Assembly: GCF_001553625.1 (NCBI RefSeq)
Contig: NZ_CP014230.1
Coordinates: 2,356,001-2,420,000, forward strand
Origin: Desulfomicrobium orale DSM 12838
Lineage (GTDB): Bacteria > Desulfobacterota > Desulfovibrionia > Desulfovibrionales > Desulfomicrobiaceae
Length of the DNA stretch: 64,000 nt
Direction of reading: 5' to 3'
Made by a program: the position numbers and the translations under genes
Notes under the pieces: generated by a model
Told to the model about the DNA's origin: nothing
What the model saw: only the letters and a program-made list of their open reading frames with translations
Database searches by the model: none
Shown here: positions 1 through 64,000 of the stretch, piece after piece
Layout: every line of letters starts with the position of its first letter
Position numbering within the stretch: the first letter of the stretch is position 1

Positions 1-944
1 TGCTGGCCCGCATCCGTTCCATCCGGCGGCAGTTCGCCCTGGACATGGGCGTCATCGTCCCGTCCCTGCATCTGCGCGACAACCTTCAGCTCAAGCCCGG
101 CGAATACGTGGTGCAGATAAAGGGCAACCGCGTGGCCTCGGCCGAAATCATGATCGATCACTATCTGGCCATGGACCCGGGAGACGCGCGTCACGACATC
201 AAGGGTATCGAAACCCTGGAGCCCGCGTTCAACCTGCCGGCCCTGTGGATTCCGGAAGTCAAGAAGGACGAGGCGGTCATGGCCGGATACACGGTGGTGG
301 ATCCGTCCACGGTCATCGCCACGCATCTGACCGAGGTCTTCAAACAGAATCTGCACGAATTTCTCGGCCGTCAGGAAGTGCAGACCCTGCTGGACAATCT
401 GTCCCAGCGCGCACCCAAGGCCGTGGAAGAGCTGGTGCCGGGCATCCTCCCCCTGGGCGTGGTGCAGAAGGTGCTCCAGAATCTGGTCCGGGAAGGGGTT
501 TCCATCCGCGACCTGCTGTCCATCGTGGAATGCCTGGCCGACTACGGTCCATCCATGAAGGACGCCGACCAGCTGACGGAATTCGTGCGCCAGCGGCTGG
601 CCCGGACCATCATCAGGCCCTATCTCGGCCCCTCCAGCCTGCTGCCGATCATCTCTCTTGCTCCGGCCGTGGAAAACATCTTTCAGGAGAGCATCAAGCG
701 CACCGAGAGCGGCTCGTATCTGGCCATGGAGCCCGGCCTGGCCCACAAGATCATCCAGTCTATCAACAAGGCTGCGGAAAAAGGTGTCGCGGCCGAGGGA
801 CAGCCCGTGCTGCTCACTTCTCCGCTGATCCGCCAGCATCTGGCCCAGCTGCTGTCCCGTTTTCTGCCGACCATGCCCGTCGTGTCGCAGGCGGAAATTC
901 CTTCGGACATCCGGCTCGAATCCGTAGCCATGGTGGAAATCTGA
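1..944 (+). CDS. flhA: FlhA, flagellar type III export apparatus protein (C-terminal part)
   Basis: The reading frame is already open at the left edge (first full codon at base 3), so only the last 313 residues are present. This is the cytoplasmic C-terminal domain of FlhA, which forms the ring under the flagellar export gate and docks chaperone-substrate complexes. Family hallmarks are visible: RQFALDMGVIVPSLHLRDN near the edge, the GIETLEPAFNLPALWI stretch, and the VLQNLVREGVSIRDL and IRPYLG segments typical of FlhA/InvA proteins. The N-terminal membrane part lies outside the window. The stop codon is one base before the flhF start, so the two genes are translationally linked in a flagellar operon. 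The identification is firm; only the 5' end is missing. Confidence 0.96.
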   Translation, partial: LARIRSIRRQFALDMGVIVPSLHLRDNLQLKPGEYVVQIKGNRVASAEIMIDHYLAMDPGDARHDIKGIETLEPAFNLPALWIPEVKKDEAVMAGYTVVDPSTVIATHLTEVFKQNLHEFLGRQEVQTLLDNLSQRAPKAVEELVPGILPLGVVQKVLQNLVREGVSIRDLLSIVECLADYGPSMKDADQLTEFVRQRLARTIIRPYLGPSSLLPIISLAPAVENIFQESIKRTESGSYLAMEPGLAHKIIQSINKAAEKGVAAEGQPVLLTSPLIRQHLAQLLSRFLPTMPVVSQAEIPSDIRLESVAMVEI

Positions 945-945
945 T

Positions 946-2025
946 ATGCAGGTCAAAACCTTCACCGGCACCAGCACCAAGGAGATCATGGCCCGGATCA
1001 AGACCGAACTTGGTCCCGAGGCCATCATCCTGAGCAACCAGAAACACACCCGCGAGGGCCGGACGGTGTATGAGATCATGGCCGCTCTGGACATTCCGGC
1101 TCCGCAGCCCGAACCGCCCGCACCAGTGCAGCCCGCGCCTCCGGCCGAGGAGGCCAGTCTGCGCGAGGAGTGGCACCAGTTGCGGCGGCAGCTCATGGGA
1201 CTGCTCAAGCCGCAGATGGACGTGGACCTGCTCACTCCCAAACAGCAACTGGTCTTCGAATATCTGGAACGGGAGGGCGTGCGCTCCGAGGTCCTGCTCG
1301 ACCTGTGGAAGAAATTCCGGCGCGCGGCGGATGCCCCCGTCCTTTCGATTCTGAGCGGAATGGTCGGCATCCGGCCCTGGATGTCCACAGACTGGGAGCA
1401 TAAATTTCATTTTCTGGCGGGCCCGTCGGGCAGCGGCAAGACCAGCACGGCTCTGCGTCTGGCCCTGGCGGCCAAGAAAGACCGCCGCGCGCGGGTGATG
1501 ATCGTCAACGCGGATAAAGCCCAGGGCAAGGGACGGCTCTATCTGCGCCACTATACCGATCTGTCGGGATTGTCCTACATGGAACTGGACAGCCCTGATC
1601 AGTGGAGTCAGCTGGAGAGCAGAACCGCACACCACGACCTGGTTTTCATCGACCTTCCCGGCCTGCCCGGAGACCAGAAACTGGACAGATGGCTCCACGA
1701 GGCATCCGCGGGGCACATTCCCGCGGCCCACGCACACCTGATGCTGAGTCCGCTGTACAGCACGGCCCAGGTGGACGCTCTGGTAAGCGGCATGCGTACG
1801 GACATGAACGCCAGCGTCATCTGGACGAAGCTCGACGAAGCCTGTAGCTTCGGAGAGATACTCAATCAGGCCGTGGTCACGAAATTGCCGGTATCCCTTT
1901 TTTCCGTGGGGTCGGAACTGAAGAATTCTCTGGTCGAACCCAGGGAACAGGACATCTGGAAACTGCTGCTGCGGCGCGAACTGCCCGCCGCGAAACCCGA
2001 GACCAACCAGGACAGCCACGCATGA
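946..2025 (+). CDS. flhF: FlhF, SRP-type GTPase for flagellar placement
   Basis: 359-residue signal-recognition-particle-type GTPase that sets flagellar position and number together with FlhG. The N-terminus (MQVKTFTGTSTKEIMARIK...LGPEAIILSN) is the usual FlhF B-domain start. A proline-rich linker follows (about residues 47-66), then the G domain with P-loop GPSGSGKTST near residue 163 and the G4 motif TKLDE. The G3 region reads DLPGLPGD instead of the usual DTAGR, and the G2 region reads NADKAQGKGR instead of DTYRIGA, so the switch regions are diverged; GTP turnover may be altered (inference). The start is one base after the flhA stop; the end overlaps flhG by ATGA. Placement between flhA and flhG supports the name. 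Confidence 0.93.
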   Translation: MQVKTFTGTSTKEIMARIKTELGPEAIILSNQKHTREGRTVYEIMAALDIPAPQPEPPAPVQPAPPAEEASLREEWHQLRRQLMGLLKPQMDVDLLTPKQQLVFEYLEREGVRSEVLLDLWKKFRRAADAPVLSILSGMVGIRPWMSTDWEHKFHFLAGPSGSGKTSTALRLALAAKKDRRARVMIVNADKAQGKGRLYLRHYTDLSGLSYMELDSPDQWSQLESRTAHHDLVFIDLPGLPGDQKLDRWLHEASAGHIPAAHAHLMLSPLYSTAQVDALVSGMRTDMNASVIWTKLDEACSFGEILNQAVVTKLPVSLFSVGSELKNSLVEPREQDIWKLLLRRELPAAKPETNQDSHA

Positions 2026-2837
2026 GCGCCTCTCTTCCCATCGTTCTCTCCGTCGCCTCCGGCAAAGGCGGCGTCGGCAAGACCAATATTTCCATCAATC
2101 TGGCCCTGTGCCTGGAACGCCTGGGACACCGGTGTGTCATTCTGGACGCCGATCTGGGCCTCGCCAATATCGATGTCATGCTGGGCCTGACTCCGGAACG
2201 CAACCTGTTCCATGTTTTCCACGAAGGGATGTCCTTGAGCGACATCTTGTATCCCACGGATTACGGGTTCTCCATTCTGCCCGCATCCAGCGGTGTCAGC
2301 GAGATGCTGTCCCTGTCCACCGGCCAGAAGCTGGAACTTCTGGAAGCCATGGACGTGCTGGAGGACCGGATCGATTTCCTGATCGTGGACACGGGCGCGG
2401 GCATCAACGACAATGTACTCTATTTCAATCTGGCCGCTCAGGAGCGCCTGCTCGTGCTCACGCCCGAACCCACTTCCCTGACGGACGCCTACGCCCTGAT
2501 CAAGGTGCTGAAGGTCCGGCACGGCATGGAGCGCTTCCACGTGCTGGTCAACATGGCCCGGAGCGAGCGGGCGGCCAAGGATATCTTCGCCAAACTGCAC
2601 AACGCCTGCGATCATTTTCTGGGCGGCGTGTCCCTCAATCTGGTGGGCTCCATACCTCTGGACCCGAACGTGCGGCAGGCCGTAATCCGGCAGCGGCCTT
2701 TCTGCGACCTGTTCCCGGACAGCGATGCATGCCGGGCCGTGGACGCCGTCGCGCGTAAACTGTCGCGCTGGAAACCGCAGGAACATCTCGATGGGAACAT
2801 CAAGTTCTTCTGGAAGAAGCTCCTCTTTGCGGAATAA
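2022..2837 (+). CDS. flhG: FlhG (FleN/YlxH), MinD-like ATPase controlling flagellar number
   Basis: 271-residue ParA/MinD-family ATPase, the partner and activator of FlhF. The deviant Walker A motif SGKGGVGKTNISINLA (residues 14-29 or so), the DADLGLANIDVMLG motif and the Walker B-like DFLIVDTGAGI are all present, as expected for FlhG. The start codon overlaps the flhF stop (ATGA at 2022-2025), which implies translational coupling. The 3' end overlaps the likely fliA start by about 47 bases. Known role in polar flagellates: keeps FlhF activity and flagellar gene expression in check so that one or few flagella are built. Confidence 0.95.
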   Translation: MSASLPIVLSVASGKGGVGKTNISINLALCLERLGHRCVILDADLGLANIDVMLGLTPERNLFHVFHEGMSLSDILYPTDYGFSILPASSGVSEMLSLSTGQKLELLEAMDVLEDRIDFLIVDTGAGINDNVLYFNLAAQERLLVLTPEPTSLTDAYALIKVLKVRHGMERFHVLVNMARSERAAKDIFAKLHNACDHFLGGVSLNLVGSIPLDPNVRQAVIRQRPFCDLFPDSDACRAVDAVARKLSRWKPQEHLDGNIKFFWKKLLFAE

Positions 2838-3564
2838 CCCGCCCGAAGCGCCGTACGCCGGGCTGGACTCCTCGCGGAAAGAAGAAATCGCCCGCACCTT
2901 CGCCCCGCGCATCAAGGCCGTGGCTCTGGGACTCAAGGCCAAGCTGCCGGGACACGTCGAGCTGTCAGACCTGATGAGCGCCGGGGCTCTGGGACTCATG
3001 GAGGCCATGGGCAAGTTCCGGTCCGGCCCGGGCGTACGCTTCGAGACCTTTGCCGACAGCCGCATCCGGGGTGCCATGCTTGATGAGCTGCGGCGCATGG
3101 ACTGGTTTTCCAGGGGCCTGCGCCAGAAGGTCAAGAAGCTGGAGCAGACCATCCGCGAGTTTGAACAGGCGAATGGTCAGACACCCAGCCGCTCCGAGCT
3201 GGAGGAAATCACCGGACAGAACCGTCACGACCTGGAAAACACCCTGGAGGCCCTCAACTCCCAGCTCGTACTGAGCCTCGAAGCCGTTCAGGAACAGGGC
3301 CTGGAACCCGGTGAAAACCAGCCCCGGAACGACCCGGCCACGACAGTCCTTGTCCATGACATCATTGACAAGTTGGCCCATCTCATCGATAGACTGAACG
3401 AACGGGAACGGCTGGTGCTCAGTTTGTACTACACCGAAGAGCTGAACATGAAGGAAGTGGCTGCCGCCCTGGACATCACCGAAGGCAGGGTCTCCCAGCT
3501 CCACTCTCAAGCCCTGGCCAAGCTCAGGAAGATGTTCCGGCAGCAGCACGGGGAAACGATCTGA
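2791..3564 (+). CDS. fliA: FliA, sigma-28 flagellar RNA polymerase sigma factor
   Basis: About 257 residues. It directs transcription of late flagellar and chemotaxis genes. Sigma region 2 is seen in LSDLMSAGALGLMEAM, FETFADSRIRGAMLDELR and MDWFSRGLRQKVKK (characteristic of FliA/WhiG). Region 4 is ERERLVLSLYYTEELNMKEV followed by a helix-turn-helix ending in EGRVSQLHSQALAKLR. The frame stays open upstream to 2725, but the ATG at 2791 has an AGGAAC-type ribosome site and gives a normal N-terminus; it lies inside the end of flhG, so the genes are coupled. Position between flhG and cheY is common in polar flagellates. Confidence 0.93.
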   Translation: MGTSSSSGRSSSLRNNPPEAPYAGLDSSRKEEIARTFAPRIKAVALGLKAKLPGHVELSDLMSAGALGLMEAMGKFRSGPGVRFETFADSRIRGAMLDELRRMDWFSRGLRQKVKKLEQTIREFEQANGQTPSRSELEEITGQNRHDLENTLEALNSQLVLSLEAVQEQGLEPGENQPRNDPATTVLVHDIIDKLAHLIDRLNERERLVLSLYYTEELNMKEVAAALDITEGRVSQLHSQALAKLRKMFRQQHGETI

Positions 3565-3601
3565 GAACCACATCCCGCCAAACGCCAATGCGGAGGAATA
3601 C

Positions 3602-3982
3602 ATGGCCATCAACACCAATATGCGGGTGCTCGTTGTGGACGATTTTTCCACCATGCGCCGGATCATCAAAAACATCCTCAAACAGTTGGGCTTCAACAAT
3701 ATCGTTGAGGCCGACGACGGCGCCGCAGCCTGGGAGATCCTGAACAAGGACCAAGTGGACTTCATCGTCTCCGACTGGAACATGCCGCAGATGACCGGCA
3801 TCGAGCTGCTCCGCAAGGTCCGCGCCAGCGAAGAATTCGCCGACCTGCCCTTCCTCATGGTTACGGCGGAGGCCCAGCAGGAGAACATCATTGAGGCGGT
3901 GCAGGCCAAAGTTTCCAACTACATCGTCAAACCCTTCACGGCGGAAACCCTCGGCCAGAAGATTCACAAAATTTTCGAATGA
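3602..3982 (+). CDS. cheY: CheY, single-domain chemotaxis response regulator
   Basis: 126 residues, a receiver domain alone, which is the usual CheY size. The acidic pair is D13-D14, the phosphoacceptor is D58 in SDWNMP, the switch threonine is T88 and the conserved lysine is K110 in VKPF. The phrase SDWNMPQMTGIELL and the end LGQKIHKIFE closely follow enteric CheY. Phospho-CheY would bind the flagellar switch. A strong ribosome site (GGAGGA) precedes the ATG. A GC-rich 7-bp hairpin (about 3988-4010) follows the stop codon, without a T tract. Confidence 0.94.
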   Translation: MAINTNMRVLVVDDFSTMRRIIKNILKQLGFNNIVEADDGAAAWEILNKDQVDFIVSDWNMPQMTGIELLRKVRASEEFADLPFLMVTAEAQQENIIEAVQAKVSNYIVKPFTAETLGQKIHKIFE

Positions 3983-4022
3983 TTCCGGCCGGCGTGCCTG
4001 AAGCGCCGGCTCCCCTCCCGCC

Positions 4023-4748
4023 ATGATTCTTCCTGTCCTCCTCGCCCAGCCCTCTTCCCCCGAAGATTCCAAGGTCAATCTGGATCGCGGCGGGCTGCGG
4101 GAGGATATTCCTAGAGGCCTGCAAAAGGTCGAACTGGACCTGGACGACGCGCTCTTTCTCGAATTCGAGGACAAGGAAGAGCCCGCTCCCCAATCCCTCC
4201 CCGCTCCTCAGGAAGAGGAAGAAACCGTCCAGCCCGTGACGCGGCCCTTCTGGAAGAACCCCAAGGTGCTGATCGCAGCCGGTGTGCTGCTTCTGGCTGG
4301 AGCGGGCAGCGCGGCATTTTTTCTTCCATCCCCGGAGGAACCGGTACCCCAGCCCGCCGCTCCGGTTCCGCCGCCCCCCAGACCGGAGCAGGAGTTTCCG
4401 GTTTCGCTGCAGCCCAGAGGATTTCCGGATCCCCTGCCCGATCTTCCCGCACCCGTATTCGCTTTTGACTCCTTTCAGGTGGAGCATAGCCAGGGCGGCC
4501 AGGTCCGGCTGCTGACCTGCCGGTTCGGCGTCCCCGAAGCCAATCGGACTCTCACTCTGGAACTGCGCGAAAAAAATATCATTCTGCGTGACGGCGTCTA
4601 TCGCTATCTGAAAAACAAGCCCCTCGCTTTTCTGAGCGACCCTGCGAATTCGGAGAAAATCGAGGCCGATATCGTGGCGGTGCTCAACCAGTTCCTGCAA
4701 AGCGGACAGGTTTCATCCATCCTTTTTGAAGAGTACGCGGTGCAATGA
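4023..4748 (+). CDS. FliL-like flagellar basal-body-associated membrane protein
   Basis: 241 residues. There is an acidic, proline-rich cytoplasmic N-terminus, one membrane helix at about residues 83-101 (LIAAGVLLLAGAGSAAFF), a proline-rich linker, and a C-terminal periplasmic domain. The last 80 residues have the FliL pattern: hydrophobic strand LLTCRF, ILRDGVYRYL, a KIEADIVAVLNQFL helix and a closing FEEYAV strand. FliL proteins sit around the stator and support motor torque. The N-terminal extension is much longer than in ordinary FliL (about 160 residues), so this is a divergent member. It overlaps the next gene by ATGA. Family call is from pattern and flagellar context. Confidence 0.75.
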   Translation: MILPVLLAQPSSPEDSKVNLDRGGLREDIPRGLQKVELDLDDALFLEFEDKEEPAPQSLPAPQEEEETVQPVTRPFWKNPKVLIAAGVLLLAGAGSAAFFLPSPEEPVPQPAAPVPPPPRPEQEFPVSLQPRGFPDPLPDLPAPVFAFDSFQVEHSQGGQVRLLTCRFGVPEANRTLTLELREKNIILRDGVYRYLKNKPLAFLSDPANSEKIEADIVAVLNQFLQSGQVSSILFEEYAVQ

Positions 4749-5044
4749 TGGTCAGCAATCTCGACCTCTCCACCCTGATCGCCCAGATACCGGAGGCGCA
4801 GCGTATCCAGATGGCCCAGATTGCCCACCCGGAGGCGCAGCAGGCCCTGGCCGGGGAGCTGATGCTGCGCCGCCAGCGGCAAAACAGGAAGCGTGTACGC
4901 AAAACCCGGGCCTGCGACATGGATAGCAGAATTCATGACGATGACCAGAACGCCGAGCCACGCGCTGGGGAACGGCGCTCCGGCCAGACGCCGGACGACA
5001 AACCCGAACGGGATCAGGGTCTCCTGATCGACACCACAGTCTGA
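4745..5044 (+). CDS. Small basic/acidic protein of unknown function in flagellar operon
   Basis: 99 residues, not recognised. The first half is helical and hydrophobic-leaning (LSTLIAQIPEAQRIQMAQIA) followed by an arginine/lysine cluster; the second half is charged and probably disordered. No signal peptide or membrane helix. The start overlaps the fliL-like stop (ATGA) and the stop overlaps the next start (TGATG), so it is locked into the operon by coupling on both sides; that arrangement is the main reason to accept it as a gene. Confidence 0.6.
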   Translation: MMVSNLDLSTLIAQIPEAQRIQMAQIAHPEAQQALAGELMLRRQRQNRKRVRKTRACDMDSRIHDDDQNAEPRAGERRSGQTPDDKPERDQGLLIDTTV

Positions 5045-5463
5045 TGGACATCCCCTACTGGATACTGGTCAGCTCCACACTGATCGAAGTTCTGCTGCTG
5101 CTTTTGGCCGCCGTTTTCTTCGTCAAGCTGAAGAAATCCGAAAGTCTGATGCGCGCCCTGCAAGACCGGCAGCAGGAATTTCTGCGCAAGCTGGACTTCA
5201 ACGCCCAGCTGGAAAAGGAAATTGTGTCGTCTTTCGCCAGCCGTCAGGAAGAACTGGCCGCACTGGAAGAAAAACTGCAATACCGGGCTGAAGAAATGCG
5301 GCGGCTTCTGGAACAGGCCGAAACCTTCACCAAATCGCCGCAATTCCTGCGCCAGACCATCCTGAGCGGTTTCAAGCGGGGCCATTCCATCCAGGCTCTG
5401 GCCCAGTCCACGGGGCTGAGCGAAGATGAAGTGGAGCTCATTCTTGACCAGCCCAAACTCTGA
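5044..5463 (+). CDS. Membrane-anchored coiled-coil protein, possible DUF2802-type, flagellar operon
   Basis: 139 residues. An N-terminal membrane helix (about residues 6-27, LVSSTLIEVLLLLLAAVFFV), then a long charged coiled coil (about 30-95), then a short C-terminal helix-turn-helix-like segment (KRGHSIQALAQSTGLSEDEVELIL). This layout recalls DUF2802 proteins encoded near chemotaxis/flagellar genes in other proteobacteria; I give that assignment only as likely. The start shares bases with the previous stop (TGATG). A role at the flagellar pole or in assembly is suggested only by context. Confidence 0.65.
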   Translation: MDIPYWILVSSTLIEVLLLLLAAVFFVKLKKSESLMRALQDRQQEFLRKLDFNAQLEKEIVSSFASRQEELAALEEKLQYRAEEMRRLLEQAETFTKSPQFLRQTILSGFKRGHSIQALAQSTGLSEDEVELILDQPKL

Positions 5464-5520
5464 TCCGCTCCGGCGGGCTTCCGGCCGCTTGCCGGTCCTC
5501 CCTCTCCGGCCCTTCCTGAC

Positions 5521-6489
5521 ATGAATGCCTTTCCCATAACCCCTGACAAACCCTGGCTTGCGCCCCTGGCCGGATTCTCCGATCTGCCCTTCCGTCTGCT
5601 CTGCCGCGAACACGGCTGCACCGTAGCCGTCACGGAAATGGTCAGCGCCAAAGGGCTGCTCTATGAAAGTCCCGGTACGGCGGATCTGCTCCGGACCTGT
5701 CCGGCGGATGTCCCTCTGGTCGTGCAGCTGTTCGGTTCGGAGGAATCGTTTCTGGTGCGGGCCGTTGAACGCCTGCGCGAAGCGGGCTACACGCATTTTG
5801 ATCTCAACTGCGGCTGCTCCGTACGCAAGGTGGTCAAAACCGGCAGCGGCGCGGCCCTGTTGCGGGAACCCGAACATCTGCCGCGCCTGGCCGGAGCGCT
5901 GATCAAGGCCGCACCTCCCGGCGGCATGGGCTTCAAGATTCGTCTGGGCTGGAACCAGCCGGTCTATCTGCGCCTGGGCGCGGAACTCGAAGCTCTGGGT
6001 GCGGGCTGGGTCGCCATGCACCCGCGTTTCGGATCGCAGGGATTCACCGGCAGCGCGGACTGGAAGCATCTGGAGCGCCTCAAAAATGCAGTCGGCATTC
6101 CCGTCATCGCCAGCGGCGATCTGTTCTCTGCTGAAGACGCCGCGCGCTGCGCAGACCAGACCGGTGTGGATGGCGTGATGTTTGCCCGCGGGGCCCTGAA
6201 CGACCCCGAAATTTTCTCCCGCTACCTCTCTCTGCGCCGGGGCGGTGTCCCGGAGCCAAAAACTCCCGGCCGGACTCTGGCGCTGGTGCGCAGACTCTGC
6301 CAGCTGTATGTTGAATACGGTATGGACCGGCCGGGACTGCTCAAGATGCGCACGCTGGTGCCCAGATTTCTGAAGGGGCTGCCCGGCGCCCGGGAGATAC
6401 GGCGGGACATCGTGTTCTGCGCCACCTGGGAGCAGGTTTTCGGTACACTGGACAAACACTTTCACGGGCGGGAGGAGCAATGGAGCTGA
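5521..6489 (+). CDS. dus: tRNA-dihydrouridine synthase
   Basis: 322-residue FMN-dependent enzyme that reduces uridines in tRNA D-loops. The TIM-barrel start APLAGFSDLPFRLLCREHG, the catalytic-cysteine loop DLNCGCSVRKVVKTGSGAALL (C at the active site), the RLGW strand, HPRFGSQGFTG and the FMN-phosphate site VIASGDL...GVMFARGAL are all present. It lies 57 bases after the flagellar genes and overlaps ispH by 10 bases, so dus and ispH are cotranscribed. Which Dus subtype (A, B or C) cannot be settled from sequence alone. Confidence 0.92.
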   Translation: MNAFPITPDKPWLAPLAGFSDLPFRLLCREHGCTVAVTEMVSAKGLLYESPGTADLLRTCPADVPLVVQLFGSEESFLVRAVERLREAGYTHFDLNCGCSVRKVVKTGSGAALLREPEHLPRLAGALIKAAPPGGMGFKIRLGWNQPVYLRLGAELEALGAGWVAMHPRFGSQGFTGSADWKHLERLKNAVGIPVIASGDLFSAEDAARCADQTGVDGVMFARGALNDPEIFSRYLSLRRGGVPEPKTPGRTLALVRRLCQLYVEYGMDRPGLLKMRTLVPRFLKGLPGAREIRRDIVFCATWEQVFGTLDKHFHGREEQWS

Positions 6490-7355
6490 TCATCGCGCGC
6501 ACGGCCGGATTCTGCATGGGCGTGGACATGGCCCTGCACAAACTTGACGGAGCTCTGGCCGATCCGCCCTCTCAGGGGCGAATCCGCACGCTCGGGCCGC
6601 TCATCCACAATCCACAGGTTCTGGAACGCTATCAGGCTCAGGGCGTGCTCCAGGCCGGAAATGCCGAAGACCTCCAGCCCGGCGATGTGGTCGTGATCCG
6701 CGCCCACGGCATCCCCAAAGACACTCAGGCGGAACTGCTGGATCGGAAGGCCGTGCTCATCGACGCCACCTGTCCCAAGGTGAAAAAGGCGCAGATTCTC
6801 ATCCACCGGCAGGCCGAACAGGGCAAGCACCTGCTGCTTTTCGGGGAGCGCGACCATCCGGAAGTGCGCGGGCTCATCAGCTACGCGCCGGAGCACACGG
6901 TCTTCGAGAATCAGGACGAACTCACGGCCGTGAAGTTCCTGCCGGACAAGTCCTACTTTCTGGCCGCGCAGACTACCCAGGACAGGGATGTTTTCATGGA
7001 AGTACGGGACTGGCTGTGCGCCAATCTTTCACCGGACATCACGGTGCTGGACACCATCTGCAACGCCACCAAGGACAGGCAGGAGGAGGTCCGCCTGCTG
7101 GCCGGCAGTGTTGAAGCCATGATTGTGGTCGGAGGAAAAAACAGCGGCAATACCCGCCGTCTGGCGCAGATCGCGCAAGAGTGCGGCGTGTTCGCCACAC
7201 ACGTGGAAACAGCCGACGAACTGCCACTGGAGGAACTGGCCAAGTATCCCCGCATGGGCCTGACGGCCGGAGCTTCCACTCCGGCCTGGATTATCGAAGA
7301 CGTGGTTCAGACCTTGTGCCGCCGCTTCGGCTGTGAGAGCCGGTCCAATGAATGA
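6480..7355 (+). CDS. ispH: 4-hydroxy-3-methylbut-2-enyl diphosphate reductase
   Basis: 291 residues. This is the last enzyme of the MEP isoprenoid pathway, which makes IPP and DMAPP from HMBPP using a [4Fe-4S] cluster. The three cluster cysteines sit in ARTAGFCMGV, DATCPKVKKA and LDTICNATKDRQ; the substrate-binding GGKNSGNT and the TAGASTPAWI motif are intact. Dxr of the same pathway is also in this window (24.7-25.9 kb). The start overlaps dus by 10 bases. The downstream 270 bases hold no supported gene apart from the ackA terminator. Confidence 0.96.
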   Translation: MELIIARTAGFCMGVDMALHKLDGALADPPSQGRIRTLGPLIHNPQVLERYQAQGVLQAGNAEDLQPGDVVVIRAHGIPKDTQAELLDRKAVLIDATCPKVKKAQILIHRQAEQGKHLLLFGERDHPEVRGLISYAPEHTVFENQDELTAVKFLPDKSYFLAAQTTQDRDVFMEVRDWLCANLSPDITVLDTICNATKDRQEEVRLLAGSVEAMIVVGGKNSGNTRRLAQIAQECGVFATHVETADELPLEELAKYPRMGLTAGASTPAWIIEDVVQTLCRRFGCESRSNE

Positions 7356-7572
7356 AAGTGGTGCAAATTACTTGCTGACGCCATTCCTGAATCAACTCCA
7401 TTTCAAAACAGCATTGTTAAATCCTCCGCCCTGGAATCGGGAGTTCAGAAGTCCTCCGAAATATCCCGTCAGCAAAAACTTCCCGCAAATCAAATTTACT
7501 GCGTTCGCATAGCTCATCGGGAAAGGTGAGCAAGATATTTCAAGTAGTGCTCTTCTCTCCCAACTACGCCAT

Positions 7573-7605
7573 AAAAAAGCCCCTCCCGGAGTTTCCGGAA
7601 GGAGC
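7573..7605 (-). terminator. Rho-independent terminator of the lactate-acetate operon
   Basis: Reading on the minus strand, a GC-rich stem (GCTCCTTCCGG pairing imperfectly with CCGGGAGGGGC, core CCGGA/TCCGG perfect, three-base loop) is followed by a run of six T. It lies 24 bases downstream of the ackA stop codon. Confidence 0.85.
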
Positions 7606-7628
7606 TCAATTTCCAACAAGCAGCGGAA

Positions 7629-8834
7629 CTACTTCAGGACGGACTGGGTGGCCTGGGCAATGGCCAGTTCCTCGTTGGTCGGTACGATCAGTACAGGTAT
7701 TCTGGATGCCGATGTACTGATAGCGCGAATCTCTCCCGAGCGTTTGGCATTGGCCTGGGCATCGATTTCAAGACCCAGCAGGGGCATGTCGCGGCAGACT
7801 TCCGACCGCACGAAATCATCGTTTTCGCCGATACCGGCGGTAAAGACCACTGCATCGATCCGTCCGAGAACCACGGCGAACGCTCCGACATACTTGCGAA
7901 TGCGGTAGACAAACATGTCAAAAGCCAGCTGTGCCTTGGCGTCGCCCTTCTCGCGGGCGGCATGAACATCACGCATGTCGTTCATGCCGCAGATACCCTT
8001 CAGTCCGCTCTTTTTGTTCATGACCGTGTCCATTTCGGCCGGTCCCCAGCCTTTTTTCTCCATCAGGAAAGGCACAAGCGCCGGATCGATGTCGCCGCAG
8101 CGGGTACCCATCATCAGACCCTCCAGAGGTGTAATACCCATGGTGGTGTCCACACAGCGGCCGTTCTGCACGGCGGCCATGGAGCAGCCATTGCCCAGAT
8201 GGCAGGTGATGAGATTGACCTCGCTTGCGGGCTTGCCCAGAAATTCCGCCGCCTTCCGGGTAACATAGGCATGCGAGGTGCCATGAAAGCCGTACCGGCG
8301 CAGACGCAGTTCCTTGTACAGCTCGTACGGCAGCGGATACAGGTAAGCCTTCTCGGGCATGGTCTGGTGAAATTCCGTATCGAACACGGCCACAGACGGA
8401 GCGTGGGGAAAAAGCTTCATGGCCACTTCGATGCCGGCCAGATTGGCCGCATTATGCAGGGGCCCCAGAGGAATATAGTCGCGGATGACGCCCTTGACCC
8501 AATCATTCACCCGCACGGGCTCCTTGATTTCTTCGCCGCCCAGCAGCACCCGGTGCCCCACGGCGTGAATGTCTCTGGTGGAGGCGATGACACCCTTTTC
8601 CGCGTCGGTGATGAGTTCCACCACGCGCTCCATGCCTTCCACATGGGTCGGGAAATCCTGCTCGAAGGAAAACTTTTTCTCCGTGTCGGTTCCCGGATTG
8701 ATCTTGTGCGTCAGCGCGCCCATGCCCTCGCCGATGCGCTCCACCAGACCGGAACACAGGGCCTTCTCGGTAGTCATATCGATGAGCTGATATTTGATGG
8801 ACGAACTGCCCGAATTGATGACCAGAATGTTCAC
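7629..8834 (-). CDS. ackA: Acetate kinase
   Basis: 401 residues; converts acetyl phosphate plus ADP to acetate plus ATP, the substrate-level phosphorylation step of lactate oxidation. Signature NSGSSSIKYQLI at the N-terminus, GFHGTSHAYV, CHLGNGCSMAAV, TPLEGLMMGTRCGD and FTAGIGEND near the C-terminus are intact. The start codon is GTG, with AAGGAG eight bases upstream. It follows pta by 24 bases and is the last gene of the operon; a terminator follows. Confidence 0.97.
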   Translation of the reverse strand: MNILVINSGSSSIKYQLIDMTTEKALCSGLVERIGEGMGALTHKINPGTDTEKKFSFEQDFPTHVEGMERVVELITDAEKGVIASTRDIHAVGHRVLLGGEEIKEPVRVNDWVKGVIRDYIPLGPLHNAANLAGIEVAMKLFPHAPSVAVFDTEFHQTMPEKAYLYPLPYELYKELRLRRYGFHGTSHAYVTRKAAEFLGKPASEVNLITCHLGNGCSMAAVQNGRCVDTTMGITPLEGLMMGTRCGDIDPALVPFLMEKKGWGPAEMDTVMNKKSGLKGICGMNDMRDVHAAREKGDAKAQLAFDMFVYRIRKYVGAFAVVLGRIDAVVFTAGIGENDDFVRSEVCRDMPLLGLEIDAQANAKRSGEIRAISTSASRIPVLIVPTNEELAIAQATQSVLK

Positions 8835-8858
8835 TCTCGCTACTCCTTTGAATGTTGC

Positions 8859-10961
8859 TCAGATCAGGCCTTTTTCGGCCTGAGCCTGTATGGCTGTGAT
8901 GGCCACGGTGTTGACGATATCGGGCACGGTGCATCCCCGGCTCAGATCGTTCACGGGCTTGTTGAGCCCCTGAAGGACCGGGCCGATGGCCACGGCGTTG
9001 GCCGCGCGCTGCACCGCCTTGTACGTGTTGTTGCCGGTGTTCAGATCCGGGAAGACGAAAACCGTGGCTCTGCCGGCCACTTCACTGTCGGGCAGTTTCT
9101 TGCTGGCCACTTCGGGATCAATGGCCGCGTCATACTGCAAGGGTCCTTCCAGCTTCAAACCCGGAGCCTGTTCCCGCGCCAGCCGGGTGGCTTCCACCAC
9201 CAGATCCACATCGCCGCCCGCACCGGAATCCCCGGTGGAATAGGACAGCATCGCCACTCGCGGCTCCACGCCGAAAATACGCGCCGTTTCCGCGGAACTG
9301 ATGGCTATCTCGGCCAGCTGAACCGCTGTCGGATTGGGATTGACGGCGCAGTCGCCGAAAACCAGGACCCGGTCCTTCAGGCACATCAGGAACACGCTGG
9401 ACACGATGGACGCTCCCGGCCTCGTCTTGATGATCTGGAAGGCCGGACGGATGGTGTGGGCGGTGGTATTGACGGCTCCGGAAACCATGCCGTCGGCCTG
9501 CCCCTTATAGACCATCATGGTACCGAAATAGGTGGGATCGACCATGCTGTCCTGCGCCAGCTCTCTGGACATGCCCTTTTTCTTCCGCATCTCCAAAAAA
9601 GTAGACACATAGTCTTCGTAGTTCGGAGAGGCCGCCGGGGAGACGATATTGGCTCCGGCCAGATTCAGCCCCATCTGGGAGGTCATGGACGAAATGGTCT
9701 TGGCGTCGCCCAGAATGGTCAGGTCCGCCACGCCCCGGCGCAGCAGAATATCCGCCGCACGCAGGATGCGCTCGTCGTTGCCTTCGGGCAGAACGATATG
9801 CTGCCGGTGCTTCTTGGCCTTCTCGATGAGCGCGTATTCGAACATCTGCGGTGTGACCTTGCTCGATTTCCGGGCGTTGAGGCGTCCGCGCAGTTCCTCC
9901 GTATTCACGTTCTCCTCGAAAATACCCAGAGCCGTGGCGATTTTTTTCTGATCGCCCGGCTCGATCTTGCCATACATGTTGTACAGACGCCGGGCGGTCT
10001 GGAAAGTGGCTTCCCGGCCCAGCAGAACGGGTACGGGCATGCCTGTCCAGCCGTCCACCAGCCGGGAAAGAGTCTTGCTGGGGGCAATGCCGCCGGTCAG
10101 CAGAATGCCAGCGATGTCCGGATAGGAGGACGACTGTCTGGAGGCCAGACTGCTGACGATGATGTCCTGCCGGTCGCCCGGCGTGACCACAAGGCTTCCC
10201 TGTTCGATGTAATTCAGAAAATTTTCGATCTGCATGGCCGCCACGACAATATCGTTCACCTGCGCGCCCAGCCCTTCCTTGCCGTAGAGGACCTCGGCGC
10301 CGATCCACTTCATGACGTCGGCCACGGTGGGTTTGCCCAGAATGGCCACCTCGGGAATGGTGTAAAGAAGCAGCTCCGGCCGCTCCAGACTCTCCTGCAG
10401 GGTCCGGCGCAGCGCTTCCCGGTCGGGGAGAGCCGTGCGGTTGATGACGATCCCCAGAATATCCGTGGACTTTTCGGTAAAGGACTCCACCGCCAGCTTG
10501 GTTGAACTGACAAGCTCGGCTTCCGTCTTCTGGTTGCCGTTGATGACAATCAGAAGCGGCGAACCGAGATTGGCCGCAATGTCCGCGTTGATGTCGAACT
10601 CGAAGGTGTGGCTGCTGCCCTGGAAGTCGGTCCCCTCCAGCAGCACGAAATCACACCGCTCTTCCAGTTCCTTGTATTTGTTGATGATCCTCTCGATGAG
10701 CAGGGCCTGCTGACCGGCATTAACCAGATCCTTGGCCTGCTTCATGGTCAGGGCGTAGGTTTCCTCGTATCGCAGTCCCAGATAGAACTGGGACAGAACC
10801 AGATCGATGTCGTGGTCCTTCCGGTCCGAGTCGTCACTGATGATGGGACGGAAAAATCCGACCCGGCGGATGTCGCGCAGAAGCATCTGCATGACGCCGA
10901 GCACAATGGCCGATTTTCCGCTCCGTGATTCCGTAGCCGTGATATACAGATTTTTTGACAT
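8859..10961 (-). CDS. pta: Phosphate acetyltransferase, long form with N-terminal BioD-like and DRTGG regions
   Basis: 700 residues; makes acetyl phosphate from acetyl-CoA. The N-terminal part (about 1-220) begins like a P-loop dethiobiotin-synthetase-type domain (YITATESRSGKSAIVLG), a DRTGG-type regulatory region follows, and the C-terminal third (from about residue 375) is the catalytic domain (LPEGNDERILRAADILLRRG, DGMVSGAVNTTAHTIRPAFQ, VFPDLNTGNNTYKAVQRAA). The length matches the Pta form of Desulfovibrio and enterics. A strong GGAAGG ribosome site precedes ATG. It is separated from the upstream Fe-S subunit gene by 238 bases, so an internal promoter is possible. Confidence 0.96.
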   Translation of the reverse strand: MSKNLYITATESRSGKSAIVLGVMQMLLRDIRRVGFFRPIISDDSDRKDHDIDLVLSQFYLGLRYEETYALTMKQAKDLVNAGQQALLIERIINKYKELEERCDFVLLEGTDFQGSSHTFEFDINADIAANLGSPLLIVINGNQKTEAELVSSTKLAVESFTEKSTDILGIVINRTALPDREALRRTLQESLERPELLLYTIPEVAILGKPTVADVMKWIGAEVLYGKEGLGAQVNDIVVAAMQIENFLNYIEQGSLVVTPGDRQDIIVSSLASRQSSSYPDIAGILLTGGIAPSKTLSRLVDGWTGMPVPVLLGREATFQTARRLYNMYGKIEPGDQKKIATALGIFEENVNTEELRGRLNARKSSKVTPQMFEYALIEKAKKHRQHIVLPEGNDERILRAADILLRRGVADLTILGDAKTISSMTSQMGLNLAGANIVSPAASPNYEDYVSTFLEMRKKKGMSRELAQDSMVDPTYFGTMMVYKGQADGMVSGAVNTTAHTIRPAFQIIKTRPGASIVSSVFLMCLKDRVLVFGDCAVNPNPTAVQLAEIAISSAETARIFGVEPRVAMLSYSTGDSGAGGDVDLVVEATRLAREQAPGLKLEGPLQYDAAIDPEVASKKLPDSEVAGRATVFVFPDLNTGNNTYKAVQRAANAVAIGPVLQGLNKPVNDLSRGCTVPDIVNTVAITAIQAQAEKGLI

Positions 10962-11018
10962 GATCGCTTCCTTCCATACCGATTGCTTGTCAGGATATGT
11001 TCCGGCTCTGCCTGTTAC

Positions 11019-11050
11019 GACAAACTGGTTGGCCGCACAATTTGTTTGTC
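11019..11050. repeat. Inverted repeat upstream of pta
   Basis: GACAAAC (11019-11025) and GTTTGTC (11044-11050) form a 7-bp inverted repeat with an 18-base spacer, 58 bases upstream of the pta start. It could be an operator or chance; no clear sigma-70 promoter is visible next to it. Confidence 0.3.
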
Positions 11051-11151
11051 ATCCCTGAAACGGATTCCATTCCGGGAAAAGCGCCTTCGGACAGATATCC
11101 GGGCACGAAAATATTCCGGCGGGCTGCTGAAGCCATGTCCCAATATATGGC

Positions 11152-11177
11152 GCGCTCCAGGAAACGCCCTGAAGCGC
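11152..11177 (-). other. Intercistronic hairpin after the Fe-S subunit gene
   Basis: A 10-bp stem with one mismatch (GCGCTCCAGG against CCTGAAGCGC) and a six-base loop lies 22 bases beyond the stop codon of the Fe-S subunit gene. There is no T tract, so it looks like an mRNA-stabilising or attenuating structure and not a full terminator. Confidence 0.5.
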
Positions 11178-11199
11178 ACCGCGAAACAAACCGCTGCCG

Positions 11200-12489
11200 T
11201 CACAATGTTTCGGCGTAAATCTCCATGACGTGCTTCACCGCCACCTTGTCCTGATGGCGGGACAGCATGTCCGAGAGTTGCAGCATGCAGGCCGGACAAC
11301 TGGTAGCCACGACATCGGCCTTGGCGGCCACAATGCTGTCGCGCTTGCGGGTGCCGATGTCCTTGGACAGATCGTAATGCTGCAGGTTGAAACTGCCGCC
11401 GCAGCCGCAGCAGTAGTCCGCCTCGGCCATTTCCACGAACTCCACACCGGGGTTACTCCGCAGAAGCGCCCTCGGCTGTTCCGAAACTTTCATGGATTTT
11501 TTCAGATGACAGGGGTCGTGGTACGTCACCCTGAGGCCCGAGCCTTCGGCGGGCAGGGCCGCTTGCAGCACATCCACCATGAATTGGCTCACGTCCACGA
11601 CTTTGGCGCTCAGAGCCGCGATGCGTTCCTGGACACCTTGGGACTTGTCTCCGGACATGAGAGGCCAGATTTCATGCATGGTGGCCGTACAGGTGGCACA
11701 GGGCGTCAGCAGATAGTCGAAGCTTTCCTTCTCGAAGAGCTCCAGATTGGCCATGACCAGCTTGTCGAAGGATTCCTTGTCGCCCGAAGCCAGAGCCGGG
11801 ATGCCGCAGCAGGCCTGACCGGCGGGCATGTATACGCCGATCCCGTGATGATCCAGGGCCTTCAGCACGGCCTGACCCACCTGCGGGTAGATCTTGTCCA
11901 CCACGCAGCCGGAAAAAAAGGCCACCCGGTACCCGCCCTTGCCCGGAGGAGTGGAACGGGACGGCTCCAGCTTGCGTAAGGGCGTCTTGGCCAAAGGCAT
12001 GAAATGCCTGTCGCCCACTACGGGGGCGTTGATCCGCGCGCAGGACGAGCCGATAATCTCGCTGGCCGGCTTGGTGAACAGGCTCTGAAATCTGGAGGCC
12101 ACGTCCAGCAGGGAGTTGAACAGAGCCGGCTTGGTCAGAAGACCTTTGAAAATGGCCTTCTTGATCGGGGAAAGGCCCATGTAGGAGCTCACGATGACCC
12201 GCGCCTTCAGGAAGATGTCCAGCACCTTCACTCCGCTGGGACAGTTGAACGCACAGGAACCGCACAGCAGACATCGGTTCAGCTTCTCCTGCACCCCGCC
12301 GGGATCCTTGATCATTTCGTGGGACAGATTTTCCAGCAGAGCGATCTTGCCCCGGGCCACATCCCCTTCGTTCATGGATTCGGCAAACACCGGACAGACG
12401 GCCTGACACATGCCGCAACGCATGCAGGCGACCATCTGGTCGTCCAGTTCGTGCAGCATCCCGGCCAGCTGATGTACATCCGTACTCAT
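11200..12489 (-). CDS. Lactate dehydrogenase Fe-S subunit (GlcF-like, CCG-domain)
   Basis: 429 residues. Two [4Fe-4S] motifs occur near the N-terminus (CMRCGMCQAVCP and CLLCGSCAFNCP), and two cysteine-rich CCG domains follow (FFSGCVVDKIYP...ACCGIP...TPCATC and YHDPCHLKKS...CCGCGG...SCPACM). This is the architecture of glycolate oxidase GlcF and of the Fe-S partner of Desulfovibrio D-lactate dehydrogenase. It would take electrons from the FAD subunit (glcD-like) and pass them to the membrane. The frame is open further upstream, but the ATG at 12489 has GGAGG six to eight bases before it and lies two bases after the glcD stop, so I take it as the start. Confidence 0.9.
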   Translation of the reverse strand: MSTDVHQLAGMLHELDDQMVACMRCGMCQAVCPVFAESMNEGDVARGKIALLENLSHEMIKDPGGVQEKLNRCLLCGSCAFNCPSGVKVLDIFLKARVIVSSYMGLSPIKKAIFKGLLTKPALFNSLLDVASRFQSLFTKPASEIIGSSCARINAPVVGDRHFMPLAKTPLRKLEPSRSTPPGKGGYRVAFFSGCVVDKIYPQVGQAVLKALDHHGIGVYMPAGQACCGIPALASGDKESFDKLVMANLELFEKESFDYLLTPCATCTATMHEIWPLMSGDKSQGVQERIAALSAKVVDVSQFMVDVLQAALPAEGSGLRVTYHDPCHLKKSMKVSEQPRALLRSNPGVEFVEMAEADYCCGCGGSFNLQHYDLSKDIGTRKRDSIVAAKADVVATSCPACMLQLSDMLSRHQDKVAVKHVMEIYAETL

Positions 12490-12491
12490 GG

Positions 12492-13880
12492 CTAGCCTCC
12501 GATGATCTTGCCGGGGTTGAGCAGGTAATTCGGGTCCACCGCCTTTTTCAGCCGTCGTGAATAAATGATGGAGGCTCTGGAAGTTTCCTTTTCCAGCCAT
12601 TTGGACTTGGCGATGCCGATGCCGTGTTCACCGGACAGGGTGCCGCCCAGGCGCAGGGCCACGTCGAAAATCTCGTCCACGGCCTGCTCCACACGATGGA
12701 ACTCCTCCTTGTCGCGCCGGTCGGTGAGAATGGTCGGATGCAGGTTGCCGTCGCCGGCATGGCCGAAGGTGCCGATCTGCAGACGATGTTTCTCGCCGAT
12801 CTCGTTGATGGCCTTGATCATGGCCGGAATCTGGCTGCGCGGCACGGTGGCGTCCTCCAGCACGGTGGTCGGACGGGCTCGGGCCAGGGCGGGCAATGCG
12901 TTTCTGCGCGCTTCCCAGAGCTTGGTCTTTTCGGCGGCGTCCTTGGCCAGCTGCACCCGCGTGGCCCCCTGCTTCTTACATATTTCTACCACCTTGGCCG
13001 CATCGTCCTCCACCAGGGCCGTATGTCCGCCGTCCACTTCGATCAGCAGGATGGCAGCCGCGTCGCGGGGCAGGCCGGCTTTGGTGAAGTCATCCACGTA
13101 CTTGATGGAGGCGTTGTCCAGAAACTCCAGCGTACAGGGCACGATCTTGTTGGAGATGATGGCCGCCACCGTCTCCGAAGCCTTGTTGATGTCGTCGAAC
13201 TCGGCCAGCATGGCCTTGGAGGCCACTGGCGGCGGCACGAGCTTCAGGATGATCTCATCGAACACACCCAGAGTGCCTTCGGAGCCCACCATGAGCTGGG
13301 CGATATTGAGACCCGTGACGCACTTTACGGTCTTCCCGCCGGATTTGACGTACTCACCCTCGACGTTCCAGAAATTCACGCCCATGACATAGTCTTTGGT
13401 CACGCCATATTTGAGGCCGCGCAGCCCTCCGGCGTTCTCGGCCACGTTGCCGCCCATGGTGGAGACAGACTGGGAGCCCGGATCCGGCGGATAGAAGAGG
13501 CCGTGGCGGGCTACCTCGGCGGCGAATTTGGAAGTAACCACGCCGGGCTGGACCACGGCGTAAAGGTCTTCCTCGTTGATCTCCAGAATTTTGTTCATCC
13601 CGTTGGTCAGGATGACCACCCCGTGCTCCTTGGTGGGGATGGTCCCGCCGCTCAGATTGGTGCCCGCGCCCCGGACCGTCATGGGCAGCTTGTTTTCGTT
13701 GCACAGGGCCACGGTTTTTCCGAGCTGTTCACTGGAGGACGGCCGCAGAACCAGTTCCGGGACGACGGCATCCAGCACAGCGGCATCATACGAATAGGCA
13801 TGCCGGTCAGCTTCGCTGTCCAGCACGTTTGCTTTGCCCAACAGATTCCTGAACTCGGTCAGCAGACTCGACGAAATCAT
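12492..13880 (-). CDS. glcD: FAD-linked lactate (glycolate-type) dehydrogenase, catalytic subunit
   Basis: 462 residues of the FAD-binding GlcD/Dld-II family; oxidises a 2-hydroxy acid (here most likely D-lactate) to the oxo acid. The FAD-binding motif VRGAGTNLSGGTIP, the PPDPGS loop, GGNVAENAGG and C-terminal GHAGDGNLHPTI and SGEHGIGIAKSKW are all intact. AAGGAG precedes ATG. Placement between lactate permease and the Fe-S subunit supports lactate and not glycolate as substrate; the exact stereoisomer is inference from Desulfovibrio homologues. Confidence 0.92.
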   Translation of the reverse strand: MISSSLLTEFRNLLGKANVLDSEADRHAYSYDAAVLDAVVPELVLRPSSSEQLGKTVALCNENKLPMTVRGAGTNLSGGTIPTKEHGVVILTNGMNKILEINEEDLYAVVQPGVVTSKFAAEVARHGLFYPPDPGSQSVSTMGGNVAENAGGLRGLKYGVTKDYVMGVNFWNVEGEYVKSGGKTVKCVTGLNIAQLMVGSEGTLGVFDEIILKLVPPPVASKAMLAEFDDINKASETVAAIISNKIVPCTLEFLDNASIKYVDDFTKAGLPRDAAAILLIEVDGGHTALVEDDAAKVVEICKKQGATRVQLAKDAAEKTKLWEARRNALPALARARPTTVLEDATVPRSQIPAMIKAINEIGEKHRLQIGTFGHAGDGNLHPTILTDRRDKEEFHRVEQAVDEIFDVALRLGGTLSGEHGIGIAKSKWLEKETSRASIIYSRRLKKAVDPNYLLNPGKIIGG

Positions 13881-13912
13881 GAAGCACTCCTTAAAATACG
13901 GTGCGGAATACA

Positions 13913-13940
13913 GTCCCGGAAGCCTTGCGGCCTCCGGGAC
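13913..13940 (-). other. Intercistronic hairpin between lctP and glcD
   Basis: A 12-bp stem with one mismatched pair (GTCCCGGAAGCC against GGCCTCCGGGAC) and a TTGC loop (GCAA on the transcript) lies just after the lctP stop and 33 bases before glcD. No T tract follows, so it may adjust mRNA stability or partially attenuate transcription. Confidence 0.6.
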
Positions 13941-13949
13941 GTCCAGGAC

Positions 13950-15659
13950 TCAGAACAGATGGGGCAGGAACACGAAGCACATGAGGCTGGCGATGATGCC
14001 TACGACGACTCCGTAGAGAAGGAACGGCCAGAAGGTGCGCTTCAGAATCATGCCTTCGGCGCCCACAAGGCCGGTCACCGCGCAGGCCGCCACAATATTG
14101 TGGATGCATACCATGTTGCCCATGGCGCCGCCTGCCGCCTGGGCGGCCACGATGATTTGGCGCGGCATGTTCAGATGTTCGGCCACGCCCCACTGAAACT
14201 CGCCGAAGAGCATGTCGGAAACCGTGTTGGAGCCGGTGATGAATGCTCCGAGACCACCCACGAAGGAAGCCAGCAGAGGCCAGGCGTTTCCGGCCATGGC
14301 GGCCACGGCGGTGGCCATGGCGAGCGGCATGGAGGGATAGTTGTTGGGGTTCAGGACCGCATCGGCCACGCCGGAGCCGCGGAAGATGGAAACCAGAGCC
14401 ACGGCGGCGAAGAGCGCGATGGTCGGGGCCTTCATCTTGGCGATGCTTTCGGTCCAGGCCGCGCTCACGGCCTTGCCGTTCATCTTGTGCAGCAGGATGG
14501 TCAGAAGTGAAATGAGAATGAACGGAGTTCCGGGCAGGTACAGATAATCAATGGAAGCCGAAACATTGGAAAAGCCCAGAATGTTGGTGAAGGGAATCTT
14601 CTGGGCCGTGAGCCACCCTTTGAGACCCAGTTGGGGGATACGGGTCAAGACCAGCACGCCGCCGATGAGAACGTACGGCAGCCAAGCCATGAACTGGCTC
14701 ATGTGCGGCTTGAATTCCGTGGCCTCGGCCGTGGTGATGGAACCGGTCCACTCGGCGGGCCAGGTCTTCTGCGGGCCGAAATCCCAGATGTCCTTGGGCA
14801 CGCAGAACCCCTTCTTGGCGCCGGCGACAATGATACCAAGGCCGATGAGGCCGCCGATCATGGCCGGGAACTCCGGTCCGAGAATCCAGGCGCACAGCAG
14901 ATAAGGAATCAGGAACGCCACGGCGGAAAATACGCAGAACTTCCAGGCGGCAAAGCCTTCGCTCCAGGATTTGTTCTGGCCGTAGAAACGGGTCAGGAAG
15001 CCGAGCATGAAAATGGGCATGATAATGGCCATGGGGCCGTGCATGACCGTCGCCCACAGGCCGATAATCTTGGCGAAAGATTCGAAATTGGTGAAGTTGA
15101 TCCCGGCCGCACCCGAGGCAACGGCAGTGTCGACGAGGGGTGTCAGGGATTTGAAGCCGACCAGCACGGGAGTGCCCACGGCCCCGAAGGTCACCGGGAA
15201 AGAGTTGAAAACCAGGCAGACCACCGCCGCGGCCAGAGGCGGAAAGCCGAGAGCCAGCAGAAGCGGCGCGGCCAGGGCGGCGGGAGTGCCGAAACCGGCG
15301 GCACCTTCGATGAAGGCGGCGAACATATAGCCAATGATGATGGCCTGGATACGGCGGTCGCGGCTGATGTTCTGCATGCCGTACTGGATGGTTTCCATAC
15401 CGCCGGACTGCTTCAGAGTGTACAGAATGAGGATGGCCCCGAAAACGATGATCAGAACGCCGATGGCGACGACGATGCCCTGCAGGGACAGGGCAGCGAT
15501 GTACGAGACGGGAAGCTTCCAGACGAAAAAAGCGCCCATGGCACAGACAAGCCAGGCCAGCGGCATGGCCTTGGTCGAAGGCCAGCGCATACCGACCATG
15601 AGAATGAGAGCCACCAGAATGGGCAGCAGAGCCACCAGAGCCAAGACAGGAATCGACAT
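13950..15659 (-). CDS. lctP: L-lactate permease
   Basis: 569-residue LctP-family transporter, normal length, with more than a dozen hydrophobic helices from the N-terminus ([18 protein letters not shown]) to the C-terminus. Family hallmarks include [35 protein letters not shown] and the late [17 protein letters not shown] and [18 protein letters not shown] segments. It imports lactate with protons at the inner membrane. GGAGGG precedes the ATG. It is second in the operon after por. Confidence 0.96.
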
Positions 15660-15687
15660 ATATCCCTCCAGTTGAACGATGAATATA

Positions 15688-15726
15688 CCACCGGTCCGGA
15701 AGGTTCCCCCCGTTCCGGACCAGTGG
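15688..15726 (-). other. Intercistronic hairpin between por and lctP
   Basis: Perfect 9-bp arms GGTCCGGAA and TTCCGGACC with an 11-base loop, extended at the base by CCAC/GTGG pairing. It fills most of the 79-base gap between the por stop and lctP start. No T run on the transcript side. Confidence 0.6.
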
Positions 15727-15738
15727 CTTGCCTCCTAC

Positions 15739-19458
<3,720 letters not shown>

Positions 19459-19478
19459 CTAACAAATATCGAGCCAGT
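19459..19478 (-). promoter_or_regulatory. por: Candidate sigma-54 promoter of the lactate operon
   Basis: On the minus strand TGGCTCG-ATAT-TTGTT matches the -24/-12 consensus TGGCACG-N4-TTGCW at all but two positions; the GG element and the T of the -12 element are ten bases apart as required. It would start transcription about 65 bases before the por ATG. Sigma-54 control of the equivalent Desulfovibrio vulgaris operon is established knowledge; the site here is a by-eye match with the -12 GC changed to GT. Confidence 0.5.
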
Positions 19479-19583
19479 CCATGGAATGCGCCCAACAGCT
19501 TAAAATAATATAATCCAAGAGTGAAGATGCAAACCATATCCTTTCCCAGGCTGATCCTGTCCTAAAAAGCAGAAATTTCTCTC

Positions 19584-19611
19584 TTTTCTTCTCTTGGATA
19601 AGAGAAGAAAA
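19584..19611. promoter_or_regulatory. Perfect 12-bp palindrome, possible upstream activator site for por
   Basis: TTTTCTTCTCTT-GGAT-AAGAGAAGAAAA is a perfect inverted repeat with a four-base centre. It lies about 110-135 bases upstream of the candidate -24 element, the distance at which sigma-54 enhancer-binding proteins usually bind. A second half-site, TCTTCTCTT, occurs at 19666-19674. As a plus-strand hairpin followed by T6 it could also be read as a terminator, but no plus-strand gene precedes it. Confidence 0.45.
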
Positions 19612-20024
19612 AATTTTTTAAAAATCAAACAACCCTGCGTGTACACTGCGTTTCCACAGCCAATCTCTTCTCTTTCCGGTGACACACAAGGATATCCTTT
19701 TTTTCAGAATCCATCCCAATATTTCGAGCAGCATTTTTTGCTCAGAAAACAATATAAATACCAAATGATTACAGTAAGAGTCTCAAAAATTTTTAGAAAT
19801 TTGTCTGTTTTTTAATACTTCCATAGAATCACTTTTTCTATCATATTTTGGTTGACTAAACAACCATTGCCCTCCACACTTTCCTCGTGCGGTTCAAGAC
19901 AGGAACACACATTTACTCCACTTGAAGATCAGGATTCTATCATCACTCTTCATGAGCTATCCCCCCAGCCCATACAGTGAAAGGATGGAGTCCTGCTTCA
20001 AGAACAGCCACAGGTAATCCTTAG
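19612..20024. other. AT-rich non-coding stretch upstream of the por promoter
   Basis: About 400 bases, clearly richer in A and T than the neighbourhood, especially 19740-19860. No reading frame with a ribosome site or recognisable product on either strand. It holds the second TCTTCTCTT half-site and ends at a TTAG that borders the insertion-sequence remnant. Confidence 0.6.
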
Positions 20025-20620
20025 ATAGTGCCGTCAAATTATTTCTGCCCACAATGAGATACACCTGATTTGCACGGCGGCAAGGAAGGAGAGGCTTCGT
20101 TTTGCATAACGCGTGGCGATGCCACGCCATCTCTTGAGGTGAAGAAAGGCGTTCCCGACCAGGTGGCGTACACGGTACAGTTCTCTGTCATAATCGCGCT
20201 GTTCCCTGCGATTTTTTCTGGGCGGGATGACGGGCTGGCAGCCGGACTCAACAACCTTGTCTGTAAGTTCATTGCTGTCATATCCGCGATCAGCCAAAAG
20301 CATCTCCGCGCTCAAGCCGTCAATCAATGCGCACGCTTCCTTGCAATCAGCTCTGGTACCTTCTGTAACAGCAACTCTGAGCGGCATACCATGCGCATCC
20401 ACGGCCAGATGTATTTTGGTGTTGAGCCCCCTTTTGCGCAGCTCATCGCCTGGTTGCCGCCAACCGCTCCGGCAGCATGGGGATGCACTTTGCAATGTCT
20501 CGCATCAATCATCAGCCACTCATAGTCAGGCTCAATCAGGAGCACTTCAAGGAGTTTTTCCCAAACACCCCGGTCACGCCAACGGCAAAATCGGCGAATG
20601 AGGTGCCTCAAAAATCAAAT
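20025..20620 (-). mobile_element. Truncated IS5-family (IS427-like, two-frame) insertion sequence remnant
   Basis: The element begins directly after a TTAG at 20021-20024, the YTAR target type of this group. It runs on the minus strand; its transposase 3' end is complete but the 5' end is cut near 20611-20620, so about 45 N-terminal codons and the terminal repeat on that side are missing. The right boundary is approximate. It differs in sequence from the elements at 44.5-47.0 kb. Confidence 0.75.
20034..20611 (-). pseudogene. IS5-family transposase, 5'-truncated and catalytically damaged
   Basis: Two overlapping frames (20324-20611 and 20034-20495) encode one DDE transposase split by a -1 shift at the slippery GCA-AAA-GGG-GGC (20427-20435). 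The first frame starts abruptly at [20 protein letters not shown], well inside the family domain, so the N-terminus is lost. The first DDE aspartate is seen in MIDARHCKVHPHAAGA and the second in LLADRGYDSNEL. At the third position the family reads YxxRHLVENAF, but here it is RHLVGNAF: the catalytic glutamate is glycine (GGG). Both defects mean it cannot be active. The transposase reading direction is away from htpX. Confidence 0.8.
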
Positions 20621-20733
20621 CGTGCTTGACAGCCCGCGCCGGGACACTAGATGTACGCGGGCCGTCTGCCTTCCGGGACTGCCGCAGCTCCCGGCGGACC
20701 GGCCGGACCATCACCGACCTTATGGAGGCGTTC

Positions 20734-21579
20734 ATGAATCAGATGCTGAAGACCACTTTCCTGCTGACCGCCCTGACCCTGATCCTGGTGGCCATGGGCG
20801 GGGCCATCGGCGGAAAATCCGGCATGCTTGTCGCGTTTCTCGTGGCCGGAGGCATGAATTTCTTCGCCTACTGGAACTCGGACAAGATCGTGCTGCGCAT
20901 GTACAACGCCCGGCAGGTGACCCGCGAGGAAAGCCCCGATTTTTACGGCCTTATAGAAAACTTGGCGCACAAGGCGGGCATGCCCATGCCCAAGGTGTAT
21001 GTCATTCCTTCCGACAGCCCCAACGCCTTCGCCACGGGCCGCAATCCGGAAAACGCCGCCGTGGCGGCCACCCAGGGTATCATGCGCATTCTGTCCAGGG
21101 ACGAACTGGAAGGAGTCATGGCCCATGAACTGGCCCACGTCCGCAACCGGGACACCCTCATCTCGACGGTGGCGGCCACCATTGCCGGAGCCATTTCCAT
21201 GCTGGCCAACATGCTGCAATGGGGAGCCATCTTCGGCATGGGCCGCAGCGACGAAGAAGGCGGCGGCAGCGTTCTGGGCAGCCTGGCCCTGGCCATCATC
21301 GCGCCCATCGCTGCCATGGTAGTGCAGATGGCCGTGTCCCGCTCCAGAGAATTCCTGGCCGACGAGACCGGGGCGGCCATCTGCGGCAAGCCCCGCGCTT
21401 TGGCCGGAGCCCTGCAGAAACTGCAAATGGCCGCGGGCCGGATACCCATGCAGGAGGCCACCCCGGCCACCTCGCACATGTTCATCGTCAATCCGCTCAC
21501 GGGCAGCCGGATAGCGTCTCTCTTTTCCACGCACCCGTCCACGGAAGAGCGCATCGCCCGCCTCATGGCCATGGGCTGA
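20734..21579 (+). CDS. htpX: HtpX, membrane zinc metalloprotease
   Basis: 281 residues, M48 family, a quality-control protease of the inner membrane. Two N-terminal membrane helices ([20 protein letters not shown] and the next), the zinc motif HELAH in [14 protein letters not shown], two further helices near residues 145-185, and the [11 protein letters not shown] motif that supplies the third zinc ligand. The ATG at 20734 has GGAGG six bases upstream; the frame is open 108 bases further up but without such a site. The IS remnant lies just over 100 bases upstream, so the native promoter region may have been shortened. Confidence 0.94.
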
Positions 21580-21626
21580 GGTCTTTTTCCGGGCACCACA
21601 AAGCTCGCGTAAATCCCCCTCCCCTG

Positions 21627-21672
21627 AAGCCCCGGATGTTTTGGCCTGACCAGAGCGTCCGGGGCTTCTTTT
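21627..21672 (+). terminator. Rho-independent terminator of htpX
   Basis: AAGCCCCGGA and TCCGGGGCTT form a perfect stem around a loop of about 20 bases, followed by CTTTTACTTTT. It begins about 48 bases after the htpX stop codon. Confidence 0.8.
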
Positions 21673-21844
21673 ACTTTTCACATGAAGGATCAAACCGGAG
21701 GCGTGGCGAGTCCCGGCGGTCAAGTCCATACCCCGCCACTTCCCATCATGGATGGAGCGATTCCACTTGGATAGCCCGGATGAATTCCGGGTTGTTTTTT
21801 GATGACACAGAAGAGAAGAACACGGCAGAGCCCTTCACCCGGGG

Positions 21845-22726
21845 ATGAGTCCGCAGACGACCAAACAGGCACACAGGGCTCTCTCCCGCAATTCTCAAAC
21901 CAGCGAGTTCCCCATGCTGCTTCTCGGTATTGTCGGTCATCCTCTTGCGCATACCCTGAGCCCGGTCCTGCACAACTGGGCCGCCGGAGAAACCGGCGTC
22001 CGGGCGTCCTATCATGCCTGGGACACGCCGCCGGACAGGCTGCCTGCATTCATGACGGCCCTGCGCACCCTGCCCGTTCACGGCCTGAGCGTGACCATCC
22101 CGCACAAGGAGGCGGTCATGAACCTGGTGGACAGCCTGACGGACAACGCCCGGGAAGCCGGAGCCGTAAACACGCTGTTCTGGGAAAAGGACACGCTCTG
22201 GGGGGAAAATACGGATATCGCCGGGTTCATGGCTCCGCTGGCGGAGCTCGACATCCGGCCGGGGCGGGCGCTGGTGCTCGGCGCCGGCGGAGCGGCCAGG
22301 GCCGTGGTGTGCGGCCTGCGCCGGGAGGGCTGGGATGTGGTCTTGTCCGCACGCACGGAAGAGCGGGCAAGACGTCTGGCGGAGCCTTTCCATGCCCGGA
22401 CCGTATCCTGGGAGCAGCGCCATGATGTGGCTGCGGACCTTCTGATCAACACTACTCCTTTGGGCATGTCCGGCCCGTTTCAGTCTCTTTCGCCGTGGAA
22501 AGGGTCTCTCCGGGGAGTCTCGCTGGTGTACGATCTGGTCTATAACCCTAGGCAGACTCCCCTGCTGGCCCAGGCCCTCCGGGAAGGCGCAAAGGCTCTG
22601 TGCGGCCTGCCCATGTTCGTTCATCAGGGGCTGGCCCAGTTCAGATGCTGGACCGGTCGGTCATTCGATCCCGACCGGGCGCTGGAGCTTCTCGAACAGA
22701 CTCTGGCCTCACGGTGCGGGGCATGA
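21845..22726 (+). CDS. aroE: Shikimate dehydrogenase
   Basis: 293 residues as drawn; NADPH-dependent reduction of 3-dehydroshikimate in aromatic amino acid synthesis. Motifs: GHPLAHTLSPVLHN (substrate serine), SVTIPHKE with the catalytic lysine, GAVNTL, GENTDIAGF and the NADP-binding VLGAGGAARAV. The N-terminus is uncertain: the domain proper begins at the second methionine (21914, MLLLGIVGHPLAH), and neither ATG has a strong ribosome site; GGGG directly before 21845 is weak support for the longer form. It converges with tsaB with a 16-base gap. Confidence 0.92.
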   Translation: MSPQTTKQAHRALSRNSQTSEFPMLLLGIVGHPLAHTLSPVLHNWAAGETGVRASYHAWDTPPDRLPAFMTALRTLPVHGLSVTIPHKEAVMNLVDSLTDNAREAGAVNTLFWEKDTLWGENTDIAGFMAPLAELDIRPGRALVLGAGGAARAVVCGLRREGWDVVLSARTEERARRLAEPFHARTVSWEQRHDVAADLLINTTPLGMSGPFQSLSPWKGSLRGVSLVYDLVYNPRQTPLLAQALREGAKALCGLPMFVHQGLAQFRCWTGRSFDPDRALELLEQTLASRCGA

Positions 22727-22742
22727 CTCCCGCTGTGAAAAG

Positions 22743-23450
22743 CTATTCAAAATCGAAGATATGCCTGCGCGCTTCGGCCGGGTCGATGCCTCTGGCGGCG
22801 GCGATGGCCTCCAGATTGTCTTCGGCGTCGGACTTGCGCAGGTAGAGGGGCGCGGGCGGTTCTTCGGAGAACCGTGCAGTGCGGGCGGCGGCAAGGAGCA
22901 CGGCGGGGGCCGGCGTGTCGAATTCCGGCGGCAGAACGCGCGCTCCGGGAATATCGAGCAGTAAGGAATTCTTCCGCAGCCCGTTTCCGGCCAGATATAC
23001 GGTCTCTCCTCTTGCGGCCAATATCTCCCGAGTCCGGTCCGCCGAAAAAACGCCGATGCCTGTCAGGGCATGTGTTCCGGAAAAGCCCTGTACATAGACC
23101 TGTCCCTTGCGGGCATACAGAACCACCCACAGTTCCCCGGAAATCATGGCGGCCGTCTGGAGGGCCAGCAGGCCCGGATACTCCAGCCCGGCCATGGGCA
23201 GGGAAAAAGGCCGGGCCAGTCCGTACATGGTGGCATGGGCGATGCGCAGGCCGGTGAAGGAGCCCGGTCCGCGCACACAGGCAATGCCGGACAGCCCTTC
23301 CACGCCTATGCCCAGCACATCCAGACCGCGCTCGATGGCCGTGGGCAGATGCATGATGGACTGGCCGGGGCAGCGGATCTCCTCGGCGAAGAGCACTCCT
23401 TCCCCGCCGCCGAAGACAATCTGGGCGCACTCCCCGGCGCAGTTCAGCAT
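22743..23450 (-). CDS. tsaB: TsaB, tRNA threonylcarbamoyladenosine biosynthesis protein
   Basis: About 235 residues; the partner of TsaD in making the t6A modification of tRNA. The ASKHA-fold signature is the RGPGSFTGLRIAHATMYGLA helix and loop, with a preceding LSGIACVRG strand. The first strand reads MLNCAGECAQIVFGG instead of the usual DTS pattern, so the ATP-site-like region is diverged, as is common in TsaB. The start at 23450 lies 11 bases after the rseP stop and has no clear ribosome site; an in-frame ATG at 23486 inside rseP is the alternative. Last gene of the pyrH-to-tsaB run. Confidence 0.85.
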   Translation of the reverse strand: MLNCAGECAQIVFGGGEGVLFAEEIRCPGQSIMHLPTAIERGLDVLGIGVEGLSGIACVRGPGSFTGLRIAHATMYGLARPFSLPMAGLEYPGLLALQTAAMISGELWVVLYARKGQVYVQGFSGTHALTGIGVFSADRTREILAARGETVYLAGNGLRKNSLLLDIPGARVLPPEFDTPAPAVLLAAARTARFSEEPPAPLYLRKSDAEDNLEAIAAARGIDPAEARRHIFDFE

Positions 23451-23460
23451 CAGAACTGGA

Positions 23461-24525
23461 TCAGCGGAAATGGCGCAGGATGTCATTGATGGTCGCCACA
23501 ATCATCAGCATGACCAGAAACAGCATGCCTGCCTTGAGGGCTGCCTGCTGGACCTTCTGGTTCAGTGGTCTGCCGGTTACGGTTTCCAGGAAAAAAAACA
23601 GAATATGCCCGCCGTCCAGCACCGGAATGGGCAGCAGATTCAGAATGCCCAGATTGATGCTGATCAGCGCCGTCAGGGCCAGCAGGCTGACCAAGCCGTT
23701 CTGGGCCTCCTTGTGGATCAGTTCCGTGATCAGAATCACGCCGCCCATATCCGTCCAGGGAATGACCCGTTCGATCAGCTTGACCAGTCCCGTGAGCATG
23801 AGCCCGCTGACTTCCCGCATCTGCTTCGCCCCCTGAACGGCCGCCGCGAGAAAACCCAGCTCGCGGGAAACGAACTCACCCTTGGGCGCGATGCCCAGCA
23901 TCGGCGTGACCTTGGTTTCCCCGAACAGGTTGCGCTTTTCCTGAAGCCTGGGGGTGGCGCTTACGGACAGGACTTCCCGGCCGCGCTGTACGTCAAGGCG
24001 CATGGGCTGCCCCCGGTTGGCTTCGATACGCTGAACCAGATCTTCCCAGACGGCGATATCCTGTCCGTCAATGGCAAGCACATGGTCGCCCGTGGCGAGT
24101 CCGGCTTCCTGCGCGGCGCTTGCATTGTTGACCTGGCCGATGACCGGCAGCAGGTCGTGTACGCCCTGACTCCAGGCCAGTCCCCAGAAGATGACCCAGG
24201 CCAGCAGAAAATTGAATACCGGCCCGGCCAGCACCACCAGCATGCGCTGCCAGGGCGGCCGCAGGGAAAAGGATTCCTTGCTGCTGAAGCCCTCGGGCAA
24301 TTCCGCATCCGGAGACTCTCCCACCAGCTGCACATAGCCGCCCAGGGGAAAAGCGCAGACGCGGTAGTCAGTCTTGCTCCTGGTGAAACCGAAAAGACGT
24401 TTCCCGAATCCCAGGGAAAAGACGCTGACGCCCATGCCCAGCCCCCGGGCCACCAGAAAATGCCCCAGTTCGTGAAAAAAAATCAGTCCTCCAAGGACCA
24501 CTATTACCGCGATGACACTACTCAT
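23461..24525 (-). CDS. rseP: RseP, site-2 zinc metalloprotease
   Basis: 354 residues; an intramembrane protease that cleaves anti-sigma factors and other membrane stubs. The first helix holds the zinc motif HELGH (GLIFFHELGHFLVARG), the second zinc region is NLLPIPVLDGGHI near the C-terminus, and a single PDZ domain (AAQEAGLATGDHVLAIDGQDI region) lies between. Four membrane segments. The chosen ATG has AGGATC seven bases upstream; a longer frame up to 24600 has no support. Enteric RseP has two PDZ domains, so this shorter form is the Gram-negative delta-type variant. Confidence 0.94.
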   Translation of the reverse strand: MSSVIAVIVVLGGLIFFHELGHFLVARGLGMGVSVFSLGFGKRLFGFTRSKTDYRVCAFPLGGYVQLVGESPDAELPEGFSSKESFSLRPPWQRMLVVLAGPVFNFLLAWVIFWGLAWSQGVHDLLPVIGQVNNASAAQEAGLATGDHVLAIDGQDIAVWEDLVQRIEANRGQPMRLDVQRGREVLSVSATPRLQEKRNLFGETKVTPMLGIAPKGEFVSRELGFLAAAVQGAKQMREVSGLMLTGLVKLIERVIPWTDMGGVILITELIHKEAQNGLVSLLALTALISINLGILNLLPIPVLDGGHILFFFLETVTGRPLNQKVQQAALKAGMLFLVMLMIVATINDILRHFR

Positions 24526-24676
24526 GTTGATCCTGTATCGAAAACGCCGATCGAAACCGAAACGGCGCCATGCCGGTTTGCCGGTCCCCGCCGGGACCAA
24601 GTATTTCCGAACCTTGAAAACGTGTCTCCAATCCTGTTTTTCCGGGTGTTTTCACAGACTTTGGGAGGGAAGATTT

Positions 24677-25903
24677 CTAGAGATGTTGCCGCGCCTGAGC
24701 CCGGCTTTCTCCGATGGCTGCATCGGCCGTGCGCCGGGCCTCCCGGTCCAGAGCCAGAATGCTTTCCGGATCGTGGAATTCGCCGCGCGGAGCGGTCGCG
24801 AGCATATCCTCGATGAGCAGGGCGATACCGGGAAAGGAAATGCGCCGGTCCAGAAAAGCCTGCACGGCGACTTCATTGGCCGCGTTTAGAACCACGCAGT
24901 GCGCCGTACCCTCCCGCAGGGCCGTGCGGGCCAGATCCAGACAGGGAAAACGTCCGGCGTCCGGAGCCTCGAAAGTCAGGGTGCCGATGCGGGCCAAGTT
25001 CAGCGGTTCCAGGCCGGTTTGCAGCCGTTCGGGATAGCCCAGGCAGTAGCCGATGGGAATTTCCATGTCCGGAATGCCCAGGTGGGCCAGTTGCGAACCA
25101 TCCTCGTACTCGGCCAGCGAATGCACAATGGACTGGGGATGGACCACCACATCCACCTCCTGGGGGGCCATGCCGTACAGATGCACGGCCTCGATGATCT
25201 CCAGGCCCTTGTTCATCATGGTGGCCGAATCGATGGAAATCTTGGCCCCCATGGACCAGTTGGGATGTGCCAGAGCCTGCTCCGGCGTGACGCACTCCAG
25301 AGCTTTGGCGCTTTTGGTCCTGAACGGACCGCCCGAAGCGGTCAGAATCAACCGCCGCACCTGCCGCCCATCATGCCCCATGACGGCCTGAAACAGGGCG
25401 TTGTGTTCCGAGTCCACGGGCAGGATCACGCAGCCGCTCTCCCCGGCAATCCGCCGGAACAGCTCTCCGGCCAGCACCAGGGCTTCCTTGTTGGCCAGAC
25501 ACAGCACCTTCCCCGCCCGGGCCGCGGCAAGCGCGGGCATAAGCCCGGCCGCACCCACCTGGGCGGCCAGCACCAAGTCAACTTCGGGCAGCGCTGCCAG
25601 TGTCATGTATCCATCCTGGCCCGTATGAATGTGTGGAGCGTACCCCACGGGCAGCATCCGGCGCAGTTCATCCGCTCCGGCTGCATCCAGCACCCCGAGA
25701 TGGGCGGGACGGAAGCGGGCAGCCTGCTCGGCCAGCAGCTTCACGTTGCGGGCTCCGGCCAGGGAATGGACGCGCAGTTTCTCCGGGTTTTTGGCCGCGA
25801 TTCTGAGAGCGCTCATGCCGATGGAGCCGGTGCTCCCCAAAATGGACAGAACGCGCTGGCCGGAGTGCAGGTGCGCCGAAGCCAAGCCGGAGATGTATTT
25901 CAT
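24677..25903 (-). CDS. dxr: 1-deoxy-D-xylulose 5-phosphate reductoisomerase
   Basis: 408 residues; second step of the MEP pathway (DXP to MEP, NADPH and divalent metal). Motifs: ILGSTGSIGMSAL for NADPH, LANKEALVLAGEL, PVDSEHNALFQA, TASGGPFR and MGAKISIDSATMMNKGLE with the metal/substrate residues. The start overlaps the cdsA stop (ATGA at 25900-25903), so coupling is likely and the longer open frame is ignored. Together with ispH (6.5 kb) the window holds two enzymes of this pathway. Confidence 0.96.
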   Translation of the reverse strand: MKYISGLASAHLHSGQRVLSILGSTGSIGMSALRIAAKNPEKLRVHSLAGARNVKLLAEQAARFRPAHLGVLDAAGADELRRMLPVGYAPHIHTGQDGYMTLAALPEVDLVLAAQVGAAGLMPALAAARAGKVLCLANKEALVLAGELFRRIAGESGCVILPVDSEHNALFQAVMGHDGRQVRRLILTASGGPFRTKSAKALECVTPEQALAHPNWSMGAKISIDSATMMNKGLEIIEAVHLYGMAPQEVDVVVHPQSIVHSLAEYEDGSQLAHLGIPDMEIPIGYCLGYPERLQTGLEPLNLARIGTLTFEAPDAGRFPCLDLARTALREGTAHCVVLNAANEVAVQAFLDRRISFPGIALLIEDMLATAPRGEFHDPESILALDREARRTADAAIGESRAQARQHL

Positions 25904-26703
25904 AGGGTGGCCGGAAAAAAGGGATGGACGGCGGCCAGAGCGCAATAAAGCGGCAGGGCGAAAAGCAGGCTGTCGATGCGGTCCAGCATGCCGCCGTGAC
26001 CGGGCAGTATGCGCCCGGAATCCTTGACGTCGCGCGAGCGCTTCAGGGCCGATTCGAAAAAATCCCCGGTCTGGGCCGCGATATTCATGGCCGCGCCAAG
26101 AAACGCAAAATGCGCCCACGGCGAGGCGCCAGCGGCCAATCCGAATCCCACGGCCACGATCACGCTGGACAGCAGGCCGCCCAGACTGCCGCTCCAGGTC
26201 TTCTTGGGGCTGATGGACGGCCAGATCTTCGGGCCGCCGAAATGGCTTCCCGCATAATAAGCGCCTGTGTCCGCGGCGAAGGTGACCAGAAGCACCAGCA
26301 TGATTTCCATAAAGGACATGTTGCGCAAAAGGCGCAGCAGGAAAGGCAGATAAAGAAGGCCGAAAAGAAATATCTGGCTGTCCTGAAATGCTGAAGGGGA
26401 TCGCCCCCTGTCATGGGCCAGCAGAAAGGCCAGAGCCGCACCCAGCATGGTCAGACAGACCAGAACCGTTCCCGGCCAAGCCAGAGGGGCCCAGACGATG
26501 CCCGCGGCCATGGCCACGCCGTAAATTTTCCAGCCCGCCCTGCTCCGGCCGGGCCAGAACATGGCATAAAATTCCAGAAGCCCCAGCACGGCCACAATGG
26601 TTACACCTGTGCTCAGGGCCGGATCGCCGTAAAAAAGCGCGATGCCCAGAAAAGGCAGCAGCACAAGGGCGGTCAGAATCCGCTGGAAGTGTGAATGGCT
26701 CAT
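25900..26703 (-). CDS. cdsA: Phosphatidate cytidylyltransferase
   Basis: 267 residues with seven or eight hydrophobic helices; makes CDP-diacylglycerol, the precursor of all phospholipids. The C-terminal signature is present as SALKRSRDVKDSGRILPGHG followed by GMLDRIDS, and the SPKKTWSG motif precedes it. It overlaps uppS by 4 bases upstream and dxr by 4 bases downstream. Confidence 0.95.
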   Translation of the reverse strand: MSHSHFQRILTALVLLPFLGIALFYGDPALSTGVTIVAVLGLLEFYAMFWPGRSRAGWKIYGVAMAAGIVWAPLAWPGTVLVCLTMLGAALAFLLAHDRGRSPSAFQDSQIFLFGLLYLPFLLRLLRNMSFMEIMLVLLVTFAADTGAYYAGSHFGGPKIWPSISPKKTWSGSLGGLLSSVIVAVGFGLAAGASPWAHFAFLGAAMNIAAQTGDFFESALKRSRDVKDSGRILPGHGGMLDRIDSLLFALPLYCALAAVHPFFPATL

Positions 26704-27401
26704 GCGGGCTTCTCTCCGACGGAGCCGAAACGCCGCTGGCGGCGGGAAAAGGCGTCCAGTGCGGCACGGAGCTGATCGGCATGGAAGTCCGGCCAGGCCA
26801 CATCGGTGAAGTACAGTTCGCTATAGGCGCTCTGGTACAGAAGATAGTTGCTGAGCCGCTGCTCTCCGCTGGTTCTGATGATCAGATCCGGGTCGGGCAT
26901 TCCGCCGGTATAGAGTTCCCGCGCGAAGACATCCTCGGTCAGCTCTTCCGGCTTGACTCCCCGGCGCAGCAAAGCCTGGCACGCGCGCAGAATTTCATGA
27001 CGGCCGGAATAGTTGAGGGCCAGATTCAGAGCCATGTCCGTGCATGCGGCGGTCTTGTCCATTGCGTGGAGCAGCACCTGCAGGGTCGCCAGAGGCAATT
27101 CGTCCAGCTCGCCCAGAACACGCAGACGGATGCCCTGCTGGTGAAGACTCGGCAGTTCCCGGGTCAGAAAGTCCTTGAGCAGAGTGAACAGGAAATTGAT
27201 CTCCTGCTTGGGACGGGACCAGTTTTCCTTGGAAAAGGTATACAGAGTCAGGCAGGGAATGCCCAGAGCGCGACATTCCTGCACGATTTCCCGCGCCGTT
27301 TCCGTCCCGGCCCTGTGGCCCTCGCTGCGCTCCAGACCTCTGGAACGGGCCCAGCGGCCGTTTCCGTCCATGATGATGGCAAGATGCTTGAGAGGCGGCA
27401 T
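26700..27401 (-). CDS. uppS: Undecaprenyl diphosphate synthase (cis-prenyltransferase)
   Basis: 233 residues; builds the C55 lipid carrier for peptidoglycan and O-antigen. Motifs: IIMDGNGRWARSRG with the catalytic aspartate, LTLYTFSKENWSRP, and RTSGEQRLSNYLLYQSAYSE followed by LYFTDVAWPDF. Complete and of normal size. Starts 6 bases after the frr stop and overlaps cdsA. Confidence 0.96.
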   Translation of the reverse strand: MPPLKHLAIIMDGNGRWARSRGLERSEGHRAGTETAREIVQECRALGIPCLTLYTFSKENWSRPKQEINFLFTLLKDFLTRELPSLHQQGIRLRVLGELDELPLATLQVLLHAMDKTAACTDMALNLALNYSGRHEILRACQALLRRGVKPEELTEDVFARELYTGGMPDPDLIIRTSGEQRLSNYLLYQSAYSELYFTDVAWPDFHADQLRAALDAFSRRQRRFGSVGEKPA

Positions 27402-27407
27402 GGGTGT

Positions 27408-27961
27408 CTATATCTCCATGATTTCCTTCTCTTTCTCCGCCAGGACGGCATCGGCTTTCCTGATGAAGTCGTCCGTGATTTTCTGCACCTCGTCCTGAGC
27501 CTTGTGCGATTCATCCTCGCTTATTTCCTTGGTGGACAGGAGCTTCTTGAAGGCTTCGTTCACGTCGCGGCGCACGTTGCGGATGGCGACCTTGGTGTCT
27601 TCGGTGTACTTTTTGGCCATCTTGACCAGATCCTTCCGCCGGTCCTCGGTCAGGGGGGGATATTGATGCGGATGGCCCGGCCGTCATTGATGGGTGTAAG
27701 CCCCAGATCGGACTTCATGATGGCCTTCTCGATGCCGGTGAACGCGCCACGGTCCCAGGGTGAAATGGAAATGGTCCGGCTGTCGGGGATGGACACGGAA
27801 GCCACCTGGTTGAGAGGCGTGGGTGTACCGTAATAATCCACCCTGATGCTGTCCACCAGGGCGGTGGAGGCGCGTCCCGTACGCAATTTGGAGAATTCCT
27901 TCTCCAGGCTGTCGATGCTTTTCTGCATCCGGTTCTTGCAGTCTTCCATATGGCTGTCCAT
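27408..27961 (-). CDS. frr: Ribosome recycling factor, split by a frameshift in a C7 tract
   Basis: RRF releases ribosomes from mRNA after termination, together with EF-G, and is essential. The N-terminal 103 residues ([19 protein letters not shown] to RAIRINIPP) end at TGA (27650-27652); the C-terminal part ([19 protein letters not shown] to [11 protein letters not shown]) continues in the -1 frame. The break is at ATC-CCC-CCC-TGA, where the reading strand has seven C; one more C would restore IPPLTE and give 184 residues, the normal length. Either the sequence lost a base in a homopolymer, or the gene is truly mutated, or the ribosome slips -1 on C-CCC-CCC. GGAG in the end of pyrH serves the ATG at 27961. 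Confidence 0.9.
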
Positions 27962-27964
27962 GAG

Positions 27965-28684
27965 TCAGTCTCCTTTGACGATGGTTCCGATGTCTTCGCC
28001 CATGACCACCCGCTTGATGTTTCCGGGCACAAAGAGATTGAACACGCCGATAGGCATCTTGTTGTCCATGCACAGGGAAATGGCCGCCGAGTCCATGACG
28101 CCCAGCCGCTGCTGCAGGACTTCCAGATAGGTCAGTCTGGTGTACATGACCGCATCGGGGTGTTTTTCCGGGTCCTTGTCGTAGACCCCGTTCACCCGGG
28201 TGGCCTTCAGGATGGCGTCGCACTTGAGTTCCATCGCCCGCAGCACGGCGGCTGTGTCCGTGGTGAAGTAGGGAATGCCCGTCCCCGCAGCGCAGATGAC
28301 CACCCGCCCCTTTTCCAGATGGCGGATGGCCCGGCGGCGGATGTACGGTTCGGCCACTTCCTTCATGTCGATGGCGGTCATGACCCGGGTGGAAATATTC
28401 TGCTTCTCCAGAGCATCCTGCACGGCCAGAGCATTCATGACCGTGGCCAGCATGCCCATGTAATCGGCCGAGGCCCGGTCCATGCCCTTGGAAGATACGG
28501 ACACGCCCCGGAAAATGTTGCCGCCGCCGATGACCAGACTGAGCTGAACGCCGAGAGAGGCCGCCTCCGCCAGTTCCCGGCAGATGGACTGGATGGTCTT
28601 GGGTTCGATACCGAAGCCCTGCTCGCCGGCCAGAGCCTCTCCGGAAAGTTTGAGCATGACTCTGCGGTAGCGGAGTTCGTCCAT
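27965..28684 (-). CDS. pyrH: Uridylate kinase (UMP kinase)
   Basis: 239 residues, normal length; phosphorylates UMP to UDP. The amino-acid-kinase fold signatures [28 protein letters not shown] and the [19 protein letters not shown] segment (UMP and ATP site) are intact. First gene of the pyrH-frr-uppS-cdsA-dxr-rseP-tsaB run, a widespread order. It ends three bases before frr. Confidence 0.97.
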
Positions 28685-28798
28685 AATATGCCGCCTTGGG
28701 TAAACGGTGGAGAAAATGAAGCGACGCGCCGGGGAAGGGCTATATCCATTTCACCTTCCGGGCGCAACAAAGGCGGCTGTCCGCCGTTGTACCCCCGC

Positions 28799-28829
28799 AA
28801 AGAAAACGGCCCGGAAAAACCGGGCCGTT
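28799..28829 (-). terminator. Rho-independent terminator of the hsp20 genes
   Basis: A perfect 10-bp stem AACGGCCCGG/CCGGGCCGTT with a five-base loop, followed on the minus strand by TTTTCTTT. It lies about 50 bases beyond the stop of the first small heat-shock gene and separates it from pyrH. Confidence 0.85.
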
Positions 28830-28876
28830 ACTGATGGATGGCGGAGCCATCCGTCATCGGACGACGGGGAGGCGCT

Positions 28877-29245
28877 CTATTCCGCCTGAATCTCGATCCG
28901 CCGGGGTTTGAAGCGGGCCGCCTTGGGCAGGAAGAGCTCCAGCAGACCCTTCTTCAGATTGGCCCGGATGCCCTCCCGATCCACGCCGTCGGAAATGGCG
29001 AAAGTGCGGACATACTCGCCGTCCCCGAATTCCACATGCAGAGCTCTGGCGTTTTCCTCGCGCGGAGAAAGGGACTTTCCCCGGATTTCCAGTTCGTTCT
29101 CCCGCAGATCGATGGACAAATCATCCTTGCTCACTCCGGGCATATCCACAAAAATATGAAAGCCATCCTCGCGCTCCAGAATATCCGTATTGGGCCGGAA
29201 ACGGGGGAGAGCCGGAGTCGCTTTCCTTTCCAGTTCATTTGTCAT
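28877..29245 (-). CDS. Hsp20-family small heat-shock chaperone (copy 1)
   Basis: 122 residues. The alpha-crystallin domain spans most of the protein: DILEREDGFHIFVDMPGV (first strands), LSIDLRENELEIRG, and the closing IRANLKKGLLELFLPK strand pair. It prevents aggregation of unfolded proteins. GGAGGAG lies six bases before the ATG at 29245; the longer frame to 29278 is not needed. It follows the second hsp20 gene by 13 bases. The C-terminal anchoring motif is KPRRIEIQ, an I-x-I type. Confidence 0.9.
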   Translation of the reverse strand: MTNELERKATPALPRFRPNTDILEREDGFHIFVDMPGVSKDDLSIDLRENELEIRGKSLSPREENARALHVEFGDGEYVRTFAISDGVDREGIRANLKKGLLELFLPKAARFKPRRIEIQAE

Positions 29246-29258
29246 GGCATCTCCTCCT

Positions 29259-29672
29259 TTACTGGGCATCAATAACAATGTTCACCGGGTGGACTTCCTT
29301 TGCCTTGGGAAGGATTATCCGAAGTATTCCATCCTTCATGGATGCCTTTACCGCATCTGTCTGTACGGGAATATTCAAATTCAAAATACGTTGAAAATTT
29401 CCCGTGGGACGTTCCTGTCTGTAGTAGTTTCCGACTTCACTCTTTCTCGTCCCCTTGATGGTCAGGCTTTTCTCGTTGAGCGTCAGCTCGATATCTTCCG
29501 TATCCATTCCGGGGATTTCTGATGTGACCAGAATATTTTCCTTGTCTTCACTGATGTTGACCGGTGGATAGGCCATACGCCGCTGACTCAGTGAACTTGG
29601 CCGCCACAACTCCTCAAAAAAATTGTCCAGGCTTTTGGGCAGATCATAATACGTGCTAAAATCGATAACCAT
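29259..29672 (-). CDS. Hsp20-family small heat-shock chaperone (copy 2)
   Basis: 137 residues with an N-terminal FSTYYDLPKSLDNFFEELWR helix, then the alpha-crystallin domain (PPVNISEDKENILVTSEIPG, IELTLNEKSLTIKG, MKDGILRIILPKAKE) and a C-terminal VNIVID. GGAGGTGA lies seven bases before ATG 29672. First gene of the pair; the two proteins are clearly diverged from each other, a common pattern where paired sHsps form mixed oligomers (inference). Confidence 0.9.
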   Translation of the reverse strand: MVIDFSTYYDLPKSLDNFFEELWRPSSLSQRRMAYPPVNISEDKENILVTSEIPGMDTEDIELTLNEKSLTIKGTRKSEVGNYYRQERPTGNFQRILNLNIPVQTDAVKASMKDGILRIILPKAKEVHPVNIVIDAQ

Positions 29673-29700
29673 AGGTTTCACCTCCAGTCTGTTGTGCTCC

Positions 29701-29729
29701 ATAGATAAACACAGCCGGTACAGCGTCAA
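29701..29729 (-). promoter_or_regulatory. Possible promoter of the hsp20 pair
   Basis: On the minus strand TTGACG is followed 16 bases later by TATCTA, 30 bases before the gene start. The -35 element is good, the -10 weak. No sigma-32-type CCCCAT element or CIRCE repeat was found. Confidence 0.3.
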
Positions 29730-29781
29730 GGGTGGAAACGTCCGCCAAAGGCAAAGACAGGACAAAAATGCCCGTGCTGGT

Positions 29782-29810
29782 TTGACGCTCCCGGTAGTTT
29801 CAGTTATCAG
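29782..29810 (+). promoter_or_regulatory. Promoter of rubrerythrin
   Basis: TTGACG and TATCAG separated by exactly 17 bases, 33 bases before the start codon. It shares the string TTGACGCT with the divergent hsp20 promoter. Confidence 0.5.
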
Positions 29811-29842
29811 TCACCTATTTCAACAATTCCAAGGAGGAAATC

Positions 29843-30421
29843 ATGTCCAAATCCCTGAAAGGCACCCGCACGGAAAAAAATATTCTGACCGCCTTCACCG
29901 GCGAGTCCCAGGCCCGCAACCGCTACACGTTTTTCGCCAAACAGGCCCGCAAGGACGGCTATGTTCAGATGGCCGACATTTTCGAGGAAACGGCCGAACA
30001 GGAAATGGTTCACGCCAAGACCCTGTTCAAATTGCTGGAGGGCGGCGAGGTGGAGATCACCGCGTCTTTCCCGGCCGGACGCATCGGCACGACATTGGAA
30101 AACCTGCGCGAAGCCGCTCACGGCGAACATCATGAATGGGAGTGCATGTACCCGAAATTCGCCCGGATCGCCAAGGAAGAAGGTTTCCCGGAGATAGCGT
30201 CGATCATGCTGGCCATTGCCGTGGCCGAGAAGCAGCATGAAAAACGCTACTTGGCCCTGGCCAAAAACATCGAAGAAAATCGCGTGTTCAAGAAGGAAAA
30301 AAAGATCACCTGGCGATGTCGTAACTGCGGCTACGTTCATCAGGGCGAAAAAGCTGCGGAAAAATGCCCAGCCTGCGCCCATCCCCAGGCATATTTCGAG
30401 GAAGTGGCCGAAAACTGGTGA
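29843..30421 (+). CDS. rbr: Rubrerythrin
   Basis: 192 residues. It is a cytoplasmic peroxidase that protects anaerobes, reducing hydrogen peroxide with electrons from rubredoxin. The N-terminal four-helix di-iron domain carries the glutamate and EXXH ligands (AFTGESQARNRY, EETAEQEMVHAK, EHHEWECMYP, AVAEKQHEKRY). The C-terminal rubredoxin-like domain has two CxxC pairs (WRCRNCGYVHQG and KCPACAHPQAYF). AAGGAGGA lies just before ATG. Divergent from the heat-shock pair. Confidence 0.97.
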   Translation: MSKSLKGTRTEKNILTAFTGESQARNRYTFFAKQARKDGYVQMADIFEETAEQEMVHAKTLFKLLEGGEVEITASFPAGRIGTTLENLREAAHGEHHEWECMYPKFARIAKEEGFPEIASIMLAIAVAEKQHEKRYLALAKNIEENRVFKKEKKITWRCRNCGYVHQGEKAAEKCPACAHPQAYFEEVAENW

Positions 30422-30443
30422 TTGCGGTTCCGTCTCCAAAGCC

Positions 30444-30474
30444 GCCGGGTACCGTCCTTGTAGCAGTACCCGGC
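30444..30474 (+). other. Hairpin downstream of rubrerythrin
   Basis: GCCGGGTAC and GTACCCGGC form a perfect 9-bp stem with a 13-base loop, 22 bases after the rbr stop. There is no T tract, so termination would be weak or factor-dependent. Confidence 0.5.
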
Positions 30475-30680
30475 GCACTCAGCCCCGCACAAGCACGCGC
30501 CACAATACTTCCCGGCTCGCCAACCGCCCCTCCCGATATCGTTATCCATAAACAAGATTTTTATTTTATTCAAAAAAACAGTAGCCAATGAATACAGACT
30601 GGGGTATAAAGAAATCAAATTCAGATCAGTGTGTCTTGTAATCTGTATACGCGGCATGAAGCCGCATGGAGGGATAGGAC

Positions 30681-31100
30681 ATGAAAAAAAGATTTCTCGC
30701 ACTGATGGCCGGGCTGGCGATGTTGCTGTGCGCCGCCCCTGTTTTTGCTGATGAGGCATGGGTAACAGTTCCTTACGCCCAAAATGGAAATGGCTGGTGG
30801 TCGGGCCTCGCTCTTGTCAACCAGAGCGGTGAGGACCTTGATGTCACCATATATCGGACCGATATTGGCTCCGGTCCCTGGAAGATCGTTTATCAGGGAG
30901 TCGTGCCCGCTCGTGGCATGGACACAAAATTACTGCCAGAATTTTTTAAACTGCTCCCATATCCGACTGAAAATGGTGGCCGGGTCAGCCTGAACATCAA
31001 TGCAGTGGGGCCGAAGGCTAAACAACATTTCAGGGTTGTTTTGTTCACCGGAGGTCCGGATGGAGGATTCGGGTTTGAGAGCTACGATCATGACGATTAA
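30681..31100 (+). CDS. Small secreted protein of unknown function
   Basis: 139 residues. A clear signal peptide (KKRFLALMAGLAMLLCAAPVFA, cleavage predicted after AxA-type VFA). The mature part of about 116 residues is rich in glycine, tryptophan and aromatic residues (WVTVPYAQNGNGWWSGLALV) and looks like a single beta-sandwich; it ends in an acidic tail (YDHDD). No cysteines in the mature part. I do not recognise the family. GGAGGG precedes ATG and a terminator follows, so it is a monocistronic gene. A TATAAA at about 30604 may be its -10 element. Confidence 0.75.
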   Translation: MKKRFLALMAGLAMLLCAAPVFADEAWVTVPYAQNGNGWWSGLALVNQSGEDLDVTIYRTDIGSGPWKIVYQGVVPARGMDTKLLPEFFKLLPYPTENGGRVSLNINAVGPKAKQHFRVVLFTGGPDGGFGFESYDHDD

Positions 31101-31136
31101 AATTACGGCCACCTGATTTTATAGATTGATTCACGC

Positions 31137-31163
31137 GGCGGCCTTCGGGCCGCCTTCTGTTTC
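31137..31163 (+). terminator. Rho-independent terminator of the secreted-protein gene
   Basis: GGCGGCC-TTCG-GGCCGCC, a perfect 7-bp stem with the very stable TTCG tetraloop, followed by TTCTGTTT. Confidence 0.85.
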
Positions 31164-31339
31164 CGGCAGGCTCCAGACCGGCAAAAAAGCCTGAACCGCA
31201 ATTGTGGTCGTTTGGGCTTGACCGACCACCAGTCTCCCTTTTGATATTTCCGCTTGTCCGGTGAGTTGTCCGGCTTTTCCCCAGAGCTATCATCAGGAAG
31301 CAGTTGCCGGGAGTTCTGCTGCAATAAAATAAGCAGGCT

Positions 31340-32359
31340 TCATACGGACCTGGCCTCCTTCATATTTCCCGGATATGAACAACCCGGAGAAGACCAGCCC
31401 GAAATCCGGCCTTCGTCCAGCAGCATGGCTCCATATGCGGCGGCGCCCAGCAGGCCGGTATCCGGGTGAGTTATCAGACGTACGGGGATGGACGCCAGCA
31501 GATCGCCATAGGCCGGGCAGTCCGTAAACTCTTCCAGAAACTCCCGGCTGGTCACGAAATGCGGATTTTTGGCGGCCACTCCTCCGCAGATGTCCAACCC
31601 GCCCCGCGCCAGAACATGCAGCACATAGCTCCTGCAGGCCCGGCCATACAGGCGGGCGAACCAGGCCGCCGTTTCCGTGCCTGGCCCGGCCTCGGCGGCG
31701 GCTTCGGCCGGTTCGAGGCCTCTGCCCGTCAAAAATTCATGTACCAGAGAGAGCCCCCGCCCCGAGAGCACCGTATCGCCAAACGCATGGGAATGACCCG
31801 TTTTTCGGGCAATAAACCGGGACAATTCAAACTCGTGCGGCGTTACAAAGGCCAGGGGTGCGTGCCCGCCCTCCGAGGGAAGCGCCCGCAGCCTTCCCTT
31901 TTCTTCGATCAGGGCGCACTGCCCGAAGCCCGTGCCCGCACCCATCACGGCCACGGCACCGCCTGCCTGCCGCCCGTACTGTACCAAAAGCGCCGAGCTT
32001 CCGATGATGGATGTCCGGCAGCCAAAGGCCTGAGCCACGAAATCGTTCATCAGAACAGTTCTCTCCACCGGCAGACCAAGCCCCGGAGCCCGCAAATCCA
32101 CACTCCAGGTGGCATTGGTCAACTGACAGAACACACTGTCCCGCACGACGCCCGCCACGGCCAGAGCCACAACATCGGCCTCCATCGGAGACAGGGCAAA
32201 ACCCGACGCGGCGAGGGCGGCCAGCAGTTCGGGAAATGAGCGGACCGTGCCGCTGGCTATCCGGCGGCTCTCCACCAGACGCGGCTCATGGCCGCCGGTC
32301 TCGAAACATCCGAAACGGCTGGTCGTGCCGCCCAAATCCGCCGCCAATATACGGGCCAT
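31340..32359 (-). CDS. glk: Glucokinase (proteobacterial Glk family)
   Basis: 339 residues; phosphorylates glucose with ATP. N-terminal phosphate loop LAADLGGTTSRFG, the sugar site LMNDFVAQAFG with the catalytic aspartate, MGAGTGFGQC, a SEGGHAPLAF substrate loop and the GGLDICGGVAAKN segment follow the Glk (PF02685) pattern. A sulfate reducer may use it for glycogen or trehalose turnover (inference). Its own stop is followed by 175 bases without any clear terminator. Confidence 0.9.
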   Translation of the reverse strand: MARILAADLGGTTSRFGCFETGGHEPRLVESRRIASGTVRSFPELLAALAASGFALSPMEADVVALAVAGVVRDSVFCQLTNATWSVDLRAPGLGLPVERTVLMNDFVAQAFGCRTSIIGSSALLVQYGRQAGGAVAVMGAGTGFGQCALIEEKGRLRALPSEGGHAPLAFVTPHEFELSRFIARKTGHSHAFGDTVLSGRGLSLVHEFLTGRGLEPAEAAAEAGPGTETAAWFARLYGRACRSYVLHVLARGGLDICGGVAAKNPHFVTSREFLEEFTDCPAYGDLLASIPVRLITHPDTGLLGAAAYGAMLLDEGRISGWSSPGCSYPGNMKEARSV

Positions 32360-32435
32360 GAATTCACCCTCTCAAGACTTGTCCATCTGAGCATCACATT
32401 ACCGGCATGCCTCCCGCAAGGCCAGACTGCCGGAA

Positions 32436-32468
32436 CAAAAAAGCTCCCGGACCTGCATCCGGGAGCTT
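32436..32468 (-). terminator. Rho-independent terminator of the ferritin-like gene
   Basis: A perfect 11-bp stem (AAGCTCCCGGA/TCCGGGAGCTT) with a six-base loop, followed on the minus strand by TTTTTTG. It starts 23 bases beyond the stop codon. Confidence 0.9.
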
Positions 32469-32490
32469 CGTCAGTTGTCGCGCGCCACAT

Positions 32491-32967
32491 CTATTTTTTC
32501 AGCATGCCAGCCAGAAGACGCAGGTGTTTGCGCTCTTCTTCGGCGCAATCCCTGACATAGCGCTTCTCTCCTTCGGGTACGAATTCGAGCATTTCCAGAA
32601 AAAACAAAATGGTATCCTTCTCGAAGCCCATGGCCGTTTCAATGGCTTCTTTGGGCGTACCCATGAATTTTCTGAGATTATCCACATCGCCCAGACGGAA
32701 CAGGGTGTGCGAATCCAGAAGAAATGCGAGGTAATCCACGTATTCGCCCTCTTCAGCCCAGGCCGGAAGCTCGACCTCGCCCACGCGCTCGTACAACCTG
32801 CGGAAAATCTCGCGGTGCTTGGTTTCCTCCCGCGCCAGAAAGGAGAACATCTTTTTCAATTCGGGGTCCGTGGTGGTTTCCACCAGACGATTATAGAAAA
32901 CTTCGCCTCTGGTCTCGATTTCCTGCGCAGCCAGAAGTATGTCCGTGGCCTTGAATATTCCTGCCAT
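32491..32967 (-). CDS. Ferritin-like di-iron protein (rubrerythrin-related, no rubredoxin domain)
   Basis: 158 residues. Helices carry glutamate/EXXH ligands in the order E-IETRGEVFYNRL, REETKHREIF, GFEKDTILFFLEML and AEEERKHLRLL, the pattern of the rubrerythrin/ferritin superfamily. There is no CxxC domain, so electrons must come from elsewhere. The ATG at 32967 has GGAGG four bases upstream, a little close; the frame is open to 33042. Likely a peroxide or iron-handling protein. It lies just downstream of the hdr-flx operon but has its own terminator. Confidence 0.85.
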   Translation of the reverse strand: MAGIFKATDILLAAQEIETRGEVFYNRLVETTTDPELKKMFSFLAREETKHREIFRRLYERVGEVELPAWAEEGEYVDYLAFLLDSHTLFRLGDVDNLRKFMGTPKEAIETAMGFEKDTILFFLEMLEFVPEGEKRYVRDCAEEERKHLRLLAGMLKK

Positions 32968-33095
32968 ATGGCCTCCGTAAGAGCCGCCCGCCGTATCATC
33001 ATATACCGGCGGGCCCGTTTTCATGTGCGCCCCGGCCCGCATCTGGGGCTGGGGATTTCCCCTTGCGGGATGCGGAGCAGCGCCCCGCGATACAG

Positions 33096-33926
33096 CTACA
33101 GTTCCGACGGCAGTTCCTTGAGCTGGGCGTAGGTGAAAACCGGCCCGTCGATACAGACGTACTTGGTACCGATGTTACACCGTCCACAGATGCCCACCCC
33201 GCATTTCATGCGTTTTTCCAGAGTGGTGATGATGTTCTCGTCCTCGAAACCCAGCTTCTTGAGGGCTTGAAGTGTGAATTTGATCATGATGGGCGGGCCG
33301 CAGGTCACGGCCACCGTGTTCTTGGGTGAAGGCTTCATCTCCAGAAGCACGTTGGGAATGAGTCCCACCTTGTGCTCCCAGCCTTCGGCCGGGTTATCGA
33401 CGGTCAGCACCACGTTCACGTCCTTGCGGCCGGTCCATTCGGGCAGTTCCGCTCTGTAGCTCAGATCATCCGGAGTACGCGCGCCATACAGCAGGGTGAT
33501 GTCCTTATACTTCTTGCGGTTGTCGAGCATGTACACGAACAGGGTGCGCAGGGGCGCCATGCCGATACCGCCGCCGATGAAGATGATGTTCTTGCCTTCC
33601 AGCTCCTTTACCGGGAAGGCGTTGCCCAGCGGGGCACGTACACCGATCTGGTCTCCGGGCCGGAGCTGGTGAAGGCGGTTTGTGACCTCGCCCACGCGCA
33701 TGACGCTGAATTGCAGATAATCCATGCGGGTCGGTGAAGAGTTGATGACGAAAGTGGACTCGCCCGCGCCGAAGACCGAAAGCTGCCCCACCTGCCCGGG
33801 CTCGAAGGAAAATTCCTTCATGCGCTGCTCGTCGTTCAGCACCACGCGGAACGTTTTGATATTGCTGGTCTCCTCGATCACCTCCACAACAGTGGCCATG
33901 TCCGGGAGATAAGGATTGGCGCTCAT
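33096..33926 (-). CDS. flxA: FlxA, FAD/NAD(P)-binding subunit of the Flx-Hdr complex
   Basis: 276 residues. FAD domain with PGQVGQLSVFGAGESTFVIN, NAD-binding domain with IFIGGGIGMAPLRTL, and a C-terminal [2Fe-2S]-type cysteine motif MKCGVGICGRCNIG, as in dihydroorotate dehydrogenase PyrK and AsrB-like proteins. In the FlxABCD-HdrABC complex of Desulfovibrio this subunit oxidises NADH. The start overlaps flxB by ATGA (33923-33926), so the longer open frame is disregarded. Last gene of the seven-gene operon. Confidence 0.9.
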   Translation of the reverse strand: MSANPYLPDMATVVEVIEETSNIKTFRVVLNDEQRMKEFSFEPGQVGQLSVFGAGESTFVINSSPTRMDYLQFSVMRVGEVTNRLHQLRPGDQIGVRAPLGNAFPVKELEGKNIIFIGGGIGMAPLRTLFVYMLDNRKKYKDITLLYGARTPDDLSYRAELPEWTGRKDVNVVLTVDNPAEGWEHKVGLIPNVLLEMKPSPKNTVAVTCGPPIMIKFTLQALKKLGFEDENIITTLEKRMKCGVGICGRCNIGTKYVCIDGPVFTYAQLKELPSEL

Positions 33927-34948
33927 TCCGAATACTCCTGTGCGTCTTTCACGATCTGGCGGATGTCCACTCCGGAGGGGCACTGCTTGATGCACCGTCC
34001 GCATCCACAGCAGGCGATGAAGCCCTTGTGCAGATCCGGGTAGTAGCTGAACTTGTGGCCGACGCGGTTCTTCAGCCGGTGCGCCTTGGTCGAACGCGGA
34101 TTGTGCCCGCTGCCTTCCAGAGTGAAGGTGTGGGACATGCAGTTGTCCCAGGTCCGGATGCGGCGGCTGGCCAGCCCCAGGTCGTCGTCGGTAATGTTGA
34201 AGCAATAACAGGTGGGACACATATATGTGCATGCCCCGCAGGAAATGCACTTGTCGGACTGGGCCCGCCAGAAGTCCATGTCGTCAAAGCGGGCCAACAG
34301 TCTGGCCGGAGCCGTCGTATAGTCGTGGGCCTCGCCCATGAGTGCACGTGCCGCTGCCTGTTTTTCATCGGCGGTCTTGCCCCGGTCTCCGGCGTCCTCG
34401 AACACGGCCGTCTTCAGAATGTCCTCGCCCCGAGGCGTGACGGAACGCGCCACGTAGCCGCCCTCAACCAGCGTCAGCAGCACGTCGGAACCCGCCGGAT
34501 CGGCCGGACCGCCGCCTACGCTGTGACAGAAACAGGTGGTTTCGGGGCGGTCACAGGTCAGGGTCAGAAAAACCGTGTTGTTCCGGCGCTGGAGATAGTA
34601 CGGGTCTTTGATCTTGTCCGTCTCGTACACGGGGTCGAACACCAGCTTGCCCCGTGCTCCGCACGGACGGCAGCCGATGACCACATTCTGCCCCTGAGGC
34701 AGAACTTCCTGCAATTCCGGTTTCTGGTCCTCGTGCTCGCGGCGGACCGTGAGCAGGGTTTCGGTCTGGGGAAAAGTGGCCGCCTTGGGTGACACGGCGG
34801 CCATCCGGGACAGATCGATGGTCATCCCCGGCTGGAACCGGCGGAAGGTCACGATGCCGCCCGTGACCACCGGAGCCAGCACGCGGTGATTCGCGGCCAG
34901 TTCCTCGGCCAGACGGATCAGATTTTCTAGAGTGATGAATCGTTCCAT
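33923..34948 (-). CDS. flxB: FlxB, Fe-S subunit of the Flx-Hdr complex
   Basis: 341 residues, similar in layout to the AsrA/HydB Fe-S proteins. A central conserved region GCRPCGARG and DRPETTCFCHSVGGGP holds extra cysteines; two [4Fe-4S] motifs lie at the C-terminus (CISCGACTYMCPTCYC and CGCGRCIKQCPSGVD). It would carry electrons between FlxA and FlxC/FlxD. ATG shares one base with the flxC stop (TAATG). Membership rests on the neighbours as well as the motifs. Confidence 0.88.
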   Translation of the reverse strand: MERFITLENLIRLAEELAANHRVLAPVVTGGIVTFRRFQPGMTIDLSRMAAVSPKAATFPQTETLLTVRREHEDQKPELQEVLPQGQNVVIGCRPCGARGKLVFDPVYETDKIKDPYYLQRRNNTVFLTLTCDRPETTCFCHSVGGGPADPAGSDVLLTLVEGGYVARSVTPRGEDILKTAVFEDAGDRGKTADEKQAAARALMGEAHDYTTAPARLLARFDDMDFWRAQSDKCISCGACTYMCPTCYCFNITDDDLGLASRRIRTWDNCMSHTFTLEGSGHNPRSTKAHRLKNRVGHKFSYYPDLHKGFIACCGCGRCIKQCPSGVDIRQIVKDAQEYSE

Positions 34949-35901
34949 TACCAGTCTCTCTCGTGGATGCGGTCTTCCTCGACCTTGAAGGTGAAGAGGG
35001 GCGGTGTCTGATCCAGGGTCGTGCCCGCCTCGTGCTCAAACACTTCCTTGACCTGCTTGTTCATATGCCGGCGCAGGAGCATGAGCGGGATGTCCACAGG
35101 GCAGGCGCGTTCGCATTCGCCGCATTCCGTACAGCGGCCGGCCAGATGGGACACATGGATCATCTGGAACATGAAGTTCTCGGCCGGAGAATTATCCTGC
35201 CCGAGCCACAGCGGATCACGGCTGGTGGCGATGCAGAAATCCCGGCATACGCACATGGGACAGGCGTTGCGGCAGGCGTAGCAGCGAATGCACCGACTCA
35301 TGGTTTCCTGCCAGAAGGCGAATTTCTCTTCGTCGGACTTGGCTTCGAATTCTTCCTGGCAGGCCAGACCGGCCGAGGAAGCCCCCTGCTCCTCGCCGAT
35401 GAGCACATCGGAAAGCAGCGCGTTGGGATGCCTGCACACGCGGCACTTGTCGGCCTTCACTTCGTCCATTTTAAGCTTCACCGTCTGCCCTGCGGCCGTG
35501 ATTTCAAGCTCGCCGCCTTTCACGGTCACGGCTTCCACGAATCCGGGATCGACAGGCAGAGCTTCCCGGATTTTGAAATGGCTGACCACGCCCTCACAGC
35601 ACAGACCGAAGATGACCACATCATCGCGCTTGATCAGGTTTTCGTTCAGCAGTTCGATCACGCTTTTGCTGTCGCACCCCTTGACCACCACGCCGACCTT
35701 CTTGCCTTTGAAGGCGGTCAGAAACGTAGCCAGATTATGCACGGCCAGAGGACCGATAACGAGCCTGTCCAGGTCGGCCTCGGAGCGGATGAAAAGCGGC
35801 GTGGCGTGCAGGGGATCGTACCCCGCGCCCCAGCCGATGACGCACTCCAGCTCGCCCAGACGGCTTTTGATGGCTGATTTGAGATCGTCCAATTGGGACA
35901 T
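34948..35901 (-). CDS. flxC: FlxC, Fe-S subunit of the Flx-Hdr complex (FrhB/FdhB-like)
   Basis: 317 residues. The N-terminal half resembles F420-hydrogenase/formate-dehydrogenase beta subunits (VIGWGAGYDP, VVVKGCDSKSVIELL, VVIFGLCCEG). The C-terminal half has two Fe-S motifs (CIRCYACRNACPMCVC and CTECGECERACPVD). ATG at 35901 follows GGAGGG by five bases. It lies 8 bases after flxD and overlaps flxB by one base. Confidence 0.88.
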   Translation of the reverse strand: MSQLDDLKSAIKSRLGELECVIGWGAGYDPLHATPLFIRSEADLDRLVIGPLAVHNLATFLTAFKGKKVGVVVKGCDSKSVIELLNENLIKRDDVVIFGLCCEGVVSHFKIREALPVDPGFVEAVTVKGGELEITAAGQTVKLKMDEVKADKCRVCRHPNALLSDVLIGEEQGASSAGLACQEEFEAKSDEEKFAFWQETMSRCIRCYACRNACPMCVCRDFCIATSRDPLWLGQDNSPAENFMFQMIHVSHLAGRCTECGECERACPVDIPLMLLRRHMNKQVKEVFEHEAGTTLDQTPPLFTFKVEEDRIHERDW

Positions 35902-35909
35902 GTGCCCTC

Positions 35910-36401
35910 CTATCCGTGACAGGGGCAGCCCTGCCCCTGCGCCGCCTGAGCGGCCAGATTGTTCCATTCCGCTTCCGTTGCCGGATTGAAGCTGGGCGCG
36001 GGGCCCAGCTCATGGATACGGCGCGTGAATTCCGTGACCACAAGCTGCCAGCGCTGCCCTTCCGAGGCCGAAACCCAGGTGTATTCGAAACGCCTGGCGT
36101 CGATGCCGGTAATGGGCAGGAAGCGCTTGAGCATCTCCAGTCTGCGCCGGGCATAGTAATTGCCTTCGGCATAATGGCAGTCGCGCGGGTGACAGCCGGA
36201 CACCAACACGCCGTCGGCTCCGTTCAGCAAGGCGCGCACGACGAAAAGCGGATCGATGCGGCCCGAGCAGGGTACGCGGATGATGCGCAGATCCGTGGGC
36301 TGGGTGAACCGCCCCACTCCCGCCGTGTCCGCACCGCCGTAGGAGCACCAGTTACACAAAAAGCCTACTATTCGTAGCTCACGAATATCTTGGGCGGACA
36401 T
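35910..36401 (-). CDS. flxD: FlxD, MvhD-like electron-transfer subunit
   Basis: 163 residues. All cysteine motifs of the MvhD family are present: FLCNWCSYGGADTAG, RVPCSGRIDP and VSGCHPRDCHY. MvhD holds a [2Fe-2S] cluster and links the electron donor module to HdrA. The start lies 34 bases inside the end of hdrA with GAGGTGA upstream. A short cysteine-containing tail (GCPCHG) ends the protein. Confidence 0.92.
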   Translation of the reverse strand: MSAQDIRELRIVGFLCNWCSYGGADTAGVGRFTQPTDLRIIRVPCSGRIDPLFVVRALLNGADGVLVSGCHPRDCHYAEGNYYARRRLEMLKRFLPITGIDARRFEYTWVSASEGQRWQLVVTEFTRRIHELGPAPSFNPATEAEWNNLAAQAAQGQGCPCHG

Positions 36402-38350
36402 AAGGCGTTCACCTCCGCAAGGATCTGGTTATCGGTGAAATGTTCAAGCTGGATGGCTCCCTGCGGGCAGGTCACGGTGCAGATGCCGCAGCCCTGGCAG
36501 ACCGTGTCGATGACCTCGGCCTTGGGGTTTCCGGAGCGGTCCGCCACTTCCTTGATGGCTCCGAACGGGCAGGTCCTGATGCACTTGCCGCAACCCACGC
36601 AGCGGGCCACGTTGACTCTGGACACGGCCGGGTCGGATTCCAGCTCCTTCTTGGACAGAAGGCCAAGCACCTTGGCCGCGGCGGCACTGCCCTGCCCCAC
36701 GGACGCGGGGATGTCCTTGGGTCCCTGGCACGCTCCGGCCAGATAGACGCCCGCCGTGTTGGTTTCCACGGGCTTGAGCTTGGGGTGGCTCTCCACGAAA
36801 AAGCCGTACTGGTCCGGGGCCACGCGCAGCTTCTCGCCCAGTTGCACCGCGCCATGGGCGGCCTCGGCTCCCACGGCCAGAACCACAAGGTCCGCCGGCA
36901 CTTCCACCTGCGTTCCGGCCAGAGTGTCGGCTCCGCGCACCATCAGCTTGTCTCCCTGAGGATAGATCATGGCCACGCGGCCGCGCACGTACTGGGCGCC
37001 GTATTCCTCCATGGCCCGGCGGGTGAACTCGTCGTACATTTTCCCGGGCGAACGGATGTCCATATAAAAGACATAGGACTGGGAGTCAGGGATGTGATCC
37101 TTGGTCAGGATGGCCTGCTTGGCCGTATACATGCAGCAGAAGCCGGAACAGTAGGGCCGGTCCACGGATTTGTCCCGGGACCCGACGCACTGGATGAAGA
37201 CCACGTTCTTCGGCTCCTTCCCGTCGGACGGACGCTTGACGTGCCCGCCGGTGGGACCGGAGGCCGACAGCATGCGCTCGTACTGCATACTGGTGATGAC
37301 GTCGGGGTAGCGGCCCTCTCCGTACTGCGGATACTTGTGCCAGTCGAAGAGGTCATAGCCCGTGGCGATGACCACCGCGCCCACATCCACGGTGATGATC
37401 TCGTCCTGCTGCTCGTAGTCGATGCACTTGACGGGACATATCTTGGCGCACACGCCGCACTTGCCTTTCTGGATCTTGGTGCAGGCGGCGGGATTGATGG
37501 CCGCCTTCTTGGGGATGGCCTGCGGGAAGGGAATGTTGATGGCCGGTGCGGTGCACAGATTTTCGTTGAAAGGGTCCGGCTGCTTGCGGCTGGGACATTT
37601 CTCCGTGCACAGTCCGCAACCCGTGCACTTGTCCCAGTCCACATATGTGGCTTTCTTGCGGATGGATATCTGGAAGTTGCCCACATAGCCGCTCACGCTC
37701 TCCACTTCGGAGCAGGCGTACAGAGTGATGTTCGGATGCTGGGCCACATCCACCATCTTGGGACCGAGCACACAACAGGAGCAGTCCACTGTGGGGAATG
37801 TCTTGTCCAGCTTGGCCATCTTGCCGCCGATGCTCTGATCCCGCTCGACCATGACCACTTCCTGACCGCCGTCGGCGCAGTCCAGAGCGGCCTGAATGCC
37901 GGCCACGCCGCCGCCGATGACCAGCACGCGTTTCACGGTTTCGAAGCGTTTGGCCACCAGCGGCCGGTTGCGGCGCAGTTTCTCCACGGCCATGCGCACC
38001 AGTTCGGCGGCCTTGCCGGTATTCAAGTCCTTCATTTTGCCGATCCACGAGACGTGCTCGCGGATATTGGCCATCTCAAACATGTAGCGGTTCAGGCCCG
38101 CGCGCTCCACGGCCCGGCGGAACGTAGGCTCGTGCATGCGCGGCGTACACGAGGCCACCACCACGCCGTCCAGATTCTTCTCCTTGATGGCCTGAATGAT
38201 GCCGTCCTGCCCGGGTTCGGAACAGGCGTACATGGTGTCCGTGGCGTACACCACGTCGGGAAACCTGGAAGCTGCGGCCGCCACGGACGGACAGTCCACC
38301 GTGCCGGCGATGTTACTGCCGCAGTGGCAGATGAAAACGCCAATTCGCAT
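36368..38350 (-). CDS. hdrA: HdrA, flavin-containing subunit of heterodisulfide reductase
   Basis: 660 residues; the electron-bifurcating flavoprotein. N-terminal GVFICHCGSNIAGTVD, FAD motif VLVIGGGVAGIQAALDC, two ferredoxin-type motifs in the middle (CTGCGLCTEKCP and CGVCAKICPVKC), a second Rossmann-like FAD region, and two more at the C-terminus (CVGCGKCIRTCP and CQGCGICTVTCP). No in-frame TGA, so no selenocysteine. It would split electrons from NADH between ferredoxin and HdrB. It sits 9 bases after hdrB. Confidence 0.94.
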   Translation of the reverse strand: MRIGVFICHCGSNIAGTVDCPSVAAAASRFPDVVYATDTMYACSEPGQDGIIQAIKEKNLDGVVVASCTPRMHEPTFRRAVERAGLNRYMFEMANIREHVSWIGKMKDLNTGKAAELVRMAVEKLRRNRPLVAKRFETVKRVLVIGGGVAGIQAALDCADGGQEVVMVERDQSIGGKMAKLDKTFPTVDCSCCVLGPKMVDVAQHPNITLYACSEVESVSGYVGNFQISIRKKATYVDWDKCTGCGLCTEKCPSRKQPDPFNENLCTAPAINIPFPQAIPKKAAINPAACTKIQKGKCGVCAKICPVKCIDYEQQDEIITVDVGAVVIATGYDLFDWHKYPQYGEGRYPDVITSMQYERMLSASGPTGGHVKRPSDGKEPKNVVFIQCVGSRDKSVDRPYCSGFCCMYTAKQAILTKDHIPDSQSYVFYMDIRSPGKMYDEFTRRAMEEYGAQYVRGRVAMIYPQGDKLMVRGADTLAGTQVEVPADLVVLAVGAEAAHGAVQLGEKLRVAPDQYGFFVESHPKLKPVETNTAGVYLAGACQGPKDIPASVGQGSAAAAKVLGLLSKKELESDPAVSRVNVARCVGCGKCIRTCPFGAIKEVADRSGNPKAEVIDTVCQGCGICTVTCPQGAIQLEHFTDNQILAEVNALCPPKIFVSYE

Positions 38351-38359
38351 CGAGTCCTC

Positions 38360-39244
38360 CTACCTGGCCTGCGCCGGCTGCTTGATTTTTCCCAGCACCA
38401 GGCGCGGATCCACACACAGTTTCTCGAAGCCGAGCGTCGCGCGGTCCAGCCCCAGGGCGTAACCAAGAAGTTGGGTGTAGTAGAAAACCGGAAGCTTGAA
38501 ATCCTCATGCAGAGCGTCGTTGATCTGGCCCTGCCGCATGTCCAGGTTCATCTGGCACAAGGGACATGCGGTCACGAGGGCGTCGGCACCGAAGCCGCGG
38601 GCCGAATCCAGCAGCTTGCCCGAAAGCCGCATGACGATATCCCTACGCGGAATGCCGAAAGAAGCGCCGCAGCATTCCACTTTCAGCGGAAAAGGCACCA
38701 CCTCCGCGCCCAGAGCCGCCATCAGATTGTCCATGGCCATGGGATTCTCATGGTGATCGAACTTCATGAGCTCCGGAGGCCGGTTCATGATGCAGCCGTA
38801 ATAGCAGGCCACCTTGATGCCGGTCAGAGGGTTAACCACCCGGGCCTTCAGGGCTTCCAGGTCCACGTTTTCGGTCAGCACCTGCAGCATGGACTGGACA
38901 TCGACCGTATTCCGGCACGGCATGTCCAGCAGCGCGTTGGATTTGTCCCGGAACTGCGGATCTTCCATCTTATGCGCCGCAGTCCGCAGGTTGGTCAGAC
39001 AGCTCGGACAGGGCGTGCCCACCTTGTCCAGCCCCAGAGACTCCACCTGAGCCAGATTCCGGGCCGACAGCGCCGCCGAAAGCACATGATTGACCGTGTG
39101 CGCCGGAGTTGAACCGCAACAGCTCCAGTCCGGCACATCGACCAGCTCCACTCCGAGGGCCTGGCATACGGCTCGCGTGGACCGGTCATATTCCACTGAT
39201 GTCCCCTGACCGGAACATCCGGGATAGTAGGCGATTTTAGACAT
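38360..39244 (-). CDS. hdrB: HdrB, catalytic subunit of heterodisulfide reductase
   Basis: 294 residues with both cysteine-rich CCG domains complete: YPGCSGQG...SCCGSTP...TPCPSC and ACYYGC...ECCGASF...TACPLC. These bind the two non-cubane [4Fe-4S] clusters that reduce a heterodisulfide. In sulfate reducers the partner is thought to be the DsrC trisulfide or a related thiol and not CoM-S-S-CoB. GGAGGAG precedes ATG. It overlaps hdrC by 8 bases. Confidence 0.94.
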   Translation of the reverse strand: MSKIAYYPGCSGQGTSVEYDRSTRAVCQALGVELVDVPDWSCCGSTPAHTVNHVLSAALSARNLAQVESLGLDKVGTPCPSCLTNLRTAAHKMEDPQFRDKSNALLDMPCRNTVDVQSMLQVLTENVDLEALKARVVNPLTGIKVACYYGCIMNRPPELMKFDHHENPMAMDNLMAALGAEVVPFPLKVECCGASFGIPRRDIVMRLSGKLLDSARGFGADALVTACPLCQMNLDMRQGQINDALHEDFKLPVFYYTQLLGYALGLDRATLGFEKLCVDPRLVLGKIKQPAQAR

Positions 39245-39797
39245 TGGCTCCTCCTTTGCGGAACCGCTCGAAAATGCGGGCCACCTGTTCCCGTCCCTGA
39301 ATGGGATGCGGCTTGAAAGGCAGCTTGCCGCGCGTGAGCACCTGCGGGGCCAGATCCACGTCGGTGAAAACCCGGCCGGAACGGGCCATGTACTCGACCA
39401 TGAGCCCCAGCTCATAAGCGCGACCGAAACGTTCCACGGAATTCAGGAAAGAGTCGGCAAAGACCTTCACCGCCCGCTCCGTGACATATCCCCCTTCTCT
39501 GGCCATATGCCGACAGACGTCCATTATCCGGGCCACGTCGATCTTGTTGGGACAGCGCGTCGAACAGGACTGACAGGAGCCGCACAGCCAGAGCGACCGG
39601 CTTTTCAGCACCGCCTCCCGCTGGCCGGCCTGCACCATCCGCATGATCTGACTGACCGGATGATCGTAGGCAAAAGTGTACGGACATCCGGCCGTACAGT
39701 TGCCGCACTGGTAGCACGTTTTCACATTCTGATGGCTGCGGGCCTCCACTTCGGCGATGAAATCCCGGTCAGCCGCGGCAAGATCAAAGATTTGCAT
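39237..39797 (-). CDS. hdrC: HdrC, ferredoxin-like subunit of heterodisulfide reductase
   Basis: 186 residues. Two [4Fe-4S] motifs near the N-terminus (CYQCGNCTAGCP and CGSCQSCSTRCP), then a helical C-terminal part. It passes electrons from HdrA to HdrB. First gene of the operon hdrC-hdrB-hdrA-flxD-flxC-flxB-flxA. ATG 39797 (MQIFDLAAADRDF) has only a weak ribosome site (GGTGTG); the frame is open to 39899 but the family starts near here. No alcohol dehydrogenase gene precedes it, unlike in D. vulgaris. Confidence 0.92.
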   Translation of the reverse strand: MQIFDLAAADRDFIAEVEARSHQNVKTCYQCGNCTAGCPYTFAYDHPVSQIMRMVQAGQREAVLKSRSLWLCGSCQSCSTRCPNKIDVARIMDVCRHMAREGGYVTERAVKVFADSFLNSVERFGRAYELGLMVEYMARSGRVFTDVDLAPQVLTRGKLPFKPHPIQGREQVARIFERFRKGGANV

Positions 39798-39897
39798 AGG
39801 CACACCCAATTTGCGATAGGTAACGGAAAAATATCCGCGTCCGGTTGCACATGCGTTCCGAACAAACCGGAAATGACTCATTTTAACACAATGCCGC

Positions 39898-39912
39898 ACA
39901 CAATCCCTGTGT
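39898..39912. promoter_or_regulatory. Short palindrome upstream of hdrC
   Basis: ACACA-ATCCC-TGTGT, a perfect 5-bp inverted repeat, overlaps a minus-strand TTGACA (39910-39915) about 110 bases before hdrC. No good -10 element lies 17 bases away, so this is only a candidate operator. Confidence 0.3.
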
Positions 39913-40052
39913 CAAAAAAGACTCATCCGCACACGTCAGGCCCTGATAGCAGCGGCGTCAGATAAATCATAAACTTTTTCAGCAGATTCAATGCCATTCG
40001 GCGGGCTTCACCAATCCGGCGGATTTTCGGCGCGACCGGATAAAACACCCGT

Positions 40053-40904
40053 TCACATCAGATCGGGAGGTGTATCCACAGGACTGCAGCCCTCCCGGCA
40101 CAGGGCATCGATCCGCCGCAGGACCGGCATGGCCGAAGCAACGCCGGGAACCGAAAAATGGGCCCCGGCCTTCGCCAGTTCGGATGCGATGTTTTTGTGC
40201 AGCGCCTGCCTCTTCTCTTCGGACAGACGGTTCACTTCCTCCTCGCTCAGTCCGGCCATGCTGCCCGACAGGGTGACGCCGATGACCCACATCCCGGCGG
40301 CCACACCCTCCAGCACATCGTTGACCGTGTCCCCGATTTTCACCGCGCGCCACGCCTCTTCTATTCCCAGCAGGGACAGAACGCGCAGACACATGTCCGG
40401 CCATGGGCGGCTGCGGGCGACATCGGAAGCGCAGACCAGCACGTCCGGCGTGTAGCCGAGCTCCCCGGCCCGCTCCGCCAGCGGCACCGCCACAGAATCT
40501 GGATATCCGGTACAGGAACCGATGCGCAGGCCGAGCTCCCGCAAACGGAAGATCATGTCCGTCACGCCGGGAATGGGCACGCTGAATTCCCGGATGGCGC
40601 CGTTCATCAGGGTCTCGACCCGGTCATAGACCCGGTCGATGTCCTCTTCTTCCGGCGCTCTGCCGTACCTTGCGACCCAGGCTCCGGCAATGCGCGGCAT
40701 GGCGAACATGGCCGCCACATGGTCCCGCTTGTCCCGTCCCATGGGTTCACGGGCCTCGGCCGCCGCGACGGGCACCGATTCCGCCGCGAAGCCGTCCATA
40801 AAGGCCCGGACCGGTCCCTGACAGCCAAAGTCTACGGCCGTTCCCGCCCAGTCCAGAACAACTCCCCGCAAACAGGTAAATGGAGATTCAGGTGAATGCG
40901 TCAT
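40053..40904 (-). CDS. phnX: Phosphonoacetaldehyde hydrolase (phosphonatase), HAD family
   Basis: 283 residues; cleaves the C-P bond of phosphonoacetaldehyde to acetaldehyde and phosphate. Catalytic aspartate motif VVLDWAGTAVDFG, the Schiff-base lysine in PMGRDKRDHV (family: PMGxxKxDHV), the cap-domain MPRIAGAWVARYG, SCTGYPDSVAVPL and the acidic motif KIGDTVNDVLEGVAAGMWVIGV. Length and spacing match known PhnX. GGAGG precedes ATG. The usual partner PhnW (2-AEP transaminase) is not in the window. It follows the TRAP binding protein by 64 bases. Confidence 0.88.
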   Translation of the reverse strand: MTHSPESPFTCLRGVVLDWAGTAVDFGCQGPVRAFMDGFAAESVPVAAAEAREPMGRDKRDHVAAMFAMPRIAGAWVARYGRAPEEEDIDRVYDRVETLMNGAIREFSVPIPGVTDMIFRLRELGLRIGSCTGYPDSVAVPLAERAGELGYTPDVLVCASDVARSRPWPDMCLRVLSLLGIEEAWRAVKIGDTVNDVLEGVAAGMWVIGVTLSGSMAGLSEEEVNRLSEEKRQALHKNIASELAKAGAHFSVPGVASAMPVLRRIDALCREGCSPVDTPPDLM

Positions 40905-40968
40905 GATGCCTCCGGGGAAATGCGGGGGCCGCCCGAAAGCGGTCCCGCAAAGGCATGATCGTCAATCC

Positions 40969-41973
40969 TCAAGGCTTCCACTCGGGCTTGCCGAAGCTCG
41001 CCAGATAGGCGTTGATGGTATCCTTTCCGCCCACAAAGTCTGCCAGTTTCGGCCACACCTCCTCCATGGCGGTCTTCTTCCAGACGGACTCGTCCTCCAG
41101 CATGGAAATCTTCACCCCGGCCTCGATCAGGTCTTCCTTGGCCTTGGCGGACTCTTCCTTCTGGTACGCGAGCACGGCTTCCTGGGCGGCCTTGCCTGCG
41201 TCGATCATCAGCTGCCGCTGTTCCGGAGTCATTTTCTGGAACACGCGCTCGCTCATGATCAAGGGCTGCAACTGATAAACATGATGCACTTCGGTAATGT
41301 ATTTCTGTCTGGCCTTCTGAAACTTCATGGCCCGGAAACCGATGTAGCCGTAGCACTGACCGTCCACGACACCGTCCTGCAGAGCCACGAAGGTCTCGGA
41401 CCAGGGAATGAACACCGGGCTTGCGTCCCAGGCCTTGTACGTGGCCAGCAGAACGGTGCTCTGCGGCACACGGATTTTCAGCCCCTTAATATCGGCCATT
41501 TTGGTGATGGGTCGTTTGGAGTTGGATATATAACGGAAACCGGTGTAGGTCCAGGCCAGTACCCGAAAACCGGCCTTCTCCGCATAGGTATTGAGAATTT
41601 CGGCAGATTTGCCGTTAGTCGCTTTGACCACTTCATCCAGATTCTCGAACAGGTAGGGCAGGTTCAGAATGCCCAGCTGTTTAACGAAAGGCACGGTATT
41701 GGCAATGCCCACGCAACTCAGAGCCAGAGTGCCGCGGCGCACATTATGGATGGTTTCGGTCTCGTCCCCCAGCGAACCGGAATAAAAAGTCTGGACCTCG
41801 ATTTCGCCGTTGGATTTTTCAGCCACATATTTTTTGAACATTTCGCCCACGATCCCCATTTCCGAACCCTCGGGATCTCCCAAGGCTATCTTCAGCACTG
41901 TCTTCGGAGCAGCCCAGACAGACGGCGCGCTCAGCAGAAATGCAGTCATCAAAAACAGAAAAAAACGTACCAT
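40969..41973 (-). CDS. TRAP transporter periplasmic solute-binding protein (DctP family), orphan
   Basis: 334 residues. Signal peptide (VRFFLFLMTAFLLSAPSVWA), then the DctP fold: KIALGDPEGSEMG, ETIHNVRRGTLALSCVG, LPYLFENLDEV, and the substrate-arginine region LKIRVPQSTVLLATYKAWDA followed by LQDGVVDGQCYG. GGAGGTG lies six bases before ATG 41973; an overlapping GTG at 41982 is too close to it. The two membrane subunits (DctQ, DctM) are absent here, so the transported substrate is unknown. Likely cotranscribed with phnX. Confidence 0.9.
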   Translation of the reverse strand: MVRFFLFLMTAFLLSAPSVWAAPKTVLKIALGDPEGSEMGIVGEMFKKYVAEKSNGEIEVQTFYSGSLGDETETIHNVRRGTLALSCVGIANTVPFVKQLGILNLPYLFENLDEVVKATNGKSAEILNTYAEKAGFRVLAWTYTGFRYISNSKRPITKMADIKGLKIRVPQSTVLLATYKAWDASPVFIPWSETFVALQDGVVDGQCYGYIGFRAMKFQKARQKYITEVHHVYQLQPLIMSERVFQKMTPEQRQLMIDAGKAAQEAVLAYQKEESAKAKEDLIEAGVKISMLEDESVWKKTAMEEVWPKLADFVGGKDTINAYLASFGKPEWKP

Positions 41974-42004
41974 TACATTCACCTCCGGTTAATTTGGATA
42001 AAAA

Positions 42005-42033
42005 ATAATAGCTCAAAATGTCCAGACATGCAA
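42005..42033 (-). promoter_or_regulatory. Promoter and operator-like palindrome for the TRAP-phnX pair
   Basis: On the minus strand TTGCAT and TATTAT are separated by exactly 17 bases, about 30 bases before the start codon. The palindrome ATGTC-CA-GACAT (42018-42029) lies in the spacer, a typical repressor position. Confidence 0.5.
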
Positions 42034-42072
42034 AAATTACTGTTGCCCGAACGCAGGATTTCTTTGCGTCTT

Positions 42073-42101
42073 CCGACAAAAAATCCGTCAGGATATAATT
42101 G
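42073..42101 (+). promoter_or_regulatory. Promoter of the universal stress protein gene
   Basis: A perfect TATAAT (42096-42101) with a weak TTCCGA 17 bases upstream. It points away from the TRAP gene and lies about 150 bases before the chosen start. Confidence 0.4.
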
Positions 42102-42248
42102 AACGGGTTTCTTTCCCCAGGACAGCCTGAAGCAATCCGTTCTTGCTTCCCGCGCTTTCACGGTGTTATCTATATCAAGAATCAGGAAACGATGACTGAC
42201 CGGATGCCAGCCCGCCTTGCGGATATGAAAACTTTCGGAGAGGACGCC

Positions 42249-43115
42249 ATGGACAGACATGTTCTGCTCACCATCAGCGACGATGTCAGCTCCTTACAGG
42301 CGGTGCGATTCACGGCCGGATATTTCACCGGCGCCAGTCGGCTGCTTCTGACCCTGCTCTACATCGCCTCGAACCCCAAAGCCGGATTGCCGGAGTCGGA
42401 AATAATCCACAACCACAATTCTCTGAATCAACGCACGGCTCAGGCCAAGGCAAGGGCACAGGCAGTTCTGGACAAGGCCGAGGAACTGCTCCTGCTCAAA
42501 CATTTTCCCGCAGACCGCATCCACAAGAAAATTGCCTTCAAACAGCTCGGCACGGCCACTGACATCATTCAGGAAAGCATAAGCGGCATGTATGACGCCG
42601 TGGTCCTGGGACGGCGGGGACTCAGCCGCCTGGAGGAATTCATAAGCGGCAGCGTGAGCAGAGAAATTTTCTCCGCGCCCATGGAAGTCCCGCTATGGAT
42701 CTGCCGCCGGCAGGAGCGGGTCAACCCGCATCTTCTGCTGTGCGTGGACGGCTCCCCTTCCGGCCGGCGCTGTGCCGACCATGTGGGCTTCATGCTCCGG
42801 GAAGAAGCCCGCCACCGTATCGACATACTCCACGTGGCTACTCCCGGTACAGGGACCGCCGCCGGAAAAATCCTGGAAGAAGCCCGGTGCGCGCTGGAAG
42901 CAAATGGCATCGCACCTGAGCGGATCGGAGAAAAAGTGATCGAGAGTCCGGCCGCCGCCAAAACCATTCTCGATCAGGCCCTAACGGGCGGCTACGGCGT
43001 GGTGGCCGCCGGACGCAAGACCCCTGACGGGGCTGCATCCACGCGCATAACGGGCTCCAGCAGCACAGTTCTGCTCAAATCTCTGGATTTCGCCGCCCTG
43101 TGGATTTCTGCGTGA
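42249..43115 (+). CDS. Tandem universal stress protein (two UspA domains)
   Basis: 288 residues from ATG 42249. Domain 1 runs from about 1 to 145 (HVLLTISDDVSSLQAVRF to VVLGRRGLSRLEEFISGSVS), domain 2 from about 150 to 288 (HLLLCVDGSPSGRRCADHV to VVAAGRKT...GSSSTVLLKS). The ATP-binding G-2x-G-9x-G(S/T) pattern is recognisable in both (GRRGLSRLEEFISGSVS). GGAGAGG precedes ATG; a second candidate start at 42192 with AGGA would add 19 residues. It overlaps no other gene and converges with manB with a one-base gap. Confidence 0.85.
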   Translation: MDRHVLLTISDDVSSLQAVRFTAGYFTGASRLLLTLLYIASNPKAGLPESEIIHNHNSLNQRTAQAKARAQAVLDKAEELLLLKHFPADRIHKKIAFKQLGTATDIIQESISGMYDAVVLGRRGLSRLEEFISGSVSREIFSAPMEVPLWICRRQERVNPHLLLCVDGSPSGRRCADHVGFMLREEARHRIDILHVATPGTGTAAGKILEEARCALEANGIAPERIGEKVIESPAAAKTILDQALTGGYGVVAAGRKTPDGAASTRITGSSSTVLLKSLDFAALWISA

Positions 43116-43116
43116 A

Positions 43117-44469
43117 TCACGCCTTCTCATCCAGAAGGGTCAGAATTTCGGCGGTTTTCCGGCGCATGAGGGCCTCGTCCCCACGGGACTCCACATTAAG
43201 CCGCAACACCGGTTCGGTATTGGACGGACGCAGATTGAACCGCCACTCAGGGAACTCCAGACTCAGACCGTCCACCGTATCCTTCCTGACGCTCCGGGGT
43301 TCGAAGCGTTCCGCCACCCGCCGCATGGCCGCCGCCGTGTCGCGGACCTCACGATTGATTTCCCCGCTGGCCGGGTATGCGCGCATGGCCTCGTCCACCA
43401 GCCGGGCCAAAGGCATCCCGGAGACGCAGATTTCCTCCGCCACCAGAAGCCACGGAATCATGCCCGAATCGCAGTAGCTGAAATCGCGGAAATAATGATG
43501 GGCACTCATCTCGCCGCCATACGCTGCATCCTCCAGCCGCATCCGTTCCTTCATGAAGGCGTGGCCGGTCCGGGAGACAATGGGACGCCCTCCGGCCGCA
43601 CGTACCATCTCGACAGTATTCCAGGTCAGCCGCGGGTCGTGGATGATGCCCGCACCGGGATGCCTGCGGCAGAAACTCCGCCCCAAAAGCCCCACCAGAT
43701 AGTATCCTTCGATAAACCGTCCGGCGGCGTCGAAAAAAAAGCAGCGGTCGAAATCTCCATCCCAGGCCAGCCCCATGTCCGCCCCCCACTCCCGCACGGC
43801 GGCGGATGTCTGGGAACGGTTCTCGGGCAAAAGCGGGTTGGGCACGCCCGCCGGAAAATTTCCGTCAGGCTCGTGCAGGATGCGATGGAACGTAAACGGC
43901 AGAAACGGTGCGAGCAGGTCCACTACCGCGCCCGCGCCCCCGTTGCCTGCATTGGTCAGGATACGCAGCGGTTTCAGGCTGGCAATATCCACATAAGACA
44001 ACAAATGATCGCGATAACGCTCACGGATGTTCAGGACTTTTTCCCTTCCCCGCCGCACCGGGACGGGAAAATCCCCGGACAGGACCAGATCATGGATGGC
44101 CGCAAGCCCCGTATCTGCACTGATGGGCCGGGCCCCTCCGCGCACGAATTTCATCCCGTTGTATTCTTTGGGATTGTGACTGGCCGTGACCATGATCCCG
44201 CCATCCAGTCCCTGATCGAAGACGGCAAAATAGACTTCCTCCGTTCCGCATTTTCCAAGAAACAATGTGTCCACACCCGCATCCAGCAGGCCGTCCATCA
44301 ACGCTCTGGACAAGGACGGACTGGACAGACGGATGTCATGGCCCACCCCCACCCGTGAAGGCCGCAGAAAGGCGGCGTAGGCCCGCCCGATGCGGTAAGC
44401 CAGTTCTTCGTTCAGTTCCTCCGGCACTCGACCCCGGATATCGTATGCTTTAAAACACGGCATGCGCAT
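43117..44469 (-). CDS. manB: Phosphomannomutase (CpsG/ManB type)
   Basis: 450 residues; interconverts mannose 6-phosphate and mannose 1-phosphate for GDP-sugar, LPS or exopolysaccharide synthesis. Start [20 protein letters not shown], the phosphoserine loop [14 protein letters not shown], the metal loop [29 protein letters not shown] and the phosphate-binding [18 protein letters not shown] follow enteric CpsG closely. GAGGAG lies six bases before ATG. The insertion-sequence nest begins 69 bases upstream, which may influence its promoter. Confidence 0.93.
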
Positions 44470-44538
44470 TTTATCTCCTCATGTTCAACCGGTTTGAGGC
44501 GTCCGATAAACACAAACAGGAAAAAGTTCATCTCTTAG

Positions 44539-45368
44539 GTTCAGGCCTCATTAATTGAGATAGAAAATGAGGGAAGCCGCGAGGCACAGAGCTGAAAAGA
44601 AGGTATGCGCGCAGCGGTCATAACGCATGGCTATTCTCCGCCAGTCCTTGATCCTGCCAAACATGATCTCGATCTTGTGCCGCTGTTTATACAGATTTTT
44701 ATCGTAAGAGACGGGTCTCTTTCGGTTCTTTCCGGGAGGGATGCAGGGCGTAATGCCTCTGGCGAGCAGGGCATCACGGAACCAGCCGGCGTCGTAACCA
44801 CGGTCCGCCAGAAGCTCCCTGGCCTCAGGTAAAGCACATAAGCAAGGCGGCTCCCTTGTAGTCGCTTACCTGGCCTGCCGTGAGCTTCATGGCCAAAGGC
44901 CTGCCGTGGCCGTCGCAAACAGCATGGAGTTTGGAGTTCAGACCGCCCTTTGTGCGTCCGATGCAGCGGGAAAGAGCCCCTTTTTGAGCAAGCTTGCGGC
45001 GGTACGATGCGCCTTGAGGTGGGTTGCATCGATCATCAATCGTCCATCTTTTCCCGCTGTTTTTGCCAATTCGGTAAAAATATTGTTGAAGATGCCCATC
45101 CGGCTCCAGCGCAAAAAACGATTGTACAGTGTCTTGTACGGGCCATACTCGCGCGGCGCATCTTTCCACTGCAGGCCATGTTTGATGACATAAATGATGC
45201 CGCTGATGACTTTCCGGTCATCGACCCGCGGAATACCATGTGAACGTGGAAAGAAGGGCTTGATACGTTCGAGTTGTCCGGCAGAAAGGTAGAAAAGTTG
45301 GCTCATGGCGTCCTCCCTGAGCACAACTAACCAGATTTCCTGATTTTTACAATTAATGAGGCCTGAGC
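44539..45368 (-). mobile_element. IS5-family element A, left copy (830 bp, inverted)
   Basis: Terminal inverted repeats of 19 bases (GTTCAGGCCTCATTAATTG at the left and GCTCAGGCCTCATTAATTG at the right end, read inward) with one mismatch. Flanked by TTAG on the left and CTAG on the right, the YTAR target of the group. It carries one transposase on the minus strand. Nearly identical to the copy at 46127-46957 but in the opposite direction; the copies differ by one indel and a few substitutions. Confidence 0.9.
44551..45306 (-). pseudogene. Transposase of element A, left copy (frameshifted)
   Basis: The first frame (MSQLFYLSAGQLERIKPFFP, 44938-45306, 122 residues) continues by a -1 shift at the slippery A-AAG-GGG (about 44977-44985) into the DDE part (GRTKGGLNSKLHAVCDGHG). 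That frame then stops at MCFT-TGA; the rest (LPEARELLADRGYDAGWF to CLAASVIFYLN) lies in another frame, as if two bases (GC) were lost in MCALPEA. The Y-2-R-3-E-6-K signature (YKQRHKIEIMFGRIK) is intact. The second break is not a normal programmed shift, so I call it broken. Confidence 0.75.
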
Positions 45369-45372
45369 CTAG

Positions 45373-46122
45373 GGCGTGTTTGCAAACTATTTGATCCAAA
45401 TCATTGAAGCTGCCAGGTAATTGAAAAAGCATTCAACAAGGTGCCGTTCCTTATAAAGATGCTGATCATACTGACGAGGTGTTTTACGATTTGAGCGTGG
45501 AGGAATAACTACGGTACAGCCTCTTGATTCAAGGAGTTGAACCAATGGCTCGCTGTCATAGCCTTTATCGGCAATAACAGTGCAATCACGAACCCTTTCA
45601 AGTAATTGCGGCGCAACACTGATATCCGCGCATTCACCTCCTGTAAGGAAAAACGATACAGGATTGCCGAGCGCGTCTACCTGTGCATGCAGTTTGGAGG
45701 TAAAACCTCCTCGACTGCGGCCCAGAGCTTGTCTGTGCTGCCCCCTTTTGCGCCAGCCGAATGTTTGTGGGCATGGATGTATGTACCATCAACCATCACC
45801 GCTTCGAGATCGGGGTCAGACGCCAGAGCGAGAAAGACTGCTTTCCAGAATCCTTTTATCTGCCAACGCCGAAAGCGGGAATACACGGCATTCCATGACC
45901 CGTACTCTTCCGGCAGGGCCCTCCAGGGAGCCCCGGTGCGCAGCAGCCAGATGATTGCATTTATGAATGTTCGTTTATCTTTGGCCGGACGGCCGCCTTT
46001 GGGTGAACCCTCGAGCGGCAGAACGGGCTCAAGCCGTTGCCAGGTTTCATCGGAAATGTCAGTATAGCACATGTCCAAAAGCTACACCAATCCACGCTGG
46101 TTATAAAGTTTGCAAACACACC
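45373..46122 (-). mobile_element. IS5-family element B (750 bp) between the two A copies
   Basis: Ends GGCGTGTTTGCAAACT and GGTGTGTTTGCAAACT (one mismatch, read inward). CTAG lies directly on both sides (45369-45372 and 46123-46126). It has a different transposase from element A. It is shorter than the 830-bp neighbours because of a deletion in the transposase gene. Confidence 0.88.
45387..46078 (-). pseudogene. Transposase of element B, with internal deletion
   Basis: ORF A (MDMCYTDISDETWQRLEPVLP, 45677-46078) carries the DUF4096-like N-terminus and the first aspartate (MVDGTYIHAHKHSAGAKG). ORF B follows by -1 slippage on GCA-AAA-GGG-GGC (45741-45749): GGFTSKLHAQVDALGNPVS, ADKGYDSEPLVQLL, YKERHLVECFFN. 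There the sequence jumps to YLAASMIWIK and ends. The usual 20-25 residues after the catalytic glutamate, including the lysine of the Y-2-R-3-E-6-K signature, are missing in frame. The enzyme is therefore probably dead. Confidence 0.75.
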
Positions 46123-46126
46123 CTAG

Positions 46127-46957
46127 GCTCAGGCCTCATTAATTGCCAAAAAGCAGAAAATCTGGTTAGTTGTGCTTAGGGAGGACGCCATGAGCCAACT
46201 TTTCTACCTTTCTGCCGAGCAACTCGAACGTATCAAGCCCTTCTTTCCACGTTCACATGGTATTCCGCGGGTCGATGACCGGAAAGTCATCAGCGGCATC
46301 ATTTATGTCATCAAACATGGCCTGCAGTGGAAAGATGCGCCGCGCGAGTATGGCCCGTACAAGACACTGTACAATCGTTTTTTGCGCTGGAGCCGGATGG
46401 GCATCTTCAACAATATTTTTACCGAATTGGCAAAAACAGCGGGAAAAGATGGACGATTGATGATCGATGCAACCCACCTCAAGGCGCATCGTACCGCCGC
46501 AAGCTTGCTCAAAAAGGGGCTCTTTCCCGCTGCATCGGACGCACAAAGGGCGGTCTGAACTCCAAACTCCATGCTGTTTGCGACGGCCACGGCAGGCCTT
46601 TGGCCATGAAGCTCACGGCAGGCCAGGTAAGCGACTACAAGGGAGCCGCCTTGCTTATGTGCTTTACCTGAGGCCAGGGAGCTTCTGGCGGACCGTGGTT
46701 ACGACGCCGGCTGGTTCCGTGATGCCCTGCTCGCCAGAGGCATTACGCCCTGCATCCCTCCCGGAAAGAACCGAAAGAGACCCGTCTCTTACGATAAAAA
46801 TCTGTATAAACAGCGGCACAAGATCGAGATCATGTTTGGCAGGATCAAGGACTGGCGGAGAATAGCCATGCGTTATGACCGCTGCGCGCATACCTTCTTT
46901 TCAGCTCTGTGCCTCGCCGCTTCCGTCATTTTCTATCTCAATTAATGAGGCCTGAGC
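46127..46957 (+). mobile_element. IS5-family element A, right copy (831 bp)
   Basis: Bounded by the same inverted repeats as the left copy, here perfect (GCTCAGGCCTCATTAATTG at both ends, read inward), and flanked by CTAG on both sides (46123-46126 and 46958-46961), a perfect 4-base target duplication. Transposase on the plus strand. Confidence 0.9.
46190..46945 (+). pseudogene. Transposase of element A, right copy (frameshifted)
   Basis: Same arrangement as the left copy: frame one MSQLFYLSAEQLERIKPFFP (46190-46558), slippery A-AAG-GGG within 46511-46519, then the second frame stopping at 46669-46671, then a third segment LPEARELLADRGYD to FYLN ending at 46945. The same missing two bases occur here, so both copies descend from an already damaged parent or were copied from each other. 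GGGAGGAC precedes ATG. Confidence 0.75.
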
Positions 46958-47155
46958 CTAGGCATGACCCGAGAATTTTTAGTTGGAAAAGTTATGGTAG
47001 CGCAGGCATGACCAACCCAGAAGAGAGTGCAAGAGACAGCGTCGCACAATCAGAAATTTTATAAAACTCTACAGTGGAGACAGAATAGTCACCAAGACAA
47101 AAAATACGGTGTTGTTTTGGCAGATTGCAATCTGACAATGCCCGTCGAGATAGAC

Positions 47156-47551
47156 TTACAGCAGAAAAAAGATAGCCACAACAACCAGTACGACAACAAG
47201 AATAATGGCCGCAACAACCCATGATCGCTCTTCACCCGCAAACATGGCTCCACCAGTTCCCTTGCCAATCGCCTTCCCAATTTCTTGAGCCTGCCTAAGA
47301 AGTTCGGCTTCCTCTTCATCTTTGAGACGCTGGCCTCGATTGAGGCGGCTCATCTCCTCCAATGCCACAGCATACATCACTCCGCACTTAGGGCACTCGA
47401 ATGCAGAGACGAACTTTTCATCCCACGGCTGGCGCTTGTAGCTACACCGGGGACATGTCTCCAGACGTAGTTTAAGGTTGGGCAGAATTTCTACGATCTC
47501 TTCAATCTCTTCAGCGAGATCTTGAGCGCTGTCTTTTTCAACTTCTTCCAT
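47156..47551 (-). CDS. Tail-anchored zinc-ribbon protein of unknown function
   Basis: 131 residues. An acidic N-terminus, a zinc ribbon with two CxxC pairs (TCPRCSYKRQP and ECPKCGVMYAV, about residues 33-57), a charged helical middle, and one C-terminal membrane helix (VVAAIILVVVLVVVAIFFLL) with no residues beyond. It would sit in the inner membrane with the ribbon in the cytoplasm. Not a known named family to me. It follows the WspR-like receiver by 114 bases and may belong to the same operon. Ribosome site weak. Confidence 0.7.
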   Translation of the reverse strand: MEEVEKDSAQDLAEEIEEIVEILPNLKLRLETCPRCSYKRQPWDEKFVSAFECPKCGVMYAVALEEMSRLNRGQRLKDEEEAELLRQAQEIGKAIGKGTGGAMFAGEERSWVVAAIILVVVLVVVAIFFLL

Positions 47552-47665
47552 ATGTTACTTCGCCCTCATCAATCGATAGCAGGCAGGTTTTTCATTACAT
47601 CCACGATCTGTCTCAGACAAATGTAGTCGGGACAATACCCCACGCATCAAGAAATCTAGGAAAAA

Positions 47666-48232
47666 TTAATCTAAATATGGTGAGAACAAATCTCCACCAT
47701 CCGAGGCAGGTACTGGCTGATTTGTGACTTCCGCATCGGACGTGTTGAAATGCCTCTGGCCACTACGGGCGTTAAGCTTTGTAATGAGTTCATCGCGTTG
47801 ACGCTTGAATATATAGCGTTCAGAGTGGCAGCGAATACGAGCGACAAGTTCTGTCTTATCCGGCAGCTTGATCATATAATCATTGGCCCCCAAAGCGACA
47901 GCCTTTCTTTTCAACTCCGGCTCCTCCCGGGCAGACAGTACGATAAGAGGAATACTGCGGAAATCCTCACTGTTCTTGAAAAATTTAACCATGGTCAGCC
48001 CATTGACGCCAGGCATAACCAAGTCAAGCATAATAACTGTAGGCTGAGCAGTATATGCTTTTTCCAATGCCTTATCTGGTTCCTTACAATAATGAAACGA
48101 TATATCGTGTTCAGTAGAAAGCTTGATACGCATAGCCTCGCCAATCAAAAATTCATCATCAATGAGCAAAACAGAAATTGGAATTTGAGATACATATTCC
48201 TTTGCAAGGGTATCGACTTCTTCTGTATACAT
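47666..48232 (-). CDS. Response regulator, WspR-like receiver without GGDEF domain
   Basis: 188 residues. The receiver (about 15-135) reads VLLIDDEFLIGEAMRIKLS, PTVIMLDLVMPGVNGLTMV with the phosphoacceptor aspartate, VLSAREEP and LGANDYMIKLPDKTELVARI; this wording is characteristic of the WspR diguanylate cyclase receiver. The expected GGDEF output domain is missing: after the receiver only about 50 unstructured-looking residues remain. It starts 2 bases after the kinase stop with GGAAGG six bases upstream, so it is coupled to the kinase. Confidence 0.88.
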   Translation of the reverse strand: MYTEEVDTLAKEYVSQIPISVLLIDDEFLIGEAMRIKLSTEHDISFHYCKEPDKALEKAYTAQPTVIMLDLVMPGVNGLTMVKFFKNSEDFRSIPLIVLSAREEPELKRKAVALGANDYMIKLPDKTELVARIRCHSERYIFKRQRDELITKLNARSGQRHFNTSDAEVTNQPVPASDGGDLFSPYLD

Positions 48233-48234
48233 GA

Positions 48235-51200
48235 TCAACCTTCCTTCTGCACGATATGCACTTTATTTAGATATTCATCCATTTCATCCAGCAGGGCGGA
48301 GATTGCATTGCTATCCTTCTGCACTCCTGCAGATTCAATCTTACTCCCCAAACTTCCGAGATAGTCAAAGCCATATGTACTTCCCAAGCCGCGCTGACTA
48401 TGACCGTGCCGACACACTATCTCATACTGTTTGCTTATCAACGCCTCTCGCATTTCCGATATATTCTTTTGCATGGTTTCCAGAAACAGAGGAATCAATT
48501 CGTAAAGCTCTTTATCTACCGCAACAGTAAAAGACTGCTCTGTTTCCTCCGGCTCCACCGCCGGAGAATCTCCCTCTGGATGTTCCAAGCGAGCAGCAGT
48601 CTCCTCGCCACCATCCTCTGTATCTCCATCGTATATAATATCCACACGCTTCAGGTAATCTTCAAGGATATTCAGTAACTTGCCGAGTTCCTCCACGTTC
48701 TGTCTGTCAGCCGCAACCTGGATATGACTTCCCAGGAAGCTTATGTAGTCGAAGCCGTAAGAGGCGCCAAAACCCTTATGGCTATGTCCGGAACGGTGAA
48801 GTGTGGCAAAATCCTTGTCGGCGAGGGCCTTTCTCATGGAGACCAGATCCTTTTGCATGGCGTCCAGGAGAAAAGGAATGAGCTCGGACATATCCGGTGC
48901 GGCATGCACCACGAAACGACCGGTGGGACTATACAGTGGCGCAACCTCGTCTATTGAGGAAAGCTCCGCATTCTCCTCCGTTTGAATCTTCGGAGTCTGA
49001 CCGGTGGTCATGAATATGGCCAGATGTTTGGCCGCCTCGACAATAACGGCGGTCTGACGTCCCTTGGCGGCCGACTCGATGACTTTGCCGGTCTGGCTTA
49101 TTTCATCGACGGCGTAGGTACTGCCAAGACCTTTCAAGCTGTGCCCGCACCGTTGCAATGTCTGGAAATCATTCCCGGTAATGGCATCGGCGATCTGCGA
49201 CTGAAAATCGTATACCGTCCGCAGGAAAAGCGGCCTCAGTTCCTCCAGTTCCGGATCGATGCGCACGGGCGAATCCACGTCGGACAAACTGGAGGGTTCC
49301 AGCGAGATCGGCTGTGCCGTGGCCGATATTTCGGTCAGCGGAGCATGCTTTCCGGAAAACTGATTCACCACATCGATCAGGTCCTGCTTCTTGATGGGCT
49401 TGGCCAGAAATTCCGTACATCCCGCATCGATGGTCTTCTGCCTGTGCTCCTGAAATGCGTGAGCGGTCAGAGCGATGATGGGGGTCTTATACTCCCTTTT
49501 CTCCTGTTCCCACATGCGAATGCGGCGGGTAGCCTCCAGACCGTCCATAACCGGCATTTCCATGTCCATGAGCACAAGATCAAACGGCTCTTCCGTGAAC
49601 TTCTCCACCGCCTCCTTGCCGTTCTCCGCATGGACCAGAGAAACGTTCATTTTCTTCAGGAAAAGCTCCACCACCCGCCTGTTGGCTTCCACATCATCCA
49701 CCAGCAGCACTTTCTTTATCTGTTTCTGAGCTTCCGCCTCCAGGCTCTGCTGAACCGCCTTCACCGCCTCCTGGACCCGTTCCAGCAGATGGGCATCCCG
49801 ATCGGCTTTCACCACATAAGACAAGGAAGTAAGCTCGGAAATACCGGGGAGAACCTGAGCTATCTCTCCTTCGGATTCCACGACCAGAACCAGATGCGGC
49901 AGGTCCATTCCCTGCCCTATCAAGAGATGTGCGATCTCAAGGGAAGTTTCCCCGTCCACCACACTGTCAATGATGACCGCATGGAAATTTTTCCCCCGCC
50001 GGTCCAATAGGGCATCCACAGCCTGTCCCGGTGTTTTGCGTGTCGTGAATATGGGATTCCAGTCCCGCACCAGACTGGAAATACTTGCCGGATCGGCGGG
50101 GTTGTCTTCAACGATCAGAAGCCGGGTGTCTTCGGGCAGAACACGGCGTACAACATCCTGCAGGAAGCCCTCTTCCGCTGCCTTGACCGCCGTGTCCTCC
50201 GTGAGCGGCAACGCAAAGAAAAAGGTCGTGCCCTCATTGATCTCGCTCTCCACCCATATCCGGCCTCCCATGAGCTCCACGAGTTTCTTGGATATGGCCA
50301 GCCCGAGGCCGGTTCCCCCGAACTCCCGCGTCGTGGAGGAGTCAGCCTGGGCAAAGCTCTCGAAAATGGAGACCAGCTTGGACTGCGGAATGCCGATGCC
50401 GGTATCCTTGACCGAGAAAAGGCAGCAAGAAGAACCGTCCTCCATGGTGGAGGGCTTCACATCCAGAGTTACACCGCCCTGACTGGTGAATTTGATGGCA
50501 TTTCCCAGCAAGTTGATGATAATCTGGCGGATACGTGTCGGATCGCCGATATAACGTTGCGCGAGATCGGATGAAACAAATCGGACCAGCTTCAGATCTT
50601 TTTCTTCCGCCCGATAAGCGAAAAGTTTGGAGACATCGTCTACCAAATCCCGCAGAGAGAACGGAATGGACTCAAGCTTGATCTGCCCCACTTCAATCTT
50701 GGAGAAGTCGAGAATGTCGTTGATGATCCCAAGCAGAAGTTCGCCAGCCGAGCTGAAGGTCTTCACGTACTCGGCCTGTTCCTCGGTCAGATCCGATTCC
50801 TGAAGCATTTCGGCCATGCCCAGGATGGCGTTCATGGGAGTCCGGATCTCATGGCTCATCCTGGCCAGAAATTCACTTTTGGAGCGAGTCGCCTTGTCCG
50901 CCTCGTCCTTGGCCACGCGCAGATCTTCCGCATGCTGGCGCAACATCTGACTGGCTTTTCTCCTGTCCGAGATATCCTCCAGAATCAGAATAATTCCCTT
51001 GCTCAAATCCGCCGGATCGACAGTTTTGGCGGAAACCTGACTCCAGAAGGCCGCCCCGCTCTTTTTACGGAAGGGAAACTCCGCCTGCACGATACCCTGT
51101 TCTGACATCTGCCCTGAAAACTTCTCGATGACTGCATCGGCATCCTGAGCGGAAGCGCACAGGTCTCCCAAAGTCAGATTCGACATTTCCCCAGTCTGGT

Positions 51201-52071
51201 GGCCGAAAATGGAAGCGAATCTCGTGTTGGCCCGGATTATTCTGTAGTCTCCGGACAGAACCGCGATGCCAATCAAAGAGTTGTCAAATATCGCCTGCAG
51301 TTCGTTATATGCACTGTTCAGATCCTCGGTACGTGCCTCGACCTTTCTCTCCAGAGTTCTGTAGGCATCCCGCAGGTTACGGCTCATATCGTTGAAGCCC
51401 TGGGCCAAAACACCCAGTTCGTCTCTGCGGCGGTCCAGCGTAGTGGTGACAAACTCTCCCTTGGAGAGTGTCTGGGTCAGCATGGACAGGTTGATTACCG
51501 GCAGAATGAGCTGACGATTCAAGAAGACATAGAGAAATACAGTAATGACGCCAAGCACTACCGCGAATGCGGCGACCAGTCTGATGGTACTGTATTTTAC
51601 TTCTTCTCTGGCCTTGTTGATGAACATTCCCAGTTTTACTTTTCCAAGTATTGTATCTCCGGCGACAATGTCCTTTTCCATAATCATGACATCGTCTGAA
51701 CTATATGCGGCAGCGATATCACTCCGGGTTTGACCGTCCCGGACCTCTTTCTGCAACAGAGGATTACCCTGCGCATCCAAAATCTGGCAGTATGCCACCA
51801 ATGGAGAATACTCGACCTTGGCGGCCAGCTCTTCCAGAAAGTAATAACTCCCCCGCTGCATGGGCACGGCACTGCTTTCCGCAACCATCCCAACCTGCTG
51901 CGTGCCCTGGCTTCTGATTTCATCCATGAGGAAGTTAAGCTGGGTCACATAAATGAAATATCCCAGGGCGAAAAAGCAAAGCACCAGAATGAGCTGTACC
52001 CCGAGATGTATTTTGAATTGAAGCAGGTCGTAAAATGCTCTTTTTCTTTCCATATGTTTATCCATATTCAT
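48235..52071 (-). CDS. Hybrid sensor histidine kinase with two receivers and three tandem Hpt domains
   Basis: 1278 residues. Two membrane helices (about 22-42 and 163-185) bracket a 120-residue periplasmic sensor. Then HAMP (187-240), a PAS domain (258-372), HisKA with H407 in [10 protein letters not shown], HATPase with NLLGNAIKF, DTGIGIP and GTGLGLAIS, a diverged receiver (650-770, possible D702), a canonical receiver (787-905, D836 in LMDMEMP), and three Hpt modules with histidines at 977 (GHSLKGLGS), 1096 (GHSHKGFGA) and 1224 (GHSQRGLGS). The Hpt units are clearly internal repeats. Such an enzyme can run a full phosphorelay; the target may be the two lone receivers next to it. Confidence 0.92.
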   Translation of the reverse strand: MNMDKHMERKRAFYDLLQFKIHLGVQLILVLCFFALGYFIYVTQLNFLMDEIRSQGTQQVGMVAESSAVPMQRGSYYFLEELAAKVEYSPLVAYCQILDAQGNPLLQKEVRDGQTRSDIAAAYSSDDVMIMEKDIVAGDTILGKVKLGMFINKAREEVKYSTIRLVAAFAVVLGVITVFLYVFLNRQLILPVINLSMLTQTLSKGEFVTTTLDRRRDELGVLAQGFNDMSRNLRDAYRTLERKVEARTEDLNSAYNELQAIFDNSLIGIAVLSGDYRIIRANTRFASIFGHQTGEMSNLTLGDLCASAQDADAVIEKFSGQMSEQGIVQAEFPFRKKSGAAFWSQVSAKTVDPADLSKGIILILEDISDRRKASQMLRQHAEDLRVAKDEADKATRSKSEFLARMSHEIRTPMNAILGMAEMLQESDLTEEQAEYVKTFSSAGELLLGIINDILDFSKIEVGQIKLESIPFSLRDLVDDVSKLFAYRAEEKDLKLVRFVSSDLAQRYIGDPTRIRQIIINLLGNAIKFTSQGGVTLDVKPSTMEDGSSCCLFSVKDTGIGIPQSKLVSIFESFAQADSSTTREFGGTGLGLAISKKLVELMGGRIWVESEINEGTTFFFALPLTEDTAVKAAEEGFLQDVVRRVLPEDTRLLIVEDNPADPASISSLVRDWNPIFTTRKTPGQAVDALLDRRGKNFHAVIIDSVVDGETSLEIAHLLIGQGMDLPHLVLVVESEGEIAQVLPGISELTSLSYVVKADRDAHLLERVQEAVKAVQQSLEAEAQKQIKKVLLVDDVEANRRVVELFLKKMNVSLVHAENGKEAVEKFTEEPFDLVLMDMEMPVMDGLEATRRIRMWEQEKREYKTPIIALTAHAFQEHRQKTIDAGCTEFLAKPIKKQDLIDVVNQFSGKHAPLTEISATAQPISLEPSSLSDVDSPVRIDPELEELRPLFLRTVYDFQSQIADAITGNDFQTLQRCGHSLKGLGSTYAVDEISQTGKVIESAAKGRQTAVIVEAAKHLAIFMTTGQTPKIQTEENAELSSIDEVAPLYSPTGRFVVHAAPDMSELIPFLLDAMQKDLVSMRKALADKDFATLHRSGHSHKGFGASYGFDYISFLGSHIQVAADRQNVEELGKLLNILEDYLKRVDIIYDGDTEDGGEETAARLEHPEGDSPAVEPEETEQSFTVAVDKELYELIPLFLETMQKNISEMREALISKQYEIVCRHGHSQRGLGSTYGFDYLGSLGSKIESAGVQKDSNAISALLDEMDEYLNKVHIVQKEG

Positions 52072-52108
52072 TAATAGGGCTGCGGCACAACAACAAATAG
52101 TCCCGGGT

Positions 52109-52519
52109 TCATGGCGCCGCCAGCACCGAAGTCACCGCATCCAACAGTTCTTCCCGTTTGATGGGTTTGCTCAGACACTGCTTGGCGCCCATGAGGCGGG
52201 CCCATTTCAGATAATCCGTGGCCCCTCCTCTGCCTCCGGCGGACATGGCGATAATCCGGATTGCACTGTCCTCTTTGCGCAGTTCCCGGATAATCTGGAT
52301 GCCCTCCTTGTCGGGCATGATGAGATCTGTGATGATCAAGTCAAAAGATTGGCTCCGCTGCAGGCGCAACCCCTCATCGCCATCCCCTGCCTGTTCGACA
52401 TCGTAACCGGCGGAAAGCAAAATTTTGGCTAGGGCCAGACGCATCAAAGCGTCGTCATCAATGATCAAAATCCGCGGTCTGTCTGTCTCTAACTGCTTTA
52501 TCTGGGTAAAATCACTCAT
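52109..52519 (-). CDS. Single-domain response regulator
   Basis: 136 residues, a receiver alone. ILIIDDDALMRLALAKIL has the acidic pocket, DLIITDLIMPDKEGI the phosphoacceptor aspartate, AMSAGG the switch position and CLSKPIKREEL the conserved lysine. It shares one base with the upstream PstS/OmpA gene (TAATG) and lies 37 bases before the hybrid kinase. It may be a diffusible acceptor for the Hpt domains (inference). Confidence 0.9.
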   Translation of the reverse strand: MSDFTQIKQLETDRPRILIIDDDALMRLALAKILLSAGYDVEQAGDGDEGLRLQRSQSFDLIITDLIMPDKEGIQIIRELRKEDSAIRIIAMSAGGRGGATDYLKWARLMGAKQCLSKPIKREELLDAVTSVLAAP

Positions 52520-54252
52520 TATTTAATCCACACCTGGATACGACGGTTTCTTTCCCGGCCACTACGGGTCTTGTTGGGTTCCATGGCTTCTTCTTCCCCA
52601 ACAGCAAGAACCATGACATTATCGATTCCACTGTTTCTCATACGCTTTGCCACCACCTCCGTCCTCTGTCGTGAAATGGCCAAGTTAGAGGCGTAACTCC
52701 CGGCGGAATCGGAAAATCCGACCAGAATTGCTTTTTTCCCTGCATGTTCCGGAGATTTGAGCAATTTTATCATCTCTTCGAAAGCAACCTCAGACTGCTT
52801 ATCTAGTCTGGTGCTGCCAAATTCAAACCATAAAACCAGGGGCAGCCTGGTTGCGCCGGAAATAGCCTCCCAGTACGGTTCCAGCACCTTTCGCCGCACC
52901 GCTTCGGAAACAACTTCACGGCCGACCTGGTCCAAAGGGGGCAGCGAGCCCGTTCCGGCCAGACGCTGCGACATCAGGGACCCGGCATCCGAATCCACCA
53001 CTCCGGCACCGGAGCCCTGAATTCCATTTCCGGGTCCACCGGCAATACTTTTCATGCTGACAAAACCATACCGGGCGACCAGCTCCTGCCCGCTGGCACT
53101 TTGTGCCATACGAATAAAGTCTCGCGCATACACATTCTTGGATTTGCTCAGCTGATACAGGTAAAGATCCCGAAAAGCGGGATAGGTATGCGAACGCACA
53201 GATTCCGGAGTAGGAGCCACGGCTTCGGATCCGGCATCACCGCCGACCGGCATCACCCGGCACTGGTTGGCGAAAGCGATGCTGCAAAAACCTATGGCGT
53301 GGGGGTCCTCCGAAACAAAGTCGGACATCATGGAATGCACGTCCACATCCCTCACGGCGGCCGCATATGCCTTCCCGCCCATGAACACCTGACGGACCAG
53401 ATGTCTGGCCCCGAAACTGTCCCGCAAGGCAAAAACCTTGATGGGGTTGGAAGAACCGCCGACCTGATCCCAGCTGGTGATCTCCCCGCGGAATATTTTC
53501 CCGACATCGCTCACAGTCAGGGACTGCACAGGGTTATCCTTATGTACGACAATAGCCACTGCGTCCATGCCGATCTGATGTTCGGCTTCAGGAGACAGAA
53601 TATTTTCGGGGAAAAGAGCGGCTTCTTCCGGTGACGGCCGGTTGGCGGCCATCGCTATGTCGCACACACCGTTTCGCAAGGCCGAAAAACCCCACGAAGT
53701 GCCGTCGCCCTTGATGCGAATGGTCCGGATTTCGCGGCTGGAGTAAAAAATACCCTGCACGGAGATGTCGTCTCCGTCTTTGCCCGGCAATCGGCGCACC
53801 TCATTGGCCCCCAGATGGGTCAGATAATACTGGGCCAGTTCCGGAGCGAGACGATTGGACATGGTTGTCGCGCCTTCCAGCTCCAGAATGATTTCCTCCG
53901 AATAGTTTGCCGGCTGATACTGCCCTTTGAGTTCCGCATTGAATTCCCCATTTTTCAGGACGATCGGAGACGGCGCTTCCCAGCCGGGAACATTCTTGAA
54001 TTCCACAAGCTGCAAGGCTTCGGATTGTGCCTCTCCGGCACCCTGCCACTGGGTGACCACACGCCACTGGGCGCCGTTACGAGCGGCTTCTTCCGGCTCT
54101 ATGACCACACTCCGCACGAGGCGAGGCGAGCCGAGGGGAAAAAGTTCCGGCTTTATCGCGAACAACATGCCGCATCCAATGCCAACCAAAATCAAGAGCG
54201 CCCAAAGAGCGCCGCCGGTCCTCTTGCTTGAATCCGAATGTGTACCAGCCAC
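52519..54252 (-). CDS. Membrane-anchored PstS-like binding protein fused to OmpA domain
   Basis: 577 residues from a GTG at 54252 with GAGGAG eight bases upstream. An N-terminal membrane anchor (about 14-34), a middle region of about 90 residues, a phosphate-type periplasmic binding domain (ELEGATTMSNRLAPELAQYY to MAQSASGQELVARYG) and a C-terminal OmpA peptidoglycan-binding domain (LWFEFGSTRLD, GFSDSAGSYASNLAISRQR, RSGRERNRRIQVWI). The PstS part has the GDGTSWGFSALRNG and AVAIVVHKDNPV segments of the family. There is no pst transporter nearby. It looks like a periplasmic sensor or adaptor tied to the cell wall, possibly for the neighbouring kinase. Confidence 0.87.
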   Translation of the reverse strand: MAGTHSDSSKRTGGALWALLILVGIGCGMLFAIKPELFPLGSPRLVRSVVIEPEEAARNGAQWRVVTQWQGAGEAQSEALQLVEFKNVPGWEAPSPIVLKNGEFNAELKGQYQPANYSEEIILELEGATTMSNRLAPELAQYYLTHLGANEVRRLPGKDGDDISVQGIFYSSREIRTIRIKGDGTSWGFSALRNGVCDIAMAANRPSPEEAALFPENILSPEAEHQIGMDAVAIVVHKDNPVQSLTVSDVGKIFRGEITSWDQVGGSSNPIKVFALRDSFGARHLVRQVFMGGKAYAAAVRDVDVHSMMSDFVSEDPHAIGFCSIAFANQCRVMPVGGDAGSEAVAPTPESVRSHTYPAFRDLYLYQLSKSKNVYARDFIRMAQSASGQELVARYGFVSMKSIAGGPGNGIQGSGAGVVDSDAGSLMSQRLAGTGSLPPLDQVGREVVSEAVRRKVLEPYWEAISGATRLPLVLWFEFGSTRLDKQSEVAFEEMIKLLKSPEHAGKKAILVGFSDSAGSYASNLAISRQRTEVVAKRMRNSGIDNVMVLAVGEEEAMEPNKTRSGRERNRRIQVWIK

Positions 54253-54282
54253 GCGCCACACTCCTCACAGATACGGATTGAA

Positions 54283-54774
54283 TTATCTCGAGAGAACGTA
54301 TTTGCCGAGCGCAGCATCGAACAGTTTTTCGTCCACGAAGCTGGCTCCAACTCTTTGTCCCCGAACGGATTCCACCTGAATTTTTTTCTCTATCTTCGTT
54401 TTTACATCATCATCCAGAAAGAAACGCAGAACAAGCATATCTCCCCGATTTGGAGCGTTTCCTTCACACAGAAGCCCGGCGCCTGTCAGGGAAAGATCCT
54501 TTACATGGACTCTTCCCATACTCGTCTCCTGGTTCGATGCATTTAACAGCTCGCCCTCAAGAGAAGTTTCCTTGCGGAAATATTGCCGAAAATTGAAAGA
54601 AACAGTAAATTTTCCGCTGCATCTGGTACATGTCGCACCGACACTCCAGTGGGCAACATCTTTTATTTTTTCCACATTGACCTTTTTTTCCAACCTGCAA
54701 TGCGGGCAAGAGAAGATTACCGAATCTTTCTTGCGGATAAGCACTTCCACTGTCGGATTGTTACTGTCGCTCAT
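54283..54774 (-). CDS. PilZ-domain protein with N-terminal zinc ribbon
   Basis: 163 residues from ATG 54774. The N-terminal half has two CxxC pairs (FSCPHCRLEKK and TCTRCSGKF), a probable zinc ribbon. The C-terminal half is PilZ-like: RQYFRKE gives the RxxxR element and DLSLTGAGLLC the (D/N)xSxxG element that bind cyclic di-GMP. It is 30 bases from the PstS/OmpA gene and is probably the first gene of the signalling operon. The start lacks a strong ribosome site; the open frame to 54855 is an alternative. No cyclic di-GMP synthase is in the window. Confidence 0.82.
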   Translation of the reverse strand: MSDSNNPTVEVLIRKKDSVIFSCPHCRLEKKVNVEKIKDVAHWSVGATCTRCSGKFTVSFNFRQYFRKETSLEGELLNASNQETSMGRVHVKDLSLTGAGLLCEGNAPNRGDMLVLRFFLDDDVKTKIEKKIQVESVRGQRVGASFVDEKLFDAALGKYVLSR

Positions 54775-55107
54775 AATTATCATCATCAGGGATTTGAAAA
54801 ACAGCCGCAAAAAATGCCTCAACGGCTCAATCCCGCAGGAGAGTGCCGCACACATCCCCGCAGGCCGGACTCATGATAGGCGCAAGCGTTTCAAATATCC
54901 AGCAATCTGTTGACGATCCTGACAAAACTCAAGGCGCAGCGCAATCCATTCATTCAGGACCGCCATGGGCCGCACGCCGCACAATCGCTGAACCGACGCG
55001 TATCAATGGACGTTGTTATCAGACTGGACCGGCTGAAGGCTTTGGGATATGTCCACTCGCGCCTGTACGGCCCGAAAAAAGACCATCCCCCGCCGCTTTG
55101 GAAGCTA

Positions 55108-56901
55108 ATGGAAAACAGCGCCCGAACAAGCTTTCTCCTCCCCGTCCTGCCTGCTTTTCTTCTGTGGATGGCATGTTGCTTCCTTCCGATGCCGGCAGCC
55201 GCCGCGCCTGTGGAGTATACGGTAGAAATTCCATCTCTCCCGGACGATCTGGACGATCTGCTGCGCTCGGTTTCGGACAGCGTGGCGTTGATCGGGTCTC
55301 CGCCCGATACTGCCGGACTGCTGCGGCGGCGCATGGAAAAAGACCGGGAAAACTTCGCCGAGGCCCTGAAATCCAGAGGTTACTTTGGGTCTGAAGTCCT
55401 GGCCAGTCTGGAAACAACAAAAAGCCCGCACGTCATCCGCTTTCACGTTGAACTGGGCCCCTGTTTTATCTTCGACGCACCCGCGCTTGAAATCATTCCT
55501 CCGGATACGGGCCTGGGTGCCCTGCTCCGCCCGCTTCTCAAATCCATCAAAGCAGGCTCCGGGTACCAGGCCGCGCTGATCCCGGACACGGAAACGGCCA
55601 TGCTCGATGAACTGCGGAAAAACGGCTATCCTTCGCCCTCAACCGGTGCGCGGCGGGTCGTTGCGGACCATGCCACGGGCCAGGTGCACGTGCGGTTCAT
55701 CATACGCCCCGGCGGCCGGGCCGTGTTTGGCCGGACGCATATCGAAGGTCTGGAGCGCCTGAACGAGGAATTCGCGGCCAGACACATTGCCTGGAAAGAA
55801 GGACAGCTTTTTGACATCCGCAAAGTGGACGACACCCGGACGGAGCTTATCCGCACGGGCCTTTTCCGCTCGGTGCGCATCGAAACGGAGCACGCGGAAA
55901 ACGCGGACACGGCCGACATGTGTCTGTCGCTGCTCGAAGCGCCCCGGCGTACCGTGCGTGCGGGGCTGTGGTATTACTCCGATCTCGGACCAGGCACAAG
56001 CGCAGGCTGGACAAACCGCAATCTGTTCAGAGGAGGCCAGGAGCTGCATTTTGACGCGGAAATCTCCCGGAATCTGAACAGCGCGAGCGCCGCCTTCGTG
56101 CTTCCCGCCATGTGGCACCCGGACCAGACTCTCGGCCTGCAGGCCAAGTATCAGTCCGAGAACACGGACAGCTACGACAGCGTCAATCTTGCCTTTTCAG
56201 GCATCATGCGCCGCAAATTTCCGGACCATCTGCAACTGGGATACGGTCTGGCCTACCGACTGTCCGAGGTGAAAAAAGAAGACACCCGGCGCTTCCACCT
56301 GCTTTCGGCCCCGCTTATCGCGGAATACACGACCGTAACGGAGCCGCTGGACCCGTCCTCGGGTCTGGCCCTGTCCGCCCGGGCGGAGCCCTTCACGGAT
56401 CTGAAACTGCGGGATTCCAGCTTCGTTTCCTGGAATATCGCTGCGCGGAGCTATTGGCCGCTTCTGAAGGACAACTCCCTCGTTCTGGCCGCCCGCGGCC
56501 ACATCGGCGTGCTGGCCGGGGCCAGTCGCGACAACGTCCCGGAGGACATGCTTTTGTATGCGGGCGGAGGAGGGTCCATCCGCGGATACGCCTACCAGTA
56601 CGCCGGAGATCTGGATGAGGAAGACAAGCCTCTGGGGGGCCTGAGTGCGGTCGATTTCTCGGCGGAGCTGCGACTGCGGTTCAGCCGGACTTTCGGATTT
56701 GTCGTCTTCGGCGATGGCGGCGGCGCGTTCTCCAAAAGAAATCCGCTGGACGTGTCCTCGTTTTTCTGGGGCGCCGGAACAGGCATCCGTTACTACACAC
56801 CTATCGGCCCCCTCCGTCTGGATGTGGCCGTTCCGCTGAAGAGACGCAGCGGCGTGGACGCACCCTTTCATTTTTATGTCAGCCTCGGGCAGGCCTTCTG
56901 A
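55108..56901 (+). CDS. tamA: TamA, Omp85-family outer-membrane assembly protein
   Basis: 597 residues from ATG 55108. Signal peptide (LPVLPAFLLWMACCFLPMPAAA), three POTRA domains (to about residue 290; EALKSRGYFGSEVLASLE and ELIRTGLFRSVRIE), then a 16-strand barrel whose end carries the Omp85 motifs GGGGSIRGYAYQ (the lid-lock RGY) and VVFGDGGGAF, and an aromatic C-terminus (VSLGQAF). With TamB it moves phospholipids and autotransporters across the periplasm. A longer open frame from 54910 lacks a signal peptide at its start. Stop and tamB start share TGATG. Confidence 0.9.
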   Translation: MENSARTSFLLPVLPAFLLWMACCFLPMPAAAAPVEYTVEIPSLPDDLDDLLRSVSDSVALIGSPPDTAGLLRRRMEKDRENFAEALKSRGYFGSEVLASLETTKSPHVIRFHVELGPCFIFDAPALEIIPPDTGLGALLRPLLKSIKAGSGYQAALIPDTETAMLDELRKNGYPSPSTGARRVVADHATGQVHVRFIIRPGGRAVFGRTHIEGLERLNEEFAARHIAWKEGQLFDIRKVDDTRTELIRTGLFRSVRIETEHAENADTADMCLSLLEAPRRTVRAGLWYYSDLGPGTSAGWTNRNLFRGGQELHFDAEISRNLNSASAAFVLPAMWHPDQTLGLQAKYQSENTDSYDSVNLAFSGIMRRKFPDHLQLGYGLAYRLSEVKKEDTRRFHLLSAPLIAEYTTVTEPLDPSSGLALSARAEPFTDLKLRDSSFVSWNIAARSYWPLLKDNSLVLAARGHIGVLAGASRDNVPEDMLLYAGGGGSIRGYAYQYAGDLDEEDKPLGGLSAVDFSAELRLRFSRTFGFVVFGDGGGAFSKRNPLDVSSFFWGAGTGIRYYTPIGPLRLDVAVPLKRRSGVDAPFHFYVSLGQAF

Positions 56902-59900
56902 TGTTTCGAAGCAAACTTTTCCGCGCCGCCAAAAGGGCCGCATATGTCATGGCCGCGCTCACGCTTCCGGCCTGCTTGGCCCTGCTCTGGCTCTTCGGTA
57001 CGGCGGGCGGCCGCCAGACCCTGCTCGATCTGGCCGATGCGGCCACAGCCTCGGAAAATTTTCATCTGCGGGCCCGGGGCCTGAACCTGGGAAGGGAATG
57101 GACGCTTGAGTCGCTGCATCTCTCCGACGCATCGGGAGTCTGGCTGGAACTGCATCAAATCCGGCTGCAGCCAAGGCTCCGGTCTCTTCTGAAGGGACAC
57201 GTCCATCTAGAGCATTGCGGCATCGTCCACACCATTCTCCACCGTCTTCCGGAGTCGGAAGAGGGTGCCACCGACACGGAAACGTCCCTGCCGCCGGTAC
57301 GCGTCGCGCGAGTCGATCTGGACCGCGTCGAACTGCGGCCGGAAGCTCTGGGGCAGGCGGCGGACCTGTCGGTCCGGGGCGAGCTGGAACTGAACCCGCA
57401 CGAAGGGCGGACCAATCTGTCCATCATCCGTCTGGACCGGTCTCAGGATGCCCTGCATGTCTCGGGGAGCTTTCAGGAACATCCGGAACAGCTCGCCCTG
57501 GACGTACGCATGCACGAGGCCCCGGAGGGCCTGCTGCATACGCTCCTCGATCTGGAACAGCTGTCCGGAAACGCCACCCAGGGAGTCACTCTGAGTCTGC
57601 GTGGACAAGGTAGCCTGACAGACTGGCCCCTGTCTTTGTCCCTGCGTCTGGCCGGGGCTCTGGAGCTGAACGCCACCGCCGCCCTGAAACTGACCGAAGA
57701 GCCGGAAGCGGACCTGCGCGGACAGGTCCGGCTGGGCACGGCATTGCAGGATACGGCCCGGCTGACCGACCCGGACATCGGCTTCTTTGCCCGCTTATCC
57801 TGGTTGAAGGACGAACTGCGCCTGACCCGCCTGCGTGTGGAGAATGCGGCGGCCGCCATGGATGGAAACGCCACATGGAACCAGGCCAGGGAAGAGATGC
57901 GGGCCGCCGTACGCATCGAAGGCCGGGACATCGCCCCGCTGCTTCCCCCGGACATTTCTCCCGGCCCGGCCGCTTTGAATGCCATGCTCCTGTTCTCGGC
58001 GGAGGGTCTGCGCCTCGACGCGGATATTGTGGCCAAGGACTGGAACATGAGCGGATACCGGTTGAGTGCTGCCAACATAAATGCTTCCCTTGCGCGCGAC
58101 TCCGGCAGCGACTGGGATTTCCGCACAGCCTTCGCCATCCACGCCCCGGAGCTGCCGCCCGACCTGCAGGCCATCTCCGGTACCGCCACGGGCAAGGGAA
58201 GCGGCACCACCTGGCGGCTGGACAACCTGGAGGCGGCAACCCGGACCGTCAGCCTGCGCGCCAGCGGCAAGCTGGATTCCAATCTGAACAGCAGCGTCAC
58301 GGTGGTCATGCGTGATTTTTCCGCGGCGTCCAAAATGGCCGTCTCCGGACGCGTGGCGGCCTCCGCCGACGGCCGTTTCACTCCAGAAGGCCCGGCCTTC
58401 CGTGGACGGCTCGCCCTCCATGCGGAAGGCATTTCCGGACTGCCGCCGGAAGCGGCCCAGCTTGTGGGTCCAAATCCCGGTCTGCATGCGGAACTGTTCC
58501 TCTCTCCTGAAAAAATGCATGTGCGCGATCTGAAATTGCGCGGCAATACCCGCCTTGCCGGAAACGGAACCTTCGAGCCGGAGACAGGTGCATTCTCAAG
58601 CGTCTTCGACGCGGTTTTCCCGGAACTGTGCGTCGCGGATATGCATCTCGCCCCCGGAGCCGCCGCCCAGGGCCAGGCCGCCGGCAACAGCACTGATCTC
58701 GGCCTGGACCTCAGGGCCAGTGCGCCCATGTTTTCCGCCGGACAATTCCACATCACCAACGCCACGGCATCCGCCAGAATTACCGGCCCGCACCGGCCCG
58801 AGTACGATCTGCGCATCCGGGCTCTGACGGAGGGCGAACCTGCGGAATTCGCGGCGCGCGTTCTCATGGACGGCCCCGCCATTCTTCTGCGTAACGCCAC
58901 ACTGAGCCTGCCCCAGAACAAACTGACGGTTACAGGCACTCTGAACACGGACAGCAACATATTTCAGGGTCATGGCCATCTTGACAGCGCAAGTCTCGCT
59001 CCTCTGGGCCGACTGGCCGGGCAGGATATGGACGGAAAGCTCACGCTGTGCACGGATTTTCTTGAGGAGAAAAACCGGCAGGCCGTCCGCATCGAAGGAA
59101 ACGGCAATGCCCTGTCCATGGCCGGGATACATATCGGCCACGCGGCCCTGCACGGCTCCACGGCTCTGCCCGATCCTCTGCGGAGTGCGGACGCGGACCT
59201 GCGGCTCGGGCATATCCACCGGGATTCTCTGCATCTGGACGCCTGCCGGATACAGGCGCGGAGCCGCAATGACGGCGTGCATCTCGTCTTCGGGCTGGAC
59301 CAGAACGCCACCCAGAGCGCGATCACTGGAAAGGCCCTCGCCTCCTGGGATGAAAGAAGGCTTCGGGCCTCCCTGAACTCCCTTGTGGGCACGTTGCTGG
59401 GTCAAAAGCTCCGGCTGGCCGCACCCGTGAACATCACCGTGGAGTCGGAGCGTACCGCCTGGACCAGAGGCGAGTTGCATTTCGGACCGGCGGTTCTGTC
59501 CGGTTCGGGAAACATCGCCGCAAATGGCGTGGACATCGATGCCAGCCTTGAAAACATGGACCCGGCCCTGTTCCGGTTGCTGCGGGATGATCTGCCCCAG
59601 GGAGATATCCAGGCGCGGCTGGCCGTCCGGGGGGCTCCGGAAAATCCGGATGCCAGGATGGATGTGCGGGGGCGGAACATCCGCATATCCGCTCCCGGCC
59701 GGAAAGACCCCCTCACGGTGGATGTTTCGGGACATGCGACCCTGAACCCGGGCCGGTTCAGGAGCACTTTGACTCTGAATGGACAGGACGGTGCGATGAC
59801 CGCAGACGCGGAACTTTCCGTTCCCGTGCGAGGTCCCGTGACCGCTCTTGATATCGCCGGTGACGCACCCCTCACGGGACGCATGCGGGGCGGCCTCGAC

Positions 59901-61130
59901 CTCACCCTGTTGCCGCATCTGCTGCTGCTCGATGATCAGTCGCTTTCCGGCCGGGCAGTCATGGACTTCCGCCTCGGAGGGACCGCATCCACCCCCACCT
60001 TGAGCGGTACGGCACACGTCGGCGACGGGCGCTACGAAAATTACCGCTCCGGCACCAGACTCGAATCCATCAGCGCCACCGCCACGGCCCGAGACGCAGA
60101 GGTAGATTTCATTCTGAACGCTACGGATGGCCGCCAAGGCACGCTCAGTGCCCAGGGTTCGGCAGACCTGAAGCCCCTTTCCTATGTCTGCGATATTCGC
60201 CTGGACCGGTGCGAGCTCGTCAACACGGACCTGATCCGCAGCACGGCGGATGGCCGTCTGCGCGTGTGGGGAAACGGCGGGGCGGCGGCCGTAAACGGCA
60301 CTCTGAAACCAGACCCGGCTTACGTCCAGCTGCCCTCCGACATGTCCGGCGTAACCCGCGTCGAAGTAGAGGAAATCAACGTTCCGGGCGGAGATACGAG
60401 CAGCGGAAAAGACTCCGGCATGCCCGTGAACCTGAACCTGCGGGTCGACGTGCCCACCCGGCTCTTCGTCCGGGGCCGGGGGCTGGATTCGGAGTGGTCC
60501 GGGCGGCTGGACATCACCGGTCCGCAGACGGCTCCGTCGGTCAGGGGGCAGATGAACCTGCTGCGCGGCCGCTTCGAGTTTCTCGATCGCATGTTCGACC
60601 TGACCAAGGGAACCATCTCCTTAAGCGGAGAAACCCCGCCCAATCCGTTTCTGGACATTCTGGGCGAATGCCGGGTCATGGATACCCTGATTCAGGTCCG
60701 GATCAACGGTCCGGCCAGAAATTTCAAACTGGCCCTGTCCTCCGCCCCGCCGCTGCCACAGGACGAGTTGCTGTCCATGATTCTCTTCGGCCGTTCCCTG
60801 CGCGAGATATCCCCGCTGCAAGCCGTCCGTCTGGCCCAGGCTGCGGCCGCCCTGACCGGAGTCGGAGGAGCGGGGATGGGTGTCTTCGATTCCATCAAGG
60901 CCGCTCTGGGGCTGCAGGAAGTGGATATCGGCAGGGATGACGAAGGCAATACGGCCGTCGGCATCGGCGGCTATGTGGGCGGAAAATATTATGTGCGGAC
61001 CCAAAGCAGCGTCTCCGGGCAGGACAGGACGAAAATCGAGATTCAGCTTTCTCCGAAAATCAGTGTGGAGACGGAAATCGGCTCGGACTCCCGTCAGGGT
61101 GGCGGTGTGAACTGGCGCAAGGACTATTGA
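56901..61130 (+). CDS. tamB: TamB (DUF490), inner-membrane-anchored translocation protein
   Basis: 1409 residues, usual size for TamB. One N-terminal membrane helix (VMAALTLPACLALLWLFG), a very long beta-repeat groove of AsmA/TamB type (repeated LDADIV, ASGKLDS, GNGTFEP patterns), and the conserved TamB domain in the last 350 residues (GQMNLLRGRFEFLDRMFDLT, LLSMILFGRSLREISPLQA, ending in SDSRQGGGVNWRKDY). It forms a lipid-conducting bridge to TamA. Translation is coupled to tamA by TGATG. Confidence 0.92.
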   Translation: MFRSKLFRAAKRAAYVMAALTLPACLALLWLFGTAGGRQTLLDLADAATASENFHLRARGLNLGREWTLESLHLSDASGVWLELHQIRLQPRLRSLLKGHVHLEHCGIVHTILHRLPESEEGATDTETSLPPVRVARVDLDRVELRPEALGQAADLSVRGELELNPHEGRTNLSIIRLDRSQDALHVSGSFQEHPEQLALDVRMHEAPEGLLHTLLDLEQLSGNATQGVTLSLRGQGSLTDWPLSLSLRLAGALELNATAALKLTEEPEADLRGQVRLGTALQDTARLTDPDIGFFARLSWLKDELRLTRLRVENAAAAMDGNATWNQAREEMRAAVRIEGRDIAPLLPPDISPGPAALNAMLLFSAEGLRLDADIVAKDWNMSGYRLSAANINASLARDSGSDWDFRTAFAIHAPELPPDLQAISGTATGKGSGTTWRLDNLEAATRTVSLRASGKLDSNLNSSVTVVMRDFSAASKMAVSGRVAASADGRFTPEGPAFRGRLALHAEGISGLPPEAAQLVGPNPGLHAELFLSPEKMHVRDLKLRGNTRLAGNGTFEPETGAFSSVFDAVFPELCVADMHLAPGAAAQGQAAGNSTDLGLDLRASAPMFSAGQFHITNATASARITGPHRPEYDLRIRALTEGEPAEFAARVLMDGPAILLRNATLSLPQNKLTVTGTLNTDSNIFQGHGHLDSASLAPLGRLAGQDMDGKLTLCTDFLEEKNRQAVRIEGNGNALSMAGIHIGHAALHGSTALPDPLRSADADLRLGHIHRDSLHLDACRIQARSRNDGVHLVFGLDQNATQSAITGKALASWDERRLRASLNSLVGTLLGQKLRLAAPVNITVESERTAWTRGELHFGPAVLSGSGNIAANGVDIDASLENMDPALFRLLRDDLPQGDIQARLAVRGAPENPDARMDVRGRNIRISAPGRKDPLTVDVSGHATLNPGRFRSTLTLNGQDGAMTADAELSVPVRGPVTALDIAGDAPLTGRMRGGLDLTLLPHLLLLDDQSLSGRAVMDFRLGGTASTPTLSGTAHVGDGRYENYRSGTRLESISATATARDAEVDFILNATDGRQGTLSAQGSADLKPLSYVCDIRLDRCELVNTDLIRSTADGRLRVWGNGGAAAVNGTLKPDPAYVQLPSDMSGVTRVEVEEINVPGGDTSSGKDSGMPVNLNLRVDVPTRLFVRGRGLDSEWSGRLDITGPQTAPSVRGQMNLLRGRFEFLDRMFDLTKGTISLSGETPPNPFLDILGECRVMDTLIQVRINGPARNFKLALSSAPPLPQDELLSMILFGRSLREISPLQAVRLAQAAAALTGVGGAGMGVFDSIKAALGLQEVDIGRDDEGNTAVGIGGYVGGKYYVRTQSSVSGQDRTKIEIQLSPKISVETEIGSDSRQGGGVNWRKDY

Positions 61131-61329
61131 CGGGCGGAATGTTCTGGCCCGGAATTGTCAACCAGCGCAAAAAAACATACCGGGTGCGGACACGTGACGA
61201 GTTCGGACGGAAAGCTCCTGCCCGGAGCCGCCCGAGATTGCCCGGAACCACTGCGCATCTGCACGATTCGTAAGCGGATTCGGGACACGCCATAAGAACC
61301 TTCCAACCCGGACACAAATCGGCGGAAAC

Positions 61330-63525
61330 GTGCACGTCCTCACCATGGCGCCCCTTCTTCCCTCCTGGACAGGAAGCTTTTCCGGACGTTTTTTTCCCGG
61401 TACCAATTTTATCGACGCCTCCTTCGATTTCGATTTTCTGAACGATCTGCCTTCTCTGTACGCGAACCTGCGCCACTGGCTGTCCAGCATGGACAGCGTC
61501 GTAGCGGTATATATCGGCATTCTGGTCCTCATCGTACTGATCATCCTGTACGCAATACAGACTCACAGAACCAGAGTTCAGGCTTTGCGCCTGTCGCTTC
61601 TGGTGCATAACGCTCCGGTCATGATCCGCGCACACGACAAACGCGGCGTCCCCCTGTTCTGGAACAGGGAATGCGAACGCGTCACCGGCTATCCGGCCCG
61701 CAGAATCGTGAACAATTCCGACTCCTGGACCCTGCTCTATCCCGACCCCGCGCTGCGGGACAAAACAGCGGCCATGCGGAAAGCGCCCGCACGCGACTAT
61801 ACCGACGCCCGCAATCCCGTCACCTGCGCGGATGGCAGCACCCGCATCATCACCTGGTTCAGCATTTCCGAAAGCCATCCCATTCCGGGCTGGTACTCCT
61901 GGGAAACGGGTCTGGATATCACCGAGCAACAGGCCGCCGCCGAGGCCTTAAAGGAACGCGACCTGCGTCAGAAAGCCATTCTGGACAATATCCCGGACGT
62001 GGCCTGGCTCAAGGACAGAAAGCTCCGTCTGGTCGCCGTGAACAGGCGTTTCTGCACCCTGATGCAAAGGACCGAACATGCGCTGCTCGGGCGGACCATC
62101 ATGGATTTCTGGCCCGCGGAATTCAGCGGGCCATGTGCGGAGACGGATCGTCTGGTACTGCGTGAAGGCCGGCCGCTGTGGCAGGAAGAACGGATTCCGT
62201 CCTCTTCTTCCGAAGAAATCTGGCACGAAACCTTCCGCACTCCCATCTACGGCACCTCCGGGGAAATCATCGGCATCGCCGGCATAGGCCGGGACATCAC
62301 CGAAAAAAGAAAGACGGCCCAGGAGCTGCTCCTGGCCAAGCAGAGAGCCGAAGAAGCCAACAAGACCAAAAGCGAATTTCTGGCCAACATGAGCCACGAA
62401 ATCCGCACGCCGCTGAACGGCATTCTGGGTATGCTCCAGCTCATGACATCCACCGCTATGACCGAAGAGCAGAGCACCTACATCCGTACGGCCATCACTT
62501 CTTCCCGGCGCCTGTCCAGGCTTCTGGCGGATATTCTGGATATTTCCAAGATAGAGGCGGGACAGCTCGAGATCATCCGCGAACCCTTCGCCATACGCGA
62601 ACTCCAGGAAGCCCTTCAGGACATTTTTCAGCTCACGGCAAACCGGACGGGCGTGCCCCTGCGCGTACGCATCGCTGAAGATGTGCCGCCCTACCTGATG
62701 GGAGACGAGGCCCGGCTGCGCCAGATCATTTTCAATCTGGTCGGCAACGCGTTCAAATTCACCACCCGGGGCTCTGTCAGCGTGGATATCGACTGCCTGC
62801 GCAAAACCACGGAACACTGCCGCCTGCTGATCACCGTGACGGATACGGGAGCCGGCATTCCGGGCTCCATGCAGGACAAGATTTTCGATTCCTTCACCCA
62901 GGTCGAGGGCAGTGCGTCCAGAAGTCATGCTGGCGTCGGGCTCGGACTGGCCATTGTCCGGCGGCTGATACATCTCATGAACGCGAATCTGGCCATTTCC
63001 AGCGCTCCGGGGGAAGGTACGGAAATATGCATTTCCCTGCCCTTGGACATCGCGCGTCACTACGAGCAGCGCGCGGAAGCGGAAAAAGCCATACAGACTT
63101 CTTCCAGCCCCCTGAGATTTCTGGTGGCCGAGGACGACCAGATCAATCAACTGGCCATCACCCGGCTTCTGGAAAAGAAGGGGCACCGGGTGCACTGTGT
63201 GGCCAACGGCCTGACCCTTCTGGAGGAAGTCAAATCGGGCGCCTACGACATGGTGCTCATGGACGTGCAGATGCCGGGCATGGACGGTATCGAGGCCACC
63301 CGGCACATCCGTCTGCTGCCCGAGTTCGAGCGCGTACGGACCATCCCCATCATTGCGCTGACCGCCTGCGCCATGAGCGGCGACCGGGAGAGATTCCTGA
63401 GAAGCGGCATGGACGGCTATATTCCAAAGCCCGTGGACTGGAACATACTGAGTCACGTCATCGCCGTCGTGGCGGAAAAGCGCCGGGCCCGGAACGTCAG
63501 AGATCTTCCCCGGCCGAGGGCATGA
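61330..63525 (+). CDS. Hybrid histidine kinase with two PAS domains
   Basis: 731 residues. One membrane helix (about 55-75), PAS 1 (88-205), PAS 2 (212-330; each followed by an EQ/EK-type PAC end such as GLDITEQQ and GRDITEKR), HisKA with [11 protein letters not shown], HATPase with [17 protein letters not shown] and [11 protein letters not shown], and a C-terminal receiver with [21 protein letters not shown] and the lysine in YIPKPVD. No Hpt domain. The first codon is GTG with GCGGA upstream; ATG at 61345 is the alternative. A 200-base gap without gene follows tamB. Signal and partner unknown. Confidence 0.88.
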
Positions 63526-63739
63526 CACCCTGCGTCAGCGCGGCTATTTCCTGCAGGGCGCGCCCCCGGTCCTGAGCCAGCTGCTTCCACTTCTTCTTTT
63601 CCTTCTTTGTGGCTTCCAGAGTCTGAAGCAGGTCCTGAATGGTATGCGCCGGATAGCCGTACTTGGCGTGCCTGCCCTTGCGCAGTTCCTCGTCGTTGCG
63701 CTCCTTCAGCGCCCTGATCTGGCTGGAGGAAAGAATCAT
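63497..63739 (-). CDS. Small coiled-coil protein of unknown function
   Basis: 80 residues, highly charged, mostly one long helix (IQDLLQTLEATKKEKKKWKQ). No membrane segment. Its 3' end overlaps the kinase 3' end by 29 bases, tail to tail. The ribosome site is weak and no family is recognised; the coding case rests on a sensible amino-acid composition and position after ilvC on the same strand. Confidence 0.5.
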   Translation of the reverse strand: MILSSSQIRALKERNDEELRKGRHAKYGYPAHTIQDLLQTLEATKKEKKKWKQLAQDRGRALQEIAALTQGVMPSAGEDL

Positions 63740-63849
63740 GGCGTTTTCGGCGGCTTTCCGGCAGCGCTGTTCCGCCGGAGTTTGGTGGGTGCGGACATGG
63801 GATTCTCTCGAAATGCGGATAAAAACAAAGGCGGAGATGCGAACAAAGA

Positions 63850-63868
63850 GGGCGGTTTCAAACCGCCC
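63850..63868 (-). terminator. Terminator hairpin after ilvC
   Basis: GGGCGGTT-TCA-AACCGCCC, a perfect 8-bp stem four bases beyond the ilvC stop. The T-rich flank is better on the plus side (TTTCCTATTTTTT), so it may act in both directions. Confidence 0.65.
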
Positions 63869-63872
63869 TTTC

Positions 63873-64000
63873 CTATTTTTTCAGCCAGGCCATCATGCTG
63901 CGCAGTTCGTCACCGACCCGCTCCACCTGATGCTGGTGGCTGCGGCGGCGCTTGGCCAGAAACGACGGCAGCCCGGCCTTGTTTTCCAGAATCCAGTTCC
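63873..64000 (-). CDS. ilvC: Ketol-acid reductoisomerase (C-terminal end)
   Basis: Only the last 41 residues are in the window: [20 protein letters not shown], then a helix [19 protein letters not shown] and TAG. The end ENKAG...EVGxELRxMM is typical of bacterial IlvC, the second common enzyme of branched-chain amino acid synthesis. The rest lies beyond the right edge. Confidence 0.85.

Follow-up and report, generated by a model that had tools for sequence, protein, structure and literature searches.

A PstS-OmpA fusion protein paired with a sensor kinase family in Desulfomicrobium, a candidate envelope-fixed co-sensor

Why would a protein with the fold of a phosphate-binding protein carry a membrane anchor and a peptidoglycan-binding domain, and why is its gene placed among those of a phosphorelay? 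This question is raised by a locus of Desulfomicrobium orale DSM 12838 (NCBI RefSeq assembly GCF_001553625.1, contig NZ_CP014230.1), which we analyzed within a stretch of 64,000 nucleotides (positions 2,356,001 to 2,420,000 of the forward strand), hereafter called the window. A sequence-only reading of the locus had proposed an anion-binding protein used for sensing and not for transport. For the majority of sensor kinases no signal is known, and sensing by way of a binding protein is considered to be under-recognised (PMC6321045).

The fusion gene lies on the reverse strand of the window (52519..54252) and encodes 577 aa from a GTG at 54252. The open frame reaches 54261, and counted from this first GTG (52519-54261) it has 580 aa. 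The start at 54252 is the better of the two because it is preceded, at a distance of 8 nt, by a GAGGAG ribosome site and because the orthologues start at about the same residue. Residue numbers given here follow the 580-aa frame, from which 3 has to be subtracted to obtain the numbering of the 577-aa protein. The domains and cassette genes given below with coordinates are all on this same strand.

The chain begins with a putative membrane anchor (54148..54210, around residues 18-38), identified by its hydrophobicity and conserved in position among the orthologues, where the structural model has low confidence. It is followed by a small beta-rich region (53914..54114, around residues 50-116, consensus QWRLVSQWQ...VEFK.IPGWE.P.PV.L), which is conserved in Desulfomicrobium and Thermodesulfomicrobium and has low pLDDT and a PEGA-like look by eye only. 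The PstS-fold domain (53047..53901, residues 121-405) comes next. It matches the Pfam family PBP_like_2 (PF12849) over residues 181-384 (E 2.8e-23, 83.5 bits, cut-off 27) and the PstS-family model TIGR02136 with an E-value of 1.7e-36, the 125.9 bits of this second match being below the cut-off of 206.6. In the AlphaFold2 model, pLDDT in this block is mostly above 90, and residues 124-404 superpose on the phosphate-binding protein 4gd5 (VIA-align, Z 29.6, 2.1 A over 241 residues). The PstS fold is thereby predicted to be intact. The chain ends with an OmpA-like domain (52522..52833, residues 477-580), which matches PF00691 in Pfam over residues 479-573 (E 2.7e-14, 53.7 bits, cut-off 27.2). In the 14 rows of our alignment of this domain, D518 and R533, which we take to be the diaminopimelate-binding residues of OmpA domains, are invariant, and N526 is also kept. 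The profile matches and the hydrophobic helix thus bear out the earlier description of an anchor, a PstS-type domain and an OmpA domain in one chain. A chance match and an artefact of annotation or frame were ruled out, since the fusion orthologues are full length across Desulfomicrobium.

The gene is the second of a five-gene cassette. The first one encodes a Zn-ribbon/PilZ protein (54283..54855) whose c-di-GMP motifs RxxxR and DxSxxG are intact, as they are in 16/16 relatives examined. After the fusion comes a receiver-only response regulator (receiver 1, 52109..52519, assigned by its Pfam domain and by locus comparison), whose ATG is overlapped by the fusion stop by one base (TAATG). It precedes a hybrid histidine kinase of 1278 aa (48235..52071) with the layout TM-sensor-TM-HAMP-PAS-HisKA-HATPase-(degenerate REC)-REC-Hpt-Hpt-Hpt, in which Pfam recognises HAMP, PAS, HisKA, HATPase, REC, and Hpt and in which three Hpt histidines are conserved (H977, H1096, and H1224). 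The last gene, which overlaps that of the kinase by 4 nt, encodes receiver protein 2, a REC domain with a short tail (47666..48238). The overlap with a receiver gene and the large adjacent kinase had also been described correctly in the sequence-only reading. Where a Desulfomicrobium locus is uncut by contig ends, it keeps the order PilZ, PstS-OmpA, receiver, kinase, receiver. Thermodesulfomicrobium has the same five-gene order, but its PstS protein has no OmpA domain. A two-gene version is found in two genomes (G020 and G004), where PstS-OmpA is accompanied by a 784-aa kinase with the same sensor, and where there is no Hpt, no PilZ, and no ATPase.

In 13 of the relatives' loci, the next gene after the cassette encodes a GAF-MshEN-T2SSE ATPase. 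ATPases of this kind are motors of type IV pili or type II secretion, and this neighbor suggests a pilus or secretion motor as the output of the system. The gene is missing from the cassette of the window, so that it points only weakly to such an output, and any pilus output in this strain would need another ATPase. It is cleanly gone from between receiver 2 and the gene of a small protein that has a Zn ribbon and a C-terminal membrane helix (47156..47551), a gene which in the relatives comes after the T2SSE ATPase gene; about 115 bases are left there (47551-47666). Close to this site, at 44631-46865, two inverted IS5-like transposase copies with identical translations flank another transposase ORF. 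On the other side of the cassette, a TamA/TamB-like gene pair occupies 54910-61130 on the forward strand, and in most of the Desulfomicrobium loci with enough flanking sequence, such a pair is near the cassette.

The sensor domain of the kinase (51577..51942, around residues 44-165) sits between two membrane helices and is predicted to be periplasmic. Its model is PAS/Cache-like, with domains of WalK, CdgS9, and CitA as best matches; this fold label is provisional because the model was built from three rows only and is of middling quality (pLDDT 69.7, pTM 0.50). We searched residues 1-260 of the kinase in the 60 nearest genomes and found 19 places, all in Desulfomicrobiaceae, of which 19/19 (raw count) are beside a PstS-like gene. 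The pairing of the PstS-like gene with this sensor family is exclusive there. The earlier expectation of a constant pairing with Hpt kinases therefore stood as to the pairing and failed as to the Hpt domains: since the kinase of the two-gene pair has none, the constant element is the sensor domain and not the Hpt kinase.

In a class-wide search, more distant kinases whose sensor is homologous came to light in another family of the order, where they belong to two genera. With a profile made of the sensor only (residues 44-165), these second-family kinases match at E 1e-9 to 1e-24, and no other kinase matched in the local set. The first 16 of their loci all have a Bmp/PnrA-like gene (PF02608) upstream on the same strand, which is within 130 bp in 14 cases. 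Extending the search to the whole order brought in paralogues and a third genus. Among 11 more kinases that we inspected, eight have a Bmp gene and three do not. Hence, in three genera of the second family, this gene is found just upstream of 24/27 inspected kinases (raw count; the kinases L196-L211, L219-L225, and L230 are directly downstream of it). In a paralogous set of these kinases, the gene of a small Hpt protein also adjoins. Two weak outliers (L227 and L228) are chemoreceptors with a sensor-like region beside SBP_bac_3 or PBP_like_2 genes, which is suggestive only. Judging by these neighborhoods, the constant element is the sensor domain together with some periplasmic binding protein, taken from two unrelated families, and the partner changed as the pairing stayed. 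Because homologous sensors adjoin the unrelated Bmp/PnrA-like protein, the sensor has the look of a port at which binding proteins dock. Against a co-sensor role of the fusion stand the three second-family kinases with no adjacent binding-protein gene and, in the five-gene cassette, the receiver gene that lies between fusion and kinase.

To assess the ligand site of the fusion, we compared 14 cassette rows (11 of Desulfomicrobium and three of Thermodesulfomicrobium) with 56 wider-family fusions. In the window, L279 and F283 (53413..53427) stand where the anion-binding loop R..xSGT has its R and its S; they align (HMMER) with the arginine and the serine of this loop in the phosphate-binding proteins 1TWY and 4GD5. 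Residue 279 is a leucine in 14/14 cassette rows, for an arginine in 46/56 wider-family fusions, and residue 283 is a phenylalanine in 13/14, for a serine in 56/56. The site of N207 (53641..53643) is occupied by an arginine in 55/56 wider-family fusions and by N, H, Q, G, or Y in 10/11 Desulfomicrobium rows, and the three Thermodesulfomicrobium rows keep the arginine. The two-gene pair keeps the canonical site, with R, R, and S. When a tree is built without these ligand columns, a branch with support 100/99 still sets the cassette rows apart from the others. Compared with the nearest relative, the gene has an overall dN/dS of 0.087, and its PstS domain one of 0.09, which indicates that the gene is under purifying selection and rules out a pseudogene. 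Given this low ratio and a fold that is predicted to be intact, the change of ligand residues is a conserved replacement and not decay. The domain is thus a PstS fold without its phosphate-gripping residues. A loss of ligand-binding residues, which the sequence-only reading had named as an outcome contrary to its proposal, is what the cassette versions display.

Our preferred explanation, which we hold to be somewhat probable, is that the fusion is a dedicated envelope-fixed co-sensor for the adjacent kinase, built on a phosphate-binding protein without a phosphate site. It would probably feed signals into the phosphorelay instead of carrying phosphate. The PstS fold and the family match could also be those of an ordinary binding protein for ABC transport with an OmpA domain by coincidence, but this is extremely improbable. 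There is no pstC, pstA, or pstB among the listed ORFs of the neighborhood, and neither permease nor ATPase genes of a transporter are nearby. In the whole genome (2,783,374 bp in a single contig), none of the four best PstB-like matches is inside the window, in agreement with the earlier remark that pstCAB is not nearby, and the other three matches to the PBP_like_2 family sit elsewhere. With the membrane and wall anchors, the lost ligand residues, and the constant kinase partner, a role in transport was ruled out. The general claim of sensing and not transport was thus upheld by the pairing in all 19 places and by the other kind of binding protein that adjoins homologous sensors. The more specific claim, that phosphate or another oxyanion is still a ligand of the PstS domain, from which the ligand state is relayed to the kinase, has become unlikely. 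It accords with the confidently modelled fold, with the contact residues that remain (T132/T133, T188, and G284), and with the full motif kept in the two-gene relatives and most wider-family fusions, and oxyanion sensing through such proteins has precedents in PstS-CtpL and AioX-AioS. A changed anion site would also fit the one cassette member that retains S283 (G009) and the several members with T141 retained and, at the position of S38, a threonine (E. coli PstS numbering). However, the cassette versions have replaced both arginine positions (207 outside Thermodesulfomicrobium) and S283, two of the three by hydrophobic residues, and the change at 279 and 283 is fixed across two genera and hence not recent.

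A degenerate ligand site is also in line with an envelope mechanosensor, in which the PstS fold serves only as a spacer or contact surface and the OmpA domain reads the distance or strain between membrane and wall. The anchor and the OmpA domain in one chain, with the wall-binding residues kept, agree with this idea. Yet the Thermodesulfomicrobium version has the anchor, the PstS domain, and the kinase but has lost the OmpA domain, so that wall binding is not essential to the partnership, which argues against wall contact as the only input. The conservation of L279 and F283 also speaks more for a new, specific ligand or for a locked conformation than for a simple spacer, and we regard pure mechanosensing as quite unlikely. 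OmpA domains are frequent anchors of envelope machines, and with the T2SSE ATPase and PilZ genes in the cassette, the fusion might instead be an output, namely a component of a pilus or secretion machine that is anchored to the wall and encoded in the controlling operon. This is very unlikely, since the pairing tracks the kinase sensor and not the ATPase, the two-gene pairs have neither PilZ nor ATPase, and homologous kinases have Bmp-type partners. A broader proposal can be made tentatively: in this sulfate-reducing order, the sensor would be a general docking port whose partner was swapped during evolution, being of the Bmp type in one family and PstS-OmpA in another. The partner of Desulfomicrobium and Thermodesulfomicrobium would afterwards have lost its ligand site and turned into a reporter of envelope state, which drives a phosphorelay with several Hpt domains towards a pilus or secretion motor. 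The partners found on one kinase sensor form a natural series, namely Bmp-type, canonical PstS-OmpA, site-less PstS-OmpA, and site-less without OmpA. Comparing its members would separate the inputs that a binding protein gives by ligand, by docking, and by wall contact.

If the fusion is a co-sensor of the kinase, as we favor, the following mechanism can be drawn. The N-terminal helix would hold the protein in the inner membrane, with the PstS-fold body in the periplasm next to the PAS/Cache-like sensor of the kinase, which it would physically contact, and with the OmpA domain gripping the peptidoglycan. Kinase activity would then be set by the conformation of the fusion, by its position relative to the wall, or by an uncharged ligand in the altered cleft; the input could accordingly be such a ligand, a locked state, or the wall position. 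The phosphoryl group would pass from the kinase histidine to the receiver of the kinase, then to the three Hpt domains, and finally to the two receiver-only proteins. Together with the c-di-GMP-type PilZ protein, these receivers would act on the assembly ATPase of the relatives' cassette, whose kind serves type IV pili or type II secretion. The phosphorelay may thus control a pilus or secretion motor, and by gene order only, the likely target is the assembly ATPase of one or the other, together with c-di-GMP signalling through PilZ.

Binding-protein-coupled receptors have several precedents, among which LuxP-LuxQ, TorT-TorS, XylFII-LytS, and PstS-CtpL (PMC6321045), as well as AioX-AioS (PMC5908839). 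Features of binding-protein-coupled kinases were found here, i.e., a conserved adjacent binding-protein gene and a predicted periplasmic kinase sensor. As in LuxP-LuxQ, TorT-TorS, and XylFII-LytS, a periplasmic binding protein would work with a sensor kinase, whose sensor is predicted to be PAS/Cache-like in our case. Unlike in these systems, the binding protein would be fixed to membrane and wall and has lost the ancestral ligand residues, and the sensor family has binding proteins of two unrelated kinds as partners, depending on the genus. The arsenite-sensing AioX-AioS-AioR system (PMC5908839) also uses a protein of an oxyanion-binding family for sensing, with its gene beside that of the kinase, but AioX is structurally PhnD-like with a working oxyanion site, whereas the present protein is PBP_like_2/PstS-like, fused to OmpA, and has its site replaced. 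In the phosphate chemotaxis of Pseudomonas aeruginosa (PstS-CtpL, PMC6321045), a PstS protein indirectly activates a membrane receptor; there, in contrast, PstS binds phosphate and the receptor is a chemoreceptor and not a kinase. For the output side, the Pil-Chp system of type IV pili is a precedent for Hpt domains, two receivers, a PilZ protein, and an extension ATPase working together (PMC12632253). The likeness lies in the several phosphotransfer domains, the two receiver-only proteins, PilZ, and the ATPase, the latter in the relatives' cassette. However, the kinase here is a HisKA/HATPase hybrid, which is not of the CheA type, and the cassette genes include neither CheW nor a chemoreceptor; pilus control would be read from gene order only. 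Our literature search for PstS-OmpA fusions with kinases found no relevant paper. Taken at the level of genes and alignments, the system appears to be a real, conserved, and undescribed form of binding-protein-coupled kinases.

The fusion itself is not new. PstS-OmpA fusions are found in Acidobacteria, Gamma- and Alphaproteobacteria, Verrucomicrobia, Desulfobulbia, and others, presumably annotated in public databases as "phosphate ABC transporter substrate-binding/OmpA family protein". They have the same domain order as the cassette protein and are homologous to it in sequence, but they keep the ligand motif and generally have no adjoining kinase gene. Among the parsed loci that contain a fusion gene, only L094 has a kinase within three genes, which rules out that all fusions pair with kinases. 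Homologues scattered without kinases, which had been expected to speak against a sensing role, are thus the rule in other phyla but not in the fusion's own lineage, where 19/19 kinases with this sensor adjoin a PstS-like gene. Because of this widespread occurrence away from kinases, the pairing is specific to the lineage and not a property of the fusion.

In L100 and L167, the PstS-OmpA module is in one chain with a Ser/Thr protein kinase domain, and in L061 and L071 with a receiver-like domain and DUF4388. These four proteins are apparently one-piece transmembrane sensors. With cytoplasmic N-terminal signalling domains in several fusions, the module would be used for signalling elsewhere too, there with its ligand motif kept. 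This suggests that what is usually annotated as a part of a phosphate transporter is often a sensory module. Other wider-family fusions have N-termini that are Zn-ribbon-like by eye, and three of them (L165, L166, and L169) are encoded beside a tubulin-like gene, which is Tubulin_2 (PF13809) in L169 and tubulin-like by likeness in the others.
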